Assembly: GCA_024398055.1 (NCBI GenBank)
Contig: CP073749.1
Span: forward strand, 2,728,594 to 2,792,593
DNA length: 64,000 nucleotides
Source of the DNA: a bacterium SCSIO 12741
Lineage (GTDB): Bacteria > Bacteroidota > Bacteroidia > Flavobacteriales_G > Salibacteraceae
Reading direction: 5' to 3'
Shown here: in pieces, positions 1-64,000 of the stretch
How the letters are laid out: each line of letters opens with the position of its first letter
Numbering within the stretch: position 1 is the first letter of the stretch
Made by a program: the position numbers and the translations under genes
Notes under the pieces: model-generated
What the model was told of the DNA's origin: nothing
Database searches by the model: none
What the model saw: only the letters and a program-made list of their open reading frames with translations

Positions 1-1188
1 CTGAAACTCATCGATCAAAAAATGTTGGTAGTGCTGGGCGGTTCGTTCATAGATAAATGGAGCCGATTCCTGAGCAACAAATTGAGAAATGATTCGGTTA
101 AAATCCGAGATGAGAACTACGTTGCGTTCCTTTTTCAGTTTTTCAATTTCCTCACTTATCGCCTGAGAAAGTCCCATCGAGTAAAGGTTTCTACTCAAAA
201 GCTTGAGCATCTTATACCGACCCAAGTGATTTTCCAGGCTTTCTTCGGTATTGGCCATCAAGACCAGAAGTTCGGGCTTAATTCCAGCAATTTTCTGCTT
301 TTCTTCTGCAGTGGCCTTTCCCGAAACCCATTTATCTGAGGACCGAGCTTTCTCTACATTACTATTAAAGAGATTGGAAATGTCTTTTCGAATCAGCTTT
401 TTAAACAGTCCCGGCACTCCCCGTGAACCATAAAAGAAAGCCGACTCGCTGAGTCCTTGTTCCAGAATAAGCCCTTGTCCGGCTTCACCCCATTCCACCC
501 ACTGGTTTTCGAGCTCAGCCACTTCCTTTTCCCAGGCTTTACCAGCCTTTAGAAAATCTTCTTCGCTCACCGTGAGCAATTGCTTTACATAGGGCTGGGC
601 TTGTTCGCTGAGTAGTATACGGGCAAAATTCAATAGTTCAGCTTCTACCCGCCAGTTCTTGTCGTCGCTCACCCGGTCCAATACGAATTCGGTTAAAAAA
701 CGCATCAAATCCGGATCATCGGAGGCACGATCCATGAGTCGGGTGATGGCTTCCTGAAGAAATCGGGTTTCGTCCAATTCTACTTCAAAGCTGTTGCTCA
801 AATCCAGTTCCGAGGCAAAGGTTCGAATGATGCGGTGGATAAAGCGATCGATGGTTTGAACCGAGAAGGCGGAGTAGTTGTGCAGCAGCTGAGCCAGGCA
901 GTTTTTGGAGCGGATAGCTATTTCCGTAGCATCCAGTTTTAGGCTGGGGTCTTCCAGTAAAAGTGAGAAGTGTGGACTGTTGTGACGTTCCTTTGAATCG
1001 GCTAATTGCAGGAGGGCTGCAATAATTCGCTCCTTCATTTCGTTGGATGCCTTGTTGGTAAAGGTCAATGCAAGAATGGAGGAGATTCCTGATTCATAGG
1101 CATCCGTCAATGCAATTTTCAGGTATTCCTGAACCAGTGTAAATGTTTTGCCCGATCCGGCAGAAGAACGAAAAACAGATAAGCTCAA
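1..1188 (-). CDS. UvrD/RecB-like ATP-dependent DNA helicase, 5' part (runs off left edge)
   Basis: The minus strand is open from 1188 to the window edge (about 396 codons). It reads as the N-terminal half of a superfamily 1 helicase of the UvrD/RecB (AddA-like exonuclease V) type that unwinds DNA ends in recombinational repair. A Walker A motif, SSAGSGKT, lies within the first 20 residues, followed by LTFTNKASNEMKERI (motif Ia). The edge of the window holds HFLIDEFQ, the Walker B motif. An in-frame TGA lies eight codons upstream and no ATG or GTG is available, so the start is most likely the TTG at 1186-1188, giving MSLSVFRSSAGSGKT. The downstream helicase motifs and any nuclease domain lie outside. 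It is transcribed divergently from the beta-barrel gene at 1276. The family is clear; the exact subfamily is not. Confidence 0.85.
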   Translation of the reverse strand, partial: MSLSVFRSSAGSGKTFTLVQEYLKIALTDAYESGISSILALTFTNKASNEMKERIIAALLQLADSKERHNSPHFSLLLEDPSLKLDATEIAIRSKNCLAQLLHNYSAFSVQTIDRFIHRIIRTFASELDLSNSFEVELDETRFLQEAITRLMDRASDDPDLMRFLTEFVLDRVSDDKNWRVEAELLNFARILLSEQAQPYVKQLLTVSEEDFLKAGKAWEKEVAELENQWVEWGEAGQGLILEQGLSESAFFYGSRGVPGLFKKLIRKDISNLFNSNVEKARSSDKWVSGKATAEEKQKIAGIKPELLVLMANTEESLENHLGRYKMLKLLSRNLYSMGLSQAISEEIEKLKKERNVVLISDFNRIISQFVAQESAPFIYERTAQHYQHFLIDEFQ

Positions 1189-1256
1189 GCCGTGTCCCTT
1201 TTGTCCTCAAAAATAGGTCGCTTACGAATACCCTGCGGGCTTGTAAGTGCTTTTTA

Positions 1257-1264
1257 TAACTTTG
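1257..1264 (+). promoter_or_regulatory. Bacteroidota -7 promoter element
   Basis: TAACTTTG matches the Bacteroidota consensus TAnnTTTG and lies 11 bases before the ATG at 1276. This rules out the longer GTG start at 1192 for that gene. Confidence 0.6.
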
Positions 1265-1275
1265 TTCTCAGTCCT

Positions 1276-2037
1276 ATGACCAGAGCATTCCCAATTATGT
1301 TGGCCCTTCTGCTGGGCTTTTTTTCGAGCCATTCTCAAGAGAGAAGAGGCACTTACTTTGGTGTTCAGTTCAAACCCATGATATCCGGGAGCTTAATCAA
1401 TGAAGGCGTCCCTTCTGGAACAGAAAATGGAATCAACTTTGAAGTAACCAAGCAGTTCGGGTTTTCTGCCGGAATGGTGATCCGTCATGACTTTACTAAA
1501 ATGTTCAGTGTAGAATCCGGAATTTCGTTTGTGCAACGTAATCAGAATTACCATGTTTACGATCCGGTTAGAGACTACACCTTTGATCAGGAGTTTGGAA
1601 CCGTGGGTTATGAAATACCGCTACTTGGATTGGTTTATATCCAATTGAGCGATCAGGTATTTATGAATACATCTTTCGGAGTTTCTTTCGATATGTACCC
1701 CAGTGATATTAAGGTTGAGTCTGATGACGATCGGGTGAACATGATTGGCCAGCGTGCAGGATGGATTCTTCCAGCTTTATCGGCGAACATCGGATGGGAG
1801 TGGAGAACCAAAGAAAATGGTTCATTCTACATTGGAGGAACCTACCACAGAAGCTTTGGCGATACGTATGAGTTTATTGCTGAATACGATTACAATCGTT
1901 TGGATACAGCTTCAGTTGTCACTCCCATGTACTTAACCACCAATGGGAACTACCTCACTTTAGATTTCCGTTACTTCTTTCATGAAGACCCGGAGAAAAA
2001 ACAATTGCGGAAAGACAAATCCAGAAGACGCCGCTAA
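1276..2037 (+). CDS. Outer-membrane beta-barrel protein (PorT-like fold)
   Basis: A 253-residue secreted protein with a signal peptide ending near SSHSQ. Alternating hydrophobic strands rich in aromatic residues follow, ending in an aromatic strand (LTLDFRYFFHE) and a basic tail (DKSRRRR). This is the usual look of small Bacteroidota outer-membrane barrels; the substrate is unknown. An upstream in-frame GTG at 1192 would add 28 residues, but the promoter element at 1257-1264 places the transcript start just before the ATG at 1276. The gene ends directly against the convergent gene at 2038 with no spacer. The barrel fold is inferred from pattern only. Confidence 0.75.
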   Translation: MTRAFPIMLALLLGFFSSHSQERRGTYFGVQFKPMISGSLINEGVPSGTENGINFEVTKQFGFSAGMVIRHDFTKMFSVESGISFVQRNQNYHVYDPVRDYTFDQEFGTVGYEIPLLGLVYIQLSDQVFMNTSFGVSFDMYPSDIKVESDDDRVNMIGQRAGWILPALSANIGWEWRTKENGSFYIGGTYHRSFGDTYEFIAEYDYNRLDTASVVTPMYLTTNGNYLTLDFRYFFHEDPEKKQLRKDKSRRRR

Positions 2038-2991
2038 TTAGAATTTCATTCTACGCTTTCTTTTCTTGATAAACGGGTGGGCTCCACCTGGACGCTTAGT
2101 GCGCTTCCTTATTTTGGTGAAATTGTAGGTTAAAGAAACCGTGGCGGTTAGAAAATGATCTTTGTTTTTAGGATTTCCACGAGGTGCCCCCTTCGCACTC
2201 CATCCTGGATTACTTCCATCGGTTCGGTCCGCTAAATCAGCCGCAGCATCGCCTTTTTCGGCACGTAAAACATCGTTGTCGTAATACACCGTACTAGCGT
2301 CATCCAGGTAATCTGTAAACGTGAATCGATAGCTCAAATCTAAGCCCACCTTAAAGTTTTGGCTGAGAACGTAATCGGCCTTCAATCCAAATGGAATGGA
2401 AAATGAAAAAGGTGAGTAGGGTTCTGGCCCATCGGGCAGGCCTTGTCCTTCTGTTCCCAAGGGACGGAGGGCAGTACCATCGGCTTTAGGGTTGTAATAG
2501 AAAAAGCCTGCCCCCACAAATACAATCACATCGATCGGGAGCTTGGCCATACCTTTTGCTCCAGGAATATGCAACAAGTGGCCCACTTTGTTTCTTAGAA
2601 TGTAGTATTCAAACAGAAGACTTCCTTCATAGATCTGGGTCGTAAACGAGAGGTTCCGGTAATTCCTTTCCGGGTTGGATGTCAATTTATCACTCCCGCT
2701 GATCGTGGCATAAGTAAAATTGGCTCTTACCGCCATTCGGTAGGAGAGGTGATAGCGATAGCCGAAGGTTATAGCCGGTTTAAATTGACTCATTTCCAAA
2801 TCAAGCAGCCATACTCGTCCGGCACCGGCTCCACCACCGAGGTCACCCAAGTAGTTGGCGACGCCAGCTCCAAACATGATTTCGTGACGGTGCTTTCGCC
2901 AGGCATTTTGTTGGTTGAAGTATTGACCATAGCTGGGCAGAGCAAAAAGCAGTGCTCCCAATAAAACAGGTATGGTCCAAATCTTTTTCAT
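2038..2991 (-). CDS. PorG/DUF6089-like outer-membrane beta-barrel protein, copy 1
   Basis: A 317-residue protein with a signal peptide ending in ALPSYGQ, then barrel strands. The conserved block YRNLSF after an ER(N/K) stretch resembles the DUF6089/PorG family, whose PorG member is an outer-membrane part of the type IX secretion system. It is a close paralogue of the gene at 3062-4000, sharing NYLGDLGG/NYLGELGG, DDASTVY, DRTDGS, PRGNP and a basic C terminus (here KKRKRRMKF). It has its own promoter at 3032-3039. The T9SS role is an inference from family resemblance; the barrel assignment is firmer. Confidence 0.7.
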   Translation of the reverse strand: MKKIWTIPVLLGALLFALPSYGQYFNQQNAWRKHRHEIMFGAGVANYLGDLGGGAGAGRVWLLDLEMSQFKPAITFGYRYHLSYRMAVRANFTYATISGSDKLTSNPERNYRNLSFTTQIYEGSLLFEYYILRNKVGHLLHIPGAKGMAKLPIDVIVFVGAGFFYYNPKADGTALRPLGTEGQGLPDGPEPYSPFSFSIPFGLKADYVLSQNFKVGLDLSYRFTFTDYLDDASTVYYDNDVLRAEKGDAAADLADRTDGSNPGWSAKGAPRGNPKNKDHFLTATVSLTYNFTKIRKRTKRPGGAHPFIKKRKRRMKF

Positions 2992-3031
2992 GACTAACCG
3001 CTAAGGTTATGCTAACCAACGTTGTGCCAAA

Positions 3032-3039
3032 CAAATATA
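3032..3039 (-). promoter_or_regulatory. Bacteroidota -7 promoter element
   Basis: On the minus strand this reads TATATTTG, about 40 bases upstream of the ATG at 2991. The downstream paralogue can therefore be expressed independently of the copy at 3062. Confidence 0.55.
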
Positions 3040-3061
3040 TTGGCAAGGTACGGAGAAGATG

Positions 3062-4000
3062 CTAAAATTTTGGACGTACTTTACGTTTGGGCTTTTTGTA
3101 GATGTGAATGAAGGGTGCGTAGGTCCAGGTTATGGCTACGGAGAAGTAGGAATCTTTACGGTCTGGATTTCCTCGCGGAGATCCAGGTTCCGACCATCCA
3201 TCTCTCGATCCGTCGGTTCGGTCGCTCATTTCAGCGGCGAGATCGCCGTTGGCTTTGCGAATTTCTTCTTTGTCAAAATAAACCGTGCTAGCATCGTCCA
3301 GGTAATCGGTGGTGGTAAAGCGATACGTCAGGTCCAATCCCAATTGCATAGACCGGGTAATCATATAGCCACCAGAAACTCCAACCGGAAAGGCTATAGC
3401 CAAACGGGAGTATTTTTTCGTGCCACCTACTCCTTGTCCTTCAGTGCCCAAAGGTTGTAAGGCAACGCTTCCGTACTTGGGATTAAAGTAAAAGAATCCA
3501 ACTCCCAAATGAGCTGATGCAGCAAACTTTTGTCCGGTTTTTCCAATGACCGATTTTTGGTAGAAGCCGCGTCCGTAATTGGCTCGAAGAATATGATATT
3601 CTCCAAGAACGGCTAATTCAAAAATGTTGGAGGTAAATTCAAGGTTCCGGTATTTCCGCTCTTCGTTTTCAGTAAGAGCATCACTTCCGCCTACCCGGCC
3701 ATAAAAGAATTGTGGACGAATGGCAAAGCGGTCATCAATGTTGTACCGATAGCCCAAGCTAAAGCAAGGTCTAAACATGGAAATCTCAACATCCTTTGGT
3801 GAGAAGTTAGCAGCCGGGCCGGGATTTCCACCTAATTCACCCAAGTAGTTACTTCCACCGACACCCACGATAAGCTCATGACGGTAAAAGTTCCACTTTC
3901 GCTTGCTGTTTGCATTCTTGGAGGTTCGTTGAGCAAAGGCTAGTTGAAAGCTCAGCGCAAACAAGGTAAATATGAAAATCGTACGTTTCAAACTTCGCAT
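3062..4000 (-). CDS. PorG/DUF6089-like outer-membrane beta-barrel protein, copy 2
   Basis: A 312-residue protein with a signal peptide (ends LAFAQ). It has the same strand order and motifs as the neighbour at 2038-2991: SNYLGELGGN near residue 50, RKYRNLEF, GFFYFNPK, PLGTEGQG, a long loop with DDASTVYFD, DRTDGSRDGW and GSPRGNP, and a basic tail KPKRKVRPKF. The shared negatively charged loop between the last strands is the most conserved part of the pair and probably faces one side of the membrane. The pair looks like a tandem duplication. A TAATTTTG promoter lies 15 bases upstream. Confidence 0.7.
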   Translation of the reverse strand: MRSLKRTIFIFTLFALSFQLAFAQRTSKNANSKRKWNFYRHELIVGVGGSNYLGELGGNPGPAANFSPKDVEISMFRPCFSLGYRYNIDDRFAIRPQFFYGRVGGSDALTENEERKYRNLEFTSNIFELAVLGEYHILRANYGRGFYQKSVIGKTGQKFAASAHLGVGFFYFNPKYGSVALQPLGTEGQGVGGTKKYSRLAIAFPVGVSGGYMITRSMQLGLDLTYRFTTTDYLDDASTVYFDKEEIRKANGDLAAEMSDRTDGSRDGWSEPGSPRGNPDRKDSYFSVAITWTYAPFIHIYKKPKRKVRPKF

Positions 4001-4014
4001 TGCATTGGTCGGTG

Positions 4015-4022
4015 CAAAATTA
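4015..4022 (-). promoter_or_regulatory. Bacteroidota -7 promoter element
   Basis: Minus strand TAATTTTG, fourteen bases before the ATG at 4000. Confidence 0.55.
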
Positions 4023-4049
4023 ACTCAAAATCCACTTTTTCCTAAATAA

Positions 4050-6512
4050 TTATAGAGGATCAACATTAATAACCAGTCGAACAGCCTTGTAGTTGGGGGA
4101 CTTTCGGAATTCATCGAGCAATTCAAGCAGCTCAATTTTTAACTGGGCATTGGAACTGTCGCGTGAAAGTTTGATCAGGATATTTTCGTGATACAAGTTC
4201 CGAATCCTTGCGATAGCGGGAGTTTCGGGCCCTAAAATTCGATCTCCGAATCGACCGCGTAGAATTCGGGCCAGCTGTCGGGCAGCATCTTGATTCAACT
4301 CCCGTGATCGATGTTTTAAAGTGATCAGAACAATGCGGGAATAGGGTGGATAATTGAACTGCCTGCGGTGAACCAATTGATCTTTGACCATGCCTTCATA
4401 GTCGTTGTCGATCACCTTTCGAATAATGAAATGTTCGGGTTCGAAGGACTGGATAATTACCTTGCCTCGTTTGTTTTTTCTTCCAGCTCGTCCGGCTACT
4501 TGAGCCATCAAATGGTAAGAACGTTCAAAGGCTCTAAAGTCAGGATAATGGAGCATGTTGTCAGCACTAAGAATTCCCACCAGGCTTACCCGGTCAAAGT
4601 CCAGTCCCTTGGTGATCATTTGGGTCCCAACCAAAATATCGGTATCACCGGCTTCAAAGTCCGATAGCATTCGCTGGTAGGAGTTTTTGTTGCGAGTGGT
4701 ATCCAGGTCCATTCGGGCAATTCTCGCTTTGGGGAAAAGCAGGGAGAGGTCTTCTTCAACCCGTTCTGTTCCAAATCCGGCCAATTTTATTTCGTGCCCG
4801 CCACAAGCTGGACAAGTATGAGGTACATGTTGATGAAACCCACAATAATGGCAAGAAAGCTGATCTCGATATTTGTGGTAGGTCAAACTGATGTCGCAGT
4901 TTTTGCATTGCGGCACCCAGCCACAAGTTTGGCAGCGCAGTGTAGGTGAGAATCCACGCCGGTTGCGGAAAAGGATGATTTGCTCTTTATTCTCCAGGGC
5001 CTCTTCCATCGCTTGGAAAAGCATAGGCCCCAAATTGGCTTTCATTTCTTTTCGCTTGTAGGCCTTGGTTAGATCGTCAACAAAAATTTCCGGGAGTTGA
5101 ATATTCCCATGTCGCTTCTTAACGGATACCAGCCCAAACTTTCCGGTTTGAGCATTTCGATAGGTTTCAATCGCTGGTGTGGCTGAACCTAAAAGAACCT
5201 GAGCCTTGTAGATAGAGGCCAATACCACCGCTGAATCTCGGGCATGATAGCGAGGTGCCGGATCAAACTGCTTGAAGGAGGTTTCGTGTTCTTCATCCAC
5301 GATGATCAAACCCAAACGAGGCATGGGAACAAAAAGAGTAGAGCGTGCTCCGATTACCACATCGTAGCCATCATCGGCCAATGCCCGGTTCCAGATTTCA
5401 ACCCTTTCGTTCACGTTAAACCGAGAATGGTAAACCCCCATTCGATTGCCAAAGCGATGCTTCAGGCGATTGACCAGCTGAGTTGTTAAGGCAATTTCGG
5501 GTACCAGATAGAGCACCTGTTTGCCTTGTCGGATGCACTCACGGGCCAATTGAATGTATAATTCTGTTTTGCCACTGGAAGTTACCCCATGTAACAAGGT
5601 GACAGGCTTTTCATTCAGATTGATTCGTAACTCTTCCAAGGCTTTTTCCTGGTGCTCGTTGAGCGGAAAATCGGTTTCATCGGCATCCTCAAATTCGCCA
5701 ACCCTTCCCAATTCTTCAGCATATACTTCGAGCACTCCTTTTTCGACCAAACTCTTCACCTGAGCCAATGAGGCTTCAGCCGCTTGATACAGTTCGGTTT
5801 TCTTTACCGGTTTTGGATTTGCCGTATGCCACCCGGATAGCTTGATGTAAGTCATGAGCACTTCCAACTGCTTTGGAGCACGTGACAATTCATCAAATTT
5901 TTCCTGAAGCACTTCCTCCTGTTGGCAGCTTGGAGTCAACCGCACCCAGTCTACCATTTGAGGTTTGTATTTCAGCTTTAGGTCTTCCTCTGATATGGCC
6001 ACCTTTTGTTCGATTAGCCTTTTTACCAGGGGCATTACCGTTTTTTGGCCCAATATCTCAGAGATCTCTTGCAGAGTCAGTTTCTCTTGATTTTCAAGTG
6101 CTTCAGAAACCAGGTATTCCTTGTCGTTGAGTTCAGAGAAGTCACCATCAAAGTCCGGATGAATTTGAAGTATCGTTTGGCTGCTGAGGTTTAATCCTGA
6201 AGGAAGAGCCGATAGCATTACTTCACCCATGGAGCAGAGGTAATAATCACTCATCCACTCCCAAAACTTGAGCTGTTCCGGATAAATGATAGGAGCATCA
6301 TCCAGAATCTCATCGATGTATTTGGCCTGATAATCCTGAGGGGGGTGCTCATGTACTCGGGCTACCAGAGCTGAATACAATTTAGATTTTCCAAACTGGA
6401 CCACCACCCGAGTCCTTTCTTGAATCTGATCATTGAGTCCTCTTGGAACCCGGTAAGTATAGAGCCGGTTCAAGGGAAGAGGTAATATGACGTCAACAAA
6501 AAGGGTAACCAT
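4050..6512 (-). CDS. priA: Primosomal protein N' (PriA) replication-restart helicase
   Basis: PriA is a 3'-5' superfamily 2 helicase that reloads the replisome at stalled forks. This 820-residue protein has the expected order: an N-terminal 3'BD (FVDVILPLPLNRLYTYRVP), a winged-helix region, Walker A GVTSSGKTELY, the DEEH box (IIVDEEHETSFKQ), and a zinc-binding insert with four Cys pairs (CQTCG, CKNC, CHYCG, CPACGG). These are followed by GTQMITKGLDFDRV and the C-terminal domain. A longer reading frame starts at 6611, but the TAAATTTG promoter at 6524-6531 sits inside that extension, so the ATG at 6512 (MVTLFVDV) is chosen. It is divergent from the Nramp gene. Confidence 0.95.
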   Translation of the reverse strand: MVTLFVDVILPLPLNRLYTYRVPRGLNDQIQERTRVVVQFGKSKLYSALVARVHEHPPQDYQAKYIDEILDDAPIIYPEQLKFWEWMSDYYLCSMGEVMLSALPSGLNLSSQTILQIHPDFDGDFSELNDKEYLVSEALENQEKLTLQEISEILGQKTVMPLVKRLIEQKVAISEEDLKLKYKPQMVDWVRLTPSCQQEEVLQEKFDELSRAPKQLEVLMTYIKLSGWHTANPKPVKKTELYQAAEASLAQVKSLVEKGVLEVYAEELGRVGEFEDADETDFPLNEHQEKALEELRINLNEKPVTLLHGVTSSGKTELYIQLARECIRQGKQVLYLVPEIALTTQLVNRLKHRFGNRMGVYHSRFNVNERVEIWNRALADDGYDVVIGARSTLFVPMPRLGLIIVDEEHETSFKQFDPAPRYHARDSAVVLASIYKAQVLLGSATPAIETYRNAQTGKFGLVSVKKRHGNIQLPEIFVDDLTKAYKRKEMKANLGPMLFQAMEEALENKEQIILFRNRRGFSPTLRCQTCGWVPQCKNCDISLTYHKYRDQLSCHYCGFHQHVPHTCPACGGHEIKLAGFGTERVEEDLSLLFPKARIARMDLDTTRNKNSYQRMLSDFEAGDTDILVGTQMITKGLDFDRVSLVGILSADNMLHYPDFRAFERSYHLMAQVAGRAGRKNKRGKVIIQSFEPEHFIIRKVIDNDYEGMVKDQLVHRRQFNYPPYSRIVLITLKHRSRELNQDAARQLARILRGRFGDRILGPETPAIARIRNLYHENILIKLSRDSSNAQLKIELLELLDEFRKSPNYKAVRLVINVDPL

Positions 6513-6523
6513 GATGCGTTTTG

Positions 6524-6531
6524 CAAATTTA
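6524..6531 (-). promoter_or_regulatory. Bacteroidota -7 promoter element of priA
   Basis: Minus strand TAAATTTG, eleven bases upstream of the chosen priA ATG. It decides the start of priA. Confidence 0.65.
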
Positions 6532-6646
6532 GCAGAGTCATTCACAGAGGCGGCATGCCTCCTTCCATATTCGAGATATCCTTTTTGAACGGTAAAACGG
6601 CGGGTATTCACGATCTAAAAAAACTTATACCATCTTTGTTTTCCTC

Positions 6647-7903
6647 ATGTCAACGAAACGATCTGACCTATGGAAGGCTCTTGGACCGGGCCTGTTGTAC
6701 GCCGGTGCTGCGGTAGGTGTTTCCCACCTGGTTCAATCCACTCGGGCTGGAGCCCAGTTTGGTTATGCCCTCATTTATGCTCTGGTGCTGGCCAATTTGG
6801 TGAAGTATCCCTTTTTTCTAATGGGGCCTCAATATACCGCTGCCACCGGTGAGAGTTTGTTAGCGGGTTACAAGAAATTAGGAAATTGGGCGGTTTGGTC
6901 TTTCCTCGTGCTCACCATCCTAACCATGTTCTTTGTTATCGCCGCCATTGCGGTGGTTACGGCTGGTTTGGCTGGTCATCTATTACCCTGGTCTTTTGAT
7001 CCGGTAGTTTGGTCCATAGGCCTCACGGTTTTCTGCGCACTCATTCTTCTGGTAGGTAAGTATAGTCTCCTGGACAGAATGATTAAATGGGTCATTCTCA
7101 TTTTATCGGTTACTACTCTGGTTGCCTTTTTCTCTTCCTTTGGTTGGAGCGCTGAAAAGGTGGGGACTCCATTATCTTTTTCATTTAAAGACCAGGCCCA
7201 TTTACTGTTTCTATTTGCGTTTATTGGATGGATGCCGGCTCCTATGGACATCTCGATTTGGCACTCGGTTTGGGCCGAGACAAGAAACAAACTCACTGGT
7301 CATCAAGCCTCACCGCGTCAAGCCAGATTCGATTTTAATGTAGGCTTTATCGGAACGGCTCTTTTGGCCATTTGCTTTTTGGTGTTAGGCGCCCGGATGT
7401 TTTACGGTACAGGAAACGAATTGGAGGTGAAATCTTTGGCTTTTGCTGGTCAGTTGATTGACATGTACACCACCTTGCTTGGGCCGGTCTTTTTCTGGGT
7501 AATTGCTCTTGCGGCTTTTACGACGATGTTTAGCACCACACTCACTTGTTTAGATGCTTTTCCACGAGTACTTAGTGAGGCCAGTGGATTATTGACAAGT
7601 CGAAAGGAGGAGGGCAACAAGAAAACCTACCCTTTGTTTATGTTGGTCCTGGTAGCTGGAACCATCTTGTTCATTCTGTTTTTGCTGGGCAATATGGGGC
7701 AGATGGTCGATTTGGCGACTACCTTATCCTTTCTTACTACTCCCTTTTTGGCCCTACTCAATTTCCTGGCCATTCGACAAGCTGAAAAAGCGGGCCATCT
7801 GCGTATGAATCCTCTATTAAAGGGATTGAGTTACGTTGGATTTCTCGTGTTGATCGGAATGGCTATCTGGTATCCTTTTATCCGATTTGGAATGGCCGGA
7901 TAA
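6647..7903 (+). CDS. Nramp-family divalent metal transporter, non-canonical
   Basis: A 418-residue inner-membrane protein with about eleven hydrophobic segments and the overall Nramp (NRAMP/MntH) architecture, which imports divalent cations with protons. The first segment opens ALGPGLLYAGAAVGVSH (residues 11-27), where classical members have DPGN. The sixth segment reads GWMPAPMDISIW (from about residue 193), where classical members have the methionine of the MPH motif. The metal-coordinating residues therefore differ, and the substrate may not be manganese or iron. It stands alone on this strand and ends flush with a convergent gene at 7904. Confidence 0.8.
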   Translation: MSTKRSDLWKALGPGLLYAGAAVGVSHLVQSTRAGAQFGYALIYALVLANLVKYPFFLMGPQYTAATGESLLAGYKKLGNWAVWSFLVLTILTMFFVIAAIAVVTAGLAGHLLPWSFDPVVWSIGLTVFCALILLVGKYSLLDRMIKWVILILSVTTLVAFFSSFGWSAEKVGTPLSFSFKDQAHLLFLFAFIGWMPAPMDISIWHSVWAETRNKLTGHQASPRQARFDFNVGFIGTALLAICFLVLGARMFYGTGNELEVKSLAFAGQLIDMYTTLLGPVFFWVIALAAFTTMFSTTLTCLDAFPRVLSEASGLLTSRKEEGNKKTYPLFMLVLVAGTILFILFLLGNMGQMVDLATTLSFLTTPFLALLNFLAIRQAEKAGHLRMNPLLKGLSYVGFLVLIGMAIWYPFIRFGMAG

Positions 7904-8671
7904 TTACCAGGGGATCACCTTGATTCCAACCACCATGACCCGAGCTTTTGGGGCTTCTCCCTCAGCCCAGTAATCGGTAAGACTGTAATTGCCAAACAAG
8001 TGAAAGTTTCCATAACCAATGCGAACCGTAGCAGTGGCTCTCCAGGGGTTTTGATGCATGTTGGATTTACGGCGTATGGTGTTGCAAATTTCACCATCCC
8101 AGAATTTGATCTTTTGTTTTCCCGTCAATCGGTAGCCGAGTATTACACCTGCTGCAATGTGAAAAGACGAAGAGTTGTATTGAGATGTATTTACTCCCAG
8201 AAGCAAGGGAACTGTTACCCAGCTATTTTTCATGTTATTGTTACGGTAGCCGAATACGGTATCCGTTCTTAGGGTCATGGAGTCACCTTCTGATACCATA
8301 AGGTCGTTTCCTTTGAGCTGAAAATTGTAGTAATCTAACCCAATTCCAACCACTCCTTTGAAGTACTCCCCAACAATAGGAATGCCTTGCTCATAAATAT
8401 TGACTCCGAAGTAAAAGGAGCGACCATAATCCAGTTGCATGCCTTTGAAACCCGCTGGAGGTACATCCGTTCCATCCTCATAGATCAAGGAGTTGATACC
8501 GATATCCAATCCCTGCCAATGCTTGTTTTTTCGATCCTGCCATTCTTCCCAGGAATAATCGAAATTCATTCGATTGTCATCCAGGTTGATGTCACCACCA
8601 CCGGGGTGTGTTTGTGATTTTAAGACAGGTGAAATAAGGAGTGCTGCAAGTAGAAAAAATAAGGTTCTCAT
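7904..8671 (-). CDS. Secreted outer-membrane beta-barrel protein, unknown role
   Basis: A 255-residue protein with a signal peptide ending near PVLKSQ, a short polar N-terminal stretch (HPGGGDINLDDN), then amphipathic strands with many aromatic residues. It closes with a C-terminal strand MVVGIKVIPW typical of outer-membrane barrels. The start lies 47 bases after the stop of the bufferin partner gene at 8719, on the same strand, so it may be co-transcribed. A 7-bp inverted repeat sits between them at 8682-8699. I recognise no family with confidence. Confidence 0.65.
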   Translation of the reverse strand: MRTLFFLLAALLISPVLKSQTHPGGGDINLDDNRMNFDYSWEEWQDRKNKHWQGLDIGINSLIYEDGTDVPPAGFKGMQLDYGRSFYFGVNIYEQGIPIVGEYFKGVVGIGLDYYNFQLKGNDLMVSEGDSMTLRTDTVFGYRNNNMKNSWVTVPLLLGVNTSQYNSSSFHIAAGVILGYRLTGKQKIKFWDGEICNTIRRKSNMHQNPWRATATVRIGYGNFHLFGNYSLTDYWAEGEAPKARVMVVGIKVIPW

Positions 8672-8681
8672 ATCTGAATTT

Positions 8682-8699
8682 TTACCTTAACGAAGGTAA
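8682..8699. repeat. Perfect 7-bp inverted repeat upstream of the barrel gene
   Basis: TTACCTT and AAGGTAA are separated by AACG. The right half overlaps a weak -7 match (minus strand TACCTTCG). It could be an operator or an mRNA stem-loop. There is no T-run, so it is not a good intrinsic terminator. Confidence 0.4.
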
Positions 8700-8718
8700 C
8701 CAATTCCGATGCTGCGGC

Positions 8719-9492
8719 CTATCCTTTTAAGGGGAATCCAAGAAGAAATTTTCGGGAACGAAGGAGCTCTATAAAGGGCTGTGACTGTTCAAACAAAAAG
8801 TCTGAATCGCTAACGCCGAAGGAGGCACCTGCACGAATTAAGGCTTCTCCCAGGTGGTTGGCCGTAGCACTTAGCTGTTCCAAGGCTTGAAAAAAGAGAG
8901 GCGATAAGGCCATAAACTGGGCAGATCCTGAATCGGGATCTCTAAGAATGAGCAGGTGGTATTCTCCAGGTTGGAGAGCCGCGTCTTCCGCTTTTACCTG
9001 ATGAAATGGGTAGGAGATAGTGAGTAGACGATGATGGGGATTGCATACCACTGGATCCGTTCTCCAATCACCGCTCTCATGGTAGACTTCCACGGGTTGA
9101 TCTTCTTCGCAATACACTTCTATTTCTGTCCATTCAAAAAAGACCAGTTCTTCCAGGTAAGGATAGTTTTCTTTAAGCTCAAATTCATTTTCCCTGAGAT
9201 AAACCACGAGCTCGTAAGGCATTTTCCAAACCTGGTAATTCTGACAAGGGTGAACAGCAAAAAAACGTTGAACAAGTCCATTCCACTCCTCTTTACTGAG
9301 AATACGAAAGGTGACAGGATAGGCCGTTCTTAGGGTGTCGTAAGCGATGTTATAGACCAAACGGCGGTAATGGGGCAATCGATCAGGAGAAACCCCGGGC
9401 ATATCGGTAGCTTCACCAGTGCGGCAGTAGTTAGCCAATTCGGATTGCCAATGACGGGTATCGTCGCTTAATGGGTGGGTGATTTCTGCCAT
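8719..9492 (-). CDS. DUF2063 (BufC/HvfC-type) partner of the MNIO enzyme
   Basis: A 257-residue protein with the N-terminal DUF2063 signature: LANYCRTGE, then YRRLVYNIAYDTLRTAYPV, with FFAVHPCQNYQVWKMPYEL following. Family members bind the leader of the precursor peptide and hand it to the DUF692/MNIO enzyme encoded next door. The reading frame extends to 9546, but the start MAEITHPLSDD at 9492 is preferred; it overlaps the end of the DUF692 gene by 25 bases, indicating translational coupling. It is the last gene of the bufferin-type operon. A predicted DNA-binding role, once attached to this family name, is not supported by context. Confidence 0.85.
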   Translation of the reverse strand: MAEITHPLSDDTRHWQSELANYCRTGEATDMPGVSPDRLPHYRRLVYNIAYDTLRTAYPVTFRILSKEEWNGLVQRFFAVHPCQNYQVWKMPYELVVYLRENEFELKENYPYLEELVFFEWTEIEVYCEEDQPVEVYHESGDWRTDPVVCNPHHRLLTISYPFHQVKAEDAALQPGEYHLLILRDPDSGSAQFMALSPLFFQALEQLSATANHLGEALIRAGASFGVSDSDFLFEQSQPFIELLRSRKFLLGFPLKG

Positions 9493-10304
9493 GCTTTTTG
9501 ACCTATGGATCGTAATCGACTCAATTCGTTTTGTAAAATCGGCCAATCGGGAATGTTGAAGTCGCGTTCCAACAATACCGGAACCGGATTAAGTTTGGGC
9601 AGGGTTTCTTCAAATAGCTGATACACCGGATCAATGATGTTTTGCCCATGAGTATCAATAATGAGGTCCGGAGCTACTTGTTCGTGCCCAGCCATGTGGA
9701 TGTAGGCCACCCGGTCAAGAGGAAGGGCGTTGATGTAATCGGTGCTTGAATAAGTATGGTTAAAGCTGTTTACATAAACGTTATTAACGTCGAGTAGCAA
9801 ACGGCAGTCAGATTGATTCAGAATCGCCGAAACGAATTCCTCTTCTTTCATTTCCGGAGCCAGTGGAGTGTAGTAACTCACGTTTTCCAGAATAAGTGGC
9901 CTTTCCAAAAAATCCTGTACCACACGAATGCGTTCCGCAATGTGATCCACAGCATCTTGGCGAAAGGGGATGGGGAGCAAATCATACAGGTGAGCGTTGT
10001 CGCATTTGCTGTAGGATAAATGCTCAGAATACAACGACACCTGATAGTGATCCAGAAACTTCTTGAGTTCGTTCAGAAAGTCCATATCGAGCGGATCCGG
10101 ACTTCCAATAGAAAGGGAAAGACCATGGCAAACCAAAGGATATTTTTCTACTGCTTCATCCAGTTTTTTTCTCCAATATCCGCCCAGTCCCATCCAGTTT
10201 TCGGGAGCAACTTCAATGAAGTCAGGCTTTCCGTCTTCCAGTGAGATTATTTCATCGGCGATATCTCGCCGAAAACCAATACCTGTTCCTGTGATTGTAT
10301 TCAT
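9468..10304 (-). CDS. DUF692 / MNIO multinuclear iron oxidase (BufB/HvfB-type RiPP enzyme)
   Basis: A 278-residue TIM-barrel protein of the DUF692 family (multinuclear non-heme iron-dependent oxidative enzymes). Relatives install heterocycle-type modifications on cysteines of small secreted peptides. Visible family features are GTGIGFRRD at the start, FIEVAPENWMG, CHGLSLSIGSPDPL (first His ligand region), YSEHLSYSK, LILENVSYYT, LLLDVNNVYVNSFNH, YIHMAGHE and LLERDFNIPDW. The frame allows a start at 10325, but that codon lies inside the hairpin at 10312-10353, so MNTITGTG at 10304 is used. The substrate is almost certainly the Cys-repeat peptide encoded upstream at 10375-10770. Confidence 0.9.
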   Translation of the reverse strand: MNTITGTGIGFRRDIADEIISLEDGKPDFIEVAPENWMGLGGYWRKKLDEAVEKYPLVCHGLSLSIGSPDPLDMDFLNELKKFLDHYQVSLYSEHLSYSKCDNAHLYDLLPIPFRQDAVDHIAERIRVVQDFLERPLILENVSYYTPLAPEMKEEEFVSAILNQSDCRLLLDVNNVYVNSFNHTYSSTDYINALPLDRVAYIHMAGHEQVAPDLIIDTHGQNIIDPVYQLFEETLPKLNPVPVLLERDFNIPDWPILQNELSRLRSIGQKAWQKSPTH

Positions 10305-10356
10305 GTAAAAAAGGCCCTTTGGCATTCCGATTTTACCGGAAGCAAAAGGGCCTCGT
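10305..10356 (-). terminator. Attenuator-like hairpin between precursor and MNIO genes
   Basis: On the minus strand, AGGCCCTTT pairs perfectly with AAAGGGCCT. An inner stem TTCCG/CGGAA lies in the loop, and six T follow directly (GGCCTTTTTT). It stands between the precursor stop at 10375 and the enzyme start at 10304. It should end most transcripts after the precursor and let a fraction through, giving excess substrate over enzyme. Confidence 0.75.
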
Positions 10357-10374
10357 ATTAAAGTTTATTTGAGA

Positions 10375-10770
10375 TTAGTGAGAGCCGCACTTGCCTTCTC
10401 CACACTTACCTTCACCGCATTTGTGTTCTTGAGTTTTACCTTCTTTGGCTTTCTCATCAGACTTAGCCTTCTCGTCCGATTTACTCTCTTTGGATTCAGC
10501 TTTCTTATCCTCTCCGGATTTGCCTTCACCACACTTGCCTTCACCGCATTTTCCTTCGCCACATTTCAGCTCAATTTCGCTGTTGTTCATCATTACAGGA
10601 GTATCGAATGGGTTGTTCAATTGAATCAACTCACTTCTCAACTCTGCCCCTGATCCGAGGTCTTGTACTTGAAACAATTCACCAGCTTGAGCAGGATTTG
10701 CCAACGCACCCAAAGTCAGGGTACCTGTTGCTATGGCAGCAACTTTTCCTAAGTTCTTTTTGCTTTTCAT
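10375..10770 (-). CDS. Bufferin-type (BufA/HvfA-like) Cys-repeat RiPP precursor
   Basis: A 131-residue protein. Residues 1-29 form a signal peptide (basic MKSKKNLGK, hydrophobic core, AQA cleavage site). Residues 30-66 form a conserved leader-like region (GELFQVQDLGSGAELRSELI). Then comes a CGEGK repeat block with Cys at 70, 75 and 80 and a degenerate fourth repeat with Ser85, a Lys/Glu/Ser-rich linker (86-115), and a second block with Cys at 118, 123 and 128, ending GSH. EGKCG repeats are the sites modified by MNIO enzymes in bufferins and HvfA, which bind copper in the periplasm. The longer frame from 10875 is rejected because it lacks a signal peptide at its start. It is the first gene of the operon. 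Confidence 0.85.
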   Translation of the reverse strand: MKSKKNLGKVAAIATGTLTLGALANPAQAGELFQVQDLGSGAELRSELIQLNNPFDTPVMMNNSEIELKCGEGKCGEGKCGEGKSGEDKKAESKESKSDEKAKSDEKAKEGKTQEHKCGEGKCGEGKCGSH

Positions 10771-10920
10771 CACGCTTATTATTTTTAAATTATCACGATA
10801 ACGGAAGGCTAAAGTTGATAAATCGTGTAAGTAAGTATTGTCTTTAAAAGTACAAAATGGAGATATAACCACCAAGGGCTGGCGATTTTCAGACTATTTC
10901 ACAAAACTGCAGAGGGAGCT

Positions 10921-11694
10921 TTATTGCTCAGCTGGTGCGTTCTGTTTCTGGCACTCTAATACGGCTTTAACGATGTCGTATTCGGCGGCTCGATAAACGA
11001 AGTCATCTTCCAAAGGACAGTTCTTCATGAAGGCTGCGGCGTCAGAATCGGATTCAATTCCCGTAATCTTTTTGACAACGTCAATGTTGTACTTCCGTTG
11101 AATTTCACGCTCACGAGCATTAGTCTCCTTAGCCTTGGACAGTTTCTTTTTTTCCTTCGCTTCCTTGCTGAACTTATTATATAGGAAGGTAATCGGTGAG
11201 CCTAAGGATATATGCGCGTTCAAATCGGTGGGGACATCTTCAAGCGTCTTAGGTTGATCTTTGTACTCAAAGATTTCAACTTCCTTCCCTTCGATTTCCC
11301 TGGTCTTAAACTCATCCGCAAATTCGTCTTTCGATCCGAAAGGATTTACATTAACCGGATTCAGTACATAAACCTCAGGCTCCATGAATACGGTAATTTC
11401 GATCGCATCCGGAATAAACAGACTTTGGGTAAAAATCAGCTTATCCTTAAAACCAATAGACGAGAGCTCAATCGTGTCTCCTTGCCGATAGGGGAGGATA
11501 AATGTTCCATCCGTATAGGAATGAGTTGCGTGTCCGGTATTGTTGTTCACCACATGCACTCCCGCCAATCGGGTAGAATCCTTGGTGCTTATGATTTTGG
11601 CTTTCAGTAATTTGATTTGAGCGGATCCCGAAAATGCGATACCCACAAAAAGCAGTATGGTACTGAAAATAATGGTATTTCTGCGGCTAATCAT
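10921..11694 (-). CDS. Secreted carboxypeptidase-regulatory-like domain protein
   Basis: A 257-residue protein with a signal peptide ending FSGSAQ. It is followed by a CarboxypepD_reg-like beta-sandwich at about residues 30-105 (KAKIISTKDSTRLAGVHVVN, then TDGTFILPYRQGDTIELSSIGF). The rest is charged and helical (KFSKEAKEKKKLSKAKETNA), with no enzyme motif. The domain is common at the N terminus of Bacteroidota surface proteins and TonB-dependent receptors; here it stands without a barrel, so the protein is probably periplasmic. It lies between the SPOR-protein genes and the bufferin operon, all on the minus strand. Confidence 0.75.
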   Translation of the reverse strand: MISRRNTIIFSTILLFVGIAFSGSAQIKLLKAKIISTKDSTRLAGVHVVNNNTGHATHSYTDGTFILPYRQGDTIELSSIGFKDKLIFTQSLFIPDAIEITVFMEPEVYVLNPVNVNPFGSKDEFADEFKTREIEGKEVEIFEYKDQPKTLEDVPTDLNAHISLGSPITFLYNKFSKEAKEKKKLSKAKETNAREREIQRKYNIDVVKKITGIESDSDAAAFMKNCPLEDDFVYRAAEYDIVKAVLECQKQNAPAEQ

Positions 11695-11735
11695 GAGGGC
11701 GTAAAAATAGCCAATTTAACGCTCTGACTGGGATT

Positions 11736-13895
11736 TTATTTCAGTAAATCCAAGGCTTCCTTGGAGGTGATGGTCTTGCCTTGGTACTCACCTACAACAA
11801 ACGCTCCCTTAATGTTCTGACCGGGCAATCCGCTGGCCGCATTCTGAGCTTCATCATAACTATCGTATGGTCCAAGATAATAGCGGGTCAGTCCATCATT
11901 TCCTTTTTCATAGGTGATGCTTCCCAACTTAACGAATTGATTGAAGTCAGTCATCGGGATGGCATTTTGGTAGGATCCCAATTGAATTTTGAACTTCACA
12001 TCCTTGGAATTCACGTTGGAAGGAGTCGTTGTTGTTGGAGTGGTAGTAGGACTTTCTCCACCAGCAGGAGGTTCGTAGGTGGCACCCGCTTGAGACAATG
12101 GAATTTGATCTCCTTCGCTAAAGGCCTTAACCAGGCAGTCGCCATAACCTTGAGCCTTAAGTTCAACTCGACCAGAGGCGGCATCTTCATACGATTTGTA
12201 GTTACCAGCGTAGTAGCGGGTAAGGCCATCGCTGCTCTTCACGCCAATGACTCCACCTGGAATATCAGCAAATGTACCGGCTGGAACCTGATTACGGAAG
12301 GCACCAACCTGGATGCGGAATACCATTCCTTCCTGTTCAAGAGCTTTACCCTTACTGTCTCCAACGAATACACCACGTGTATCAGCTGTTACTACTTTAC
12401 CCGTAACGGTTTCTTCTACAATAGCACGGGTGTCAAATCCTTTATCTCGTAGCGATTTGTCCTTGGCCATTGCATCGGCAATATTATCGTACTGTCCAAC
12501 CAGAATAGCTGAGCTATCACCATCGTTAACCGATTTCAAGGCAGGTTCGCTCAACAAATCTTTAGCCTGATCGGGTGAAAGTTCATCTCCGGAGATTTGA
12601 ACGCTGTAGCGGCTGTATTTTCTTCTTTCCGTAGCCGAAGGCACATCCTTGGTATAAATGGTATCCTCAATTTTAGAAAGGGTTCCGGTAGAATCCAGGA
12701 ATCGGAGGTAGATGGCTTCCAGCTGCTCATCAGTAAGTGCAACACCGTTGGAGTCAACTACAGAATTTTCAGCCGAATTCAATTCTAAATCACGGTAATC
12801 TGGAACACCGTCGCCGTCGGTATCATAAGGGCAACCAACACTGTCAACTTCTACACCTTGAGGAGTGCCGAGGCATTGGTCAATCAGGTTTTGTACACCG
12901 TCTCCGTCCTCATCACCTGTAGTCATTTCAGCCAATTCTTCGTCCGAAATTAGGTTGTCGGCCATGGTTTGCTGAGCACGATGTTTAGATAAGTCATAGG
13001 TCAACCCAATGTGGGTATAGAGCAATTGGTCAATTCCGCCATCGCCTTTATATAAACCCTTCCCATCTTTCGACACTCCGTCGATCATGTCTGATAATAG
13101 AATGTTATAAGTAACACCTACCTGCGCATGCATCCGATTAGTCATTCGCATATTCACTCCAGCTCCAAAAGGAATCATGAAGGTGAATTTTTCGTAGTAA
13201 CCAGCTCCGGTGATATCACTTTCCCGAATATCGGTTTCGTAATTATAGTCGCGAACCAGTTTTTGGGCCGAGTTCAGGTTATCCGGAGTCTCTTCCCGGT
13301 CTCGAATCGTTCCGTCACTCCAGTAATGGTAAAGATTTCCATTGGCATCATAAAGGTCCGTCTTCGAATTGAAGATCAAAGAGCTAAAACCAATCGATAA
13401 ATAAGGATCAACGATGCGTTCGGAATTTAAGAAGTGGTGGAAATTGTAAAGCAGGTTTACACCAAAAGTATTGATGGTGCTTTCAAAATTTCGGTTGTAT
13501 TGAGCCGATCTTTCGTTGGCCGAAGCCTTACCAAAAATCGTGTTGAATTCGATGTAAAAGCTGTTTTTTAGAGGAAAACTCAATTGGAGTTCCGCAGCAA
13601 GGTTGGATGTAAGTGGATTATTCGCTCGTTGATTTTTAGAAAGATCGCCGAAATAAGTGAGGAATCCACCAGACAATCCGATGATCGGTCTAAAATCACT
13701 GATCTCGCTTTCAGGCTCCGAACCCGAGAACTCGGTTTCGGGTTCCGTTGGTGGAGTTTCTTCTTCTGTGCTGGCGGTTACCGGCTCTTCTGTTTCTAAA
13801 CTATCCGTTTGCGCGATTCCAGTTTGAGGAAGGCTGAACAGTAAAAAACAAACGACTATCAGAGGAATCGTTAAGTATGTCGATCGGGTCGTCAT
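11736..13895 (-). CDS. Outer-membrane protein with beta-barrel, thrombospondin type 3 repeats and three SPOR-like domains
   Basis: A 719-residue protein. It has a signal peptide (ends TGIAQ), an acidic Glu/Thr/Pro linker, and a barrel-like domain (GLSGGFLTYFGDLS to about residue 320). Two calcium-binding TSP3 repeats follow (DEDGDGVQNLIDQC and DTDGDGVPDYRDLE), then three SPOR-like modules (RYSVQISGDEL; FRIQVGAFRNQVPAGTF; FKIQLGSYQNAIPMTDF), ending ITSKEALDLLK. SPOR domains bind denuded peptidoglycan, so the protein probably links the outer membrane to the cell wall. The ATG at 13895 is chosen over 13937 because MTTRSTYLT begins the signal peptide. It follows another SPOR gene by 57 bases. Confidence 0.8.
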   Translation of the reverse strand: MTTRSTYLTIPLIVVCFLLFSLPQTGIAQTDSLETEEPVTASTEEETPPTEPETEFSGSEPESEISDFRPIIGLSGGFLTYFGDLSKNQRANNPLTSNLAAELQLSFPLKNSFYIEFNTIFGKASANERSAQYNRNFESTINTFGVNLLYNFHHFLNSERIVDPYLSIGFSSLIFNSKTDLYDANGNLYHYWSDGTIRDREETPDNLNSAQKLVRDYNYETDIRESDITGAGYYEKFTFMIPFGAGVNMRMTNRMHAQVGVTYNILLSDMIDGVSKDGKGLYKGDGGIDQLLYTHIGLTYDLSKHRAQQTMADNLISDEELAEMTTGDEDGDGVQNLIDQCLGTPQGVEVDSVGCPYDTDGDGVPDYRDLELNSAENSVVDSNGVALTDEQLEAIYLRFLDSTGTLSKIEDTIYTKDVPSATERRKYSRYSVQISGDELSPDQAKDLLSEPALKSVNDGDSSAILVGQYDNIADAMAKDKSLRDKGFDTRAIVEETVTGKVVTADTRGVFVGDSKGKALEQEGMVFRIQVGAFRNQVPAGTFADIPGGVIGVKSSDGLTRYYAGNYKSYEDAASGRVELKAQGYGDCLVKAFSEGDQIPLSQAGATYEPPAGGESPTTTPTTTTPSNVNSKDVKFKIQLGSYQNAIPMTDFNQFVKLGSITYEKGNDGLTRYYLGPYDSYDEAQNAASGLPGQNIKGAFVVGEYQGKTITSKEALDLLK

Positions 13896-13952
13896 CAAAG
13901 CCCTAAAAGTAATAATTCGCCCATAAATATAATCCAATACCCAGAACCCCGA

Positions 13953-15605
13953 TTACTTAAACCACTTTTGGCGAGTAATCATGAGGGCTTCTTGTACGGT
14001 AATGCGCTCTCCGTTGTTGTAGGCTGTTACAAAGGGACCGTCAAATTGATATCCTCCCGCATTAATTTCTTCTCTGGAATCACGAGCATCCTTATATATA
14101 AGGTAGGATCCTGTCGTGTATTTCACCCATCCTTGGTGATTTTCAAGAATAAATTCCTGACTCCAGTTGTGCTTCTTCTGAAAATAGGCGGCATCCACAA
14201 TGTTGTGCCCGGCAGCTATTTGTACACGATAATTAACACCGGTGTTGGGTGAAGGGATGGGTGAGGTGTTTCCTAAGTTATCATTATTGCTTGCTGAAAC
14301 CGGGTTAGACTCTTCGGTTTCGGTGGTGTTATTTTCTTCCTGAGCTTCTACAACCTCGGTCGCTTCTTCTTCGGTGGCCTCTTCTTCCGTGTCCGTATTG
14401 GTGAGCGTTTCGGTTAGAACAACGTCTTCTTTCACCTCTTCTTCGGTAGTGGTTTCTTCGGCGGTTACCTCCGTAACTTCTTCTTCTTGAGTGGCCGTTT
14501 CGTTCTGAGCCATCGTGGAAGTTTCTTCTGTGGTGGTTTCCTCTTCTTCCGAGGTTGCCGTGGCGGTTGTTTCTTCGGTTGACGATTCTTCAGTTTCTTC
14601 TGTCTCTTCCGGTTCCTGGGTTTTTACCGGTGCAACGGCCACAGCTGCTCCTGTTCCCGTGCTTCCATTTCCAGAAGAGATAGACGAATTATTGTTGGAT
14701 TCCTCAGAACTTGTGCTGCTGGATGAGCTTTGGGTAGAAGGACTTTCCTCAGTCGATCCTTCATTGCTGGCCATCATTTCATCGCCAAACAGAATATCTT
14801 TTTTCACGGTTTGTCCGTCATCCAGGTAGGAGAATTCTCCGTAGATGGCAGTAACATCCTGGTTGCTCGCACCCGACAAGTCTACGTCATAAGTAATAGT
14901 TACAATCTGATCTTGAGGTACCGCCATCCAGACAAATCGAGCTTTGTTTTTGACGAAGGAGAAGGAGGCATTCTTGGTGTCACCTTTAGTTACTTTTCCA
15001 CCCATCGGAACATATTCCTGAATCCGGCTAAAACCCTCGATTCCCTCTTTGTCAATCGTAATTTCAATGGTGTGCAAGGTTCCTTGAGAGGAAACTACAC
15101 GACGCTTAACCGAAGCCCTGGCTGCCACTTTGGTTTCTTGTTGACTGGCTTCTGCTGCCGCCAATTGATCCGCAGAACCAATGGCAATTTGTTTTTTGGG
15201 AATGTGGAAAGCCCGCTTTTCGTTGTTTTCGATATAGGAGAATTTTCCTCCAATGTCTGCGGTCATTTGAACGCCAGACGCCACTTTCACTTTGTAGCTA
15301 ATCGTAAAGGGTTCCTTTTCGGGAAATTCAACCCAGAAAATTTTGATTTGCCCATTGGCAAAGGTGAAGGAGGCATTGCCCAATTCGCCGGCTTCGGCGG
15401 TCAATCCTTCCGGTAAAGTTTCAGTGTACTTGGTAAATCCCTTGACTTCACCCGGTGTGAATTTTAATTCTACGGTGAACTCTGATCCTGCTTCCGCTTT
15501 TTCTGGAGCGACCAATTCGACCTTCAATTCTTCCTTTTTGTACTCGTAAGTAGGCAAGAAGATGAGTGGGAAAAGATGAAGGAAAACGAACAAATTTCGA
15601 AGCAT
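13953..15605 (-). CDS. Secreted protein with two tandem beta-sandwich domains, acidic linker and C-terminal SPOR domain
   Basis: A 550-residue protein. After a signal-like N terminus come two similar domains (about 27-150 and 165-275), each with a pattern like GFTKYTETLPEG/GFSRIQEYVPMG, then NASFTF/NASFSF and IFWVEFP/RFVWMAVP, so they are internal duplicates. Residues 285-440 are a Glu/Thr/Ser low-complexity linker. The C terminus is a SPOR-like domain (YRVQIAAGHNIVDAAYF) ending ITVQEALMITRQKW. That tail resembles the tail of the next gene (ITSKEALDLLK), suggesting a shared envelope function. The promoter is at 15634-15641. Confidence 0.75.
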   Translation of the reverse strand: MLRNLFVFLHLFPLIFLPTYEYKKEELKVELVAPEKAEAGSEFTVELKFTPGEVKGFTKYTETLPEGLTAEAGELGNASFTFANGQIKIFWVEFPEKEPFTISYKVKVASGVQMTADIGGKFSYIENNEKRAFHIPKKQIAIGSADQLAAAEASQQETKVAARASVKRRVVSSQGTLHTIEITIDKEGIEGFSRIQEYVPMGGKVTKGDTKNASFSFVKNKARFVWMAVPQDQIVTITYDVDLSGASNQDVTAIYGEFSYLDDGQTVKKDILFGDEMMASNEGSTEESPSTQSSSSSTSSEESNNNSSISSGNGSTGTGAAVAVAPVKTQEPEETEETEESSTEETTATATSEEEETTTEETSTMAQNETATQEEEVTEVTAEETTTEEEVKEDVVLTETLTNTDTEEEATEEEATEVVEAQEENNTTETEESNPVSASNNDNLGNTSPIPSPNTGVNYRVQIAAGHNIVDAAYFQKKHNWSQEFILENHQGWVKYTTGSYLIYKDARDSREEINAGGYQFDGPFVTAYNNGERITVQEALMITRQKWFK

Positions 15606-15633
15606 AGCGAGTAGTTTGAATATGCGTTAGCAA

Positions 15634-15641
15634 CAAAGCTA
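15634..15641 (-). promoter_or_regulatory. Bacteroidota -7 promoter element
   Basis: Minus strand TAGCTTTG, 28 bases upstream of the ATG at 15605. It probably drives both SPOR-protein genes. Confidence 0.55.
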
Positions 15642-15784
15642 CCCTTACCGTATGCGGCTTTCTGTTCAAAACTAACCGCAGTTGCAAACATAAACCTGTG
15701 GATAAGGAAGGCCTATGTTTGCTATGCTTGATATGTAAGTTTAAGAATTACAGTGTGTTAAGCTGGTTTTTAATGGTGTTTTTA

Positions 15785-15802
15785 AAGCCCTTTTTAGGGC
15801 TT
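15785..15802. terminator. Short hairpin between LOG gene and SPOR gene
   Basis: AAGCCCT and AGGGCTT are separated by TTTT. There is no convincing T-run after it on either strand, so it is a weak terminator candidate for the LOG gene transcribed leftward. Confidence 0.4.
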
Positions 15803-15848
15803 GGAGTTATTAAAAATGAAATGTTAATTCCCGGTTGTTGCGGGGTTT

Positions 15849-16553
15849 TTAGAAGTTTGGTCGCAATAAGTACTTGGTGTAGAACTTGTTGATTTCACTA
15901 ACCGCTTCGTCTGAATTGTCCACGATTTTGAACAGATCCAAATCCTGAGGACTAATGTTGCCTTCTTTAAGCATTACATTCTTTACCCAGTCCATCAATC
16001 CGGTCCAATAGTCGCTTCCAACCAAGATCACGGGAAAGGCTCCAATTTTTTTGGTTTGGATCAAAGTCATCGCTTCAAAAAACTCATCCAGGGTACCAAA
16101 TCCACCTGGCATTACCACAAAACCCTGGGCGTATTTCACAAACATCAATTTGCGAACAAAGAAGTAATCAAAGGTGATCAACTTATCTCCATCAATGTAG
16201 GGGTTGTTATGTTGTTCGAAAGGAAGATCAATGTTCAATCCCACTGATTTTCCATTGCCGCGTTGTGCTCCCTTGTTGGCAGCTTCCATAATACCTGGTC
16301 CTCCGCCTGAAATAATACCGTAACCTTCCAAAGTAAGTTTGTAGGCGATTTCCTCGGCCATTAAATAATAGGGAGTATCAGGTTGGGTTCTTGCCGATCC
16401 AAAAATGGAAACACAGGGGCCAATTTTGGCCAATTTTTCAAATCCCTCAACAAACTCGGACATGATTTTGAAAATCGCCCAGGAGTCGTTGGTTTTAATT
16501 TCGTTCCAGTTTTTGGTTTTAAAGGCACGTTTTATCCGTTCTTCTTCTGACAT
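15849..16553 (-). CDS. LOG-family nucleotide hydrolase (Rossmann fold)
   Basis: A 234-residue cytosolic protein of the LOG family (cytokinin riboside 5'-monophosphate phosphoribohydrolase type), which cleaves N6-modified AMP or related nucleotides to base and ribose phosphate. Both signatures are present: SGGGPGIMEAANKGA and PGGFGTLDEFFE. The latter was once annotated as lysine decarboxylase. An N-terminal extension of about 50 residues (RAFKTKNWNEIKTNDSW) is usual in Bacteroidota. In bacteria its true substrate is mostly unknown. It is divergent from the DUF2807 lipoprotein at 16844. Confidence 0.9.
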   Translation of the reverse strand: MSEEERIKRAFKTKNWNEIKTNDSWAIFKIMSEFVEGFEKLAKIGPCVSIFGSARTQPDTPYYLMAEEIAYKLTLEGYGIISGGGPGIMEAANKGAQRGNGKSVGLNIDLPFEQHNNPYIDGDKLITFDYFFVRKLMFVKYAQGFVVMPGGFGTLDEFFEAMTLIQTKKIGAFPVILVGSDYWTGLMDWVKNVMLKEGNISPQDLDLFKIVDNSDEAVSEINKFYTKYLLRPNF

Positions 16554-16811
16554 AAAGATGAAATTTTAAATGTTTAAGATCTAAATCCCGGTGGTCGAAA
16601 CCTGTAGTTCCCTCGGTTTCGAAGTGGTTTGGCAAGATAGGAAAATGTACCGGAATCCGTTTTATGGGAAAGATAACAGACGTTAAAATTGGCCGAGCGA
16701 GGAAAATGGAGTGTGAGCAGAAATGATTTTATCCAATTTTAAGACCCTCAACCAAACAGTTCGATTCCCTCGCCGTTATTAGGGAGGAAAAGGTGAGCTC
16801 ATATAATTGGA

Positions 16812-16819
16812 TATATTTG
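16812..16819 (+). promoter_or_regulatory. Bacteroidota -7 promoter element
   Basis: TATATTTG, 24 bases upstream of the ATG at 16844. Confidence 0.6.
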
Positions 16820-16843
16820 CGCAGCAAGGGTGAGCAATAGGAA

Positions 16844-17584
16844 ATGCGACGGTTACTAACAAATACCATGGTGCTTCTGATGGCCGTATTGGCAACATCG
16901 TGTACCAAATGGCCTTGGCAGAATTGTGAGAAGGGACGAGGTGATCGGGTTGAAGAGGTAAGGAACTTTCCAAACTTTCATACCTTCATTCTCGATGTGC
17001 CTGGAGAGGTTATTCTTCATCATGATACCGCCCGCCCATCCAGTGAGTTGGTTTTGTTTGCTCAAAAAAATGTTCTGGGTAAAATCAGTACTGAGCTGAG
17101 TTCTGGAATCGTCACCGTTACCTTCGATGATTGTTTTCAAGATCACCAGGATCTTAGATTTACCCTTTACACCGGTGGATTAAAAAAAGTCATTTTCAAT
17201 TCCTCTTCTCGGGTAAAAACGGCCACCGCCATCCGCGGAGATCATTTTACCGTGGAGGTGAATGGGACATTGTCAGCTGATATGACCTTTTTCATTGATT
17301 CATTGGCTACCCTTTATCCAGGAAAAGGAAGTGGAACTTTTCAAGGGTATGCGCACAAATACTACAATAAGATTGATGCAGCATCCTCGGTATATTCCGG
17401 TAATCTTGTTTCTGATTCCGTATGGACGGAATTGCATGGAGCAGGTTACAATGAAATTCACGTAGTGGACTACCTAAATGCCACCATTTCCGGCTCTGGA
17501 AATATCCTTTATACGGGTGGCGCCGATACCTTGGATGTGGTAGAAAACATCACCGGATCAGGAAGCCTGATCAACAACAATTGA
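16844..17584 (+). CDS. DUF2807 (head GIN) domain lipoprotein, copy 1
   Basis: A 246-residue lipoprotein with lipobox LATSC (Cys20). The mature part is a right-handed beta-helix of the putative auto-transporter adhesin/DUF2807 type: VEEVRNFPNFHTFILDVPGEVILHH opens the first rung, and the repeats end with ATISGSGNILYTGG and ITGSGSL, where SGSG turns stack. The function is unknown; the family is common in Bacteroidota envelopes. A diverged paralogue is at 51123-51866. Only 4 bases separate its stop from the convergent tex gene. Confidence 0.8.
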   Translation: MRRLLTNTMVLLMAVLATSCTKWPWQNCEKGRGDRVEEVRNFPNFHTFILDVPGEVILHHDTARPSSELVLFAQKNVLGKISTELSSGIVTVTFDDCFQDHQDLRFTLYTGGLKKVIFNSSSRVKTATAIRGDHFTVEVNGTLSADMTFFIDSLATLYPGKGSGTFQGYAHKYYNKIDAASSVYSGNLVSDSVWTELHGAGYNEIHVVDYLNATISGSGNILYTGGADTLDVVENITGSGSLINNN

Positions 17585-17588
17585 TTTC

Positions 17589-19322
17589 TTACACTTGGCG
17601 AATGGAAAGTCCGATTCGGTTTCTTTTCCGATCGATTGATATGACTTTAACGTCCAGGGTCTGATGCAAACTCAAAACTTCGGTAGGATCGCTTACATAG
17701 GCATCGGCCATTTCAGATAGGTGGACCAGGCCATTTACTTTAATCCCGATATCAACGAAGGCTCCGAATCCAGTCAAATTGGTTACAATTCCTGGTACAA
17801 CCATGCCTTCGGTCAAATCATCTACTGTTTTTAACCCCTTCTTAAATTCGAACACTTTAGCTCGTTTTCTGGGGTCTCTTCCCGGTTTTTGAAGTTCTTG
17901 TAGGATGTCATTTAAGGTGTATTCACCCATTTCTTCGGTGAGGTAATCCTTGGTGTTTATCTGTTCGGTCAATTCCGAATTACCGACCAATTCGCTTACA
18001 GATACGCCCAAAGTTCTGGCCATTTTCTTCACCACCGAATAGCGCTCAGGGTGAACCGCAGATCCATCGAGGGGATTTTTTGGATTTGAAATGCGAAGGA
18101 ATCCAGCTGCTTGTTCGAAGGATTTTGGTCCCAAAAGGGGGACATTCTTCAATTCTTCACGGGTGGTAAAGGCTCCTTTTTCCTGGCGATAGTTGACCAG
18201 GTTTTGGGCCAACTTTTCACCCAAGCCCGAAACGTAAGTAAGTAGCTCCTTGCTTGCTGTATTTACGTCTACACCCACATGGTTTACACAGTTTTCCACC
18301 ACCTGATTCAGTCGATTTTTAAGTCGTGTTTGATCCACGTCATGTTGGTACTGTCCTACGCCAATCGACTTGGGTTCAATCTTTACCAGCTCGGCTAAAG
18401 GATCCATCAAGCGGCGACCAATGGAAACAGCTCCCCTTACCGTTACATCATACTGTGGAAATTCCTGGCGGGCAATTTTCGAAGCGCTGTAAACCGAGGC
18501 TCCTGCTTCACTAACCACAAATACTTGTAAGTCCCGATCGAATCGAATGGATCTAATCAATTGCTCGGTTTCTCTTCCAGCCGTTCCATTGCCGATAGCA
18601 ATAGCCTCTATACGATAGGAACGGACCAGGGTAGAAATCTTTCCGGCTGATTTACGGTCGTTTTTAGGGGCGTGTGGGTAAATGGTTTCGTTGTGAAGCA
18701 AGTCGCCTTGTTCGCTTAGACAGACTATTTTGCATCCGGATCGGAACCCTGGATCAATGGCCAGAATTCGTTTTTCACCCACCGGTGCGCCCAAGAGAAG
18801 TTGCTTGAGGTTTTCGCCAAAAATGCGAATAGCCACCTCATCCGATTTCTCGGTCCAATCTTTTAGAAATTCATTTTCTATCGAAGGACGAATCAACCGG
18901 GAGTACGAATCTCGAAGCGCCTTTTTGATTTCGGTATCGCAGGGCGAGGAATATCGGATGGCCTGTCTTTCCAATTCTTCCAGTACTTTTTTTCGATCGG
19001 GTTGTACCTGGTACTTGAGAAAACCTTCACGCTGGCCGCGTTTTATGGCCATGAATCGATTGGGTTTACAACGCCTTACTTCTTCGGAGAAATCAAAGTA
19101 GTCGCGGTACTTTTCTCCTTCCTCTTCTTTTCCAGAAACTACCTTGCATTGAATTACCGCATGGCGTTGGTAGTACCTTCTAACCGTATTTCGCAACCGA
19201 CGATTTTCAGACATCCATTCCGCCATAATGTGGCGAGCTCCTTCCAACGCTTCTTCCATGGATTTTACCGGACCCTTAACAAATCTTCCAGCCAGGTATT
19301 CGGGATCTCCACTGCCTTTCAT
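17589..19322 (-). CDS. tex: Tex RNA-binding transcription accessory protein, C-terminal part (split gene)
   Basis: The 577-residue main part of Tex, a nucleic-acid-binding protein linked to transcription. It has the YqgF-like nuclease-fold domain (ILAIDPGFRSGCKI, AIGNGTAGRETE), helix-hairpin-helix motifs (VDVNTASKELLTYVSGLG and NVPLLGPKSFEQAAGFLRI) and a C-terminal S1 RNA-binding domain (GMVVPGIVTNLTGFGAFVDIG, NGLVHLSEM). The N-terminal 134 residues are in another frame at 19319-19723. Adding one C to the C4 run (plus-strand GGGG at 19337-19340) joins them as GLRPLAGSIMKGSGDPEYLA. The ATG at 19322 overlaps the upstream stop (ATGA), but it is internal to a conserved domain and is not a true start. 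Confidence 0.9.
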   Translation of the reverse strand: MKGSGDPEYLAGRFVKGPVKSMEEALEGARHIMAEWMSENRRLRNTVRRYYQRHAVIQCKVVSGKEEEGEKYRDYFDFSEEVRRCKPNRFMAIKRGQREGFLKYQVQPDRKKVLEELERQAIRYSSPCDTEIKKALRDSYSRLIRPSIENEFLKDWTEKSDEVAIRIFGENLKQLLLGAPVGEKRILAIDPGFRSGCKIVCLSEQGDLLHNETIYPHAPKNDRKSAGKISTLVRSYRIEAIAIGNGTAGRETEQLIRSIRFDRDLQVFVVSEAGASVYSASKIARQEFPQYDVTVRGAVSIGRRLMDPLAELVKIEPKSIGVGQYQHDVDQTRLKNRLNQVVENCVNHVGVDVNTASKELLTYVSGLGEKLAQNLVNYRQEKGAFTTREELKNVPLLGPKSFEQAAGFLRISNPKNPLDGSAVHPERYSVVKKMARTLGVSVSELVGNSELTEQINTKDYLTEEMGEYTLNDILQELQKPGRDPRKRAKVFEFKKGLKTVDDLTEGMVVPGIVTNLTGFGAFVDIGIKVNGLVHLSEMADAYVSDPTEVLSLHQTLDVKVISIDRKRNRIGLSIRQV

Positions 19323-19723
19323 GATGGATCCAGCAAGGGGCGAAGACCTTTTTCAATGGCTACAGTGGCTTTCGTTTTACGCTTGGGCTTATAAGGGAGA
19401 TAAAGGTCTTCCAAGGTGTTGAGCTCAGTACAATCCAATACCGATTGCTCAAGTTCTTCCGTGAGAACATCCTGTTCCTTTAAGCTTTTCAGGATCGTTT
19501 CTTTCCGATCTTCCAGGTCCTTCCAGCGTTGGTAGGCATCTCGGATGGATTCGAGCTGAACTTCATCCAATCCTTTGGTTCTCTCCTTCCGATACCTGGC
19601 AATAAACGGAATGGTGGCTCCCTCGTTGAATAGAATCAAGGCCGATTCGATTTGTGAGGCAGGGAGGGTAAGCTTTTGAGCAATGAAACCCGCTACTTGA
19701 GCTGTGGATTGGGACCTTTCCAT
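19319..19723 (-). CDS. tex: Tex protein, N-terminal part (split by single-base frameshift)
   Basis: The 134 N-terminal residues of Tex: the helical Tex_N domain with NEGATIPFIARYRKERTKGL and LEDLYLPYKPKRKTKAT, both diagnostic. The frame runs into TGA at 19319-19321 just after GLRPL, in the middle of a domain that normally continues without a break. The 3' part follows in the frame reached by adding one base at the C4 run. Together they give about 710 residues, a normal Tex length. It is divergent from purK, whose promoter overlaps the start. Confidence 0.9.
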   Translation of the reverse strand: MERSQSTAQVAGFIAQKLTLPASQIESALILFNEGATIPFIARYRKERTKGLDEVQLESIRDAYQRWKDLEDRKETILKSLKEQDVLTEELEQSVLDCTELNTLEDLYLPYKPKRKTKATVAIEKGLRPLLDPS

Positions 19724-19730
19724 ACTTTTG
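19723..19730 (+). promoter_or_regulatory. Bacteroidota -7 promoter element of purK
   Basis: TACTTTTG, 32 bases before the purK ATG at 19763. It overlaps the first codon of the divergent tex gene. Confidence 0.55.
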
Positions 19731-19762
19731 CAGCCAAATGTATCACCTTCAAATTTGCCGGG

Positions 19763-20905
19763 ATGGAGTACTACGATAAAAATTTCAGATTAGGAGTATT
19801 GGGCGGCGGTCAGCTTGGTCGCATGTTGATTCAGGAAGCGATTAATTATGACGTGAAAATTGCGGCTTTGGATCCTTCGGCTGAAGCACCCTGCAGTCGA
19901 ATTGCACATGACTTTGTTCAAGGTGATTTTGCCGATTATCAAACGGTGATGGATTTCGGTCGCGACAAGCAGGTAATTACCGTGGAAATTGAGCACGTAA
20001 ACGTTCAAGCGCTCAAAGATTTAAGGGATTCGGGCGTAAAAGTCTTCCCGCAACCTGAAGTGTTGGAAATCATCAAAGACAAGGGCAAGCAAAAGCTATT
20101 TTACCAAGAAAACGGCATTCCTTCGGCCGACTTTTTCCTGGTTGACGATAAAGCTGGAATGGCTGAATTGGCCCATGAAATGCCTTTTATGCAAAAAGCC
20201 AGAACAGGTGGATATGATGGAAAAGGAGTAACTCCGGTTCGAAACGAGGAGGAAATGAACCAAGGGTTTGATTGCCCATCCGTACTCGAGAAATTTGTTG
20301 ATTTTGAAAAAGAACTTTCTGTCATTGTTGCTCGAAACGAAAAGGGCGAAATGGAAACTTTCCCGCTGGTAGAGTTGGACTTTAATCCGGAAGCTAATCT
20401 CGTTGAGTTTTTATTTGCCCCGGCACGGGTAGGAGTCGAAATTGAAGAAAAGGCTCGGGCAATTGCTCTTAAAACGGCCGAAGCTTTTGGCGTGGTAGGA
20501 ATTCTCGCGGTGGAGTTGTTTTTGACTCGAGAGGGAGAAGTTTTGGTTAATGAAGTGGCGCCTCGTCCACACAATTCAGGCCATCAAACCATTGAAGGAA
20601 ATTATACTTCACAATATGGCCAACACCTTCGTGCCATCACCGGAATGCCTTTGGGCGATACTTCAGCTCGTGGCGCTTCAGTTATGGTTAACCTATTAGG
20701 AGAAAAGGGATTTCAAGGACCAGTTAAATACGAAGGGTTGAATGATGTAACTGCCTGGAAGGGAGTCTACGTGCATTTGTACGGCAAAACCCAAACCAAA
20801 TCTTTCCGGAAAATGGGGCATGTGACCATCGTTTCTGATACCTTGGAAGAAGCTCAAAAAACAGCTCATCAAGTGAAAGATACCTTGAAGGTGGTAGCCG
20901 AATAG
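19763..20905 (+). CDS. purK: N5-carboxyaminoimidazole ribonucleotide synthase (PurK)
   Basis: An ATP-grasp enzyme of de novo purine synthesis that converts AIR, bicarbonate and ATP to N5-CAIR. The 380-residue protein shows the PurK N terminus (RLGVLGGGQLGRMLIQEA), the B-loop region (MQKARTGGYDGKGV), the metal-binding segment VELFLTREGEVLVNEVAPRPHNSGH and the terminal GHVTIVS. The ATG at 19763 is chosen over an upstream in-frame GTG at 19676 because the promoter at 19723-19730 lies between them. A terminator follows at 20939-20958. purE, its usual partner, is not in the window. Confidence 0.93.
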   Translation: MEYYDKNFRLGVLGGGQLGRMLIQEAINYDVKIAALDPSAEAPCSRIAHDFVQGDFADYQTVMDFGRDKQVITVEIEHVNVQALKDLRDSGVKVFPQPEVLEIIKDKGKQKLFYQENGIPSADFFLVDDKAGMAELAHEMPFMQKARTGGYDGKGVTPVRNEEEMNQGFDCPSVLEKFVDFEKELSVIVARNEKGEMETFPLVELDFNPEANLVEFLFAPARVGVEIEEKARAIALKTAEAFGVVGILAVELFLTREGEVLVNEVAPRPHNSGHQTIEGNYTSQYGQHLRAITGMPLGDTSARGASVMVNLLGEKGFQGPVKYEGLNDVTAWKGVYVHLYGKTQTKSFRKMGHVTIVSDTLEEAQKTAHQVKDTLKVVAE

Positions 20906-20938
20906 GATATTCCAGGTTGTTTAGAACGGACAAGAAGG

Positions 20939-20958
20939 GCCTTTAGGAAGGCTTTTTT
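20939..20958 (+). terminator. Intrinsic terminator after purK
   Basis: GCCTT-TAGG-AAGGC followed by six T, 33 bases after the purK stop. The remaining space to the next gene at 21224 holds no recognisable feature apart from a short open minus-strand tail discussed among the rejected items. Confidence 0.75.
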
Positions 20959-21223
20959 CCTGATTTGTAATGGGTTCATTTCAGAGCACGGAAATTTTCA
21001 AATTACTTTTTAACCTGTTTTTTGAAGTCAAGTTGGCTTGGTGCTTATGTCTATGGCTTTAAAGTTGAAGGGGTTACAGTTCATTTGTGATGAGTTTGGA
21101 GTAGATGGTCTCCCATTCGCTTTTTTGGGCCTTCAAAAACTCGGAACATTTTTTCATCAATAGGGTAAGATCCGGGTATTCATAAGGGATTTTTGAATAG
21201 TTTGGTACGAAAATTTGATTGCG

Positions 21224-22015
21224 ATGAGGCCAGGCATTTTTTTGTTTTTTGTCCTGTTTATTGGACTTGCTTCCTGCGGGGGTTCTCCCTCTAATTCGGA
21301 GGTTGTCAGCCCGGTAGAACCGGTTGAAAAAGAGGAAAAGGAAGCGTATCAGGTTCAAATCATGTTTTACAACGTGGAAAACCTGTTTGATACGATAGAT
21401 AATCCCAAAACCAAAGACGAGGAGTTTACCCCGGATAGTGATAAAAAATGGGGGCTTGAACGCTACCAAACAAAATTGGATCGTTTGGCTCAAGTTGTCC
21501 TTTCTGTAGATTCGATGGGGCCAGTGGCTGTTCTTGGCCTGGCTGAAGTAGAAAACCGAGCTGTTCTGGAAGATTTAATTGCGCATCCCAGCTTGGCTAA
21601 CCGTCGATGGGGTATTGTACATGAACAAAGCCCGGATTTTCGGGGAATTGATGTGGCTTTGATCTACGACAGTGCTTGGTATCAACCAAATGGCTATGAT
21701 TATGTTACCGTAAAGCTTCCCAATTCTGATCGAACTACTCGAGATATTCTTAAAGTGACCGGACAGTTGAAAGGTGGCGAACAAATGGCCTTTTTTGTAA
21801 ACCATTGGCCGTCCCGCTATGGAGGGCAAGAAGCTTCAGAGCCAGGAAGGATAGCTGCAGCAAAAGTGCTTCGTAAAGAAGTATCGGCCTATGATAAACG
21901 CAATCCTGATGGCAACTTTGTAGCCATGGGAGACTTCAATGATTATCCAACCAACAAGAGTGTACAGGAGATTTTGGGTGCCGGATGGGGGATGAGTTCT
22001 CTTATCAAAATTTGA
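21224..22015 (+). CDS. Secreted endonuclease/exonuclease/phosphatase-family lipoprotein, N-terminal part (split gene)
   Basis: A lipoprotein (lipobox GLASC, Cys18) of the EEP (DNase I-like) superfamily, which hydrolyses phosphodiesters in nucleic acids or phospholipids outside the cytoplasm. Motifs are FYNVENLFDT (metal-binding Asn/Glu), AEVENR, NHWPSRYGG and MGDFNDYP. The frame ends early at 22015 (MSSLIKI). Adding one G to the G5 run at 21987-21991 continues it as GAGWGDEFSYQNL into 21985-22269, which carries the last catalytic motif SDHLPV. The start MRPGIF at 21224 is preferred to 21215. The combined length is about 347 residues. Confidence 0.85.
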   Translation: MRPGIFLFFVLFIGLASCGGSPSNSEVVSPVEPVEKEEKEAYQVQIMFYNVENLFDTIDNPKTKDEEFTPDSDKKWGLERYQTKLDRLAQVVLSVDSMGPVAVLGLAEVENRAVLEDLIAHPSLANRRWGIVHEQSPDFRGIDVALIYDSAWYQPNGYDYVTVKLPNSDRTTRDILKVTGQLKGGEQMAFFVNHWPSRYGGQEASEPGRIAAAKVLRKEVSAYDKRNPDGNFVAMGDFNDYPTNKSVQEILGAGWGMSSLIKI

Positions 22016-22269
22016 TGGCACAATCAACCTTTGGCGATACCGTAGGTAGTTATAACTACAAAGGCGAGTGGGACTTTTTGGATCAGTTGATCGTAAATGC
22101 ACCATTGGTTGATCAGGTAGATTCGGTTTATGCCCATAGTCGCCCTTATATGCTTTATTACAACAAGAAGTACCAAAACCATGCACCGTCGAGAACGTAT
22201 AGTCGGGATACCTACTATGGTGGCTATTCAGATCACCTTCCGGTGGTGGTGACGTTTACCTTCAATTAA
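21985..22269 (+). CDS. Endonuclease/exonuclease/phosphatase-family lipoprotein, C-terminal part (split gene)
   Basis: The C-terminal 94 residues of the EEP-fold protein begun at 21224: KGEWDFLDQLIVNAPL and the catalytic YSDHLPVVVTF end motif. It has no start of its own with biological meaning; the ATG at 21985 lies at the frameshift in the G5 run. The S1C protease gene starts nine bases after its stop, so the two are probably co-transcribed. Confidence 0.85.
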   Translation: MGDEFSYQNLMAQSTFGDTVGSYNYKGEWDFLDQLIVNAPLVDQVDSVYAHSRPYMLYYNKKYQNHAPSRTYSRDTYYGGYSDHLPVVVTFTFN

Positions 22270-22277
22270 TTAACACG

Positions 22278-23312
22278 ATGAAAAAGATTTATGGTTTAGT
22301 TCTGGCCCTGGTAGCCAGCTTTTCGCTATCCGCACAGGATTTAGTGGCTTTGTATGAAAAGGTTGATCCGGCCGTAGTGGTGATTTATACCGAGGGCAAA
22401 GAAGCGCTTGGCGGTGGTAGTCGATTGAATCAAGTTTCTGCTCAGGGATTGGGCAGTGGAGTATTAATAGACAGTGAAAAAGGCCTGATTATGACCGCGG
22501 CTCATGTGGTTCAAGGGGCAGATAAAGTACAGGTTGAATTCGTAACCGGCGAATCCATCCCAGCTACCATTGTGAGAAGTGTTCCTCATTCTGATGTGGC
22601 CTTGATTAAACTCGACTGGAAGCCTTTTAAAGCCGTAAAAGCAGTCCCACTCGGAAACAGCGAAAACGTAAAGGTGGGTGAAGATATTTTTATCATTGGA
22701 GCGCCAATGGGGTTGGAGCATTCCCTTTCTCGTGGAGTAATTAGTGGACGTCATTATGTGAACCGGGTGACTGGTTCCGGTAAGAAGTTGGAGTTTTTTC
22801 AAACCGATGCTTCTATCAACCAGGGAAACTCCGGTGGCCCCATGTTCAATATGAAAGGCGAGGTGATCGGATTGGTGAGCTACATTCTCACTCAAAGTGG
22901 TGGATTTGAAGGAATCGGTTTCGCAGCCAGTTCTGAAATTGCCTCCAAAATGCTATTGGAAGAAAATCATTTTTGGACCGGACTTGAAAGTGTTTACGTA
23001 ACAGATGAAATTGCTGCGGCGCTCAACGTTCCGCAACCCGGTGGATTGCTGGTTCAAAAGGTGGTTAAGGTTTCGCCTACCGGGAGAATGGGACTTCAAG
23101 GAGGAACATTTAAGGCCTACATCGAAGGAGAAGAAGTGCTCATCGGTGGAGACATTATTTTGAGTGTTAACGGAGTGCCTTTTACAACGGAAGAAAACCT
23201 GGAAAAAGCGAACGACATTCTGGTCAATCTACCTCCGGGAGGAGAGTTTACCTTGAGCGTATTACGAGCTGGAAAGATTATGGACGTTAAAGGAAATGTT
23301 CCTACAAATTAG
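22278..23312 (+). CDS. S1C (Deg/HtrA-like) trypsin-fold serine protease with PDZ domain
   Basis: A 344-residue secreted protease with a signal peptide (ends FSLSAQ). The catalytic triad is visible as His76 (TAAHVVQ), Asp106 (HSDVALI) and Ser185 (NQGNSGGP). The C-terminal 110 residues form one PDZ-like domain (GGLLVQKVVKVSPTGRMGLQ, IGGDIILSVNG, VLRAGK). It would act in the periplasm on unfolded proteins. Compared with DegP it lacks a second PDZ domain. It is second in the EEP - protease - methyltransferase - threonine aldolase run of plus-strand genes with short gaps. Confidence 0.88.
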   Translation: MKKIYGLVLALVASFSLSAQDLVALYEKVDPAVVVIYTEGKEALGGGSRLNQVSAQGLGSGVLIDSEKGLIMTAAHVVQGADKVQVEFVTGESIPATIVRSVPHSDVALIKLDWKPFKAVKAVPLGNSENVKVGEDIFIIGAPMGLEHSLSRGVISGRHYVNRVTGSGKKLEFFQTDASINQGNSGGPMFNMKGEVIGLVSYILTQSGGFEGIGFAASSEIASKMLLEENHFWTGLESVYVTDEIAAALNVPQPGGLLVQKVVKVSPTGRMGLQGGTFKAYIEGEEVLIGGDIILSVNGVPFTTEENLEKANDILVNLPPGGEFTLSVLRAGKIMDVKGNVPTN

Positions 23313-23318
23313 AATGCT

Positions 23319-23960
23319 ATGGAGTTTTTAGATCCCATTCTGGATGATTACGTAGTTCGGCATTCTGCCGATGAGCCTGACCTTCTGAAAAACCTGAATC
23401 GGGAGACGCATCTCAAAGTGCTGATTCCTCGAATGATCGCCGGACACTACCAAGGTCGTGTATTAAGCATGTTGTCATTTATGATTAGGCCCAGGGTGGT
23501 TCTCGAAATTGGAACCTATACCGGATACTCGGCCATGTGTTTTGCAGAAGGAATGCCTGAAGATGGGGTTGTCCATACCATTGATCACAACGAAGAGTTG
23601 CAGGATATTCAGGACCGTTACTTCGAGCAATGTGAAAACCGGGATAAGATCAAACGCTATATCGGAACAGCCGCTAAAATTATTGACGACATTGAAGGCA
23701 ATTTTGACCTGGTATACATCGACGCGGACAAGGAAAATTATGCCCACTATTTTGATCAGGTTATTGATCGTATGAATCCTGGAGGATACATCATTGCCGA
23801 TAATGTTCTTTGGAGTGGAAAAGTACTCGAGGAAGCGGCTGCTGGTGATCAGGAAACTCAAGCTCTTCAGGCTTACAACATGAAAATAAAAAAGGACCCT
23901 AGGGTGGATAACGTACTTCTGCCGATTCGAGACGGCTTGATGGTAGCAAGGGTAAAGTAA
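23319..23960 (+). CDS. Class I SAM-dependent O-methyltransferase
   Basis: A 213-residue cytosolic methyltransferase of the bacterial COMT-like O-methyltransferase 3 family. Motif I is VLEIGTYTGYSAMCFAEG. The divalent-metal ligands are in VYIDADKENY and IIADNVLWSGKV. The C terminus LLPIRDGLMVARVK is typical. The natural substrate is unknown. It starts six bases after the protease stop and is followed 19 bases later by threonine aldolase. Confidence 0.9.
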   Translation: MEFLDPILDDYVVRHSADEPDLLKNLNRETHLKVLIPRMIAGHYQGRVLSMLSFMIRPRVVLEIGTYTGYSAMCFAEGMPEDGVVHTIDHNEELQDIQDRYFEQCENRDKIKRYIGTAAKIIDDIEGNFDLVYIDADKENYAHYFDQVIDRMNPGGYIIADNVLWSGKVLEEAAAGDQETQALQAYNMKIKKDPRVDNVLLPIRDGLMVARVK

Positions 23961-23979
23961 CCACCAAATAAATTCAACC

Positions 23980-24993
23980 ATGACTATAGACTTAAGAAGT
24001 GATACCGTTACTCATCCAACTCCAGGAATGCTGGACGCGATGGTGCAAGCCAAAGTAGGGGATGACGTATTTGGAGAAGATCCTACCGTAATCGAATTGG
24101 AGCAATTCGCAGCCTCCCTTTTTAATAAAGAAGCTGGCTTATTTTTCCCAAGTGGAACTTTTGCAAACCAGGTGGCCATTCAGGTTCATACCCGCCCCGG
24201 CGATTCGGTAATTTGTGATCACAACGCTCATGTCTATCGTTATGAAGGGGGAGGGATGTCCGCCAATTCAGGTGTAAGTCCTATTCTGCTCGAAGGAGAT
24301 AGAGGCCGACTTTCCGCCGATCAGGTGAAGGCTGCTCTACCGCCCGATGATCCTCATTTTTCGAAAGTAAAACTGGTTTGCCTGGAGAATACCTCCAACA
24401 AAGGTGGAGGTAGTATCTACCGCCTGGAGTCTATTCGGGAAATCAGAACCTTGTGTATCGACAATCGGATGGCTTTGCACTTGGATGGAGCTCGGGTGTT
24501 TAATGCCTTGATTGCCAAAAAATCGAACCCAAGAGAATTAGGGCGCTATTTCGACTCTCTAAGTGTTTGTTTGTCCAAGGGGCTTGGAGCTCCGGTCGGT
24601 TCTTTGCTTTTGGGCGATCAGGAATTTATTTACGAAGCCAAGCGGGTACGTAAGAGAATGGGTGGAGGTATGAGACAGGCGGGCTTTTTGGCTGCTGCAG
24701 GCCTTTTTGCCATGAACAACCAAGTGGATCGGTTAGCAGATGATCACAGAAGGGCTCGGCAATTGGCCGATATGCTCAAGGATCAGTCCTATGTTCAAGA
24801 GGTGCTACCAGTGGAAACCAATATTGTCATTTACCGCTTGGATGACGCCATGGATGTTAACGAATACATTCAGTTGCTCGATAGCCATGGTTTAAAAGTG
24901 GTTCCTTTCGGTCCTGGTTTGGTCAGGATGGTTACTCATTTGGATTTTACAGACACGATGCTGGCTGAAATTCCAAGTCGACTGTCTATCTAA
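23980..24993 (+). CDS. ltaE: Low-specificity L-threonine aldolase
   Basis: A PLP enzyme that cleaves threonine and allo-threonine to glycine and acetaldehyde. The 337-residue protein opens with the family hallmark IDLRSDTVTHPT and continues with VGDDVFGEDPTV and HLDGARVFNA. The Schiff-base lysine is Lys200 in CLSKGLGAPVGS, and RMGGGMRQAG follows. Length and motifs are normal. It is the last gene of the short-gap run that begins with the EEP gene. Confidence 0.92.
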   Translation: MTIDLRSDTVTHPTPGMLDAMVQAKVGDDVFGEDPTVIELEQFAASLFNKEAGLFFPSGTFANQVAIQVHTRPGDSVICDHNAHVYRYEGGGMSANSGVSPILLEGDRGRLSADQVKAALPPDDPHFSKVKLVCLENTSNKGGGSIYRLESIREIRTLCIDNRMALHLDGARVFNALIAKKSNPRELGRYFDSLSVCLSKGLGAPVGSLLLGDQEFIYEAKRVRKRMGGGMRQAGFLAAAGLFAMNNQVDRLADDHRRARQLADMLKDQSYVQEVLPVETNIVIYRLDDAMDVNEYIQLLDSHGLKVVPFGPGLVRMVTHLDFTDTMLAEIPSRLSI

Positions 24994-25006
24994 TTCTTTT
25001 TCCTCG

Positions 25007-25014
25007 TAACTTTA
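25007..25014 (+). promoter_or_regulatory. Probable -7 promoter element (one mismatch)
   Basis: TAACTTTA, differing from TAnnTTTG at the last base, 15 bases before the ATG at 25030. Confidence 0.4.
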
Positions 25015-25029
25015 TGGTCTGATTTAGGC

Positions 25030-25419
25030 ATGAAAGTTGCATTGAAAGGTTTGATCATGACAAGAAAAGTTGGTTTTGGAATTCTGGTTTTGGTGGCTGT
25101 AGTGAGCTTAACTTCATGCCAGTCTATCCAATTGCAATCCAACTATGTAGAGGACGATTTGTATTACAGCGATCCTTCTCACCATAACATCAATCCCAAT
25201 ACCATTGGACTCAATGATCAGGTGGCCGTACCGGATTCAGCCTTGGTTTATTTCGATGAGTCTTATGCAGCTTCCCTTCGTCCGGATTATCAGAGAAGAT
25301 TGGGAATTGGCGGAGATGATCCTGTTTCTTTCGAAGCCGACACCAGTGATTATTACAATCCCAAGAAGATAACTCTTGGAGGCAGAATGGGAGAACTGGA
25401 TCTACGATCATTGCTGTAG
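25030..25419 (+). CDS. Lipoprotein of unknown function, N-terminal part (split gene)
   Basis: A lipoprotein with lipobox SLTSC (Cys30 from the ATG at 25030; a start at 25057 is also possible). The mature part is polar and acidic (YVEDDLYYSDPSHHN, SYAASLRPDYQRR). The frame ends at 25419 after GGRMGELDLRSLL. The -1 frame reads RQNGRTGSTIIAVGTGVGVG through the same stretch and runs on to 25796, which looks far more protein-like. One base is therefore missing near 25381. No family is recognised. The FadL-like porin starts 14 bases after the second part, suggesting a pair. Confidence 0.65.
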   Translation: MKVALKGLIMTRKVGFGILVLVAVVSLTSCQSIQLQSNYVEDDLYYSDPSHHNINPNTIGLNDQVAVPDSALVYFDESYAASLRPDYQRRLGIGGDDPVSFEADTSDYYNPKKITLGGRMGELDLRSLL

Positions 25420-25433
25420 GAACTGGTGTAGGA

Positions 25434-25796
25434 GTGGGATCCTGGAATATGGCGAATGGAAATACGGGTTATTATCCGATTTCCTATGGTCCTTATTCAC
25501 CCAGACAAACGTACTATCCGAATACCAGAACTTCTGGATTTGCGCCACAAGTGAGCTCAGCTTCCGATCCGGACCCTGTGCGACCCATTGTTTATCGTCC
25601 ACCTTCAAGAACGGAAAACTACCGGCCCAATCCAAATCCGGGGTATACTTTTCCAAATTCAAATAATCGCTACCAGACTCGCGGATCTACCCATGAGAAT
25701 TATACGCCCCAGGATACCATAACAGTACCCGTGGTGGAGCGACCAATTATGGAGGTAGCAATCCATCCACTCCACGTCCCACAGTTTCAGGTGTAA
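25434..25796 (+). CDS. Lipoprotein of unknown function, C-terminal part (split gene)
   Basis: A Pro/Tyr/Asn-rich continuation of the lipoprotein at 25030, open in this frame from about 25380. The sequence NGNTGYYPISYGPYSP, PIVYRPPSRTENYRPN and NPGYTFPNSNN is disordered, surface-protein-like and without an enzymatic motif. The GTG at 25434 is only the first start codon after the frameshift. Confidence 0.6.
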   Translation: MGSWNMANGNTGYYPISYGPYSPRQTYYPNTRTSGFAPQVSSASDPDPVRPIVYRPPSRTENYRPNPNPGYTFPNSNNRYQTRGSTHENYTPQDTITVPVVERPIMEVAIHPLHVPQFQV

Positions 25797-25810
25797 GAAG
25801 GAGGTAGCCG

Positions 25811-27301
25811 ATGTGGAAGCCTCGGTTTTTTCTGGCTGGAATTCTGATCTTTTCCTTTTGCCTTAGTTTTCCTTTTCTACAAGCTCAAAACAACGATGAC
25901 GCCATTCGATATGGCCAAACCGAGATTGGTGGAAGTGCTCGTTTTATTGGCATGTCCGGATCCTTTGGTGCCTTGGGTGCTGATCCTTCTGGAGCCAGTG
26001 TAAATCCAGGTGGATGGGGTGTGTTTCGAAGGGGAATGTCGTCTGCTGGATTAGCCGTCACCGGACAATCTCATACCACCGAGCACTACGGGTCTACTAA
26101 ATCGGCAAGTGGTTCGGGGGTGCGCCTGTCTCATTTGGATGTGGTTTTTTCGGGGCCTTTTCAAACCACCGATTTTAAAGGTGGAACCTTTGCTTTTGGT
26201 TACAAGAATAAAAACGATTTCTATTCGCACATCGTGTCAGAAGGAGTGAACAACGAAAGTTCCTATCTCGATCGATACTTGCTGGATGTAGTTGAAGAGC
26301 CTGGTCTTTTTGTGGAAGATATAGTAGCCTATTTTCCATTTGGTGCTGGTTTGGCCTGGGGAGCAGAGCTGTTGGATACGGCCAACGGGGAGTACTACCA
26401 TGCTAACCCTTGGTATGGCCAAGTTCAAGGTCGACGAGAGGAAGCGATGCGGGGCATGTCTGATTTTTACCTGGGAGCAGGAACCAATTTTCAAAACAAA
26501 TTGTACCTCGGGGCTACCTTGGGTTTTAGTTCCATTCGGTATCAAAACAAGTGGACCTATTACGAGATATTGCCCGAGGATGATACCAATTCAGTTCTTC
26601 GGAGCTGGAAAGAGGTGACCGAATTGTCTACTGCAGGTACCGGATTCTATTTTAAGCTGGGCGCCATTTTTCATTTGTCGAAGCAATGGAGAGCGGGGTT
26701 GGCATTTAACAGCCAGGAAAGGTTTCGACTTTCCGATAACTATACGGCCAGAATTGATGCTCACTGGAAAAACAAATCTCCCTCATTTGCAGAATCTCCC
26801 AAAGGGTATAACCAATACCGGTATTACTCTCCCTACAAGTTTGTGGGAAGTTTGGCCTGGGTCCGATACAAGGTGGGGTCCGTTAATTTAGATGTGGAGT
26901 ATGTGGATTACACCTCAATGCGTTACGCTTCAACCACCGGTTTTGAAATGGACTTTAGTGATGCCAATACGGAAATTGACACAACCTTTCAAGCCACTTT
27001 TAATTATAGGCTGGGAAGCGAATGGGTGTTTGGCCCTTTATCCTGGAGGGTGGGAGGTTCCTATTGGGGCAATCCCTATCGTCAATCGGGAAAAAATCGA
27101 AGTCAATGGGGAGCTTCTGTCGGGGTTGGCTATAAGTATGAAAAACTCTTTTTCGATTTGGGATACTCCTTTGCCCGTCGGGAGAATTCTCAGCAGTACC
27201 TTCATTACTCAGAGGGAGTTAAATTAGAGCCGACACGTGTTGATCGCAACTTTCATCAGGTGGTTCTTACCTTTGGATTCCGATTTGAGGAATACCTGTA
27301 A
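25811..27301 (+). CDS. FadL/OmpP1-like outer-membrane porin
   Basis: A 496-residue outer-membrane protein with a signal peptide (ends FLQAQ). It carries the Bacteroidota FadL/TodX-type N-terminal block DAIRYGQTEIGGSARFIGM, then FGALGADPSGASVNPGGWGVFR, which in FadL forms the plugging hatch. About fourteen amphipathic strands follow, and it ends VVLTFGFRFEEYL with a near-terminal aromatic. FadL relatives import hydrophobic compounds; the substrate here is unknown. It is paired with the upstream lipoprotein and followed by the shared terminator at 27309-27343. Confidence 0.8.
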   Translation: MWKPRFFLAGILIFSFCLSFPFLQAQNNDDAIRYGQTEIGGSARFIGMSGSFGALGADPSGASVNPGGWGVFRRGMSSAGLAVTGQSHTTEHYGSTKSASGSGVRLSHLDVVFSGPFQTTDFKGGTFAFGYKNKNDFYSHIVSEGVNNESSYLDRYLLDVVEEPGLFVEDIVAYFPFGAGLAWGAELLDTANGEYYHANPWYGQVQGRREEAMRGMSDFYLGAGTNFQNKLYLGATLGFSSIRYQNKWTYYEILPEDDTNSVLRSWKEVTELSTAGTGFYFKLGAIFHLSKQWRAGLAFNSQERFRLSDNYTARIDAHWKNKSPSFAESPKGYNQYRYYSPYKFVGSLAWVRYKVGSVNLDVEYVDYTSMRYASTTGFEMDFSDANTEIDTTFQATFNYRLGSEWVFGPLSWRVGGSYWGNPYRQSGKNRSQWGASVGVGYKYEKLFFDLGYSFARRENSQQYLHYSEGVKLEPTRVDRNFHQVVLTFGFRFEEYL

Positions 27302-27308
27302 ATCGGGC

Positions 27309-27343
27309 AAAAAAAAATCCCCCTGATCTACGACCAGAGGGAT
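27309..27343 (-). terminator. Intrinsic terminator of the nif3/zinc-ribbon operon
   Basis: On the minus strand, ATCCCTCTG pairs with CAGGGGGAT (one mismatch) across an 8-9 base loop and is followed by nine T. The hairpin also lies just after the FadL-like gene on the plus strand and may serve both directions. Confidence 0.8.
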
Positions 27344-27367
27344 TCTCTTATGTGTTTTTGGAGTAGT

Positions 27368-28150
27368 TTACATTTTAGCGAAAACTGCTTCCATTTTTTC
27401 AGATTCTTCGTTTGCCAAATCCTCATCTACCAAGATTCGACCACAGTGCTCGCTGAAAATGATTTTCTTACGGGCACGAATATCCAACTCACGCTGAGGA
27501 GGAACAATAAAGAAAGATCCTTGAGTAGCTCCGTCGATAACCGGTACAACAGCCAATTTGTTTTTAGCATTGTCGCGGATTCTGCGGTAAGCCGTAAGTA
27601 AACGCTCTTCGATGTTTACAGCATACTTATCGCTCAATTTAATCAAATCGTCTTCCTCTTTCTGGTTTTCAGCAATAATGCTGTCCAGCTCACCTTTTTT
27701 CACGGCGAGATCTTCTTTCTTCTCGCTAAGTTTACCATTAGCGATTTCCAGAATTTCTTGTTTATTGGCGATTTTGGCTTGAAACTCACGAATGCGTTTG
27801 TTGGCCAATTCAATTTCCAGTTCTTGGTACTCAACTTCTTTTGACAAAGCCTCAAACTCACGGTTGTTTTTCACATCCTTCAGTTGAGTTTTGTATTTCT
27901 TGATCTGAGCTTCAGAATCCTGAGAAGCGATTTTCTTATGACTGATTTCAGACTCCAATTGCTTGATTTCGTCTTCCAGCTGCTGAACCCGACCTTGTAC
28001 TTCGTTCAGTTCATCTTCCAGATTCTCTACTTCCTTAGGTAATTCACCTCGGGTAGAACGAATCAGGTTGATACGGGCGTCGATCAACTGCACGTCGTAC
28101 AATGAGCGCAATTTTTCTTCGATAGTAACCGTGCTTGATTTTTTAGCCAT
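27368..28150 (-). CDS. Coiled-coil protein of the C4-type zinc-ribbon family with degenerate ribbon
   Basis: A 260-residue protein, almost entirely coiled coil from about 35 to 175 (LEDELNEVQGRVQQLEDEIK and similar heptads). It ends in the conserved PPQRELDIRARKKIIF...CGRILVDE block of the Bacteroidota C4-type zinc-ribbon protein family. The four positions that normally hold zinc-binding Cys are Thr209, Ser212, Ser233 and Cys236, so three of four ligands are lost and zinc binding is unlikely. The function of the family is unknown. It starts 8 bases after the nif3 stop, so it is in one operon. Confidence 0.85.
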   Translation of the reverse strand: MAKKSSTVTIEEKLRSLYDVQLIDARINLIRSTRGELPKEVENLEDELNEVQGRVQQLEDEIKQLESEISHKKIASQDSEAQIKKYKTQLKDVKNNREFEALSKEVEYQELEIELANKRIREFQAKIANKQEILEIANGKLSEKKEDLAVKKGELDSIIAENQKEEDDLIKLSDKYAVNIEERLLTAYRRIRDNAKNKLAVVPVIDGATQGSFFIVPPQRELDIRARKKIIFSEHCGRILVDEDLANEESEKMEAVFAKM

Positions 28151-28158
28151 ACGCTTAA

Positions 28159-29253
28159 TTAAAAGTATTTTACAGGATTAGTATTTACCTCCGTCAAATG
28201 GGATGCAAATTTAGAAAAATTTTGCTTTAGATGCGATGCAATCAATTGGATCGTAAATTGCTCACTTTCAAAGTGCCCGATGTCTGCAATGATTAAATCG
28301 TCTTCAGCATCGAAGAATTCGTGGTATTTTACGTCGCCTGTGAGATAGAGGTCGGCACCTGCTCTTTTGGCTTGCCCAATCAGAAAGCTTCCAGCTCCAC
28401 CACACCAGGCAATTCGCTGAACTTTAGATTTTACCAAGGGAGTATGGCGAACAACCGGGACCTTGAATCTCTCTTTAAGCAGTGTAAGAAAAGCTTCAAC
28501 TTCCATGGGTTCACTCAAGTCGCCAACCATACCTGCACCCGTTGTGGGGTGCTCGTTCGCCAGGTTGTAGAGGTCCCAGGCGACTTCTTCGTACGGATGG
28601 GCCTTGAGCAAAGCAGAAATAATTTGATTTTTGGAGTAGGCCGGCAACACCACTTCGATGCGTACCTCTTCTTCCAGGTGTTCCTTTCCGATTTCTCCCA
28701 CATAGGGATTCGCAGATTCAGAGGCTCTGAAAGTTCCGGATCCCGCTTGATTAAAGGAGCAATGATCATATTGACCGATGTGGCCGGCACCGGCATCAAA
28801 TAAAGCTTGACGTACCTCTTCGGCTTGTTGTTTAGGACAAAATGTGACCAGCTTTTGCAAAAGGTCTTTTTTCGGGGCTAAAATTTTCGGGTTTTCAATG
28901 CCCAGTTTCTGGCCAATCTGAAAATTTACCCCTGTGGAAACGTGATCCAGATTGGTGTGGGTAGCATAAAGCACAATGTTGTTTTGAATCGCTTTGATAA
29001 CCGTGCGTTCCACGTAATTTTTTCCGGTCAACGACTTTAAACCTCGAAAAACTATAGGGTGATGAGATACAATGAGATTGCATCCTTTTTGAATGGCTTC
29101 ATCCACAATAGCTTCTGTACAATCCAAACTCACCAGAATTTCAGTGAGTTCCTGTTGGGTGTCTCCACAAATCACGCCGGCATTGTCGTAGGATTCCTGA
29201 AGTGCTGGAGGGGCCCATTTTTCGAGGGATCGAATGATTTCTTGAATCTTCAT
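28159..29253 (-). CDS. Nif3-like dinuclear metal-centre protein
   Basis: A 364-residue member of the Nif3/DUF34 (GTP cyclohydrolase I type 2-like) family, which forms toroidal hexamers with a two-metal site. Metal ligand motifs are present: IVSHHPIVFRGL, YATHTNLDHV and, at the end, IADIGHFESEQF. The length reflects the mid-protein PII/CutA-like insert (VVLPAYSKNQIISALLKAHPYEEVAWDLY) found in many bacteria. The promoter element ends only five bases before the ATG, suggesting a leaderless mRNA. The gene order nif3 - zinc ribbon, divergent from lpxK, is one I associate with Bacteroidota. Confidence 0.92.
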   Translation of the reverse strand: MKIQEIIRSLEKWAPPALQESYDNAGVICGDTQQELTEILVSLDCTEAIVDEAIQKGCNLIVSHHPIVFRGLKSLTGKNYVERTVIKAIQNNIVLYATHTNLDHVSTGVNFQIGQKLGIENPKILAPKKDLLQKLVTFCPKQQAEEVRQALFDAGAGHIGQYDHCSFNQAGSGTFRASESANPYVGEIGKEHLEEEVRIEVVLPAYSKNQIISALLKAHPYEEVAWDLYNLANEHPTTGAGMVGDLSEPMEVEAFLTLLKERFKVPVVRHTPLVKSKVQRIAWCGGAGSFLIGQAKRAGADLYLTGDVKYHEFFDAEDDLIIADIGHFESEQFTIQLIASHLKQNFSKFASHLTEVNTNPVKYF

Positions 29254-29257
29254 TTCA

Positions 29258-29265
29258 CAAACTTA
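29258..29265 (-). promoter_or_regulatory. Bacteroidota -7 promoter element of nif3
   Basis: Minus strand TAAGTTTG. Only four bases lie between it and the ATG at 29253, so transcription would begin at or next to the start codon. Confidence 0.5.
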
Positions 29266-29330
29266 TAAAACCTGATACAGCGGGAAAATGGAAAGGACAA
29301 TTTGGGTGAATTGAGCTACTCCAAATTGAA

Positions 29331-29338
29331 TAAATTTG
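29331..29338 (+). promoter_or_regulatory. Bacteroidota promoter of lpxK
   Basis: TAAATTTG at -7, with TTG at 29311-29313 (17-base spacer) as -33. The lpxK ATG is at 29347, so the leader is only a few bases. Confidence 0.65.
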
Positions 29339-29346
29339 TCAGCCCA

Positions 29347-30417
29347 ATGAAAGTACTACGGTTCATATTGCTACCCGTCTCCCTGTTGTACGCTGCTGTT
29401 GTTCTGGTGAGGAATTTTCTGTACGACATCGGAGTCTTTTCCAGCCAACGGTATACCTTCCCCTTAATCAATGTGGGGAACCTCGCTGCCGGTGGAACGG
29501 GTAAAAGTCCACATGTGGAGTATTTGTTGAAATTGCTTAGCAAAGACTATCGTTTTACATCCCTAAGTCGGGGGTACGGAAGAAAAACATCAGGTTTTGC
29601 CGAGGTTTTATCCGAATCCACGTTTGTAGAGTGCGGGGATGAACCGGTCATGATTAAATCCAATTACCCTGAGGTGCCGATTTTCGTTGATGGAAATCGC
29701 AGAAGAGGCCTTCGGGAAATTTTCAAGAAATACAGCGAAACACAAGGTGTTATTTTGGATGATGCATTCCAGCATCGATCAGTTACTCCAGGCCTTAATA
29801 TTCTATTGACCGATTACAGTCGACTATACATTCAGGATTTTGTTCTTCCAACCGGATATTTGCGTGAACCTCGCAGAGGTGCCAATCGGGCAGATATTAT
29901 TGTGGTGACTAAGTGTCCGGATATTTTTTCTCCGGTGGATGCCAGAGCCATTCGCAAAAGGTTAAAGGTTAAGCCCTACCAGTCGGTCTATTTTTCCTAC
30001 ATCAAATACGGGGCGCTAAAACCTGTTTATTCCTCTTTACCACCTTTTGAAGGTAAGTTGAATGCTCAGCTTTCTGTTCTCTTATTTACTGGAATAGCTA
30101 AGCCGGGTAACCTCTATTATAAGATCAAAAATTCCGTAAAGGAAGTAGAGCACTTGAGGTTTTCGGATCACCACGCTTTTGGAATGTCCGATATCAATCG
30201 AATAGTTTCGGGCTATGAAGGGCTGAAAGGGGAACGTAAAATTATTCTCACTACGGAGAAAGATTCCATTAGAATGCAACTACCAGGAATCCGGGAAATC
30301 CTGGAATCCTATCCTATATATTACTTGCCGATCGAAGTGACTTTCCACGGAAAAGATCAGCAGGAGTTTGACGAAAGAATCATTAATTATGTTGAAAGAA
30401 ATATCCAGTACAGCTGA
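29347..30417 (+). CDS. lpxK: Tetraacyldisaccharide 4'-kinase (LpxK)
   Basis: An inner-membrane-associated kinase that phosphorylates the 4' position of the lipid A disaccharide precursor. The 356-residue protein has an N-terminal hydrophobic anchor (LRFILLPVSLLYAAVVLVRN), then the modified Walker A INVGNLAAGGTGKSPHVEYL, SLSRGYGRKTSGF, GDEPVMI, GVILDDAFQHR and LPTGYLREP. All are LpxK hallmarks. The ATG at 29347 is chosen because the promoter lies at 29331. It overlaps the purine nucleoside phosphorylase gene by 29 bases. Confidence 0.95.
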   Translation: MKVLRFILLPVSLLYAAVVLVRNFLYDIGVFSSQRYTFPLINVGNLAAGGTGKSPHVEYLLKLLSKDYRFTSLSRGYGRKTSGFAEVLSESTFVECGDEPVMIKSNYPEVPIFVDGNRRRGLREIFKKYSETQGVILDDAFQHRSVTPGLNILLTDYSRLYIQDFVLPTGYLREPRRGANRADIIVVTKCPDIFSPVDARAIRKRLKVKPYQSVYFSYIKYGALKPVYSSLPPFEGKLNAQLSVLLFTGIAKPGNLYYKIKNSVKEVEHLRFSDHHAFGMSDINRIVSGYEGLKGERKIILTTEKDSIRMQLPGIREILESYPIYYLPIEVTFHGKDQQEFDERIINYVERNIQYS

Positions 30418-31207
30418 TTTCCTCCGGGAACAAACAGGGGAAAAGCCGGTTGTAGGGTTAGTTCTTGGATCCGGTTTGGGCAACTTGACGGACTCCATGG
30501 AAATTACCCATTCCTTTGATTATAAAGATATTCCAGGTTTTCCTGAAACGACGGTTGAAGGCCATGCCGGAAGGTTGGTGTTTGGTCGTTTAAATGGGAA
30601 GCCGGTTGTGGCCATGCAAGGGCGCTTCCATTACTACGAAGGGCATTCCATGCATACGCTTGTTTTCCCCATTCGGGTGATGGCAAAATTGGGAGTTAAG
30701 TATCTCTTTTTATCCAATGCTTCAGGTGGTGTGAATCCTGATTTTGAAATCGGAGATCTGATGATTCAGACGGATCATATTAACCTCTTTCCTTCTAATC
30801 CTCTTATGGGGCCAAATGAAGATGAGTTGGGTCCACGTTTTCCGGATATGAGTCAGTCCTATAATGCCAATCTAATTCAAATGGCTACGGATGCGGCCAA
30901 CAAACTCGGTATTAAAGTGCAGAAGGGTATTTATGCCGGAGTGAGTGGTCCTTGCCTGGAAACTCCTGCTGAGTACCATTACATTCGGGTGATCGGAGCC
31001 GACACGGTTGGGATGTCTACGGTACCAGAAGTAATCGCCGGTCACCACATGGGATTGGCTTGTTTTGCCATGTCGGTAATTACAGACTTGGGAGTGCCAG
31101 GTAAAATTGTGAAAGTAACCCACGAAGATGTGCAGCGTGCAGCCGAAGCGGCAGAGCCTAAAATGGCAGCTATTATCGGTGAAATGTTGGACCATTTACC
31201 TGACTGA
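30389..31207 (+). CDS. Purine nucleoside phosphorylase (trimeric, PNP class)
   Basis: A 272-residue enzyme that splits inosine or guanosine with phosphate into base and ribose 1-phosphate. Motifs: LVLGSGLGNL (phosphate loop), GHAGRLVFG, MQGRFHYYEGH, LSNASGGVNP, YAGVSGPCLETPAEYHY, and VGMSTVPEVIAG with the base-binding region. The start MLKEISSTADF at 30389 lies inside the end of lpxK, indicating coupling; the longer frame from 30368 is less likely. The role is purine salvage. Confidence 0.93.
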   Translation: MLKEISSTADFLREQTGEKPVVGLVLGSGLGNLTDSMEITHSFDYKDIPGFPETTVEGHAGRLVFGRLNGKPVVAMQGRFHYYEGHSMHTLVFPIRVMAKLGVKYLFLSNASGGVNPDFEIGDLMIQTDHINLFPSNPLMGPNEDELGPRFPDMSQSYNANLIQMATDAANKLGIKVQKGIYAGVSGPCLETPAEYHYIRVIGADTVGMSTVPEVIAGHHMGLACFAMSVITDLGVPGKIVKVTHEDVQRAAEAAEPKMAAIIGEMLDHLPD

Positions 31208-31259
31208 TAAAAGCTGTGAAAGAATGTTTTGGGCACTCCTTGAGAATGCACAACTCTGT

Positions 31260-31267
31260 TACCTTTG
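31260..31267 (+). promoter_or_regulatory. Bacteroidota promoter of gatB
   Basis: TACCTTTG with TTG at 31240-31242 (17-base spacer). The leader to the chosen start is about 60 bases and contains GGAGGG. Confidence 0.6.
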
Positions 31268-31336
31268 CAAACCTAATGAACTCCGCGCCCAGCCTTCATT
31301 GTGCCGGAGGGATTAATAGATGCCGGAATGTATAAA

Positions 31337-32782
31337 ATGTACGATAAATACGAGGCTGTAATTGGACTTGAAGTCCACGCTCAATTACAGACCGAGAGCA
31401 AGGCTTATTCTTCCGATCGGAATGAATATGGTGCAGCACCCAATTCCTTGGTAAGTGCCATTACCCTCGCTCATCCGGGAACTTTGCCTCGATTCAATAA
31501 AAAAACGTTGGAACATGCCATCCGATTGGGATTGGCTTGTGGATGTGAGATCCGGGAAGAGAACCGTTTTTCCAGAAAAAACTACTTCTACGCGGATATG
31601 CCTAAGGGGTATCAGATTACGCAGGACGATACTCCTATATGTAACGGTGGATCGGTGCGTATTCGATTAGAGGATGGCAGTGAAAAGGAAATTCACCTGA
31701 CCCGTATCCATATGGAGGAAGATTCCGGGAAAAGTATTCACGATCAGGATCCATTCAACACCTTAATTGACCTGAATCGTGCAGGCGTTCCTTTGGTGGA
31801 GATTGTAACGGAGCCAGACTTAAGAAGTGGAGAAGAAGCTTATCAGTATTTATCTGAGGTTAGAAAGCTCGTTCGTTACATGGATATCTGTGATGGTAAC
31901 ATGGAAGAAGGAAGTTTGCGTTGCGATGCCAATATTTCAGTAAAACTTCGCGAATCGGATAAATTTGGAATCAAGGTAGAGGTAAAAAACATGAACTCGA
32001 TGCGTAACGTTCAACGTGCTATTGAGTTTGAAATCAATCGCCAGATCGATTGCCTCGAAAATGGAGATGAAATCTTCATGGAAACCCGCTCTTTCGATGC
32101 TTTATCTGGAACTACAGCCAGTATGCGTAGTAAGGAAGAAGCCAATGATTACCGCTACTTCCCAGAACCTGATCTTCTACCGGTATTTGTTACCGAAAAA
32201 GACATTGAAGCCGTGCGTAGCAACATGCCGCCTTTACCATCGGATCTGTTTAAGAAATACACGAGTGAATTGGGCTTGTCAGAATACGACGCCGGCCTGA
32301 TCACCGATTCGAAGCCAATTGCCTTGTATTACGAGGAGCTGGTTGCTCATACCAAGCATTATAAGTCAGCTGCCAACTGGCTTATGGGTGAGGTGAAAGG
32401 GTATTTGAATGAAAAAGGATTGGGCGTAGATGAGTTCCCCATTTCTGCAGCTAACCTGGCCGCCCTTGTAAATTTGATTGCTGATGGCAAAGTGAGTAAC
32501 TCGGTAGCCAGCCAGAAGATTTACCCGGAATTGCTCAAGAACCCTGAAGAAGCACCCCAGTCGATTGCTGAAAAAAATAACTGGATTCAGGAAAGTAATG
32601 AAGATGCCTTGTTGGAATTTGTAGAAGCAGTGCTTCAAAACAATCCAGCTAAGGTCGAAGAGTACAAACAAGGGAAAAAAGGCCTCATTGGAATGTTTAT
32701 GGGTGAGGTGATGAAAATGTCCCGTGGAAAGGCTGACCCCAAATTGGCCAATAAAATGTTGAGAGAAAAACTGGAACAATAA
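31337..32782 (+). CDS. gatB: Aspartyl/glutamyl-tRNA amidotransferase subunit B
   Basis: GatB of the GatCAB complex, which amidates Glu-tRNA(Gln) and Asp-tRNA(Asn). The 481-residue protein carries YEAVIGLEVHAQLQTESKAY, HPGTLPRFNK, FSRKNYFYADMPKGYQ, HMEEDSGKS, LIDLNRAGVPLVEIVTEPD and DANISV, then the YqeY-like tail domain. Starts at 31301 (GTG), 31328 and 31337 are in frame; MYDKYEAVIGLE at 31337 fits the family best. The stop overlaps the next ATG by one base (TAATG). gatA and gatC are not in the window. Confidence 0.95.
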   Translation: MYDKYEAVIGLEVHAQLQTESKAYSSDRNEYGAAPNSLVSAITLAHPGTLPRFNKKTLEHAIRLGLACGCEIREENRFSRKNYFYADMPKGYQITQDDTPICNGGSVRIRLEDGSEKEIHLTRIHMEEDSGKSIHDQDPFNTLIDLNRAGVPLVEIVTEPDLRSGEEAYQYLSEVRKLVRYMDICDGNMEEGSLRCDANISVKLRESDKFGIKVEVKNMNSMRNVQRAIEFEINRQIDCLENGDEIFMETRSFDALSGTTASMRSKEEANDYRYFPEPDLLPVFVTEKDIEAVRSNMPPLPSDLFKKYTSELGLSEYDAGLITDSKPIALYYEELVAHTKHYKSAANWLMGEVKGYLNEKGLGVDEFPISAANLAALVNLIADGKVSNSVASQKIYPELLKNPEEAPQSIAEKNNWIQESNEDALLEFVEAVLQNNPAKVEEYKQGKKGLIGMFMGEVMKMSRGKADPKLANKMLREKLEQ

Positions 32783-33903
32783 TGAAGAAATTTGCCTTAA
32801 TCTTAATGGCAGCCGGAGTGGTTGCTGCTTGCAATACCAAGCCTGATGTAACGAGTCCTACCGGGACCATTCTAACGGGAAAACTCACAGGAGTTGAAGA
32901 AGGTAAATTCGTTGTTCTTCAGAAGTTGACTACCAACAATGTGGAGCCCATGGATACCTTGAAGATTGATGCCGAAGGAAACTATCGGATCGGTCCATCG
33001 GTGAATCAGTTGGGTTTTTACCGCTTGTTTGTGGCTAACAACAACTTTGTAAACGTCATTTTAGGCCCCAATGATACGGTAACCTTAAATGCTGATGCAT
33101 CCAAGTTGGAAGACAGTTATGAGGTGGTTAATTCAGAAGAGACGTCGAAACTGAAAGAATTTAATGACCTGTTTAATGGCTATGTGGAGCGTATTCAGGA
33201 AAACAACCGTCAGTTGCAAAACGCTCAAATGAATCAGGATTTTGCTCGCTATCAAACCCTGCAGGGAGCGCAACAGCAACTGCAGATTCAGGCGATGGAA
33301 GACATTAAGAAGTTTGTGGGTAACAACTCCAACTACCTGGCTTCATTGAGTGCTATTCGCCGCTTAGATCCGGAGCAGGAATTGGCTTTGTATGAAAAAG
33401 TAAGCGCTGGCTTGGAAAGCAAAATTTCCGGTGATCCATTGTTGACCGATTTCAATGAAATGATCGAACGCGTTAAGGCTTTGCAGGTTGGTGGTAAGTT
33501 GCCGGATATCAGCTTGCCCGATGAAAATGGAACTTCCAAGACGCTGTATTCCATGTTGGGTAAAGTGACCTTGGTTGATTTTTGGGCTGCCTGGTGTCGT
33601 CCATGTCGGGCGGAGAACCCCAATGTGGTAAGTACCTACAATCAGTTTAAGAGCAAAGGTTTTGATGTAATCGGTATTTCGCTGGATAAAAATAAGGAGC
33701 AATGGCAAGCTGCAATTGCCCAGGATAACCTCACGTGGACTCATTTGAGTGACCTCCAGCAATGGAATTCGGTAGCTTGTAAGGTTTATAATGTGAATGG
33801 TATTCCGGCGAACTTTCTGGTTGACGAAAACGGAACCATCCTCGCTCGCAACTTGAGAGGGCCAGACTTACCAGCTCGGGTAGCTGAACTGGTGGCCCAA
33901 TAG
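32782..33903 (+). CDS. TlpA-like thioredoxin lipoprotein with DUF4369 N-terminal domain
   Basis: A 373-residue lipoprotein (lipobox VVAAC, Cys17). Residues 25-120 form the beta-rich DUF4369 domain (ILTGKLTGVEEGKFVVLQ), a helical linker rich in Gln follows, and a TlpA/ResA-like thioredoxin domain occupies the rest with the redox motif WCRPC near residue 270 and cis-Pro GIPANFLVDENG. It would reduce or exchange disulfides in the periplasm. It is translationally coupled to gatB by a one-base overlap, which probably reflects shared transcription rather than shared function. Confidence 0.88.
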   Translation: MKKFALILMAAGVVAACNTKPDVTSPTGTILTGKLTGVEEGKFVVLQKLTTNNVEPMDTLKIDAEGNYRIGPSVNQLGFYRLFVANNNFVNVILGPNDTVTLNADASKLEDSYEVVNSEETSKLKEFNDLFNGYVERIQENNRQLQNAQMNQDFARYQTLQGAQQQLQIQAMEDIKKFVGNNSNYLASLSAIRRLDPEQELALYEKVSAGLESKISGDPLLTDFNEMIERVKALQVGGKLPDISLPDENGTSKTLYSMLGKVTLVDFWAAWCRPCRAENPNVVSTYNQFKSKGFDVIGISLDKNKEQWQAAIAQDNLTWTHLSDLQQWNSVACKVYNVNGIPANFLVDENGTILARNLRGPDLPARVAELVAQ

Positions 33904-33978
33904 GCCTGTCTGCTCTTCTTTTTGGAGACCTTGTCTTCAAATTCCTCCAAATTCATTTAGGGGTGTTATTTTTAGGCC

Positions 33979-34428
33979 ATGAATAAATGGTTAAACATCG
34001 GGTGCTGGTTTTTTATGGCTTTCTTCCTACTGGGAATTGACGCCTCGGCACAAACCCATACCCACGGTCCCTGGACTTCCACTGAAAATGAACGAAGCGA
34101 TACCTTCGATATTCTTCATTACGACGTAGATCTCGACGTTTCCGATTGGAGCGGCGGGCAAGTGAAAGGGTATTGCGAGCTAACCGTAGAAGCTCGTCAA
34201 AACAATTTGAATTCCATCGAACTTGATCTGCTCAAAATGCAGGTTGCTCAAGTGGAAGTGGGAGGAAATACAGCCACTTATACGTACAATGACAGTTTAC
34301 TCCGAGTAAACCTTCCTACCATGAACACCGGTGACCGGCAGACCATTGAAGTTTGGTATCAGGGAAAGCCCTATCAGGATGGACAATGGGGGGATGGTAC
34401 AAGTCTGGAAGTTATGCTTTTAACTTAG
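33979..34428 (+). CDS. M1-family metallopeptidase with T9SS tail, N-terminal part (split gene)
   Basis: The N-terminal 149 residues of a secreted M1 aminopeptidase-like protein: signal peptide (ends DASAQ), then the all-beta N-terminal domain (FDILHYDVDLDVSDWSGG, VKGYCELTVEA). The frame ends at 34428, right after a G6 run at 34388-34393. With one more G the reading is YQDGQWGGWYKSGSY, which joins the 34353-36368 frame exactly where the M1 fold continues. The joined product is about 796 residues. Confidence 0.85.
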   Translation: MNKWLNIGCWFFMAFFLLGIDASAQTHTHGPWTSTENERSDTFDILHYDVDLDVSDWSGGQVKGYCELTVEARQNNLNSIELDLLKMQVAQVEVGGNTATYTYNDSLLRVNLPTMNTGDRQTIEVWYQGKPYQDGQWGDGTSLEVMLLT

Positions 34429-36368
34429 GAGTCGGTTTTGAAACCATACCCCATAATCTTGGGAAAGTATGGCACCCTTGTTTCGACAATTTTGTGGAGC
34501 GAGCCACCTATGATTTGAGCCTTAAAACCACAGGAGGTAGATTGGGAGTGGGAAGCGGTGTTCTAACCCAAGTAGATACATTGGGATTGGATACACTGGT
34601 GTATCACTGGCAATTGAATCAACAGATTCCTACCTATTTGTATGGAATAGCGGTTGCAAATTACACCCCCATACTTGATACCATTCAGGGCGTGTATGGT
34701 CCTATGCCCAAGAGTCTATACGCTCTTCCAGGTGATGTCAACCGATTGAAAAATGCCTTCGTTAATCTCGACTCCGCCTACCGCAGTTATGAAAAAGCCT
34801 TTGGTCCCTATCATTGGGATCGAGTAGGGTATAGCCTAACCACACAAGGGGCGATGGAGCATGCTACTAATATTTGTTATCCCATTTTTCCGGGTGGTCA
34901 ATTCCCCGATGAAACGACTATGGCACACGAACTTTCGCATCACTGGTGGGGGAATTTGGTGACCTGTGAAACCGATCGTGATATGTGGATCAACGAGGGT
35001 ATGGCAGTATTTAGTGAATACGTTTTTCAAGAAGATCTATATGGCGATGAGGTCATGAAGGCGGATATGGCTTCCAACTTGTTTATGGTGGTTCATGATG
35101 CTCCCTTGGAGGAAGATGGATATCAACCCATCTCGGGCGTACCACGTATCCATACCTATGGCACCCACACCTATCGCAAAGGATCGTTGGTTGGTTATAA
35201 TTTGAAAACTTGGTTGGGTGACGCTGTATTCTACGATGCCATGACCGCTTTTCTGGATTCCTTTCAGTTTGATCATGTTAATAGCTATACGCTTCGAGAC
35301 TTTTTGACTTCCTATACAGGTAAAGATCACACCTCATTTTTTGATCGATGGGTTTTTGAGCCTGGATTTCCCGGGTTCTCGGTGGATACCTTTTATATGG
35401 AAGCTACTGCCGGATTGAACCGGGCCCATGTACGTATTCGTCAACGAAAAGGAGGAAGCGTAGAATGGTACGACGAGGTTCCGCTAACCCTTACTTTATG
35501 GGATTCCTTGTGGAATGCTTCAGATCATCCCATTATCGTAAATGGAGAGGTAAGCAACTTTGCTATTGATATACCGGGATGGGCTGTATTTGCTGAGCTC
35601 AATCGTGATCATGAATTGAATTATGCGATGACCTCTCAGGAGCAGGTTGTAAAGCAGCCAGGAGGATTAAATGTAACGCATATCAATATGGCAGTGAGTT
35701 GTGGGTCAGTGAAAGACTCTGCTTACGTTAAAGTAGCTGCTCATTGGACTTCGCCCTTTATTGATCTGAAGAACGCAGTGGATTTGGGTGTAAGGGTAAA
35801 TCCGAGGAGATATTTTGCCGTTACCGGCTGGGACAAGGACGCCACTTTTAACGGAGCGATATTCTACCGGGCCAAATCCAATGGTGTGGATCAGGGTTTG
35901 ATTCAATACCATGAAGATAGCCTGGTGCTTTTGTACCGCGAATTCCCTGGCGCCGATTGGGAGTTGTATCCTCATTACAACGTGTTAGCTGGAGCACCAA
36001 ATGATAGTAACGGTACCGTTCAGATCACTCAATTGCAATTGGGGGAATATGTCCTGGCCGAACGCGACAGTTCCATCAATGAATCCTTGTTGAGCCTGGG
36101 AGCCTATCCATTTGAAGAAAAACCTTGGATGGTCTATCCCAACCCAGCCAAAGATCAAATCCATTTTGAGCGAATTTCAGATCAAGAAGCCAGGGATGTG
36201 GTGCTGTTGGATATTCGCGGAAAGGAAAAAGGACATTATCTCTGGAATAAGGGGGAGAAGCGCTTAACCGTGCCAACTCAGACTCTGGATAACGGGGTAT
36301 ATTTTTATTTAATTGGAAATGAAGAAACCAATGATTGGAGTTTTGGAAGGATTGTTATTCAAAAATAG
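34353..36368 (+). CDS. M1-family metallopeptidase with T9SS C-terminal sorting domain (main part of split gene)
   Basis: The meaningful sequence begins after the G6 run near 34392 (GGWYKSGSYAFNLGVGFET). It contains the M1 exopeptidase motif as GAMEH and the zinc site HELSHHWWGN followed by WINEGMAVFSEY. After the catalytic and helical domains comes a type A T9SS C-terminal sorting domain: PWMVYPNPAKDQIHFE, VVLLDIRGKEKG, LDNGVYFYLIG. It directs export across the outer membrane and attachment or release at the surface. The second M1 gene overlaps its end by 50 bases, so the two peptidases are expressed together. Confidence 0.88.
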   Translation: MVSGKALSGWTMGGWYKSGSYAFNLGVGFETIPHNLGKVWHPCFDNFVERATYDLSLKTTGGRLGVGSGVLTQVDTLGLDTLVYHWQLNQQIPTYLYGIAVANYTPILDTIQGVYGPMPKSLYALPGDVNRLKNAFVNLDSAYRSYEKAFGPYHWDRVGYSLTTQGAMEHATNICYPIFPGGQFPDETTMAHELSHHWWGNLVTCETDRDMWINEGMAVFSEYVFQEDLYGDEVMKADMASNLFMVVHDAPLEEDGYQPISGVPRIHTYGTHTYRKGSLVGYNLKTWLGDAVFYDAMTAFLDSFQFDHVNSYTLRDFLTSYTGKDHTSFFDRWVFEPGFPGFSVDTFYMEATAGLNRAHVRIRQRKGGSVEWYDEVPLTLTLWDSLWNASDHPIIVNGEVSNFAIDIPGWAVFAELNRDHELNYAMTSQEQVVKQPGGLNVTHINMAVSCGSVKDSAYVKVAAHWTSPFIDLKNAVDLGVRVNPRRYFAVTGWDKDATFNGAIFYRAKSNGVDQGLIQYHEDSLVLLYREFPGADWELYPHYNVLAGAPNDSNGTVQITQLQLGEYVLAERDSSINESLLSLGAYPFEEKPWMVYPNPAKDQIHFERISDQEARDVVLLDIRGKEKGHYLWNKGEKRLTVPTQTLDNGVYFYLIGNEETNDWSFGRIVIQK

Positions 36369-37965
36369 TGGAGTAAAAGGTTGGTTATCAGTAGTTGTTT
36401 TGCTGTTTCCAATTTTGGGAATAGCGCAGGATGGCTACAACCGAGATCGTGGTTTTGATGTAAAGCATTATGTTTTTGAGTTGGAATTGAGCGACCGTTC
36501 TGATAGCCTTTATGGAAAGACTTCCATTGATCTTAAACTCACCGATAGAACGGACGAGATTCAATTGGATTTGGTTCAATCTGCTAAGGGCAAAACGGGC
36601 ATGACCGTAAGTGCAGTATCTGCCCTAAACTTTGGCGTTTCATTTAAACAGAAAAAGGACGTATTGTACATAAACCTCGGTGAATTCTACGATACGGGCA
36701 AAGAAATGCAGGTGGTGGTTGAGTACAGTGGGATACCTGCTGATGGATTGATTATCGGTGAAAATAAGTTTGGCGATCGTACCTTTTTTGGTGATAATTG
36801 GCCAAACCGTGCCCACCATTGGCTTCCTCTGGTTGATCATCCCTACGATAAGGCCACTTTGGAGTTTAAAGTGACTGCTCCCGAGTATTATTCAGTAGTG
36901 TCAAATGGAGCCTTAAAAGAGATTTCCCATATTGGGAATGGTCAGAAATTGACCCACTGGATTTCTTCTAAAGAACTGCCAACCAAGGTGATGGTGGTAG
37001 GTGTTGCTCGATTTGCCATGGATATTTCCGGAGAGGTAAACGGTCACGAGGTCTCAGCCTGGGTTTATCCGCAGGAAAGAGAGAAGGGATTTTACGATTA
37101 TGCTCGGGCTACTGATATTCTGAGGTGGTTTGAAAAGAAGATAGCTCCCTATCCCTATGAGAAACTGGCTAACGTGCAATCCAAAACCCGATATGGGGGC
37201 ATGGAAAACGCCGGCTGTATTTTTTACCATGAGAATTCCATCGATGGTAAAAGAGGTGAGGAGCCTTTATTGACTCATGAGATTGCGCATCAGTGGTTTG
37301 GGAACTCCGCCAGTGAAGCGGATTGGCACCATGTTTGGCTTTCAGAAGGTTTTGCGACGTATTTAACCGAGGTCTTTAAGCAGGACGTATACGGCGAAGC
37401 GGCCTTTGATAAAGGAATGAATCAGGCTGGGGAGCGAGTGAAGCGGTATTTAAAGGTAAATCCCAAGAGCGCCATTATTGATACCAATATTCGCGATTTG
37501 AACCGCTTGCTAACTCCAAGCACTTATCAAAAGGCGGCTTGGTTTCTTCATACATTAAGAAGTTATGTGGGAGATCGCGCATTTTGGACCGGTGTTAAGG
37601 AGTATTACGAGACTTATCAGTACAGTAATGCCTGGTCCGAGGATTTGAGGGAGATGCTAGAAAAGGCATCTGGAAAAGACCTTAAGCCGCTGTTTGATAC
37701 GTGGTTATACAATCCTGGAATTCCAACCGTGGCCTATACTTGGGAGTACGATGAGGCTTCTAAGAAGGCTGTGGTTCAAATCATACAAGAACAGGACAAG
37801 CCCTTTGCACTACCGGTGCAAATTGAAGTGGTATCTGCAGGCGACGAGCAAATGCTGCATGATTACTTGGTAACGGATAAGGAATGGAAAGTGGAATTCC
37901 CTATGGACCAGGCTCCAAAAGCAATTAATTGGAGCTCCAAAAGTTTGCTTATTAATCGAAAATAA
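36319..37965 (+). CDS. M1-family aminopeptidase without sorting domain
   Basis: A 548-residue secreted M1 metallopeptidase. It has a signal segment WLSVVVLLFPILGIAQ preceded by a long N-region, the N-terminal beta domain, the exopeptidase motif GGMENAG, and the zinc site HEIAHQWFGN with the third ligand in WLSEGFATYL. The catalytic Tyr is probably in STYQKAAWFLH. It ends after the helical segment with a small beta domain and has no T9SS tail, so it stays in the periplasm or is a different export class from its neighbour. The start ATG at 36319 is chosen; 36331 is possible. Confidence 0.88.
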   Translation: MKKPMIGVLEGLLFKNSGVKGWLSVVVLLFPILGIAQDGYNRDRGFDVKHYVFELELSDRSDSLYGKTSIDLKLTDRTDEIQLDLVQSAKGKTGMTVSAVSALNFGVSFKQKKDVLYINLGEFYDTGKEMQVVVEYSGIPADGLIIGENKFGDRTFFGDNWPNRAHHWLPLVDHPYDKATLEFKVTAPEYYSVVSNGALKEISHIGNGQKLTHWISSKELPTKVMVVGVARFAMDISGEVNGHEVSAWVYPQEREKGFYDYARATDILRWFEKKIAPYPYEKLANVQSKTRYGGMENAGCIFYHENSIDGKRGEEPLLTHEIAHQWFGNSASEADWHHVWLSEGFATYLTEVFKQDVYGEAAFDKGMNQAGERVKRYLKVNPKSAIIDTNIRDLNRLLTPSTYQKAAWFLHTLRSYVGDRAFWTGVKEYYETYQYSNAWSEDLREMLEKASGKDLKPLFDTWLYNPGIPTVAYTWEYDEASKKAVVQIIQEQDKPFALPVQIEVVSAGDEQMLHDYLVTDKEWKVEFPMDQAPKAINWSSKSLLINRK

Positions 37966-38167
37966 TCCCCATTCTGGACGGAAATTCCCAATTTGGGACT
38001 ATTGTTGGTGGGTGTCAAATTTTGGCATGGATCTAAACTGCTGTGAATCAGGTGAAAACAAAATTGGCACTTGATGATGCCAAATTTGGTATAAGAATGG
38101 TAATAGGATAATCATGAATCGCTCGATTCATTATAGTTTAGTTTAAGGTTGGTTGGTTGATGCAATG

Positions 38168-38190
38168 AGGGTTTCTTTGAAACCCTTTTT
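38168..38190 (+). terminator. Intrinsic terminator
   Basis: AGGGTTTC-TTT-GAAACCCT followed by T5 in all. It lies 200 bases beyond the M1 peptidase stop, which is long for a 3' end and leaves room for a small RNA. Confidence 0.75.
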
Positions 38191-38283
38191 GCATTCTTAG
38201 AGCTGATGATGCGATGCGATATCAAGATTAGCGCATCCCTTTCCAACACCCAATAGTTTTTTCCTTAGTGACCATTTTCGTTT

Positions 38284-38311
38284 CCCTGACCTAATGTATT
38301 GTACATCAGGG
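38284..38311. repeat. Two-part inverted repeat
   Basis: CCCTG...CAGGG flank an inner ATGTA-TTG-TACAT, with five unpaired bases on the left arm. It could form a bulged hairpin. Confidence 0.5.
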
Positions 38312-38384
38312 TGATTGATTTGGGTTTTGTTCCTATTTCCATGAGTTACAGGCGATCCAACTTCGGGATAGGTAATATTGCAGC

Positions 38385-38450
38385 GACCCAGGCGTGGGTC
38401 ATAGATTGCCTTTTAAGGCGTGTATTTAATTGTTTTAGAGGCTTAAGCCT
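38385..38450. repeat. Three perfect palindromes in 66 bp
   Basis: GACCCA-GGCG-TGGGTC at 38385-38400, GCCTT-TT-AAGGC at 38408-38419, and AGGCTTAAGCCT at 38439-38450. They lie downstream of the leftward BatD-like gene and may form its 3' end, although no T-run follows. Confidence 0.5.
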
Positions 38451-38489
38451 TGTCACGGAGGACTACAGTGCTAAATCCGATTTCCGCCT

Positions 38490-39104
38490 TTATTTAGTCT
38501 CTGTGGCTGTGGGAAGTTTTAGGCTTTTGAGTAGTTTGGAAACTTCTTTGTTGGATAAATCTCTAACCTTGATTCCCCTTCCATATTTTCCTCGACTTTG
38601 TGTGACATATCCTGAATCCGCTTGAATGACGATGCGATAGGTTAAAGTGGTGTCTGGAGGGTTCTGATTGAAGAAGTTGTCGAATACCGATGAGGTCTTT
38701 TTTCCAATCTCTTGCTCCTTTTCACTGGCCACTTCGGATAGCACGGTCATTTTTTGTGTACTTGAAACGAGCGTCTGGCCTTCACTAACAAAACGAGGAC
38801 TGGTAAAACTATATTCACCAGGCTTGTTAGCTTTTAATAGATAGGTAATCGTTGTGGTTGTATTCATTTTCCCATTAGCAATGCTCGTGGAGCTCGAACG
38901 ATTGGGGCCTGACATAACCTCTATGTAACGTGGAATCTGAACTTGAGAAATGGAATCGGGTGAACAGGAGCAGGAGAAGCTCACCTTAAAAACTCCAAAT
39001 CGTTTTACTTCAGTTGGCTTGATTTCGGTTTTTACAGAATCTTGTTGGCTCCATCCTAAGGCAGGGAGAGCGATCAGGTAAAGGGCGAAAAGTAGTTTAT
39101 TCAT
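38490..39104 (-). CDS. Secreted BatD-like single-domain protein
   Basis: A 204-residue protein with a signal peptide (ends LGWSQ). Its central part resembles one repeat of BatD (oxygen tolerance family): IPRYIEVMSGPNRSSSTSI, then TITYLLKANKPGEYSFTSPRFVSEGQ. Real BatD proteins have several such domains and a membrane anchor and lie in bat operons; here there is one domain, no anchor and no bat genes. A double Cys (FSCSCSP) near residue 45 could form a disulfide. It lies directly after the ribosomal operon terminator at 39111-39149, so it needs its own promoter. Confidence 0.65.
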   Translation of the reverse strand: MNKLLFALYLIALPALGWSQQDSVKTEIKPTEVKRFGVFKVSFSCSCSPDSISQVQIPRYIEVMSGPNRSSSTSIANGKMNTTTTITYLLKANKPGEYSFTSPRFVSEGQTLVSSTQKMTVLSEVASEKEQEIGKKTSSVFDNFFNQNPPDTTLTYRIVIQADSGYVTQSRGKYGRGIKVRDLSNKEVSKLLKSLKLPTATETK

Positions 39105-39110
39105 GGTGCG

Positions 39111-39149
39111 AAAATAAAAAAGCCCTCTACCAAAGGCAGAAGGCTTTTT
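39111..39149 (-). terminator. Terminator of the rpsF-rpsR-rplI operon
   Basis: On the minus strand, AGCCTTCTGCC pairs with GGTAGAGGGCT (two G-T type pairs) over a three-base loop, followed by a T-rich tail. A T-run on the other side makes it bidirectional in form. Confidence 0.8.
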
Positions 39150-39170
39150 AAAATTTATGGCGTTTGAGAA

Positions 39171-39617
39171 TTACTCCTCAATCACTTCAAACTTAACTGC
39201 ACTTTCGATTTCCTTGTGCAATTTGATTTTGGCTTCGTAAGTACCAATTTGCTTAATTGGCTCTTCCAAAATGCTGATGTTCTTACGGTCGATGTCGAAA
39301 CCAAGTTTCTTAATCGCGTCAGCCACCTGCAGGTTAGTAACAGAACCGAAGATTTTTCCGTTCTCACCAACTTTAGCACCTACTTTGATTGAGATCTCAG
39401 CCAATTTCTTAGCTGTAGATTCAGCCTCATCGCGTAGCTTCTGAATTTTGTGAGCTCTTTGTCTTAGGTTTTCTTCTCTAACCTTGCGAGCTGAATCAGT
39501 TGCTACAATAGCCATTCCTTTAGGGATCAGGTAGTTTCTTCCGTAACCGTCTTTTACTGTTACCAAATCATCGGTATCGCCTAAGCCCTTTACGTTTTGT
39601 TTCAATATAACTTCCAT
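39171..39617 (-). CDS. rplI: 50S ribosomal protein bL9
   Basis: A 148-residue ribosomal protein. The N-terminal domain MEVILKQNVKGLGDTDDLV, VKDGYGRNYLIPKGMA is diagnostic, and a long connecting helix and a C-terminal domain (GKIFGSVTNLQVADAI) follow. It is third in the operon with bS6 and bS18, the classical order, 29 bases after rpsR. Confidence 0.97.
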   Translation of the reverse strand: MEVILKQNVKGLGDTDDLVTVKDGYGRNYLIPKGMAIVATDSARKVREENLRQRAHKIQKLRDEAESTAKKLAEISIKVGAKVGENGKIFGSVTNLQVADAIKKLGFDIDRKNISILEEPIKQIGTYEAKIKLHKEIESAVKFEVIEE

Positions 39618-39646
39618 CGTAACTGTCTCCTGTCTTTTTAAATGAA

Positions 39647-39916
39647 TTATTTGATCAAATCGCCGGTGTAAGGCATCAAAGCCAAATGTCTAGCTCTTTT
39701 AATAGCGGTGGAAACTTTACGCTGGTATTTGAGTGAAGTACCAGTGATACGACGAGGAAGAATTTTACCTTGATCGTTCACAAACTTCAACAGGAAGTTA
39801 GCGTCTTTATAATCGATGTACTTAATTCTGCTCTTACGGAAGCGACAGAATTTTTCCTTTTTGATTTCGATGTTAATCGGAGTCAGATATCTGATCTCGT
39901 TTTGATTATCTGCCAT
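39647..39916 (-). CDS. rpsR: 30S ribosomal protein bS18
   Basis: An 89-residue protein with the S18 signature [20 protein letters not shown] and [11 protein letters not shown]. It forms a heterodimer with bS6 on the platform of the 30S subunit. It follows rpsF by 36 bases. Confidence 0.97.
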
Positions 39917-39952
39917 GGTCTTTTCTTTTAATGCGTTTTACTTAACAAGTAT

Positions 39953-40300
39953 TTAGGCTTCAGCCGGAGTTTTATCTGTCTTTCTTCTGCTCTCTGCGAA
40001 TTTGATGGAGTGCTTGTCCATTTTGATAGACAAGAACCGCATAATACGCTCATCACGTTTCATCTCAATTTCCAGACGTGCAATTTGACTTCCTTCTAAT
40101 TCAAACTCAAACAAGTGGTAAAAACCAGTTGATTTTTTCTGAATAGGGTAAGCCAGCTTGCGCAATCCCCAGTGATCCTGGTAGGTGATGTTTGCACCTA
40201 ACGACTTCAAAAGATCCTCGAATTTTTTGACTGTTTCCTTTACCTGATCTTCAGATAAAACGGGAGTTAGAATGAAAACAGTTTCATAACGATTAACCAT
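39953..40300 (-). CDS. rpsF: 30S ribosomal protein bS6
   Basis: A 115-residue protein: VNRYETVFILTPVLSEDQVK, DHWGLRKLAYPI and FYHLFEFE match bS6. It is the first gene of the operon. The leader of about 50 bases downstream of the -7 element at 40354-40361 can form a small CTCTT/AAGAG stem. In several bacteria the bS6:bS18 pair represses its own mRNA through a leader structure, but I cannot identify that motif here. Confidence 0.96.
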   Translation of the reverse strand: MVNRYETVFILTPVLSEDQVKETVKKFEDLLKSLGANITYQDHWGLRKLAYPIQKKSTGFYHLFEFELEGSQIARLEIEMKRDERIMRFLSIKMDKHSIKFAESRRKTDKTPAEA

Positions 40301-40353
40301 TTCTACTTAAATTTTTGATTTATTGAAATTTACAATCTCTTAAAAAGAGTCGG

Positions 40354-40361
40354 CAAAAGTA
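40354..40361 (-). promoter_or_regulatory. Bacteroidota -7 promoter element of rpsF operon
   Basis: Minus strand TACTTTTG, about 53 bases upstream of the rpsF ATG. Confidence 0.6.
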
Positions 40362-40395
40362 CTGCTTTTTTGTGGAATGTTCAATGGTCAGGTTA

Positions 40396-40413
40396 AATTT
40401 TCAATGATCAATT
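40396..40413 (+). repeat. Left arm of inverted repeat flanking the four-helix-bundle gene
   Basis: AATTTTCAATGATCAATT; its reverse complement matches 40900-40917 at 17 of 18 positions. Similarity extends outward with mismatches by about five bases. Confidence 0.65.
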
Positions 40414-40497
40414 TGGCGGGTCGATTAGTCATTAGATTATTTCAACTAAATTTGAGCAACAACCGAATAAAACCAAAATCAAAACTAACCTTTACTA

Positions 40498-40896
40498 ATG
40501 AGAACATATGATTTAGAGCAAAGGCTAATTGCCTTTTCCATCTCAGCTGTCAATTATACCGATACCATTCAAAAAACATTTGCCTGTGACCATTTATGCA
40601 AGCAATTAATAAGGTCTTCAACTTCATCTGCGTTAAACTATGCAGAATCGGTAGGAAGTGAGTCAGATAAAGATTTCATTCACAAACAAAGTATAGTCCT
40701 GAAGGAATTAAGGGAAACCTTCGTATGTCTCCAGATTTTAGAAGGGCTGAACAAATCAAGTGATCTGTCAAAATTTAATGGCCTAGAGAAGGAGTGTGAG
40801 GAATTAGTCAAGATTACCTATGCCAGCATCTCTACAGTTAAGAAAAGATTGTTTTCTGGAACATCAAAATATCCAAAAACTTATCACAAGAGGTAG
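40498..40896 (+). CDS. Four-helix-bundle protein (23S rRNA intervening-sequence/S23 type)
   Basis: A 132-residue all-helical protein of the TIGR02436/S23 four-helix-bundle family: YDLEQRLIAFSISAVNYTDTI, then CKQLIRSSTSSALNYAESVG, then IVLKELRETFVCLQIL. Relatives are encoded inside intervening sequences of 23S rRNA genes, and similar folds act as accessory proteins (Avd) of diversity-generating retroelements. Here it stands alone, A/T-rich relative to neighbours, between two nearly perfect 18-bp inverted repeats (40396-40413 and 40900-40917). No retroelement or rRNA is nearby. The biochemical function is unknown. Confidence 0.85.
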   Translation: MRTYDLEQRLIAFSISAVNYTDTIQKTFACDHLCKQLIRSSTSSALNYAESVGSESDKDFIHKQSIVLKELRETFVCLQILEGLNKSSDLSKFNGLEKECEELVKITYASISTVKKRLFSGTSKYPKTYHKR

Positions 40897-40899
40897 AAT

Positions 40900-40917
40900 A
40901 ATTGATCATTAAAAATT
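40900..40917 (-). repeat. Right arm of inverted repeat flanking the four-helix-bundle gene
   Basis: AATTGATCATTAAAAATT on the plus strand, complementary to the left arm at 40396-40413 with one mismatch. It begins four bases after the stop codon. Confidence 0.65.
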
Positions 40918-40985
40918 GACCCTAAAAATTTAAAATTGTTGACAAATTATCCATCCTTCCAGCCGTTATAGCACATCCATTCCTC

Positions 40986-40993
40986 TATATTTG
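40986..40993 (+). promoter_or_regulatory. Bacteroidota -7 promoter element of dnaX
   Basis: TATATTTG, 16 bases before the ATG at 41010. It excludes upstream starts. Confidence 0.6.
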
Positions 40994-41009
40994 CTACCCG
41001 CATTTGGCT

Positions 41010-42089
41010 ATGGAAAATTTCGTTGTTTCAGCTCGTAAGTATCGTCCCGCTACCTTTGATCAGGTGGTTGGGCAAAGTGCTATTACCCGGACGTTAGACA
41101 ATGCCATTGCCAATAATCATTTGGCTCAGGCTTTTTTGTTTTGCGGACCTCGTGGAGTAGGTAAAACCACTTGTGCTCGTATCCTGGCCAGAAAGATCAA
41201 TTTGGATGGTGTTGAGAATCCGGAAGATGAAGATTTTTCGTTCAACATTTTTGAACTGGATGCTGCCTCGAACAACTCGGTAGAAGATATTCGAAATCTG
41301 ATTGATCAGGTGAGAATCCCTCCTCAAACGGGTAAGTACCGCGTCTACATCATCGATGAGGTTCACATGCTTTCTCAAGCGGCCTTTAATGCCTTTTTGA
41401 AGACGCTCGAAGAGCCACCTGAGTACGCCATTTTTATTTTGGCTACCACAGAAAAGCACAAGATTATTCCTACCATTTTGTCGCGCTGTCAGATTTTCGA
41501 TTTTAAGCGGATCGAGATTCCCGACATGGTGGCTCAGTTGGATGGTATTGCCAAAAAAGAAGGGGTTGAAGCGGAACAAGATGCCTTGCACGTTATTGCC
41601 CAGAAGGCGGATGGTGCTATGCGTGATGCGCTTTCGATTTTTGATCAGATCGTAAGTTTCTGTGGAAACAACATCACCTATAAAGATGTGATCGAAAACC
41701 TGAATGTACTCGATTACGATTACTACTTCAAGCTTTCAGATCACTTAGCTACGGGTACTTTGCCTCAGGCTTTGTTGTTGTTTGACGAGATTTTGGAACA
41801 CGGTTTCGACGGCCACAATTTCATCAACGGATTGGCCGAACATTTCAGAAATCTGCTCGTGTGTAAAGACGAGGCAACTTTGAAATTGCTTTTGGTAGGG
41901 GACAATGTAAAAGCCCGCTATGCTGAGCAAGCCAAGTCTATTGAACAAGAGTGGTTGCTCTATGGATTGCGTGTTATTTCCAAAAGTGATGTGCAGTACA
42001 AATCCAGCAAAAATCAGCGTCTGTTGGTTGAGTTGACCCTCATGCAGTTGGCATCTGCATCCAAAGTGCTGGAAAAAAAAAAGACTTAA
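41010..42089 (+). CDS. dnaX: DNA polymerase III gamma/tau subunit, gamma-like product
   Basis: The clamp-loader ATPase subunit. The 359 residues contain VSARKYRPATFDQVVGQ, Walker A CGPRGVGKTTCARI, Walker B VYIIDEVHMLS, the SRC motif (TILSRCQIF) and domain III. The zinc-binding Cys cluster of classical DnaX is largely missing; only isolated Cys remain. The frame stops at TAA 42087-42089, just after an A10 run (42073-42082). One base back, the frame continues as KKKDLTDLWLELEDQFP to 42760. The gamma/tau switch of other bacteria falls at the same point. The ATG at 41010 is preferred to the TTG at 41004. Confidence 0.92.
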   Translation: MENFVVSARKYRPATFDQVVGQSAITRTLDNAIANNHLAQAFLFCGPRGVGKTTCARILARKINLDGVENPEDEDFSFNIFELDAASNNSVEDIRNLIDQVRIPPQTGKYRVYIIDEVHMLSQAAFNAFLKTLEEPPEYAIFILATTEKHKIIPTILSRCQIFDFKRIEIPDMVAQLDGIAKKEGVEAEQDALHVIAQKADGAMRDALSIFDQIVSFCGNNITYKDVIENLNVLDYDYYFKLSDHLATGTLPQALLLFDEILEHGFDGHNFINGLAEHFRNLLVCKDEATLKLLLVGDNVKARYAEQAKSIEQEWLLYGLRVISKSDVQYKSSKNQRLLVELTLMQLASASKVLEKKKT

Positions 42090-42760
42090 CTGACCTCTGG
42101 CTCGAATTAGAAGATCAGTTTCCCATTTTACTTCAATCCATTTCGGCTCCGGCCACCGTGAGTGCAAACCCGGCTACAAGCCCTGGTCCGCCTCCACAGG
42201 CTCCGCCACCTCCAGCTCCCCCTATTCGTAAAGCTGCCCCTGCGCCGCAACCTCGAAAGTTAGGCAAAGGAAAGATGAGCGGCTTGTCCTTCCAATCCAA
42301 ATTGGTCTCGGTAAAGGACATGATGAATAAGGTGGATGAAGAGAAAACCGAGGAAATTTCTGAAGAAGAATTACTGCGTAACAAGCCTCGTGACCCTTTT
42401 AAGGTTGAGGACCTGAACAAACTTTGGAAGGAATACGCTAAAAATCTTCAGGGGAAAAGTCGCTCCAGTTTGGCCTCCACCATGCTTACCAATGATCCTG
42501 AAATGGATGAGAATTGGAAACTAAAAGTGATGCTGGACAACAAGGTGATGCAAAATGAAATGAATCAGGAGAAGGTGGAGATTCTTTCATTCTTGCGGGA
42601 AAGACTTAATAACTACGGCATTCAGATTGAAACAGAGGTGAGGGTAGAGGTGCAGAAAAAAAGGTACTACACCAATCGCGAACGCTTCGATCGGATGATG
42701 GAATTGAACCCGAAGCTACAGGATTTGAGAACCCGGTTGAATCTGGATCCGGATTTTTAG
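42074..42760 (+). CDS. dnaX: DNA polymerase III tau-specific C-terminal region (-1 frame of dnaX)
   Basis: Continues dnaX after the A10 run. It has a short helical link (LTDLWLELEDQFPILLQSI), a Pro/Ala-rich linker (PGPPPQAPPPPAPPIRK), and a charged C-terminal domain of about 150 residues (FKVEDLNKLWKEYAKNLQ, ILSFLRERLNNYGIQIETEV) that in tau-type proteins contacts the polymerase. Full-length tau-like product is about 583 residues if one base is slipped or missing. Without that, a GTG at 42158 is the only start, which is not plausible as a separate gene. Confidence 0.8.
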   Translation, partial: KKKDLTDLWLELEDQFPILLQSISAPATVSANPATSPGPPPQAPPPPAPPIRKAAPAPQPRKLGKGKMSGLSFQSKLVSVKDMMNKVDEEKTEEISEEELLRNKPRDPFKVEDLNKLWKEYAKNLQGKSRSSLASTMLTNDPEMDENWKLKVMLDNKVMQNEMNQEKVEILSFLRERLNNYGIQIETEVRVEVQKKRYYTNRERFDRMMELNPKLQDLRTRLNLDPDF

Positions 42761-42770
42761 AGGGTATGGC

Positions 42771-43517
42771 TTAGTTTTTCTTCTGGGTAATCAGAATAAG
42801 CCGATCGCTCGTTTCCAAGTCAAACGATTCCAAATCATAACTCCCAAAAACTTCCCGAATATTTAATTGAGCTTGAGATAGTAGTTCTTCCAACTCCTCT
42901 CGTGTAAAGGCCGTAACACGTTCCTCAAAATCGTAGGATCGTCCTCCATCTTCAAAGTGGATGTGTTTCGTAATGGTGTGGTTTTGTAGCACCCTTTCAA
43001 TGTTGAATTTAATGCCATCCACAACTTTCACTTCGGAGGGGTTGAGGTGTTTGCGTAGCTTATGGCAGTTCAAGAAATCGAGAACAAAGCAACCTTCTGG
43101 TACGAGGCCTTGAACCACGGATTGAAGAACCTTAAGGTTATCCTCCGAGTCATTGAAATACCCGAAACTGGTAAATAGATTGAAGATGCAATCGAAGTAG
43201 TTTTCGCGGTAGACTTCCCGCATATCCTGAATGGCGAAATGGAGGTTTTGGCAACCGTGCAAGTTGGCCTGTTTTATGGCATGGGCAGATAGATCGATTC
43301 CGGTGACCTGGTAGCCCAAACGGGCCATTTCCTTGGAGTGTCGACCTCGTCCGCAAGCCAAATCCAAAATGCGGGCATCGGCTTTGGGTTTGAGGTGATC
43401 GAGCAGGCGTTGGATAAACTCACGTGCCTCCGAATCGCTACGATCCTTATACAGGATACTGTAGTAGGGAGAATCAAACCATTCTCCAAACCAATCTGAT
43501 TTATTATGATGCCCCAT
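42771..43517 (-). CDS. Class I SAM-dependent methyltransferase
   Basis: A 248-residue methyltransferase with motif I ILDLACGRGRHSKEMA, motif II-like VTGIDLSAHAIKQA, and FDCIFNLFTSFGYF, which is typical of a small-molecule methyltransferase group widespread in Bacteroidota. The substrate is unknown. It is convergent with dnaX (10-base gap) and downstream of the S46 peptidase terminator, so probably independently expressed. Confidence 0.85.
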   Translation of the reverse strand: MGHHNKSDWFGEWFDSPYYSILYKDRSDSEAREFIQRLLDHLKPKADARILDLACGRGRHSKEMARLGYQVTGIDLSAHAIKQANLHGCQNLHFAIQDMREVYRENYFDCIFNLFTSFGYFNDSEDNLKVLQSVVQGLVPEGCFVLDFLNCHKLRKHLNPSEVKVVDGIKFNIERVLQNHTITKHIHFEDGGRSYDFEERVTAFTREELEELLSQAQLNIREVFGSYDLESFDLETSDRLILITQKKN

Positions 43518-43524
43518 CAGTCAA

Positions 43525-43567
43525 TAAAAAAAGCCTGTCGGGTTCAAGTGGAACCACAACAGGCTTT
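43525..43567 (-). terminator. Intrinsic terminator of the S46 peptidase gene
   Basis: On the minus strand, AAAGCCTGT pairs with ACAGGCTTT, with inner GGTTC/GAACC, and seven T follow. It lies 24 bases after the S46 stop. Confidence 0.85.
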
Positions 43568-43590
43568 CAAATATAAAGGAGTTCAGGCTA

Positions 43591-45753
43591 TTATTCAATC
43601 ACTGTCATCTCATCTACAAGGTGACCAGCACCTGCAAACTTGTCAATGATAAATAGCGTGTAACGAATATCAACAGAAATAGTACGCTGAAGGTTTTCTT
43701 CAAAGTCAACGTCACCACTCATCGCTTCCCAGTTTCCGTCAAAAGCAGTTCCGATCAAGTGACCTTCACCGTTGATTACAGGACTTCCGGAGTTACCACC
43801 AGTAATGTCATTGTTGCTCAAGAAACAAACTACCAAGTCACCGTCTTTTGCATAACGACCGTAGTCTTTGTTTTTGATCATTTCGATCAACTGAGCAGGA
43901 GCGTCAAATTCCAAATCACCAGGCTTGTACTTTTCAAGGATACCCTGAGCGGTAGTGAAGTACTTGAAGTAAGTAGCATCACGAGGTACATATCCACCTA
44001 CGTTTCCGTAAGTAAAACGCAAAGTACTGTTAGCATCTGGGTAGTAAGACTTATCAGGATTGATTTGACGAATAGCGTCAATGTACAAACGCTCTGCACG
44101 GGCCAATTGCTCACCGGCAACCTTACGCACAGGTGAAGTATTGGTCATGTAGTCCATGTAGAACTCCTTGAACATTTTGAAAGCAGGATCAGCAGACAAA
44201 GACTTAGAAGAAGCTTTAGCGAAGAAAGCGTTCATTTTGTCTTCATTGGCCATGAAAGACTTTTTGAATACATCAGCTGCCAACTTTTCGTAGTTGCCTT
44301 TGTATTTTTTGTCCAAGGTCTTGAAGTATTCTGCTTGCAATTCAGCAGGAACTTCTTCACCGTACATTTTCATCACAGCTGCCATCACGTTCTGATCGAT
44401 TTGAGCATCGTAGTCTTTGTAGAAATCGCCAGCAGCACCTTTGATTTGCTGAATCATTCCATCCAAAGCTTTAGGATCAACCTCGTCAGAAGCAAGAAGC
44501 TTGTCTAAGGCCATAAATTGAGCAGAAAGAGTAAGGATTTCAATTCCCCAGATACCTTCTACATAAAGGTCTCTTTTCTTTTGAGTTTTCAAAAGGGTAT
44601 CGTATCCATTTTGGTACATCATCAATACAGAACCGTATTTTTCCTGACGCTTAGAGTCAGCTGCAACCCAGTCAGAAAATTCTTTTTCCTGAGCTCTTTT
44701 TTGTCCAGCTACGTCAAGAGCTTCAAGGCTTGTAGACATTCCGATGAAGTTCTTCCAGTAGTTACTCACGCCAGCGTGCTTGCTTGAGTACTTAATACGA
44801 GTAGCCTCGTCACGAGCCATACCTTCTTCATAAAGGTCAAGCTTCATTCTTCTTACTTTAATACGAGTTGGGTACTCTTTGTAGATCATGTGCTCAATTC
44901 CGTAGGAGGAAAGGTAGCGCTGAGTTCTTCCAGGGAAACCCCAGATCATAGCGTAGTCACCTTCGTTTAGCCCTTTGATGTTAACAGGCAAGTGGTGCTT
45001 TGGCTTGTAAGGTACGTTGTCTTCTGAGTAAGCAGCAGGCTTGTTGTCTTTGCCAGCGTAGATACGGAAAAGAGTGAAGTCACCCGTGTGACGTGGCCAC
45101 ATCCAGTTGTCTGTATCACCACCAAATTTTCCGATAGAAGAAGGAGGAGCACCTACCAAACGAACGTCAGGGAAAACCTGGTAAACGAACATGTAGTACT
45201 CATTTCCTTTGAAAAAGCTTTTTACAACGGCTTGCATTCCTTCTCCAGAGTTAGCTTTTTGAAGGCTATCCATAATTGGAGCAATAGCAGCAGCGCGCTG
45301 AGTCTCGTCCATGTTGTCGTTTACAGCTGCCAATACAGTAGCGGTAACGTCTTCCATGTGATCAAGAATGGAAATAGAAAATCCAGCTGGAATTTCTTCT
45401 CCTTTGTTCATGGCCCAAAAACCGTCTTTCAGGTAGTTGTGCTCAACAGTACTGTTGGCTTGAATCGTTCCGTATCCACAGTGGTGGTTTGTAATAAACA
45501 ACCCTTGGGAAGATACGATCTCACCCGAGCAGAAATTAAAAGCGGGACGACCTAATCCTACGATAGCGTCTTTCAGTGAAGAACTGTTTACGCTGTAAAT
45601 TTCATCTGGGGTAAGCTTCAGCCCCTTTTCCTGCATGTCGGCATAGTTTAGCCGTTTAATGAACATGGGCAACCACATTCCTTCGTCACTTCGGGCTTCT
45701 GGTAGGCCTAAGAACCCAACCAAGATGGCCGCTACAAGTACTTTCTTTAACAT
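43591..45753 (-). CDS. S46-family dipeptidyl-peptidase (DPP7-type)
   Basis: A 720-residue periplasmic exopeptidase that removes dipeptides from peptides, feeding amino-acid uptake. It has a signal peptide (ends PEARS), the chymotrypsin-like His in TNHHCGYG and the Ser in GGNSGSPV. Eighteen residues after the serine, the sequence is FDGNWEAMSGD; a Gly here corresponds to the DPP7 group, whereas DPP11 has Arg (FDRVWE), so a hydrophobic P1 preference is expected. The frame extends to 45810, but MLKKVLVAAI at 45753 begins the signal peptide. Confidence 0.93.
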   Translation of the reverse strand: MLKKVLVAAILVGFLGLPEARSDEGMWLPMFIKRLNYADMQEKGLKLTPDEIYSVNSSSLKDAIVGLGRPAFNFCSGEIVSSQGLFITNHHCGYGTIQANSTVEHNYLKDGFWAMNKGEEIPAGFSISILDHMEDVTATVLAAVNDNMDETQRAAAIAPIMDSLQKANSGEGMQAVVKSFFKGNEYYMFVYQVFPDVRLVGAPPSSIGKFGGDTDNWMWPRHTGDFTLFRIYAGKDNKPAAYSEDNVPYKPKHHLPVNIKGLNEGDYAMIWGFPGRTQRYLSSYGIEHMIYKEYPTRIKVRRMKLDLYEEGMARDEATRIKYSSKHAGVSNYWKNFIGMSTSLEALDVAGQKRAQEKEFSDWVAADSKRQEKYGSVLMMYQNGYDTLLKTQKKRDLYVEGIWGIEILTLSAQFMALDKLLASDEVDPKALDGMIQQIKGAAGDFYKDYDAQIDQNVMAAVMKMYGEEVPAELQAEYFKTLDKKYKGNYEKLAADVFKKSFMANEDKMNAFFAKASSKSLSADPAFKMFKEFYMDYMTNTSPVRKVAGEQLARAERLYIDAIRQINPDKSYYPDANSTLRFTYGNVGGYVPRDATYFKYFTTAQGILEKYKPGDLEFDAPAQLIEMIKNKDYGRYAKDGDLVVCFLSNNDITGGNSGSPVINGEGHLIGTAFDGNWEAMSGDVDFEENLQRTISVDIRYTLFIIDKFAGAGHLVDEMTVIE

Positions 45754-45803
45754 AACTGTTTTGAATTTTATAGACGAGATTAGTATTCTCAAAAAATGGG
45801 GCA

Positions 45804-45811
45804 CAAACATA
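45804..45811 (-). promoter_or_regulatory. Bacteroidota -7 promoter element of the S46 gene
   Basis: Minus strand TATGTTTG, 50 bases upstream of the ATG at 45753. Confidence 0.5.
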
Positions 45812-45904
45812 GATAAATCTTGGCTACGCTTGGGGCAAACCGGGAGGATTGGTTGAATCCCTACAAGAATGGTATTTTACTTCTATGAGTGCCTGTAGAA
45901 ATGA

Positions 45905-45912
45905 TATCTTTG
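45905..45912 (+). promoter_or_regulatory. Bacteroidota -7 promoter element of siaB
   Basis: TATCTTTG lies inside the longer reading frame from 45889 and supports the ATG at 45961, which also has the AGGAGAGG ribosome site directly upstream. Confidence 0.6.
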
Positions 45913-45960
45913 TTCGGCCTCAAGGGGTTGTTGATACGACGATTGACCGGCAGGAGAGGA

Positions 45961-46488
45961 ATGATTGACCTGAAAGAAATAGCAGACAAGTTATCGGAGA
46001 ACGATATCGTTCTCACCTATCATGGTCGGTTAGATAAACAGGTAATAAACGACTTGCTCCATTTCACGGAATCGGTATTAATTACACGCAACGTTGAGAG
46101 GCGAATTCGAAAAAAGGTATTTAGCATTTTAGTAGAGAGCTTGCAGAACTCTTACAAGAATGCCCTTTTGTTAGAAGAAAGCAAGGATCAGGTAACAGCG
46201 CTTTTGCTGAGAAATCAAGGGGTATACGAGCTTAATTTAGGCAATTATTTATCCGAGGAGAATAAGGATAAACTCATTCGACAGATTGAGGATATCAATG
46301 CTTTAGACTCCAAGCAATTGGTCGAAAAATACCAAAGTGTATTAAAGGATGGTAAGCGAACTGCATTAGGGGGCAGTGGATTAGGTTTGTTGGATATGGC
46401 TCGAAAATCAGGGAATCAGCTGTCTTACAAGGTTACACCGGGTGAAGACGGCCTGTATTATTTTTTGCTTAAAATTATAATTGATTGA
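45961..46488 (+). CDS. siaB: SiaB-family protein kinase (DUF6272)
   Basis: A 175-residue GHKL-fold kinase of the SiaB type, which phosphorylates SiaC in the Sia switch (Pseudomonas SiaABCD controls a diguanylate cyclase and biofilm). Visible are an N-box-like segment (RKKVFSILVESLQNSYKNAL) and a G-box (GGSGLGLLDMARKSG). The start MIDLKEIADKL is set by the promoter and RBS. The partner SiaC gene starts four bases after its stop. No SiaA phosphatase or SiaD cyclase is present nearby. Confidence 0.88.
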   Translation: MIDLKEIADKLSENDIVLTYHGRLDKQVINDLLHFTESVLITRNVERRIRKKVFSILVESLQNSYKNALLLEESKDQVTALLLRNQGVYELNLGNYLSEENKDKLIRQIEDINALDSKQLVEKYQSVLKDGKRTALGGSGLGLLDMARKSGNQLSYKVTPGEDGLYYFLLKIIID

Positions 46489-46491
46489 CCT

Positions 46492-46878
46492 ATGGAAAAT
46501 TTCATGCTGGAAGGAACCTCGAAAACACCTCGCGTTGATTTTAACGCGCAGACTGGTATTTTAGAATTGAGCGGAAGGAGTATCCCTGAAAATGCCGTTG
46601 ATTTCTATAAACCCCTGTACGATTGGTTGGATCAGTACGTTTCTTCCCCAAGATCAAACACTGAAGTGGTGATCAAGTTGGAGTATTTCAATACCAGTTC
46701 ATCCAAATGTTTGCTGGATGTGTTTAAAAAAGCCGAAGAATTGACCCGTAATTCTCTGGACCCGGTTGTGGTAAAGTGGTATTACGAAATTGATGATGAA
46801 GATATGTTGGAAGCGGGTGAGGATTATGAGATTATCATCAACATACCCTTCCAGAAAATTCCTGTAGAAGAATTATGA
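46492..46878 (+). CDS. siaC: SiaC-family regulatory phosphoprotein (DUF1987)
   Basis: A 128-residue protein of the SiaC family: LEGTSKTPRVDFNAQTGILEL, then SGRSIPENAVDFYKPL, then the phosphorylation motif YFNTSSSK, where Thr68 is the residue phosphorylated by SiaB in Pseudomonas. Unphosphorylated SiaC activates its cyclase partner there; the partner here is unknown. It follows siaB directly and overlaps the next gene by four bases (ATGA). Confidence 0.92.
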   Translation: MENFMLEGTSKTPRVDFNAQTGILELSGRSIPENAVDFYKPLYDWLDQYVSSPRSNTEVVIKLEYFNTSSSKCLLDVFKKAEELTRNSLDPVVVKWYYEIDDEDMLEAGEDYEIIINIPFQKIPVEEL

Positions 46879-47279
46879 GATGGATTCAAATTCCGGTTGC
46901 AATTGCCGGTTTTATGTTAATGGCCTTCACGGTCAATGCCCAGGGGGTAAATACAAACTTGTTTGAAGAGAACCAGCAAGACCTGACTTTTAAAGTGAAA
47001 AAGAAAGGGCTGTTTTCTAAAGCTGAATCAGATTACCTGGTCAAATTAAAGATTAGAAACAACCAATCTGACTCGGTTGAAGTCGCATTTTCCATATTTA
47101 TATACAAACTAACAGCTGCCGCCCACAATACGGGACACATGACCAAATGTGTGGCTCCAGGGAAGAAGTGGAAGCTGAAAATTGAAATGCCTGGTTTTGA
47201 TCCCGAAAATCCAGATTATACCTGGGTTTTTGATGACATCAATGTAGCCAAAGGCTGCTCCACCGATCCCGAATCCTGA
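46875..47279 (+). CDS. Small secreted protein of unknown function
   Basis: A 134-residue protein with a signal peptide (ends FTVNAQ). The mature part is a single beta-rich domain (LTFKVKKKGLFSKAESDYLVKLKI) with Cys in MTKCVAPGKKW and AKGCSTD that could form a disulfide. No family recognised. It is translationally coupled to siaC (ATGA overlap) and followed five bases later by the J-domain gene, so it is a candidate member of the Sia operon. Confidence 0.75.
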   Translation: MRWIQIPVAIAGFMLMAFTVNAQGVNTNLFEENQQDLTFKVKKKGLFSKAESDYLVKLKIRNNQSDSVEVAFSIFIYKLTAAAHNTGHMTKCVAPGKKWKLKIEMPGFDPENPDYTWVFDDINVAKGCSTDPES

Positions 47280-47283
47280 CCCC

Positions 47284-48168
47284 ATGCGTCAGTACCACCT
47301 CGATATTCTTGGACTTCCTCCGTCTGCCAGTGATGGAGAAATAAAAAAGCGCTACCGCGAATTGGCTATGCGCTATCATCCCGATGTCAATCAGGATCCG
47401 GGAGCCAAGGAGGAATTTATTCGAATCCACAAGGCTTATGAGGCTTTGATGGGTGGTGGCTCTGAAATCAATCAGATGTATGAGGCCTACCAGAGGAGTA
47501 GGAGAGCGCAAAGGCCTTCGAGCCAAACGGCTTCGGCTTATGGCTATGAAGAAGATCAGCGTGAAGCCATGCGTCAAAGAGCTCGTAAGTATGCTGAAAT
47601 GCATCAGAAGGAGGCCGAAGAAATTGAATTGGGCGTATTCAATATGCTTACCAGTGGCGTCGTTTGGTGGGTGGTAAGAATATTTGCTCTCGCTATCGTG
47701 ATTTTTGGATTTATCATGATGGTAGACTTTATACTTCCTCAAAGAGAAGAGGCGCATAAAGTGAAAAATACGGTGCATTACGAGCTTTTCTCACGAAACA
47801 CCATATTCTTTGTAGATGGTGGACAGATCGATGTGCCGGAAAGAGTCTTTTTGAAGCTGGGGATCCGCGATAGTTTATACATGGATTACAGTCCCATGCT
47901 CCGTGAATTCCTGGATTATCGAATTATCAAATACGAACAAGAGGGTGAAATTGTAATGGAGGATGGATTCAATTTCTTCTCCTTCTATCCTTTGTTTCCA
48001 CTTCTGTTTTTCATTCCTGGCTTTATCCTTTTTTACAAAAAGAATGAAGTGCGGTTTTACCTGCTCTATTTTGTCACCCTCATAGCCTACCCGGCACTCA
48101 TTTTACACTACCTCATTCGAGAGAACAAGTTTCAGTACCTGATCGACTTTTTCTCACAGTTATCTTAA
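47284..48168 (+). CDS. J-domain membrane protein
   Basis: A 294-residue protein with an N-terminal J domain: YHLDILGLPPSASDGEIKKRY and the HPD motif in MRYHPDVNQDPG. A basic linker follows (YQRSRRAQRPSS), then a transmembrane segment near 120-145 (WWVVRIFALAIVIFGFIMM), a soluble loop, and two more hydrophobic segments near the end. It would recruit Hsp70 (DnaK) to the inner membrane. It is the last gene of the siaB-siaC cluster. Confidence 0.85.
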   Translation: MRQYHLDILGLPPSASDGEIKKRYRELAMRYHPDVNQDPGAKEEFIRIHKAYEALMGGGSEINQMYEAYQRSRRAQRPSSQTASAYGYEEDQREAMRQRARKYAEMHQKEAEEIELGVFNMLTSGVVWWVVRIFALAIVIFGFIMMVDFILPQREEAHKVKNTVHYELFSRNTIFFVDGGQIDVPERVFLKLGIRDSLYMDYSPMLREFLDYRIIKYEQEGEIVMEDGFNFFSFYPLFPLLFFIPGFILFYKKNEVRFYLLYFVTLIAYPALILHYLIRENKFQYLIDFFSQLS

Positions 48169-48213
48169 TGTTTTTTTAGACGAATTGCATTTCCAATTCC
48201 TACCGGATTGGGC

Positions 48214-48221
48214 TAATTTTG
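48214..48221 (+). promoter_or_regulatory. Bacteroidota -7 promoter element
   Basis: TAATTTTG, 21 bases before the ATG at 48243. It rules out the longer frame from 48219. Confidence 0.5.
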
Positions 48222-48242
48222 CATTCAGGATTAAGGGGTGCG

Positions 48243-48800
48243 ATGAGAGTCAATGTTTTTTCGTTGTTCGTAGTCGTGTTTCTGCTTTGTTCAGGGTCTC
48301 TGTTCGGGCAAAAGGTAGAATGGTATGAAGTAGTGGTAGTGGAAGAATGGCAGAAAGTCAAATTTCTGGTTACTTCCCTGGATTCTATTGGTATGAAATG
48401 CCATGACCGAAGAGGGGACAAAATGTACTGTACCGAAGCCGAAGAAATTCACGACTCCAAATTGCGCGGTTTACGAGCCGCTCAAGAAATGGCAATTGAT
48501 GAGGCGAATATTTCCGTTCGGGAGGTATCCGTTGAATCTCTTGAAAGTAATGCTGCCTTAAAATCCGAGAATTATCCCTTCCTCATAGACTACGAATACG
48601 ATCTGGTGAGTATCGAGAAAACATCTTCCACCGTCATTTACCTGAAATACGATTTCATTCTCATCGACCGGCGAAATGGACAAATAGTTGCCCGAAGCCA
48701 AAATCACAACCTGGAAAAACCTTTTTTGGGTCTTGAATACCTGATGGAAGAGTTGGAAGAGCTGTCCAATGGAACTTGGGATGGGCCGCAGAAGTTTTGA
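48243..48800 (+). CDS. Secreted protein of unknown function
   Basis: A 185-residue protein with a signal peptide (MRVNVFSLFVVVFLLCSGSLFGQ). The mature domain is alpha/beta with DSIGMKCHDRRGDKMYC (two Cys that may pair), a helix LRGLRAAQEMAIDEAN, and an edge strand IYLKYDFILIDRRNGQIVA. No family recognised. It stands alone, convergent with the EI24 gene. Confidence 0.7.
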   Translation: MRVNVFSLFVVVFLLCSGSLFGQKVEWYEVVVVEEWQKVKFLVTSLDSIGMKCHDRRGDKMYCTEAEEIHDSKLRGLRAAQEMAIDEANISVREVSVESLESNAALKSENYPFLIDYEYDLVSIEKTSSTVIYLKYDFILIDRRNGQIVARSQNHNLEKPFLGLEYLMEELEELSNGTWDGPQKF

Positions 48801-48871
48801 ACTTTTCAATCTTTTCGGTATCCGTATTCTTGCCTTTTGAAGTAAAAGACCCTAAAATTTGATGGTGCAAT

Positions 48872-49681
48872 TTATCCTTTAAAATTCTTCTCAAACGCTT
48901 CGCTGTCCAATATCTCCAGCGTTTCCAAAGTTGCTGCGACACTTCCCCAAATGGCTACAAAACCGGATATGAATGGGCCCAGAATAGGGATAATGAGCAC
49001 CACTGAAAAAGGAACTCCTATTCCGATGACACTTCCACGATAATATCGCATGAAACGAATGCTTTGACTCATGGTGTAACCTCTTCGCTCCAGGGTGTAG
49101 TCCATGAGAGAAAAACCGTAGTAATAGGCCGTTACTCCAAACAACCCAGCCGGAGCGGCAAAGCCGATCAAGGGAATTAACCCTAAGATGAAAAAGATCA
49201 GAGTGAATAGAGCTTCCAGGATCAGGCATCGGAGGGTGATCGCAATTCCCCGAAATAAGTTGTTGAGGTAAAGTTTGGCGTTGAAGGTAGTTTTAGTGCC
49301 GCGCTGTTTGGATTCGGTTAGCTCGGATAGCCACGCCAGAATAGGGGAGAGCAAGAGGAGCACAACATAACCTCCCACATAGGCGAAGAAGATGAAAAAT
49401 AAAATACGGATAACAATCCAAACAATCACATAGAGGCCTGTCCAGATGTACTCTGCCCAATCGGATTGCTGAGCTTGAAGATCCAACCAGCCTCGCATGG
49501 ATTCAATGGCCAAATCGGACCAGTGGCTCACAAGTTGAACGCCTCCGTAAAAGACCAGAGCATTGAAAAACAAAGGAAAAAGGAAGAACCAGGTCAACCG
49601 ATTTTTGCGCATAAATCCCCAGGCCCGGTAGTGTTGTTTGAGGGCTGTGTCAAAACGTCGAAAACGGATTAGTTCGAGCAT
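48872..49681 (-). CDS. EI24/CysZ-like membrane protein
   Basis: A 269-residue inner-membrane protein of the EI24 family, which includes the sulfate transporter CysZ. The N terminus MLELIRFRRFDTALKQHYRA is amphipathic, then about five hydrophobic segments (TWFFLFPLFFNALVFYGG; LYVIVWIVIRILFFIFFAYV; and others) with the family motif GLIPLIGFAAPAGLF and YYYGFSLMDYTLERRGY. Sulfate transport is not supported by any nearby sulfur-assimilation gene, so the substrate is open. Confidence 0.82.
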   Translation of the reverse strand: MLELIRFRRFDTALKQHYRAWGFMRKNRLTWFFLFPLFFNALVFYGGVQLVSHWSDLAIESMRGWLDLQAQQSDWAEYIWTGLYVIVWIVIRILFFIFFAYVGGYVVLLLLSPILAWLSELTESKQRGTKTTFNAKLYLNNLFRGIAITLRCLILEALFTLIFFILGLIPLIGFAAPAGLFGVTAYYYGFSLMDYTLERRGYTMSQSIRFMRYYRGSVIGIGVPFSVVLIIPILGPFISGFVAIWGSVAATLETLEILDSEAFEKNFKG

Positions 49682-49768
49682 TTTTTAAAGTAAGAGAATC
49701 ACGCGGAATAAATCCCCTCCATCGCTATTAAAAGTTGTAAATTCGCGGCCTCAACAAAGGAACAAGAA

Positions 49769-51118
49769 ATGAGCAGCTTAAGAGCAATTTCACCAATTGA
49801 CGGACGTTACGCCAGCAAAACCACAGATCTACAAGAGTATTTTTCAGAGTACGCCTTGTTTAAGTACCGGGTATGGGTAGAAGTGGAATATTTTATTGCC
49901 TTATGTGAGCTTCCGCTCCCTCAGTTGGAAGATGTAAAGGCTACGGTTTACGAACCACTTCGCGATTTGTACCGCAACTTTACAGAGGAAGATGCTCAAG
50001 CCATTAAGGACATTGAAAAGGTTACTAACCATGACGTAAAAGCGGTTGAGTACTTTATCAAAGAGCGCATGGATGACTTGGGGCTAAGTGAGCAGAAGGA
50101 GTTCATTCACTTTGGGCTAACTTCTCAGGATATCAACAATACGGCTAATCCCATGATGATTCGGGATGCTTTAACGGCTGTAATTGCTCCGCAGTTGGAA
50201 ACTATTTTGAATCAACTCAAAGACTTTGCTCAAGAGTGGAAAGATGTAGCCATGCTGGCACGTACCCATGGTCAACCTGCATCACCTACCCGATTGGGAA
50301 AAGAGATTCAAGTGTATAGTGAGCGATTGGAGCAACAATTGGGATATATCCATGAAATTCCAGTTTCTGCCAAGTTTGGTGGTGCTACTGGAAACTTTAA
50401 TGCCCATCACGTGGCCTATCCGGAGATTGATTGGGTAGAATTTGCAAACCGATTTTTGGCCGAAAACCTGGAAGTGGATCGTTCTCAAACAACCACTCAA
50501 ATTGAGCATTACGATCACCTGGCTGCCCTTTGTGATGTATTGAAAAGAATCAATACCATTTTGCTGGACTTCTCCAGAGATATGTGGACCTACATTTCCA
50601 TGGACTATTTCAAGCAGAAGATCAAAAAAGGAGAAGTGGGATCTTCAGCTATGCCTCACAAGGTGAATCCGATTGACTTTGAAAATGCTGAAGGTAACCT
50701 GGGAATTGCCAATGCCCTTTATGAGCACCTGGCGGCTAAGTTGCCCGTATCTCGTCTACAACGTGACCTGACCGATTCTACGGTTATGAGAAATGTGGGT
50801 GTGCCTTTTGGTAACAGCTTAATTGCCTACAACTCCTTGATCAAAGGAATGGGTAAATTGCTACTGAATGAAGAGGCTCTCGAGCAGGATTTGGAAAACA
50901 ACTGGGCTGTAGTGGCTGAGGCTATCCAAACGGTTTTGAGAAGAGAAAGCTACCCTTCACCATACGAGGCACTTAAGGCTCTTACCCGTAAGAATGAGAC
51001 CATCAATGGGGAAGCTATTGCTGCCTTTATTGAAACACTCGATGTGAATGAGGAGATCAAAGCAGAGCTTAGAAAGATTACTCCTTCTAACTATACCGGG
51101 ATTCAACTGGTCAAGTAA
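49769..51118 (+). CDS. purB: Adenylosuccinate lyase
   Basis: A 449-residue fumarase/aspartase-superfamily enzyme acting twice in purine synthesis (SAICAR to AICAR and adenylosuccinate to AMP). It opens LRAISPIDGRYASKTTDL. Catalytic motifs are THGQPASPTRLGKE, KFGGATGNFNAHH and the signature GSSAMPHKVNPIDFENAEG. An AAAGGAAC ribosome site precedes the ATG, and a near-consensus -7 TAAATTCG lies about 25 bases upstream. It is convergent with the DUF2807 gene at a 4-base gap. Confidence 0.96.
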   Translation: MSSLRAISPIDGRYASKTTDLQEYFSEYALFKYRVWVEVEYFIALCELPLPQLEDVKATVYEPLRDLYRNFTEEDAQAIKDIEKVTNHDVKAVEYFIKERMDDLGLSEQKEFIHFGLTSQDINNTANPMMIRDALTAVIAPQLETILNQLKDFAQEWKDVAMLARTHGQPASPTRLGKEIQVYSERLEQQLGYIHEIPVSAKFGGATGNFNAHHVAYPEIDWVEFANRFLAENLEVDRSQTTTQIEHYDHLAALCDVLKRINTILLDFSRDMWTYISMDYFKQKIKKGEVGSSAMPHKVNPIDFENAEGNLGIANALYEHLAAKLPVSRLQRDLTDSTVMRNVGVPFGNSLIAYNSLIKGMGKLLLNEEALEQDLENNWAVVAEAIQTVLRRESYPSPYEALKALTRKNETINGEAIAAFIETLDVNEEIKAELRKITPSNYTGIQLVK

Positions 51119-51122
51119 AACC

Positions 51123-51866
51123 TTATAATTTTTCGTAAGTAGCCGAGCTGTGGGAAGGAATTTTAGCCGATACCTCAGGCTCTCCTTTGTAGCGAATCTT
51201 TTCGCTGCCTTCTAACCATAGGGTAAGTTTGTTGACTGCCCAAAGATCGATGTGGCTGGTCGAATTGGAGCTGATTAGAATTTCTGAAGCTTCAAGTTCG
51301 GTGGCATCAAACTTTCCAAGAGAGGCATTTTCCAACTTAAAATAGCGGCAGGAACCAGCCAAACGGGTGCTAGGTGTTCCATCGTCTATCAGTAAGGTGA
51401 GGATATCAAATTCTCCCACTAAGTCTAATTCTGGAGAGCAATCTTTGAGTTTAATGTCCAATCGGTCGGAGCGGAGTCTTCCACAGCTGGCGAGCTTCTC
51501 TGGATTGGTCATCTCAATCTTTTTCAGTTCGCCACATCCAATTTCCAGAACGACCTTATCCGAGTAATTGGTTCGAATGGCACACTTGTTTTTGTTTTCA
51601 ATTTTGAGCACGCCGTCATTCACTTCATAGTTGATGTTATCCATCAATCCTTCAAGGGCTTTCACCCTCATTTTGAAGGTTGAATCCTGGCAAAGCTGAA
51701 CCGTAAATTTGCCTTGAATGTCCAAGGCGTCAAAACTCGAAAGCGGGTAGGTCTCTTCTGCTAAGTCACCCAGTTTTCCACTGCATTTTTTGCAGCCGCC
51801 CGTAAGTAAAACAGTTCCGATCAAAAGCAAGCCGATCAAAACCGTATGTGATGTTATCTTTTTCAT
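51123..51866 (-). CDS. DUF2807 (head GIN) domain lipoprotein, copy 2
   Basis: A 247-residue lipoprotein with lipobox LTGGC (Cys25). The beta-helix begins YPLSSFDALDIQGKFTVQL and ends with AVNKLTLWLEGSEKIRYKG. It is a diverged relative of the protein at 16844-17584. The frame extends to 51917, but the ATG at 51866 overlaps the stop of the PagL-like gene as ATGA, which indicates coupled translation. The function is unknown; its tie to a lipid A deacylase suggests an outer-membrane job. Confidence 0.78.
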   Translation of the reverse strand: MKKITSHTVLIGLLLIGTVLLTGGCKKCSGKLGDLAEETYPLSSFDALDIQGKFTVQLCQDSTFKMRVKALEGLMDNINYEVNDGVLKIENKNKCAIRTNYSDKVVLEIGCGELKKIEMTNPEKLASCGRLRSDRLDIKLKDCSPELDLVGEFDILTLLIDDGTPSTRLAGSCRYFKLENASLGKFDATELEASEILISSNSTSHIDLWAVNKLTLWLEGSEKIRYKGEPEVSAKIPSHSSATYEKL

Positions 51867-52984
51867 CTTGCTAATTGATATCCAATTCCAAATTCCATGT
51901 GATCCGCTCTGGCCCAATGGGTGTGCAGAGCGGTATTGATCATAAATCGTTTTCCTACATTAAACCGGGTACCAAACCGGTGGTAAAAGGTTTCGCCAAA
52001 GTCGGTTTGTTCAAACACGTAAACACCCATGCCGAGTAAGATCGAGAACTTTCCCAAAGTTTGATGGTAGCTTACGATTGTTCCTACTTGAAGAGCTGTT
52101 TTTGATCCCGTTTCGCCGGCATTTTCAATTTGTTGTTGCAGAGCCGTGCTGTAAAAGACATCTGCTCCTACACTTAGTTTGTATTTTTTACTCCACAACC
52201 GGGCGTATTGTCCAGATAGGGTATATACTGGATAGATGTTGTTGTCGGTGCTGGAGTACGCTCTAAACCCTACCGAGGCGATAGCCGCAAATTCATTTTT
52301 CTTACTTGGCTTGATCTTCTTTCTTTCCGCCTTGGGAAGTTTGGAATAAGAAATGGGATCGTAAAAAGAGTATCGCGCACCAGCACTAATGGTAGGAACA
52401 TTCAAACCAAGATTGGGGTATTGCAAAGCCGAGTTGCTCCAGTGGTTAAAGGCACACCCCAAAGACAAAGCCAATCGACGTGCTACCACATATTCAGCCT
52501 TGAGTTTAATCGAGGCAAATAGATTGAGGTGGGAGCCAATAGCGTTGTTTTTGTGATTCTCTGCTGGATCGTATTTGTTGGTTAAGTAACCCAATCCCCA
52601 ACCCCAGCTGGTGTAGAGTTGAAACTTTTCGGATCGAACGAGCGGAAACGAAACGTAAGGATTAATGCCAATGGCATTTCCCAAAACATCATAGTTCCCC
52701 GCACCAGTAAAGAGAATGGATAGTCCTACCGTAGGGTGATTGTAGAGTTTTTCCCAATCCTGGTGACCCGAGCTGGCTTTTTCAATGTTAAGCTCAATAC
52801 CTTGGGTGTATTCCTTAGGAATGTGTTGCATTCGGGTTCGATGCGGAATCAAAAAACCAAAATGATAGGAAGCTTTGACCTGAACATTGGGTCGACTATT
52901 AGCGGGCACTTCTGCATCTTCTTGTGCGAAGCCAGATTGGCTGGTTAGAAATGCCACCAGAATGAAAATCAAATACCTTTGCAT
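51863..52984 (-). CDS. PagL-like lipid A 3-O-deacylase / acyloxyacyl hydrolase family barrel
   Basis: A 373-residue outer-membrane protein with a signal peptide (ends SGFAQ). Strands typical of the PagL family surround the catalytic block FNHWSNSALQYPNLGLN, which carries the conserved His and Ser of lipid A 3-O-deacylases. It is longer than PagL of Pseudomonas, as is usual in Bacteroidota. It would remodel lipid A in the outer membrane. The promoter is at 53003-53010; mazG is divergent. Confidence 0.8.
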   Translation of the reverse strand: MQRYLIFILVAFLTSQSGFAQEDAEVPANSRPNVQVKASYHFGFLIPHRTRMQHIPKEYTQGIELNIEKASSGHQDWEKLYNHPTVGLSILFTGAGNYDVLGNAIGINPYVSFPLVRSEKFQLYTSWGWGLGYLTNKYDPAENHKNNAIGSHLNLFASIKLKAEYVVARRLALSLGCAFNHWSNSALQYPNLGLNVPTISAGARYSFYDPISYSKLPKAERKKIKPSKKNEFAAIASVGFRAYSSTDNNIYPVYTLSGQYARLWSKKYKLSVGADVFYSTALQQQIENAGETGSKTALQVGTIVSYHQTLGKFSILLGMGVYVFEQTDFGETFYHRFGTRFNVGKRFMINTALHTHWARADHMEFGIGYQLAR

Positions 52985-53002
52985 ACAAGTTTTTCAGGAC
53001 GA

Positions 53003-53010
53003 CAAAAATA
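53003..53010 (-). promoter_or_regulatory. Bacteroidota -7 promoter element
   Basis: Minus strand TATTTTTG, 18 bases upstream of the ATG at 52984. Confidence 0.5.
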
Positions 53011-53040
53011 CCCGAAAAAAGGAATCAAAAAATACCGGAA

Positions 53041-53808
53041 ATGGATCATCGCTTAGTTGCTTTTCAACGATTATTGAACATCATGGATGACCTTAGGGAA
53101 AAATGCCCTTGGGATCAAAAGCAGACCATGGAGAGCCTGCGAAAGCTGACTATTGAAGAAACCTATGAGCTGGCCGATGCCATTTTGGAAAATGACCATG
53201 AGGAGATCAAAAAGGAAATAGGAGACATCCTGTTGCACCTGGTTTTTTACGGAAAAATTGGTTCTGAGCAACAAACCTTCGACATAGCAGATGCCATTAA
53301 TTCGGTTTGCGACAAATTGATTCACCGCCACCCTCATATCTACAGTGATGTGGAAGTGGAGGATGAAGAAGAAGTAAAGTCCAATTGGGAAAAACTCAAA
53401 TTGAAAGAGGGTAAAAAATCTGTTCTTGAAGGGGTGCCGAAGTCATTGCCAGCGATGGTCAAGGCCAATCGCATCCAGGAAAAGGCTCGTGGAGTAGGAT
53501 TTGATTGGGACAATAAAGAACAAGTTTGGGAAAAGGTTCATGAAGAGTTGGATGAACTGAAACACGAAGTGCATAACGGAGCCGATGTCGAGAAAATGGA
53601 GGATGAACTTGGGGATGTTCTTTTTTCTGTGATCAACTATGCGCGCTTTCTTAATCTGGATCCGGAAAGTGCTTTGGAGCGGACCAACAAGAAGTTCATT
53701 CAGCGGTTTCAGTTTTTAGAAGATCAAGTCAGAATGGAAGGAAAAGACCTCAAAACGATGAGCTTGGAGGAGATGGACTTTTTTTGGGAAAAGGCCAAAA
53801 AGCAGTAA
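53041..53808 (+). CDS. mazG: Nucleoside triphosphate pyrophosphohydrolase MazG
   Basis: A 255-residue protein with two MazG domains. The first has CPWDQKQTMESLRKLTIEETYE and EEIKKEIGDILLHLVFY. The second has VHEELDELKHEV and KMEDELGDVLFSVINYARFL, carrying the EExxE and ExxD metal-binding motifs. It hydrolyses NTPs to NMPs, cleaning nucleotide pools. Start and length are normal. It is followed by the lipoprotein trio. Confidence 0.95.
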   Translation: MDHRLVAFQRLLNIMDDLREKCPWDQKQTMESLRKLTIEETYELADAILENDHEEIKKEIGDILLHLVFYGKIGSEQQTFDIADAINSVCDKLIHRHPHIYSDVEVEDEEEVKSNWEKLKLKEGKKSVLEGVPKSLPAMVKANRIQEKARGVGFDWDNKEQVWEKVHEELDELKHEVHNGADVEKMEDELGDVLFSVINYARFLNLDPESALERTNKKFIQRFQFLEDQVRMEGKDLKTMSLEEMDFFWEKAKKQ

Positions 53809-53838
53809 CTTCGGGTATTAGAAGTTAATACACCATCC

Positions 53839-54300
53839 ATGACACTTCCTTTTTATACCAAATTTACCTTGGGCTTAGCCCTTTTTGTCGTCATCTTTCA
53901 ATCCTGTAAAAAAGAAGAAGAAATTATTCCAATTCCAGGAGCCACCTATGTTGGGCAAACCTATGTTTCTCATCAAATTGATGGAGCTTCCTACGATACC
54001 ACACTAACCGATACGGTCATCATCATTCCGAGAGTTGATGCCTCAAAATTTGAAGTAAAGAAGTTTATTGTAGGAATGTCTTATGCAACTCCTAATCAAC
54101 ACAAGTTTTATAGAACCCGGGAAGAAACGACTACGGTATTTGAAGATTATGATGGGCAAAAAGACTTCTATCGACTGGCCGACCGTGCCTACTATTGGGA
54201 TGTTCACTTTAGGGATGGAGATTCGCTGATCTATAGCCAGAATCAAAACCAGGAACAAAGGGAATATGTCTTTTACCGGTTTAAGGGAAAGAAGATTTGA
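53839..54300 (+). CDS. Small lipoprotein, copy 1 of a tandem trio
   Basis: A 153-residue lipoprotein (lipobox IFQSC; CKKEEE follows). The mature domain is a beta sheet beginning ATYVGQTYVSHQ and ending YVFYRFKGKKI. It shares the start Y-x-G pattern and F-x-G-K/T end with the two next genes and is similar in size, so the three are probably paralogues of a lipocalin-like fold. No known family. It lies 30 bases after mazG. Confidence 0.7.
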   Translation: MTLPFYTKFTLGLALFVVIFQSCKKEEEIIPIPGATYVGQTYVSHQIDGASYDTTLTDTVIIIPRVDASKFEVKKFIVGMSYATPNQHKFYRTREETTTVFEDYDGQKDFYRLADRAYYWDVHFRDGDSLIYSQNQNQEQREYVFYRFKGKKI

Positions 54301-54395
54301 TAGTTCTCGCTTAAGCTCGACTGACCATTATATAACTGGAATTGAACTTGCGTATTTAATGAGTAACTTGTTCTATTCCTTAATACTAACCCACG

Positions 54396-54896
54396 ATGAA
54401 GTTCCTTTCTTTAATAATATTGGTTTTAGTGACCCTTTCCTGTACCAAAAGCGTAACCACACCAGACACCTCATCCACATCCTCTTCCGTTGATACCACT
54501 CAAGTTTTTATCAATCAATGGAGTGGTAGGTATGCTGGTACCACTCGTTTGATAGCGACGGGCCTCGGTGGCTATAAAGACACCCTCGTGGCTGATACAG
54601 TTACGATTTCGGTTTTGAACAAAACGACCTGGAAATTGGAGCGCCGTCGTTGGGATCATGCCGCTTATCATGCTGGCAGTTCTCACTGGTGGGTAAAACG
54701 TAGTAGTACGATTCAAGTCAGAAAAATCCCAGATCTAAAGGCCGGAACTACTTCTTACAATTATCAAGAGGATCAAAGAGATTTGGATTTAAAACTTCTG
54801 TCCACCGATTCCATTAGTTATCATGATGAGCTGGACCCCGCCTACATGCATAACTATTCTTCAGAGACTGAATTTGTAGGGAAGAAGCTGCCATAA
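54396..54896 (+). CDS. Small lipoprotein, copy 2 of a tandem trio
   Basis: A 166-residue lipoprotein (lipobox VTLSC). A Ser/Thr-rich spacer follows, then INQWSGRYAGTTRLIATGLGG, a Trp/His-rich stretch (HAAYHAGSSHWWVKR) and the end ETEFVGKKLP. It resembles copies 1 and 3 in layout. Function unknown. Confidence 0.7.
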   Translation: MKFLSLIILVLVTLSCTKSVTTPDTSSTSSSVDTTQVFINQWSGRYAGTTRLIATGLGGYKDTLVADTVTISVLNKTTWKLERRRWDHAAYHAGSSHWWVKRSSTIQVRKIPDLKAGTTSYNYQEDQRDLDLKLLSTDSISYHDELDPAYMHNYSSETEFVGKKLP

Positions 54897-54921
54897 TCAG
54901 GAAAACGAATAAAGAGCAACC

Positions 54922-55449
54922 ATGAAACATCAACTATACATAGGTCTTTTATGTGGGATTGTCCTGTTTAGTGCCTGTAAAAAGGACATCGAAACAGAGC
55001 CAGATCCCGAACCCGTAGTATCTACTCAAATGTTGCCAGATACCTCAAGTTCTCAATATCAAATTGGACATTGGGGTGGAGTTTATGTAGGAACCTATAG
55101 ACACTATCATACGGTTTCTTATCCGGATGGTAGAACCCATGAGTGGGCCAGTTTTTCGAGACCCGATACTTTTTATTTAACAGCTGAAAAATATACGGGA
55201 GCGGAATGGTTGCCATATTATTATTGGTCACTTAAAGTGGGTGCAGATCGTCAGCATGTCTACCTTACCCAGATCAAAGACCGAACGTTAACTTATCGTG
55301 ACAAGGAGGATGATTCAGAGTATAATCATGAGCGGTTTCACCTGTTGGACAACGGTGAAAGAATCCTGTATGACCTGAAGTTTTACAGTTTCGGACAGCC
55401 CCTTCCAGAATGGGAGACAAAGCACTTTGAAGGAACGAGGATTCGCTAG
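54922..55449 (+). CDS. Small lipoprotein, copy 3 of a tandem trio
   Basis: A 175-residue lipoprotein (lipobox LFSAC; CKKDIETEPDPEP). The domain begins IGHWGGVYVGTYRHYHTVSY and ends WETKHFEGTRIR. It starts 25 bases after copy 2 and ends 4 bases from the convergent der gene. Function unknown. Confidence 0.7.
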   Translation: MKHQLYIGLLCGIVLFSACKKDIETEPDPEPVVSTQMLPDTSSSQYQIGHWGGVYVGTYRHYHTVSYPDGRTHEWASFSRPDTFYLTAEKYTGAEWLPYYYWSLKVGADRQHVYLTQIKDRTLTYRDKEDDSEYNHERFHLLDNGERILYDLKFYSFGQPLPEWETKHFEGTRIR

Positions 55450-55453
55450 AATC

Positions 55454-56761
55454 CTATTTTTTCCGAAAGTAGATTTGAATCGGTACACCGGTAAATCCGA
55501 ACTCTTCCCGAAGCTTGTTTTCCAAATAACGTTTGTAAGGATCTTTGATGTACTGCGGTAGGTTGCAGTAAAAAGCAAAACTTGGATAATAAACCGGAAG
55601 CTGGGTCACATACTTAATCTTGATGTACTTTCCTTTAATCGATGGGGGAGGGTAGGCCTCAATTAAGGGTAGGAAGAAATCGTTGAGCTTGCTCGTGGCA
55701 ATCTTCTTGGTCCTATTTTTAAATACACGCAATCCAGCATCCAGAGCTTTGTGAATACGCAGCTTATCTTTTACGGAGATAAACAAAACATCTACATCGG
55801 TAAAAGGAGCCAATTTGTTTTTGATTTCGCGTTCCAAATCCCGTGCTGAGTTGGTTTCTTTTTCAACCAAATCCCACTTGTTGAAGAGAATAACAATTCC
55901 CTTGTTGTTTTTGTAGGCCAGGTTAAGAATGTTGAGATCCTGAGCGCTGATACCCTCGACTGTGTCAATCATAACGAAACACACATCCGATTTTTCAATG
56001 GCTCGAATGGCACGCATCACCGAATAGAACTCGAGGTCTTCGTGTACCTTTTTCTTTTTACGAATTCCAGCGGTATCCACCAGGACAAATTCAAATCCGT
56101 AAGACTTGTAGTGAATGTCATTGGTGTCTCGCGTGGTACCAGCAATATCGGTAACGATGTTGCGCTCTTCCCCGATCAAGGTATTGATGAAAGAAGATTT
56201 TCCGGCATTGGGCCTTCCTACCACAGCAAATCGAGGTAGGCCGTCATTTTCGTTTTTGGTCACTGCAGCTGGAAGGTGTTTTACAACCTCATCCAACAAT
56301 TCGCCGGTTCCACTTCCATTAATAGAAGAGATACAATACACTTCACCCAATCCTAAGGAGTAGAATTCGGCAGCATCCAATCGCCGTTGGTGAGTATCCA
56401 CCTTATTCGCAATTACAAAAACCGGCTTATCCGATTGACGAAGAATATGAGCCATGTCTTCATCCAAATCGATGATACCAGCCATCACGTCAACCATAAA
56501 GAGGATTACATCCGCCTCTTCCAATGCAATTTCTACCTGCTTACGGATTTCAGCATCGAATACATCGTCAGAATCTTTGATATATCCTCCGGTATCGATC
56601 AGGTTAAAATCCCGACCATTCCAATCTGAAGTACCATAATGGCGATCCCGGGTTACTCCACTAAATTCATCCACGATGGCTTCACGACGTCCTACAAGGC
56701 GATTAAAGAAAGTGGATTTACCCACATTTGGGCGACCTACGATGGCAATAATGTTGTTCAT
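55454..56761 (-). CDS. der: Ribosome-assembly GTPase Der (EngA)
   Basis: A 435-residue protein with two tandem GTPase domains: GRPNVGKSTFFNRLVGRR with DTGGYI and NKVD in the first; GRPNAGKSSFINTLIGEE with DTAGIR and NKWD in the second. A KH-like C-terminal domain ends IQIYFRKK. It acts in 50S subunit maturation. It lies downstream of era on the same strand with a 61-base gap. Confidence 0.96.
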   Translation of the reverse strand: MNNIIAIVGRPNVGKSTFFNRLVGRREAIVDEFSGVTRDRHYGTSDWNGRDFNLIDTGGYIKDSDDVFDAEIRKQVEIALEEADVILFMVDVMAGIIDLDEDMAHILRQSDKPVFVIANKVDTHQRRLDAAEFYSLGLGEVYCISSINGSGTGELLDEVVKHLPAAVTKNENDGLPRFAVVGRPNAGKSSFINTLIGEERNIVTDIAGTTRDTNDIHYKSYGFEFVLVDTAGIRKKKKVHEDLEFYSVMRAIRAIEKSDVCFVMIDTVEGISAQDLNILNLAYKNNKGIVILFNKWDLVEKETNSARDLEREIKNKLAPFTDVDVLFISVKDKLRIHKALDAGLRVFKNRTKKIATSKLNDFFLPLIEAYPPPSIKGKYIKIKYVTQLPVYYPSFAFYCNLPQYIKDPYKRYLENKLREEFGFTGVPIQIYFRKK

Positions 56762-56822
56762 ACCCCGGTAATTTTTGGACCTGCAAAGAAAGGTAATTCC
56801 TGCCTTACAGCAGGATAAAGAT

Positions 56823-57167
56823 TTAATTCAAATAACCGAAACGTTTAAGCTGGCGTTCCTGATTCCGCCAATCCTTGTTTACCTTAATATGTAAATCCAA
56901 AAAGACCTTCTTCTGAACGAACTCTTCCATGTCTTTTCGGGCATCTGATCCGAGCTTTTTCAGGGCGCTTCCTTTGTGACCGATTAAAATTCCTTTTTGG
57001 CTTTCCCGTTCCACATAAATCTCGCTTCGGATATGTATGATGTCTTCGGCTTCCTTATACTCGGTTACTTCCACTTCACAGGAGTAAGGGATTTCCTTTT
57101 TATAGTTCAGGAAGATTTTCTCCCGGATCATTTCAGAAACGAAAAAACGCATGGGTTTATCGGTCAA
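56823..57167 (-). CDS. era: GTPase Era, C-terminal KH-domain part (split gene)
   Basis: The KH domain of Era: MRFFVSEMIREKIFLNYKKE, then ESQKGILIGHKGSALKKLG, ending RQLKRFGYLN. It binds the 3' end of 16S rRNA. It is split from the G domain by one missing base in a C7 run (plus-strand G7 at 57186-57192). With eight C the joint reads PESPPYFPKDELTDKPMRFF, the standard Era linker. The apparent start at 57167 is not biological. Confidence 0.92.
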   Translation of the reverse strand: MTDKPMRFFVSEMIREKIFLNYKKEIPYSCEVEVTEYKEAEDIIHIRSEIYVERESQKGILIGHKGSALKKLGSDARKDMEEFVQKKVFLDLHIKVNKDWRNQERQLKRFGYLN

Positions 57168-57703
57168 TTCGTCTTTGGGAAAATAGGGGGGGATTCGGGG
57201 AGGTGCCTTTTGAGACGTTTAAGCAACATTTCCACCCGCTTTCCTTTAAGTGCGGAAATGGGAATAACCTCCGCTTGAGGCAATAATTTTTCCCAATGCT
57301 CTTTAAATTCTCTGACCTTTTCGGCGTTGACCAAGTCCATTTTGTTGAGCGCAATGAGGATGGGAACGCTCGTTTTTTGGAGTCGTTCGAAGATTTTTTC
57401 GTTCTTAATCGCCTTTTCTCCGACTTCAATCACCATTAAAATGACATCCGCATCCGACAAAGATGTTTCTACAAATTGCATCATTCCTTCGTGCATTTTG
57501 TAGGCGGGATCTACAATTCCTGGAGTGTCGGAGTAGACTATCTGAAAATCCTCCCCATTGACTATTCCCTTGATCCTGTGGCGAGTAGTTTGGGCTTTTG
57601 ACGTAATAATAGATAAACGTTCACCCACTAATTGATTCATGAGGGTAGACTTCCCAGCGTTGGGATTTCCGATGAGGTTTACGAACCCCGAGCGATGCGA
57701 CAT
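57164..57703 (-). CDS. era: GTPase Era, N-terminal G-domain part (split gene)
   Basis: A 179-residue frame with Walker A LIGNPNAGKSTLMNQLVGER, the switch TTRHRIKG, DTPGIVDP, NKMD and ISALKGKRV: the complete GTPase domain of Era, needed for 30S maturation. The frame ends at TGA just past the C7 run (IFPKTN), where intact Era continues into the KH domain. The combined length is about 293 residues. The start MSHRSGFVNLIG is normal. It is divergent from the tRNA gene. Confidence 0.93.
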   Translation of the reverse strand: MSHRSGFVNLIGNPNAGKSTLMNQLVGERLSIITSKAQTTRHRIKGIVNGEDFQIVYSDTPGIVDPAYKMHEGMMQFVETSLSDADVILMVIEVGEKAIKNEKIFERLQKTSVPILIALNKMDLVNAEKVREFKEHWEKLLPQAEVIPISALKGKRVEMLLKRLKRHLPESPPIFPKTN

Positions 57704-57746
57704 AACTTTTTCTTAAAATTTGATGCTACAAAAATAAAGATTGACT

Positions 57747-57754
57747 TATATTTG
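57747..57754 (+). promoter_or_regulatory. Bacteroidota -7 promoter element of the tRNA gene
   Basis: TATATTTG, 22 bases before the tRNA 5' end. Confidence 0.6.
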
Positions 57755-57776
57755 CCGTCCCAAACGAAAAAGATAC

Positions 57777-57849
<73 letters not shown>

Positions 57850-57856
57850 CTAAAGA

Positions 57857-57886
57857 AAAGCCTCTGAGAAATCAGGGGCTTTTTTT
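57857..57886 (+). terminator. Intrinsic terminator after tRNA-Met
   Basis: AAGCCTCTGA-GAAA-TCAGGGGCTT with one G-T pair, followed by T7. Confidence 0.85.
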
Positions 57887-58002
57887 ATGCTTCTTTTCGA
57901 CCTTGCACAAGGACTCATTCACAACTTCAGAGAATTTCAAGAATAAACACCCCAATTTTCCCTAACATTGTTTCTCAAAGTACTTTTTAAACGTATCTGA
58001 CC

Positions 58003-58641
58003 ATGGCAAGCGAACAAGAACACTTGGAGGCCCTGCACGATATCCGGGAAATGATGGAGAAATCAACCAAGTTCATTTCCCTGCACGGTCTGTCTGGCGT
58101 ATTTATTGGAATATTGGCCTTAGTTGGGGCCGGAGTAGCCTACTGGTTTCTCCTGAACGATCCTTCCCGCGATTATTTCAATTCTCCTTACAACGTCAAA
58201 GGTCCATTGACCTACCACACCATTGGTTTTATTCTGGCTGATGCTGTAGTGGTTTTAGTCGGGGCTCTACTGATTTCCTTCTTTTACACGGCACGTAAAG
58301 CCAAAAAGACAGGGCAGAGTCTATTCGATAAGGCGGCATTGCAAGTTTTTTACAACATGATCATTCCATTGGGCACTGGCGGAATTCTGTGCCTGATTTT
58401 GCTGTTTAAGGGAATGATTTTTATGCTGGCTCCTTTAACCCTTATCTTCTATGGAGTGGCGCTGGTAGGTGCCAGTAGCCATACGGTTAAGGAAATTCGA
58501 TTCCTTGGAATTTGTGAAATCATCATGGGACTATTGGCTATAATCATTGCCGGAGAAGGTCTTTTGTTCTGGGCTTTAGGCTTTGGTGTTTTACACATTA
58601 TTTATGGCATTGTGATGCATCGCAAGTACGATCGGCAGTAG
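58003..58641 (+). CDS. Multi-pass membrane protein paired with a winged-helix regulator
   Basis: A 212-residue inner-membrane protein: soluble helical N terminus (EQEHLEALHDIREMMEKSTKF), then about six hydrophobic segments (VFIGILALVGAGVAYWFLL and others), ending MHRKYDRQ. No transporter motif. It is directly followed (1-base gap) by a DNA-binding winged-helix gene; such pairs are common in Bacteroidota. Possibly a membrane sensor whose partner regulates transcription, but that is inference. Confidence 0.78.
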   Translation: MASEQEHLEALHDIREMMEKSTKFISLHGLSGVFIGILALVGAGVAYWFLLNDPSRDYFNSPYNVKGPLTYHTIGFILADAVVVLVGALLISFFYTARKAKKTGQSLFDKAALQVFYNMIIPLGTGGILCLILLFKGMIFMLAPLTLIFYGVALVGASSHTVKEIRFLGICEIIMGLLAIIIAGEGLLFWALGFGVLHIIYGIVMHRKYDRQ

Positions 58642-58642
58642 C

Positions 58643-58945
58643 ATGAAGAGTATCATCAATAACCTGGATAAGACTTTTGAAAGTCGGGTTCGCTTAGGAA
58701 TCATGTCCATTCTTATGGTCAACGATTGGGTGGATTTTGGGCATCTCAAAGAAATGCTCCAGGTTACGGATGGAAATTTGGCCAGTCATATTTCGGGTTT
58801 AGAGAAACTGGAATACATCGAAATTCGCAAGCAGTTTATTGGCAAAAGACCCAATACGTCCTTTCGGGTAACACCAGCTGGGAAAAAGGCCTTTCAAAAC
58901 CACCTGGCTGCCTTAGAAGCTTTACTTAAGGGAAAAGCAGAATAG
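58643..58945 (+). CDS. Winged-helix transcriptional regulator
   Basis: A 100-residue DNA-binding protein of the ArsR/PadR-like HTH_34 type: FESRVRLGIMSILMVNDWVDF, the recognition region LKEMLQVTDGNLASHISGLEKLEYIE, then the wing FIGKRPNTSFRVTPAGKKAF. The lack of a sensor domain suggests its activity is set by the membrane partner encoded just upstream. Confidence 0.85.
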   Translation: MKSIINNLDKTFESRVRLGIMSILMVNDWVDFGHLKEMLQVTDGNLASHISGLEKLEYIEIRKQFIGKRPNTSFRVTPAGKKAFQNHLAALEALLKGKAE

Positions 58946-59042
58946 CTTTTCCATAAATAGGGCATTTTACCTATTGACCCAGGTTCTTTACCTCGCTAAT
59001 ATTGAACCAACAATGACCGCTAGGTCCCTAAATCATTTTACC

Positions 59043-59234
59043 ATGAAAAAATTAGCATTAGCTTTTAGTGCTTTTGTTCTGTTGAGCATGACCTCTTGTA
59101 TCAAAGAACACACTTGCAGATGTACCGACTCGAACGGCGATACCGAAGACATTACCATTACCTCAGCCAAAGCCGCCGCCAAAACCAGCTGTGAAGCTTA
59201 CAACACATCTTCCCAGTCCTGCGCACTGCAGTAA
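59043..59234 (+). CDS. Small Cys-rich lipoprotein
   Basis: A 63-residue protein with lipobox SMTSC (Cys19), then EHTCRCTDSNGDTEDI and ASCEAY-like spacing ending SSQSCALQ. Four Cys beyond the lipid-anchored one could form two disulfides. Similar small proteins occur in Bacteroidota without known function. The upstream extension to 58974 is rejected as it precedes the signal peptide. A strong terminator follows. Confidence 0.75.
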   Translation: MKKLALAFSAFVLLSMTSCIKEHTCRCTDSNGDTEDITITSAKAAAKTSCEAYNTSSQSCALQ

Positions 59235-59265
59235 CGAGAACTAAATAAACGGTAACAAGGAGAGG

Positions 59266-59320
59266 TTCCCGCCTTCAGTTTTTCCAAGACCCCGGAAATT
59301 CAGGAGGTGGGAATTTTTTT
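59266..59320 (+). terminator. Intrinsic terminator after the small lipoprotein
   Basis: TTCCCGCCT pairs with AGGTGGGAA over a 30-base loop that contains a second stem (TTTCC/GGAAA), followed by T7. Confidence 0.7.
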
Positions 59321-59356
59321 CTCAATCCTTCTTTTAGGCGTAAGTTTGAATCCGCA

Positions 59357-60448
59357 ATGAAATCGCTTACCCTTAAAACGATTTTATCCTGGCTTATTCG
59401 GGGGATTCTGGCAGCTGTTTTTGTGGCTTCAGCTGTACTCAAACTCTACCCTATAGAGCCTTTTGAGCTAACTCTGGTAGACACGAGCATGTCTTCCTGG
59501 TTTCTGGCTCCGTTCATGGCACGTCTACTTATTGCCCTGGAGTTTTTCCTCGGAGTGGCTCTATTGATTAATAGCCGTTACTATCCTCTTGTTTTAAGGT
59601 TACTGGCTGGTTTAACCATTCTATTTACCATCTATCTGCTCATTCTTTGGTTTGTAAGGGGCAATGACACCAACTGTGGGTGTTTTGGAAATCATCTGGT
59701 TTTTACTCCACTTGAATCCATTCTAAAAAACGTCGTCATTCTCTTCCTTCTATTTGTGCTTCATAAATGGGAAAAGGTTTACGATCGAGGATTTTTGATT
59801 CTTCAAATTGCCACAATGACCGTTGTGCTGCCCCTTCCTTTTGTTCTCAACCGAGTTGATCTTAGCTCCGGGAATCCGGATCACACGGATTATCCTTATG
59901 TTTTGGAGCAGTCATTCATGCCTCCCTCGGTGGTGAGAGATATTCCTTTTTCCTTGGATTCCGGAGACTATTTATTGGCCTTCATGAGTACTACTTGCGG
60001 ACATTGCAAAACGGCTGCTCAAAAGCTTTCCATTGCCCAGCGACAAATGGATTTGCCTCGAATTCACATTTTGTTCTTCGGTCCGGAGAGCCAGATTCCC
60101 GAATTTTTTCAGGTTTCAAATGCCGATTTTGAGTACACCTTATTTCAGGATTCCTTCATTCATAAGTTTACCAAAGGAGTTTATCCTACTGTGCTCTTGG
60201 TGCGAAATGGACAGGTCATGAAGCGTTGGACTGGCGGGCAAATTACTCATAATGAGCTCGAAAAGTGGAAAGAGTACGCCAGCAGAAAAGACACAAAAAA
60301 GGGTAAGCTACTTTTATCGCACCGCTACAACCATCTACCCTTGCTACCTTCCGGTCCTGGGGGAATTCGACGGGAGCTGGTCGTAAAAGACTTACCCGGC
60401 GGCAAAAGTACAACGGATGGCTTGAATGGCAATGCAAAATTTTCGTAA
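59357..60448 (+). CDS. DoxX/MauE-like membrane domain fused to thioredoxin-fold domain
   Basis: A 363-residue ORF. Residues 10-150 form four transmembrane segments of DoxX/MauE type with a NCGCFGN motif between them. Then comes a periplasmic thioredoxin-like domain with the redox motif TTCGHCKTAA, ending near WKEYASRK. It would handle disulfides or quinol-linked redox at the inner membrane. From about 60301 the ORF is antisense to the SRP RNA gene, and the last 49 residues are low-quality. One extra base in the A6G3 stretch at 60295-60303 would give a stop at GGGTAA, so the true protein is probably about 316 residues. Confidence 0.8.
   Translation: MKSLTLKTILSWLIRGILAAVFVASAVLKLYPIEPFELTLVDTSMSSWFLAPFMARLLIALEFFLGVALLINSRYYPLVLRLLAGLTILFTIYLLILWFVRGNDTNCGCFGNHLVFTPLESILKNVVILFLLFVLHKWEKVYDRGFLILQIATMTVVLPLPFVLNRVDLSSGNPDHTDYPYVLEQSFMPPSVVRDIPFSLDSGDYLLAFMSTTCGHCKTAAQKLSIAQRQMDLPRIHILFFGPESQIPEFFQVSNADFEYTLFQDSFIHKFTKGVYPTVLLVRNGQVMKRWTGGQITHNELEKWKEYASRKDTKKGKLLLSHRYNHLPLLPSGPGGIRRELVVKDLPGGKSTTDGLNGNAKFS
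60301..60397 (-). ncRNA. ffs: Signal recognition particle RNA (small bacterial type)
   Basis: The minus strand folds as a hairpin of about 97 nt: ends GGGTAAG/CTTACCC, then CTTTTA/TAAAAG, and the universally conserved apical part CCAGGACCGGAAGGTAGCA with the GGAA tetraloop and Ffh-binding asymmetric loop. A TACTTTTG promoter lies at 60403-60410, six bases upstream, and T6 follows at 60294-60300. It lies antisense within the 3' end of the DoxX/thioredoxin ORF as called. Confidence 0.92.
60403..60410 (-). promoter_or_regulatory. Bacteroidota -7 promoter element of ffs
   Basis: Minus strand TACTTTTG. The predicted start of transcription coincides with the 5' end of the SRP RNA. Confidence 0.65.
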
Positions 60449-60498
60449 AACTTGATCAAAGGGGCTTAAAGCACTGAATATCGACATCCAATTTATCC

Positions 60499-60506
60499 TA
60501 CATTTG
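60499..60506 (+). promoter_or_regulatory. Bacteroidota -7 promoter element
   Basis: TACATTTG, 23 bases before the ATG at 60530. It probably drives the DUF4199 - GT2 - cinA run. Confidence 0.6.
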
Positions 60507-60529
60507 CCTGAACACGCAAAGCCATACTT

Positions 60530-61066
60530 ATGAAGAATATAGCCCTTGCAAAATCCATGAATTACGGAGTCTTCTTAGGACTTATGCTCATTGGGATTTC
60601 CGTGATTGCTTACGTGGCCGGTTTAAAAACAGGAGATTCCATAAATGCTTGGTCTGGCGGTATTGTCATGTTGGTAGGAGTCTTTTATTTTATGCTTCGA
60701 TTCAGGAATAAGGATAATGGAGGTTTTGCTTCTTTCGGCCAACTTTTTGTCGTTGGTTTTTTGACCCTTCTTATTGCTATCATTATTTCGAGTGTTTACT
60801 CCTATGTTTTCTTGACGTATATCAACCCAGAGGCCGTTGATGAAATTAAGCAGGTTACATATGATCGTTACATTTCAAGTGGAATGAGTCAGGAAGAGGC
60901 CATAAAGTCTATGAAGATGGCTGAACCTTTTATGACACCTCTGTTTACTTCACTAATGGCTATAGTAATCTATGGCTTCGTTGGAGCCGGTCTTGGAGCG
61001 ATATACGGACTAATCCTTAAAAAAGCAGATCCGAATCCTTTCCGGGAACTGGATGCGGATGTTTAA
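60530..61066 (+). CDS. DUF4199 membrane protein
   Basis: A 178-residue protein with four transmembrane segments (YGVFLGLMLIGISVIAYVAG; GGIVMLVGVFYFMLRF; FVVGFLTLLIAIIISSVYSY; LMAIVIYGFVGAGLGAIYGL) and a soluble loop with YDRYISSGMSQEEAIKSM between the third and fourth. The layout and the short gap to a family-2 glycosyltransferase are typical of DUF4199 genes in Bacteroidota. Function unknown; perhaps it assists the glycosyltransferase. Confidence 0.85.
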   Translation: MKNIALAKSMNYGVFLGLMLIGISVIAYVAGLKTGDSINAWSGGIVMLVGVFYFMLRFRNKDNGGFASFGQLFVVGFLTLLIAIIISSVYSYVFLTYINPEAVDEIKQVTYDRYISSGMSQEEAIKSMKMAEPFMTPLFTSLMAIVIYGFVGAGLGAIYGLILKKADPNPFRELDADV

Positions 61067-61084
61067 TCGATAAAACTTGCCTTC

Positions 61085-62044
61085 ATGCAAATTACGCTGG
61101 TAATTCCCACCTATAACGAAGAAGAATCGATTCCTGAACTATGCGCCTGGATCGATCGAGTGATGAAGGACAATGGCTATTCCTATGAGGCTCTTTTTGT
61201 AGACGATGGGAGTAAAGACAAAAGCTGGGCGGTTGTTCAAGAAATACATGCCAAAAATCCTTCGGTAAAAGGAATTCGCTTTCGCCGGAACTATGGTAAA
61301 TCAGCGGCTTTGAATAAAGGATTTGAAGCGGCCCAAGGTGACGTGGTCATTACCATGGATGCCGACTTGCAGGATAGCCCGGATGAAATTCCAGAGCTCT
61401 ATCGATTGATTACTGAAGAGGGCTACGACCTGATTTCAGGATGGAAGCAAAAACGCTACGATCCTATTACCAAAACACTTCCTACTAAACTTTACAACTG
61501 GGCGACCCGTAAAATGAGCGGGATTTACCTCCACGATTTTAACTGTGGGCTTAAAGCTTACAAAAATGAGGTGGTTAAGTCCGTTGAAGTGTACGGCGAA
61601 ATGCACCGGTATATTCCTGTATTGGCGAAAAGAGCTGGGTACGATAAGATCGGCGAAAAAATTGTTCAGCACCAGGCCCGTAAATACGGTGTAACCAAAT
61701 TCGGACTGGAGCGCTTTGTCAATGGTTTTCTCGATTTGCTTTCTATCAGCTTCGTTACCCGTTTTGGTCGCAAGCCTATGCACCTTTTTGGGTCGATTGG
61801 TTCGGTCATGTTTTTGATTGGATTTTTTGCGGCTGCCATTATTGGTGGAATGAAGATTTACTACCTCCAGGTTGGGGTTCGGAGCACCTTGGTTACCGAC
61901 ATACCTTGGTTCTACATTGCCTTAACTTCCATGATATTAGGAACCCAGCTTTTCCTGGCCGGTTTCTTGGCGGAGTTAGTCGCTCGAAACGATCCTAAAC
62001 GAAACGATTACCAGGTATCTGAACGCTTGGAAGGACCACGCTAA
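61085..62044 (+). CDS. Family 2 glycosyltransferase (polyprenyl-phosphate type)
   Basis: A 319-residue membrane-attached GT-A glycosyltransferase. VIPTYNEEESIPEL, FVDDGSKDKSW and the DxD region MDADLQDSPDEIPELY are diagnostic for the dolichol/undecaprenyl-phosphate mannosyl- or glucosyltransferase group. FNCGLKAYKNEV and YIPVLAKRAGY follow. Two C-terminal transmembrane segments anchor it. It transfers a sugar from a nucleotide donor to a lipid carrier for envelope glycans. Confidence 0.92.
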   Translation: MQITLVIPTYNEEESIPELCAWIDRVMKDNGYSYEALFVDDGSKDKSWAVVQEIHAKNPSVKGIRFRRNYGKSAALNKGFEAAQGDVVITMDADLQDSPDEIPELYRLITEEGYDLISGWKQKRYDPITKTLPTKLYNWATRKMSGIYLHDFNCGLKAYKNEVVKSVEVYGEMHRYIPVLAKRAGYDKIGEKIVQHQARKYGVTKFGLERFVNGFLDLLSISFVTRFGRKPMHLFGSIGSVMFLIGFFAAAIIGGMKIYYLQVGVRSTLVTDIPWFYIALTSMILGTQLFLAGFLAELVARNDPKRNDYQVSERLEGPR

Positions 62045-62046
62045 CC

Positions 62047-63291
62047 ATGAACGCAGAAATCATAACGATCGGCGATGAACTACTTATTGGTCAAATTGTC
62101 GATACCAATTCGGCCTGGATGGCTGATCGCCTGCATGATGTAGGGATAACCGTTTTTCAAATCACCTCCATTCAGGACGACCCCGGTCATATTAAAGATG
62201 CGCTGGACCTCGCCCAAACCCGTGCCGATATTATTCTGATGACAGGGGGCTTAGGGCCCACTAAAGACGATCTAACCAAAAAGACTTTGGCATCCTACTT
62301 CAACGATACAATGAGGTTTGATGAAGAGGTGTATGAACACGTTGGTCAGCTTTTTGACCGCTTAGGTGTAAAAATGCCTCCGGTAAATCGCCACCAGGCA
62401 GAAGTGCCTTCCAAGTGCACCGTTCTTAAGAATGAGAAAGGTACTGCTCCGGGAATGTGGTTTGATGAAAAAGGAAAAATTGTGGTCTCCATGCCTGGCG
62501 TACCAAATGAAATGCGCTACTTAATGGATGAGGAGGTAATTCCAAGAATTAAAGAGAAATACCAAACTCCGGAATTGGTTTACCAAACCGTATTGACCCA
62601 GGGAATCGGTGAGTCTTCTTTGATGGAGGTGATCGACGATTGGGAAGAAGAAGTACTGGCAGATGGCATTAAACTGGCCTGGCTTCCATCAGTAGGCCAG
62701 GTAAGGTTGAGATTAAGTGCTCGTGGCGATGACCGCGAAGAGATCTTAACCCGAATCGACGCCCACATCCAAAAACTGAGCACTTTGATTCCCGATTATT
62801 TTATGGGGACCCTCGAAGGAGCTCCAGAAAAGAAATTGAAACAAATTTTGGAATCATCAGGCTTGACCGTTTCAGTAGCTGAAAGCTTAACCGGTGGTTT
62901 CGTGGCTCATTTGATTACAACCGTAAGTGGCAGTTCGGCTTATTTTAAAGGTTCGGTGACTTCTTACTCGCCTGAGGTAAAACAATCCGTTTTGGGGGTA
63001 AAAGAGGCCGCCATTCGGGAGTATACACCGGTGAGTCAAGAAGTAGTTGAGCAGATGGCTTTGGGTGTGAAAAAATTGCTTCAAAGCGATTTTTCCGTGG
63101 CTACATCAGGCGTTGCTGGACCGGGAGAGGATTCGGATGGAAATCCTCCGGGAAAAGTGTGGATGGCAGTTGCCAGTCCTAACGGTGTGGTGTCCAGGGA
63201 ATTCCGATTTGGGAATGATCGAAGCAAGAACATTATCAAGTCTTCTCAAACCGCACTTCATTTCCTTTGTCAGGAAATTTTAAATAACTGA
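62047..63291 (+). CDS. cinA: CinA-family nicotinamide-nucleotide amidohydrolase
   Basis: A 414-residue protein with an N-terminal MoaB-like domain (EIITIGDELLIGQIVDTNSAW, MTGGLGPTKDDLT, MPGVPNEM) and the C-terminal NMN deamidase domain (VAESLTGGFVAHLITTVSGS, YFKGSVTSYSPEVK, ATSGVAGPGEDSDGNPPGKV). It recycles pyridine nucleotides by deamidating NMN. It begins two bases after the glycosyltransferase stop. Confidence 0.95.
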   Translation: MNAEIITIGDELLIGQIVDTNSAWMADRLHDVGITVFQITSIQDDPGHIKDALDLAQTRADIILMTGGLGPTKDDLTKKTLASYFNDTMRFDEEVYEHVGQLFDRLGVKMPPVNRHQAEVPSKCTVLKNEKGTAPGMWFDEKGKIVVSMPGVPNEMRYLMDEEVIPRIKEKYQTPELVYQTVLTQGIGESSLMEVIDDWEEEVLADGIKLAWLPSVGQVRLRLSARGDDREEILTRIDAHIQKLSTLIPDYFMGTLEGAPEKKLKQILESSGLTVSVAESLTGGFVAHLITTVSGSSAYFKGSVTSYSPEVKQSVLGVKEAAIREYTPVSQEVVEQMALGVKKLLQSDFSVATSGVAGPGEDSDGNPPGKVWMAVASPNGVVSREFRFGNDRSKNIIKSSQTALHFLCQEILNN

Positions 63292-63313
63292 CGATTTTTA
63301 AGGATTAAAGCTG

Positions 63314-63321
63314 TATATTTG
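63314..63321 (+). promoter_or_regulatory. Bacteroidota -7 promoter element of rpmB
   Basis: TATATTTG, 21 bases before the ATG at 63343. Confidence 0.65.
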
Positions 63322-63342
63322 CCCGCTCAAAATTTAAGCGCT

Positions 63343-63582
63343 ATGGCTAACGTTTGTCAGATTACCGGGAAGAAAGCTATTGTTGGAAACAACGTTTCAC
63401 ACGCTAACAATAAGTCTAAAAGAAGATTTAAGCCTAATTTGCAGGTGAAGAAATTCTACATTCCAGAAGAGGATCGTTGGATTACTTTGAAAGTTTCGGC
63501 ATCCGGCATTCGCAATATCAATCGCCTTGGAATTCTTGGCGCCTTGAAAAAAGCGAAAGAAAAAGGATACTACGCAGAGTAA
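63343..63582 (+). CDS. rpmB: 50S ribosomal protein bL28
   Basis: A 79-residue protein: MANVCQITGKKAIVGNNVSH, ANNKSKRRFKPNLQ, then VSASGIRNINRLGI match bL28. The ATG at 63343 is fixed by the promoter just upstream. The usual neighbour rpmG does not follow; a terminator comes directly after. Confidence 0.96.
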   Translation: MANVCQITGKKAIVGNNVSHANNKSKRRFKPNLQVKKFYIPEEDRWITLKVSASGIRNINRLGILGALKKAKEKGYYAE

Positions 63583-63604
63583 TCTAACTCTCGAAAAGAT
63601 ACTG

Positions 63605-63642
63605 AAGGCTGTTTCCACATTGTAGTGGGTTCAGCCTTTTTT
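63605..63642 (+). terminator. Intrinsic terminator after rpmB
   Basis: AAGGCTG...CAGCCTT with an inner CCAC/GTGG stem, followed by T6. Confidence 0.85.
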
Positions 63643-63718
63643 GTTTGGTAGCTACACCAAAGCCTACTATCAGCCAATTTTCTTCTTAATTTTCGGGTAA
63701 ATTTCAAGACCCTAAAAG

Positions 63719-64000
63719 TGACTCGATCCTTTTCATTATATCTTCTTGTCATCCTCTTTTTTGCAGGATGTCAATCCAAGCCTAAAAACTTTTCGGACTG
63801 GTATAGTGATCAGCGGGAATTTCCTGATGCAGCTAAGGAAAACAATCCGGATCCTGAGCAAAGGATTCTTTATTCTTCCAACTTCCACTTGGACACGATT
63901 TATCGTTCGATGATGGGGCCCACGGAAGATCAGTACTTTTCCTTAGGAGAAAAAGGGGAACTGTTCTGGATAACGGGCTACAAGGGCACTGTATTAAATC
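63719..64000 (+). CDS. Lipoprotein of unknown function, 5' part (runs off right edge)
   Basis: Open to the window edge from a GTG at 63719: MTRSFSLYLLVILFFAGC gives a signal peptide with lipobox FFAGC (Cys18). The mature sequence is polar: KNFSDWYSDQREFPDAAKEN, then RILYSSNFHLDTIYRSMMG and EKGELFWITGYKG. A -7-like TAAATTTC lies at 63699-63706. No family is recognised from this fragment. No ATG start is available before the signal peptide. Confidence 0.65.

Follow-up and report, generated by a model that had tools for sequence, protein, structure and literature searches.

Peptides carrying EGKCG repeats are described as acquiring 5-thiooxazoles and binding copper in the available text of PMC13097082 and PMC13419390. 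Among the closest described systems is oxazolin (PMC13419390), from nontypeable Haemophilus influenzae, the HvfABC(X) operon of which shares with the operon reported here a signal peptide, six-Cys EGKCG repeats, an HvfB-family MNIO and a DUF2063/RRE partner. Oxazolin differs in having three AEGKCGEGKCG motifs, where the present precursor has two Cys triplets and a charged linker, and its operon includes a DoxX gene (hvfX), where ours has none. A terminator-like hairpin after the precursor gene is a feature of the present operon. The present precursor was compared with HvfA through the full-length equivalog model NF050188, which matched residues 66-130 only, and the LGSGxxVR segment discussed below lies outside that comparison.

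The captophorins fontiphorin (FonABC) and gonophorin (PMC13097082) also have EGKCG 5-mer repeats and an MNIO-PME1 pair, but come from Pseudomonadota, and FonA has seven sites whereas the present precursor has six Cys. Bulbicupramide (MmrABC) of Microbulbifer (PMC12538549) is likewise encoded by a three-gene cluster and has EGKCG Cys cassettes with Lys stretches between them, although its three cassettes of two Cys contrast with the two triplets found here. The bufferins Buf1 (DUF2282) and Buf2 (PMC12452194) are Sec-exported, thiooxazole-bearing, copper-related products of MNIO plus DUF2063 proteins, properties that the present peptide would probably share; their precursors belong to different families, however, and the enzyme described here scores under the BufB cut-off. 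The published work on EGKCG peptides consulted here centres on Pseudomonadota. The present branch, well conserved, is mainly found in Bacteroidota, and it offers two testable features, a leader motif that stays constant and an internal terminator that recurs from locus to locus, of which a literature search returned no description.

Gene content and class of the operon

The window, i.e., the whole 64-kb stretch of DNA that was analysed, contains on its minus strand genes for an HvfA-type precursor of 131 aa with six Cys (10375..10770), an MNIO enzyme of the HvfB family (278 aa; 9468..10304), and an HvfC-like (PME1) DUF2063 partner (257 aa; 8719..9492), the latter two overlapping by 25 bases. 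The MNIO start was set at the ATG at 10304 by alignment with relatives, the ATG of the open-reading-frame list (10325) falling within the hairpin. The preliminary description had treated the three as one gene set, had given the precursor's length, its Cys at 70/75/80 and 118/123/128 and its Ser85, and had reported no adjacent DoxX gene; all of this was borne out, both DoxX matches in the genome lying beyond the window. The genome has a single PF05114 gene. The CGEGKCG array is not a chance occurrence, since all four coding sites for this pattern genome-wide are in the precursor gene and the reversed-pattern control gave none. The host is taken to be a bacterium related to Salibacter (Flavobacteriales); one family locus (L007) encodes the same precursor as a Salibacter halophilus locus (L034).

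For comparison, we assembled 20 loci of the family together with the best 80 of 544 confirmed relatives, and the counts below therefore describe near relatives. A few of those 80 came from Ignavibacteriota, Oligoflexia or Bdellovibrionales assemblies. Four pairs of loci that share a precursor (L002 and L029, L006 and L030, L007 and L034, L010 and L032) were counted once wherever loci are called distinct.

The MNIO product matched PF05114 (E 2.9e-101) and passed the cut-off of NF003818 (PRK05409, the HvfB family; 392.3 bits against 360), but failed that of the MNIO_BufB model (286.3 bits against 310). Its nearest solved relative is 3bww (E 4.4e-69). Eight residues (H60, H95, E140, D172, H207, D217, H219 and E246), each conserved in 98 of 100 aligned relatives (the best 80 of 544 included), are identical in the 3bww alignment; they represent the conserved His/Asp/Glu positions of the predicted iron site, the iron ligands among them being expected by analogy with MbnB/TglH. 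The partner passed the cut-offs of both PF09836 (60.8 bits, E 1.6e-16) and PF22106 (NGO1945_C, 41.1 bits), and fell below that of the HvfC model NF050145 (121.8 bits against 142). Its AlphaFold2 model (pLDDT 94.8) gave 3dee as the best Foldseek match (E 1.2e-6). TglHI-complex chains ranked next (E 4.7e-6 and 1.8e-5), and MbnABC chains matched weakly (E 0.09-0.11). A DUF2063 relative lies after the MNIO gene in all 96 distinct loci, a set that includes the best 80 of 544.

The precursor passed the HvfA-type EGKCG domain model NF050137 (29.6 bits, cut-off 19.5) and failed NF050188 (23.4 bits, cut-off 95); judged by domain, it is a member of the HvfA family, not HvfA itself. (Run over the host's own genome, the NF050137 profile gave 0 matches, as it did in every control, and is uninformative there.) No DUF2282 (BufA1) domain was found, the sole Pfam match up to E 1 being a chance one (E 0.62), and an identity as a DUF2282 bufferin was dropped on this ground and on the enzyme's score against BufB. 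Thus, of the earlier label "bufferin-type", an MNIO-modified, probably exported Cys-repeat peptide survives as the best reading, but the class is HvfA/HvfB (oxazolin/EGKCG captophorins).

The precursor begins with a putative Sec signal peptide (residues 1-29; 10684..10770, minus strand), recognized by eye from a Lys-rich start, a hydrophobic stretch and an AQA site after which cleavage would occur. Block 1 of the Cys array (KCGEGKCGEGKCGEGK, residues 69-84; 10519..10566, minus) is followed by Ser85 and separated from block 2 (KCGEGKCGEGKCG, residues 117-129; 10384..10422, minus) by a charged linker (residues 85-116; 10423..10518, minus), the charge of which is balanced (10 K/R and 10 D/E over residues 84-116). 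With a block defined as Cys no more than 6 residues apart, the number of blocks ranges from two to six, and that of Cys from four to nine, in all 95 distinct precursors, a set that includes the best 80 of 544 relatives. Two blocks with a charged linker are the rule among the relatives examined; the split array is not the notable trait it had been taken for, and the idea that two triplets are special was dropped. The search for two-triplet precursors in related genomes, proposed at the same time, did find the 3+3 arrangement, in 5 of these 95 (best 80 of 544 included), and a fourth repeat ending in Ser also occurs in the related genomes of L013 and L017. In the AlphaFold2 model, most of the precursor lacks order (mean pLDDT 53.5); a helix spans residues 41-52, and residues 63-66 form a short turn. 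A beta-helix, as modelled for 17-residue-repeat relatives (PMC12452194), was considered for the Cys array but does not appear in this disordered model.

The operon is thus a minimal captophorin operon of HvfABC type and a new member of an already known kind. We consider it probable, with good confidence, that its three genes work as an HvfABC-type RiPP operon of the oxazolin/EGKCG captophorin class, in which the hairpin fixes a high substrate-to-enzyme ratio. The precursor would be produced in excess. The MNIO-DUF2063 pair would bind it, probably through its LGSGxxVR helix as well as its signal peptide, and would convert all six Cys in the two CGEGK triplets into 5-thiooxazoles by a four-electron oxidation of each. 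During Sec export the signal peptide would be cleaved off, leaving a charged, largely disordered peptide that would bind Cu(I) in the periplasm; both the thiooxazole chemistry and the copper role are proposed by analogy with the described systems. Finally, the hairpin would end most transcripts after the precursor, with read-through feeding the overlapping enzyme genes, and the outcome of such partial termination would be much peptide and little enzyme.

Neighbouring genes and the question of copper

DoxX genes lie downstream in 47 of the 96 distinct loci (best 80 of 544 included) and in none of the 20 family loci. More frequent is an ECF sigma factor with a small anti-sigma directly upstream, present in 61 of the 96 (again with the best 80 of 544) and in 9 of the 20 family loci. 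Such loci are mainly from Bacteroidota (L009, L038, L045, L088 and 57 further distinct loci, best 80 of 544 included), and of two anti-sigma proteins compared with NF052368, one scored above the cut-off and one just below. Sigma factors and NrsF are counted among the genes near MNIO, and are also named for Buf1 clusters, in the available text of PMC12452194. No such pair was found beside the operon in the window; a search of the host's own genome for sigma factors of the neighbour type gave five matches, the best at 28% identity, unlinked to the operon. A Bacteroidetes-type promoter pattern was sought upstream of 18 precursors, and its -7 half-site was present in 1 of 18, not that of the window. 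On a plasmid of Acinetobacter ursingii, the annotated sigma/zf-HC2 pair (L110:4117-4919) comes after the DUF2063 gene instead of before the precursor. The upstream neighbour of the present operon encodes a CarboxypepD_reg-like protein, common to 6 of the 96 distinct loci (best 80 of 544 included).

These surroundings bear on whether the peptide might serve another metal, or oxidant stress, instead of copper, which we regard as rather unlikely. No copper genes were found among the six proteins scanned from 6647 to 11694, and a homologue of Nramp-type metal transporters lies two genes from the operon on the opposite strand (6647-7903, plus), which would suit a different metal; this gene, however, recurs in 0 of the 96 distinct loci (best 80 of 544 included), many of them too short to reach its position. 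Even among relatives the copper role is weak: according to the available text of PMC12538549, the EGKCG genes of Microbulbifer did not respond to copper, and their products went undetected with or without added copper, which also points away from copper. Against this stand the copper binding stated for oxazolin (PMC13419390) and that reported for gonophorin (PMC13097082), and we retain copper as the more probable ligand of the present peptide.

A terminator-like hairpin at the precursor/MNIO junction

Folding and an inverted-repeat search identified a terminator-like hairpin directly before the MNIO start codon (10307..10354, minus strand), with its stem at 10311-10354 and a run of six U at 10307-10312. 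The folding energy of the 70-base gap between the two genes is -27.2 kcal/mol; shuffled versions average -11.1, and none of 200 folded as stably (z -6.4). The U run stops 2 bases ahead of the MNIO ATG, so that no promoter fits between. A simple consensus terminator scanner did not include the window's hairpin among its three sites (2.7 expected), likely due to mismatches in the stem and to the scanner's short-stem rules.

We scanned the corresponding junction in relatives with a home-made search for a hairpin plus U-rich tail (threshold ≤ -10 kcal/mol). In loci that include the best 80 of 544, such a hairpin was present at 84 of 99 precursor/MNIO junctions, and at 79 of the 99 no more than one of 40 shuffles matched it. 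Counting distinct loci (best 80 of 544 included), 80 of 95 have it, among them all 20 family loci, 15 are without a strong hairpin, and in 72 of the 95 it lies within 60 bases of the aligned MNIO start. As a control, the junction between anti-sigma and precursor genes gave a hairpin in 3 of 57 readable gaps, seven of which are shorter than 40 bases (3 of 50 without them). In the EGKCG-like operons of Moraxellaceae (L110:2421-2500 and L111:1919-2000), the precursor and MNIO genes are separated by a long hairpin with no clear U run. In lantibiotics, it is an established arrangement to have a terminator between a RiPP precursor gene and the enzyme genes. For MNIO systems, our search of the running text of papers found no description of one: "terminator" is absent from the text of PMC12452194 and PMC13097082, and "hairpin" from that of PMC13097082.

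We read the hairpin as a putative fixed partial terminator, or dosage device, with no clear sign of regulation seen. Two other roles were weighed. In the first, which we hold to be possible but distinctly the less favoured, the chief task of the hairpin would be to end the precursor mRNA or to shield it, and enzyme expression would depend on a separate promoter or on processing. Consistent with this, a terminator-like hairpin (z -4.55) still ends the precursor gene of genome G032, which has no MNIO gene, and one orphan EGKCG gene in each of the MNIO-less genomes G001-G003 has a hairpin after its stop codon. The 2-base spacing in the window and the short distances in relatives noted above, however, leave little room for an intervening promoter, although one could still sit inside the precursor gene. 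In the second, the hairpin is a regulated attenuator at which metal or stress would switch termination and hence enzyme level. The preliminary description had called it a built-in attenuator; the terminator-like hairpin stands, but the name overstates it, and we consider such regulation improbable. Its position is the junction where control would matter, no sigma factor pair adjoins the operon, so that control would have to lie elsewhere, and the inverted-repeat search returned, besides the stem, one weak alternative pairing of the MNIO start region (10300-10310) with the upper stem (10331-10341; 11 nt, 82% complementary). This pairing is short and A/T-rich, though, the hairpin region gave no match in Rfam, and the hairpin sequences vary from locus to locus, which one would not expect of a shared sensor. 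A fixed partial terminator is thus the reading we carry forward.

The leader motif and the linkage of precursor to MNIO

After the signal peptide, alignment revealed the motif LGSGAELR (residues 38-45; 10636..10659, minus strand), which overlaps the longer of the two helices predicted by AlphaFold2. In the general form LG[STN][GA]xx[VLI]R, the first residue of which may also be M, it is present in all 95 distinct precursors (best 80 of 544 included), of a collection in which 91 of 99 had been selected with the motif pattern and eight by eye; a motif-independent search found an EGKCG-type reading frame upstream of MNIO in 93 of 100 loci (best 80 of 544 included). G39 and R45 are invariant in an alignment of 48 of the 95. 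Conversely, the motif is missing from all seven EGKCG proteins of genomes G001-G003 (genus g2), which have no PF05114 match. Its presence beside MNIO and its absence from these MNIO-less proteins make it a candidate enzyme-recognition element. Among five relatives on Pseudomonadota plasmids, two have EGKCG-like precursors (L110, L111) and two have precursors of other types (L112, L114), all without the motif, while no precursor was found at the fifth locus (L113); the motif is therefore a trait of a branch, not of the whole class. Removal of the Sec signal lowers HvfA modification (PMC13419390, which cites a bufferin paper for the signal peptide as leader), and no single leader residue is essential in FonA according to the available text of PMC13097082, which counts against a recognition role for the motif. 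A search of the running text of papers gave no description of the motif.

The precursor and MNIO genes are tightly linked. A precursor lies upstream of MNIO in 99 of 100 loci (best 80 of 544 included), the exception (L047) having about 60 upstream bases. HvfB is encoded by 20 of 35 family genomes, and all 20 have a precursor match. Across 42 genomes of the order, CGEGKCG occurs in 20 of 21 with MNIO vs 4 of 21 without, these relatives not being independent. Close homologues of the peptide without an MNIO neighbour, which the preliminary description had named as evidence against modification, do exist in part, in that 5 of the 35 family genomes lack PF05114 yet contain a precursor-like match; of these, however, one is a decayed remnant, one is shortened and three belong to the motif-less genus. 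The shortened one (G032, L118:3007-3312) retains the motif and three Cys, with no MNIO or DUF2063 gene in the next 1.2 kb, and the remnant (G031, L119:2817-3000) is frameshifted and has lost its core. As G033 and G034, of the same genus, retain precursor, MNIO and DUF2063 genes, loss is apparently in progress there.

The g2 genomes, one of which is a single contig (97% complete), encode three, two and two EGKCG proteins (L115:3623-3985, L121:2268-2756, L122:1837-2154 and L123:1764-2096; on the minus strand, L116:3338-3688, L117:3384-3740 and L120:2345-2710) and no PF05114 gene. EGKCG repeats alone are thus no proof of MNIO modification, and Table 3 of PMC12452194 counts 67 genomes, of 2583, in which EGKCG precursors occur but MNIO does not; yet it is very improbable that the CGEGK peptide binds metal in unmodified form, like a metallothionein, with MNIO acting on something else, given the motif-less state of the seven g2 proteins, the near-constant adjacency of precursor and MNIO, the demonstrated use of EGKCG repeats as MNIO substrates (PMC13097082, PMC13419390) and the conclusion of PMC12452194 that EGKCG precursors without MNIO are very few.

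More broadly, we tentatively suggest, at slightly less than even confidence, that EGKCG captophorins have a branch, mainly in Bacteroidota, with its own recognition helix (LG[STN][GA]xx[VLI]R) on the mature peptide and a branch-wide intercistronic terminator setting the precursor-to-enzyme ratio, and that loss of the enzyme goes with a decaying core or a missing motif. Whether the motif helix binds the MNIO pair, and whether RiPP operons of this class adjust the amount of enzyme through a terminator, are open to test, and the related genomes with EGKCG proteins and no detected MNIO gene provide a natural control.

Further variation was observed among the EGKCG proteins. In each of G001-G003, one copy lies upstream of genes for a Tat-type Gluconate_2-dh3 subunit and a GMC oxidoreductase (by Pfam in L115, by eye in the others); the four other proteins have a lipobox, and one of them has an extra Lys/Cys-rich stretch. 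At five Chitinophaga loci (L042, L060, L090, L092 and L098), the Gly after Cys is replaced by Ser, Ala, Thr or Val, giving the core variants KCSPGK, KCAEGK, KCTPGK and KCVG about 400 bases upstream of MNIO; these precursors retain the leader motif and the MNIO gene, and are natural core variants for specificity tests.
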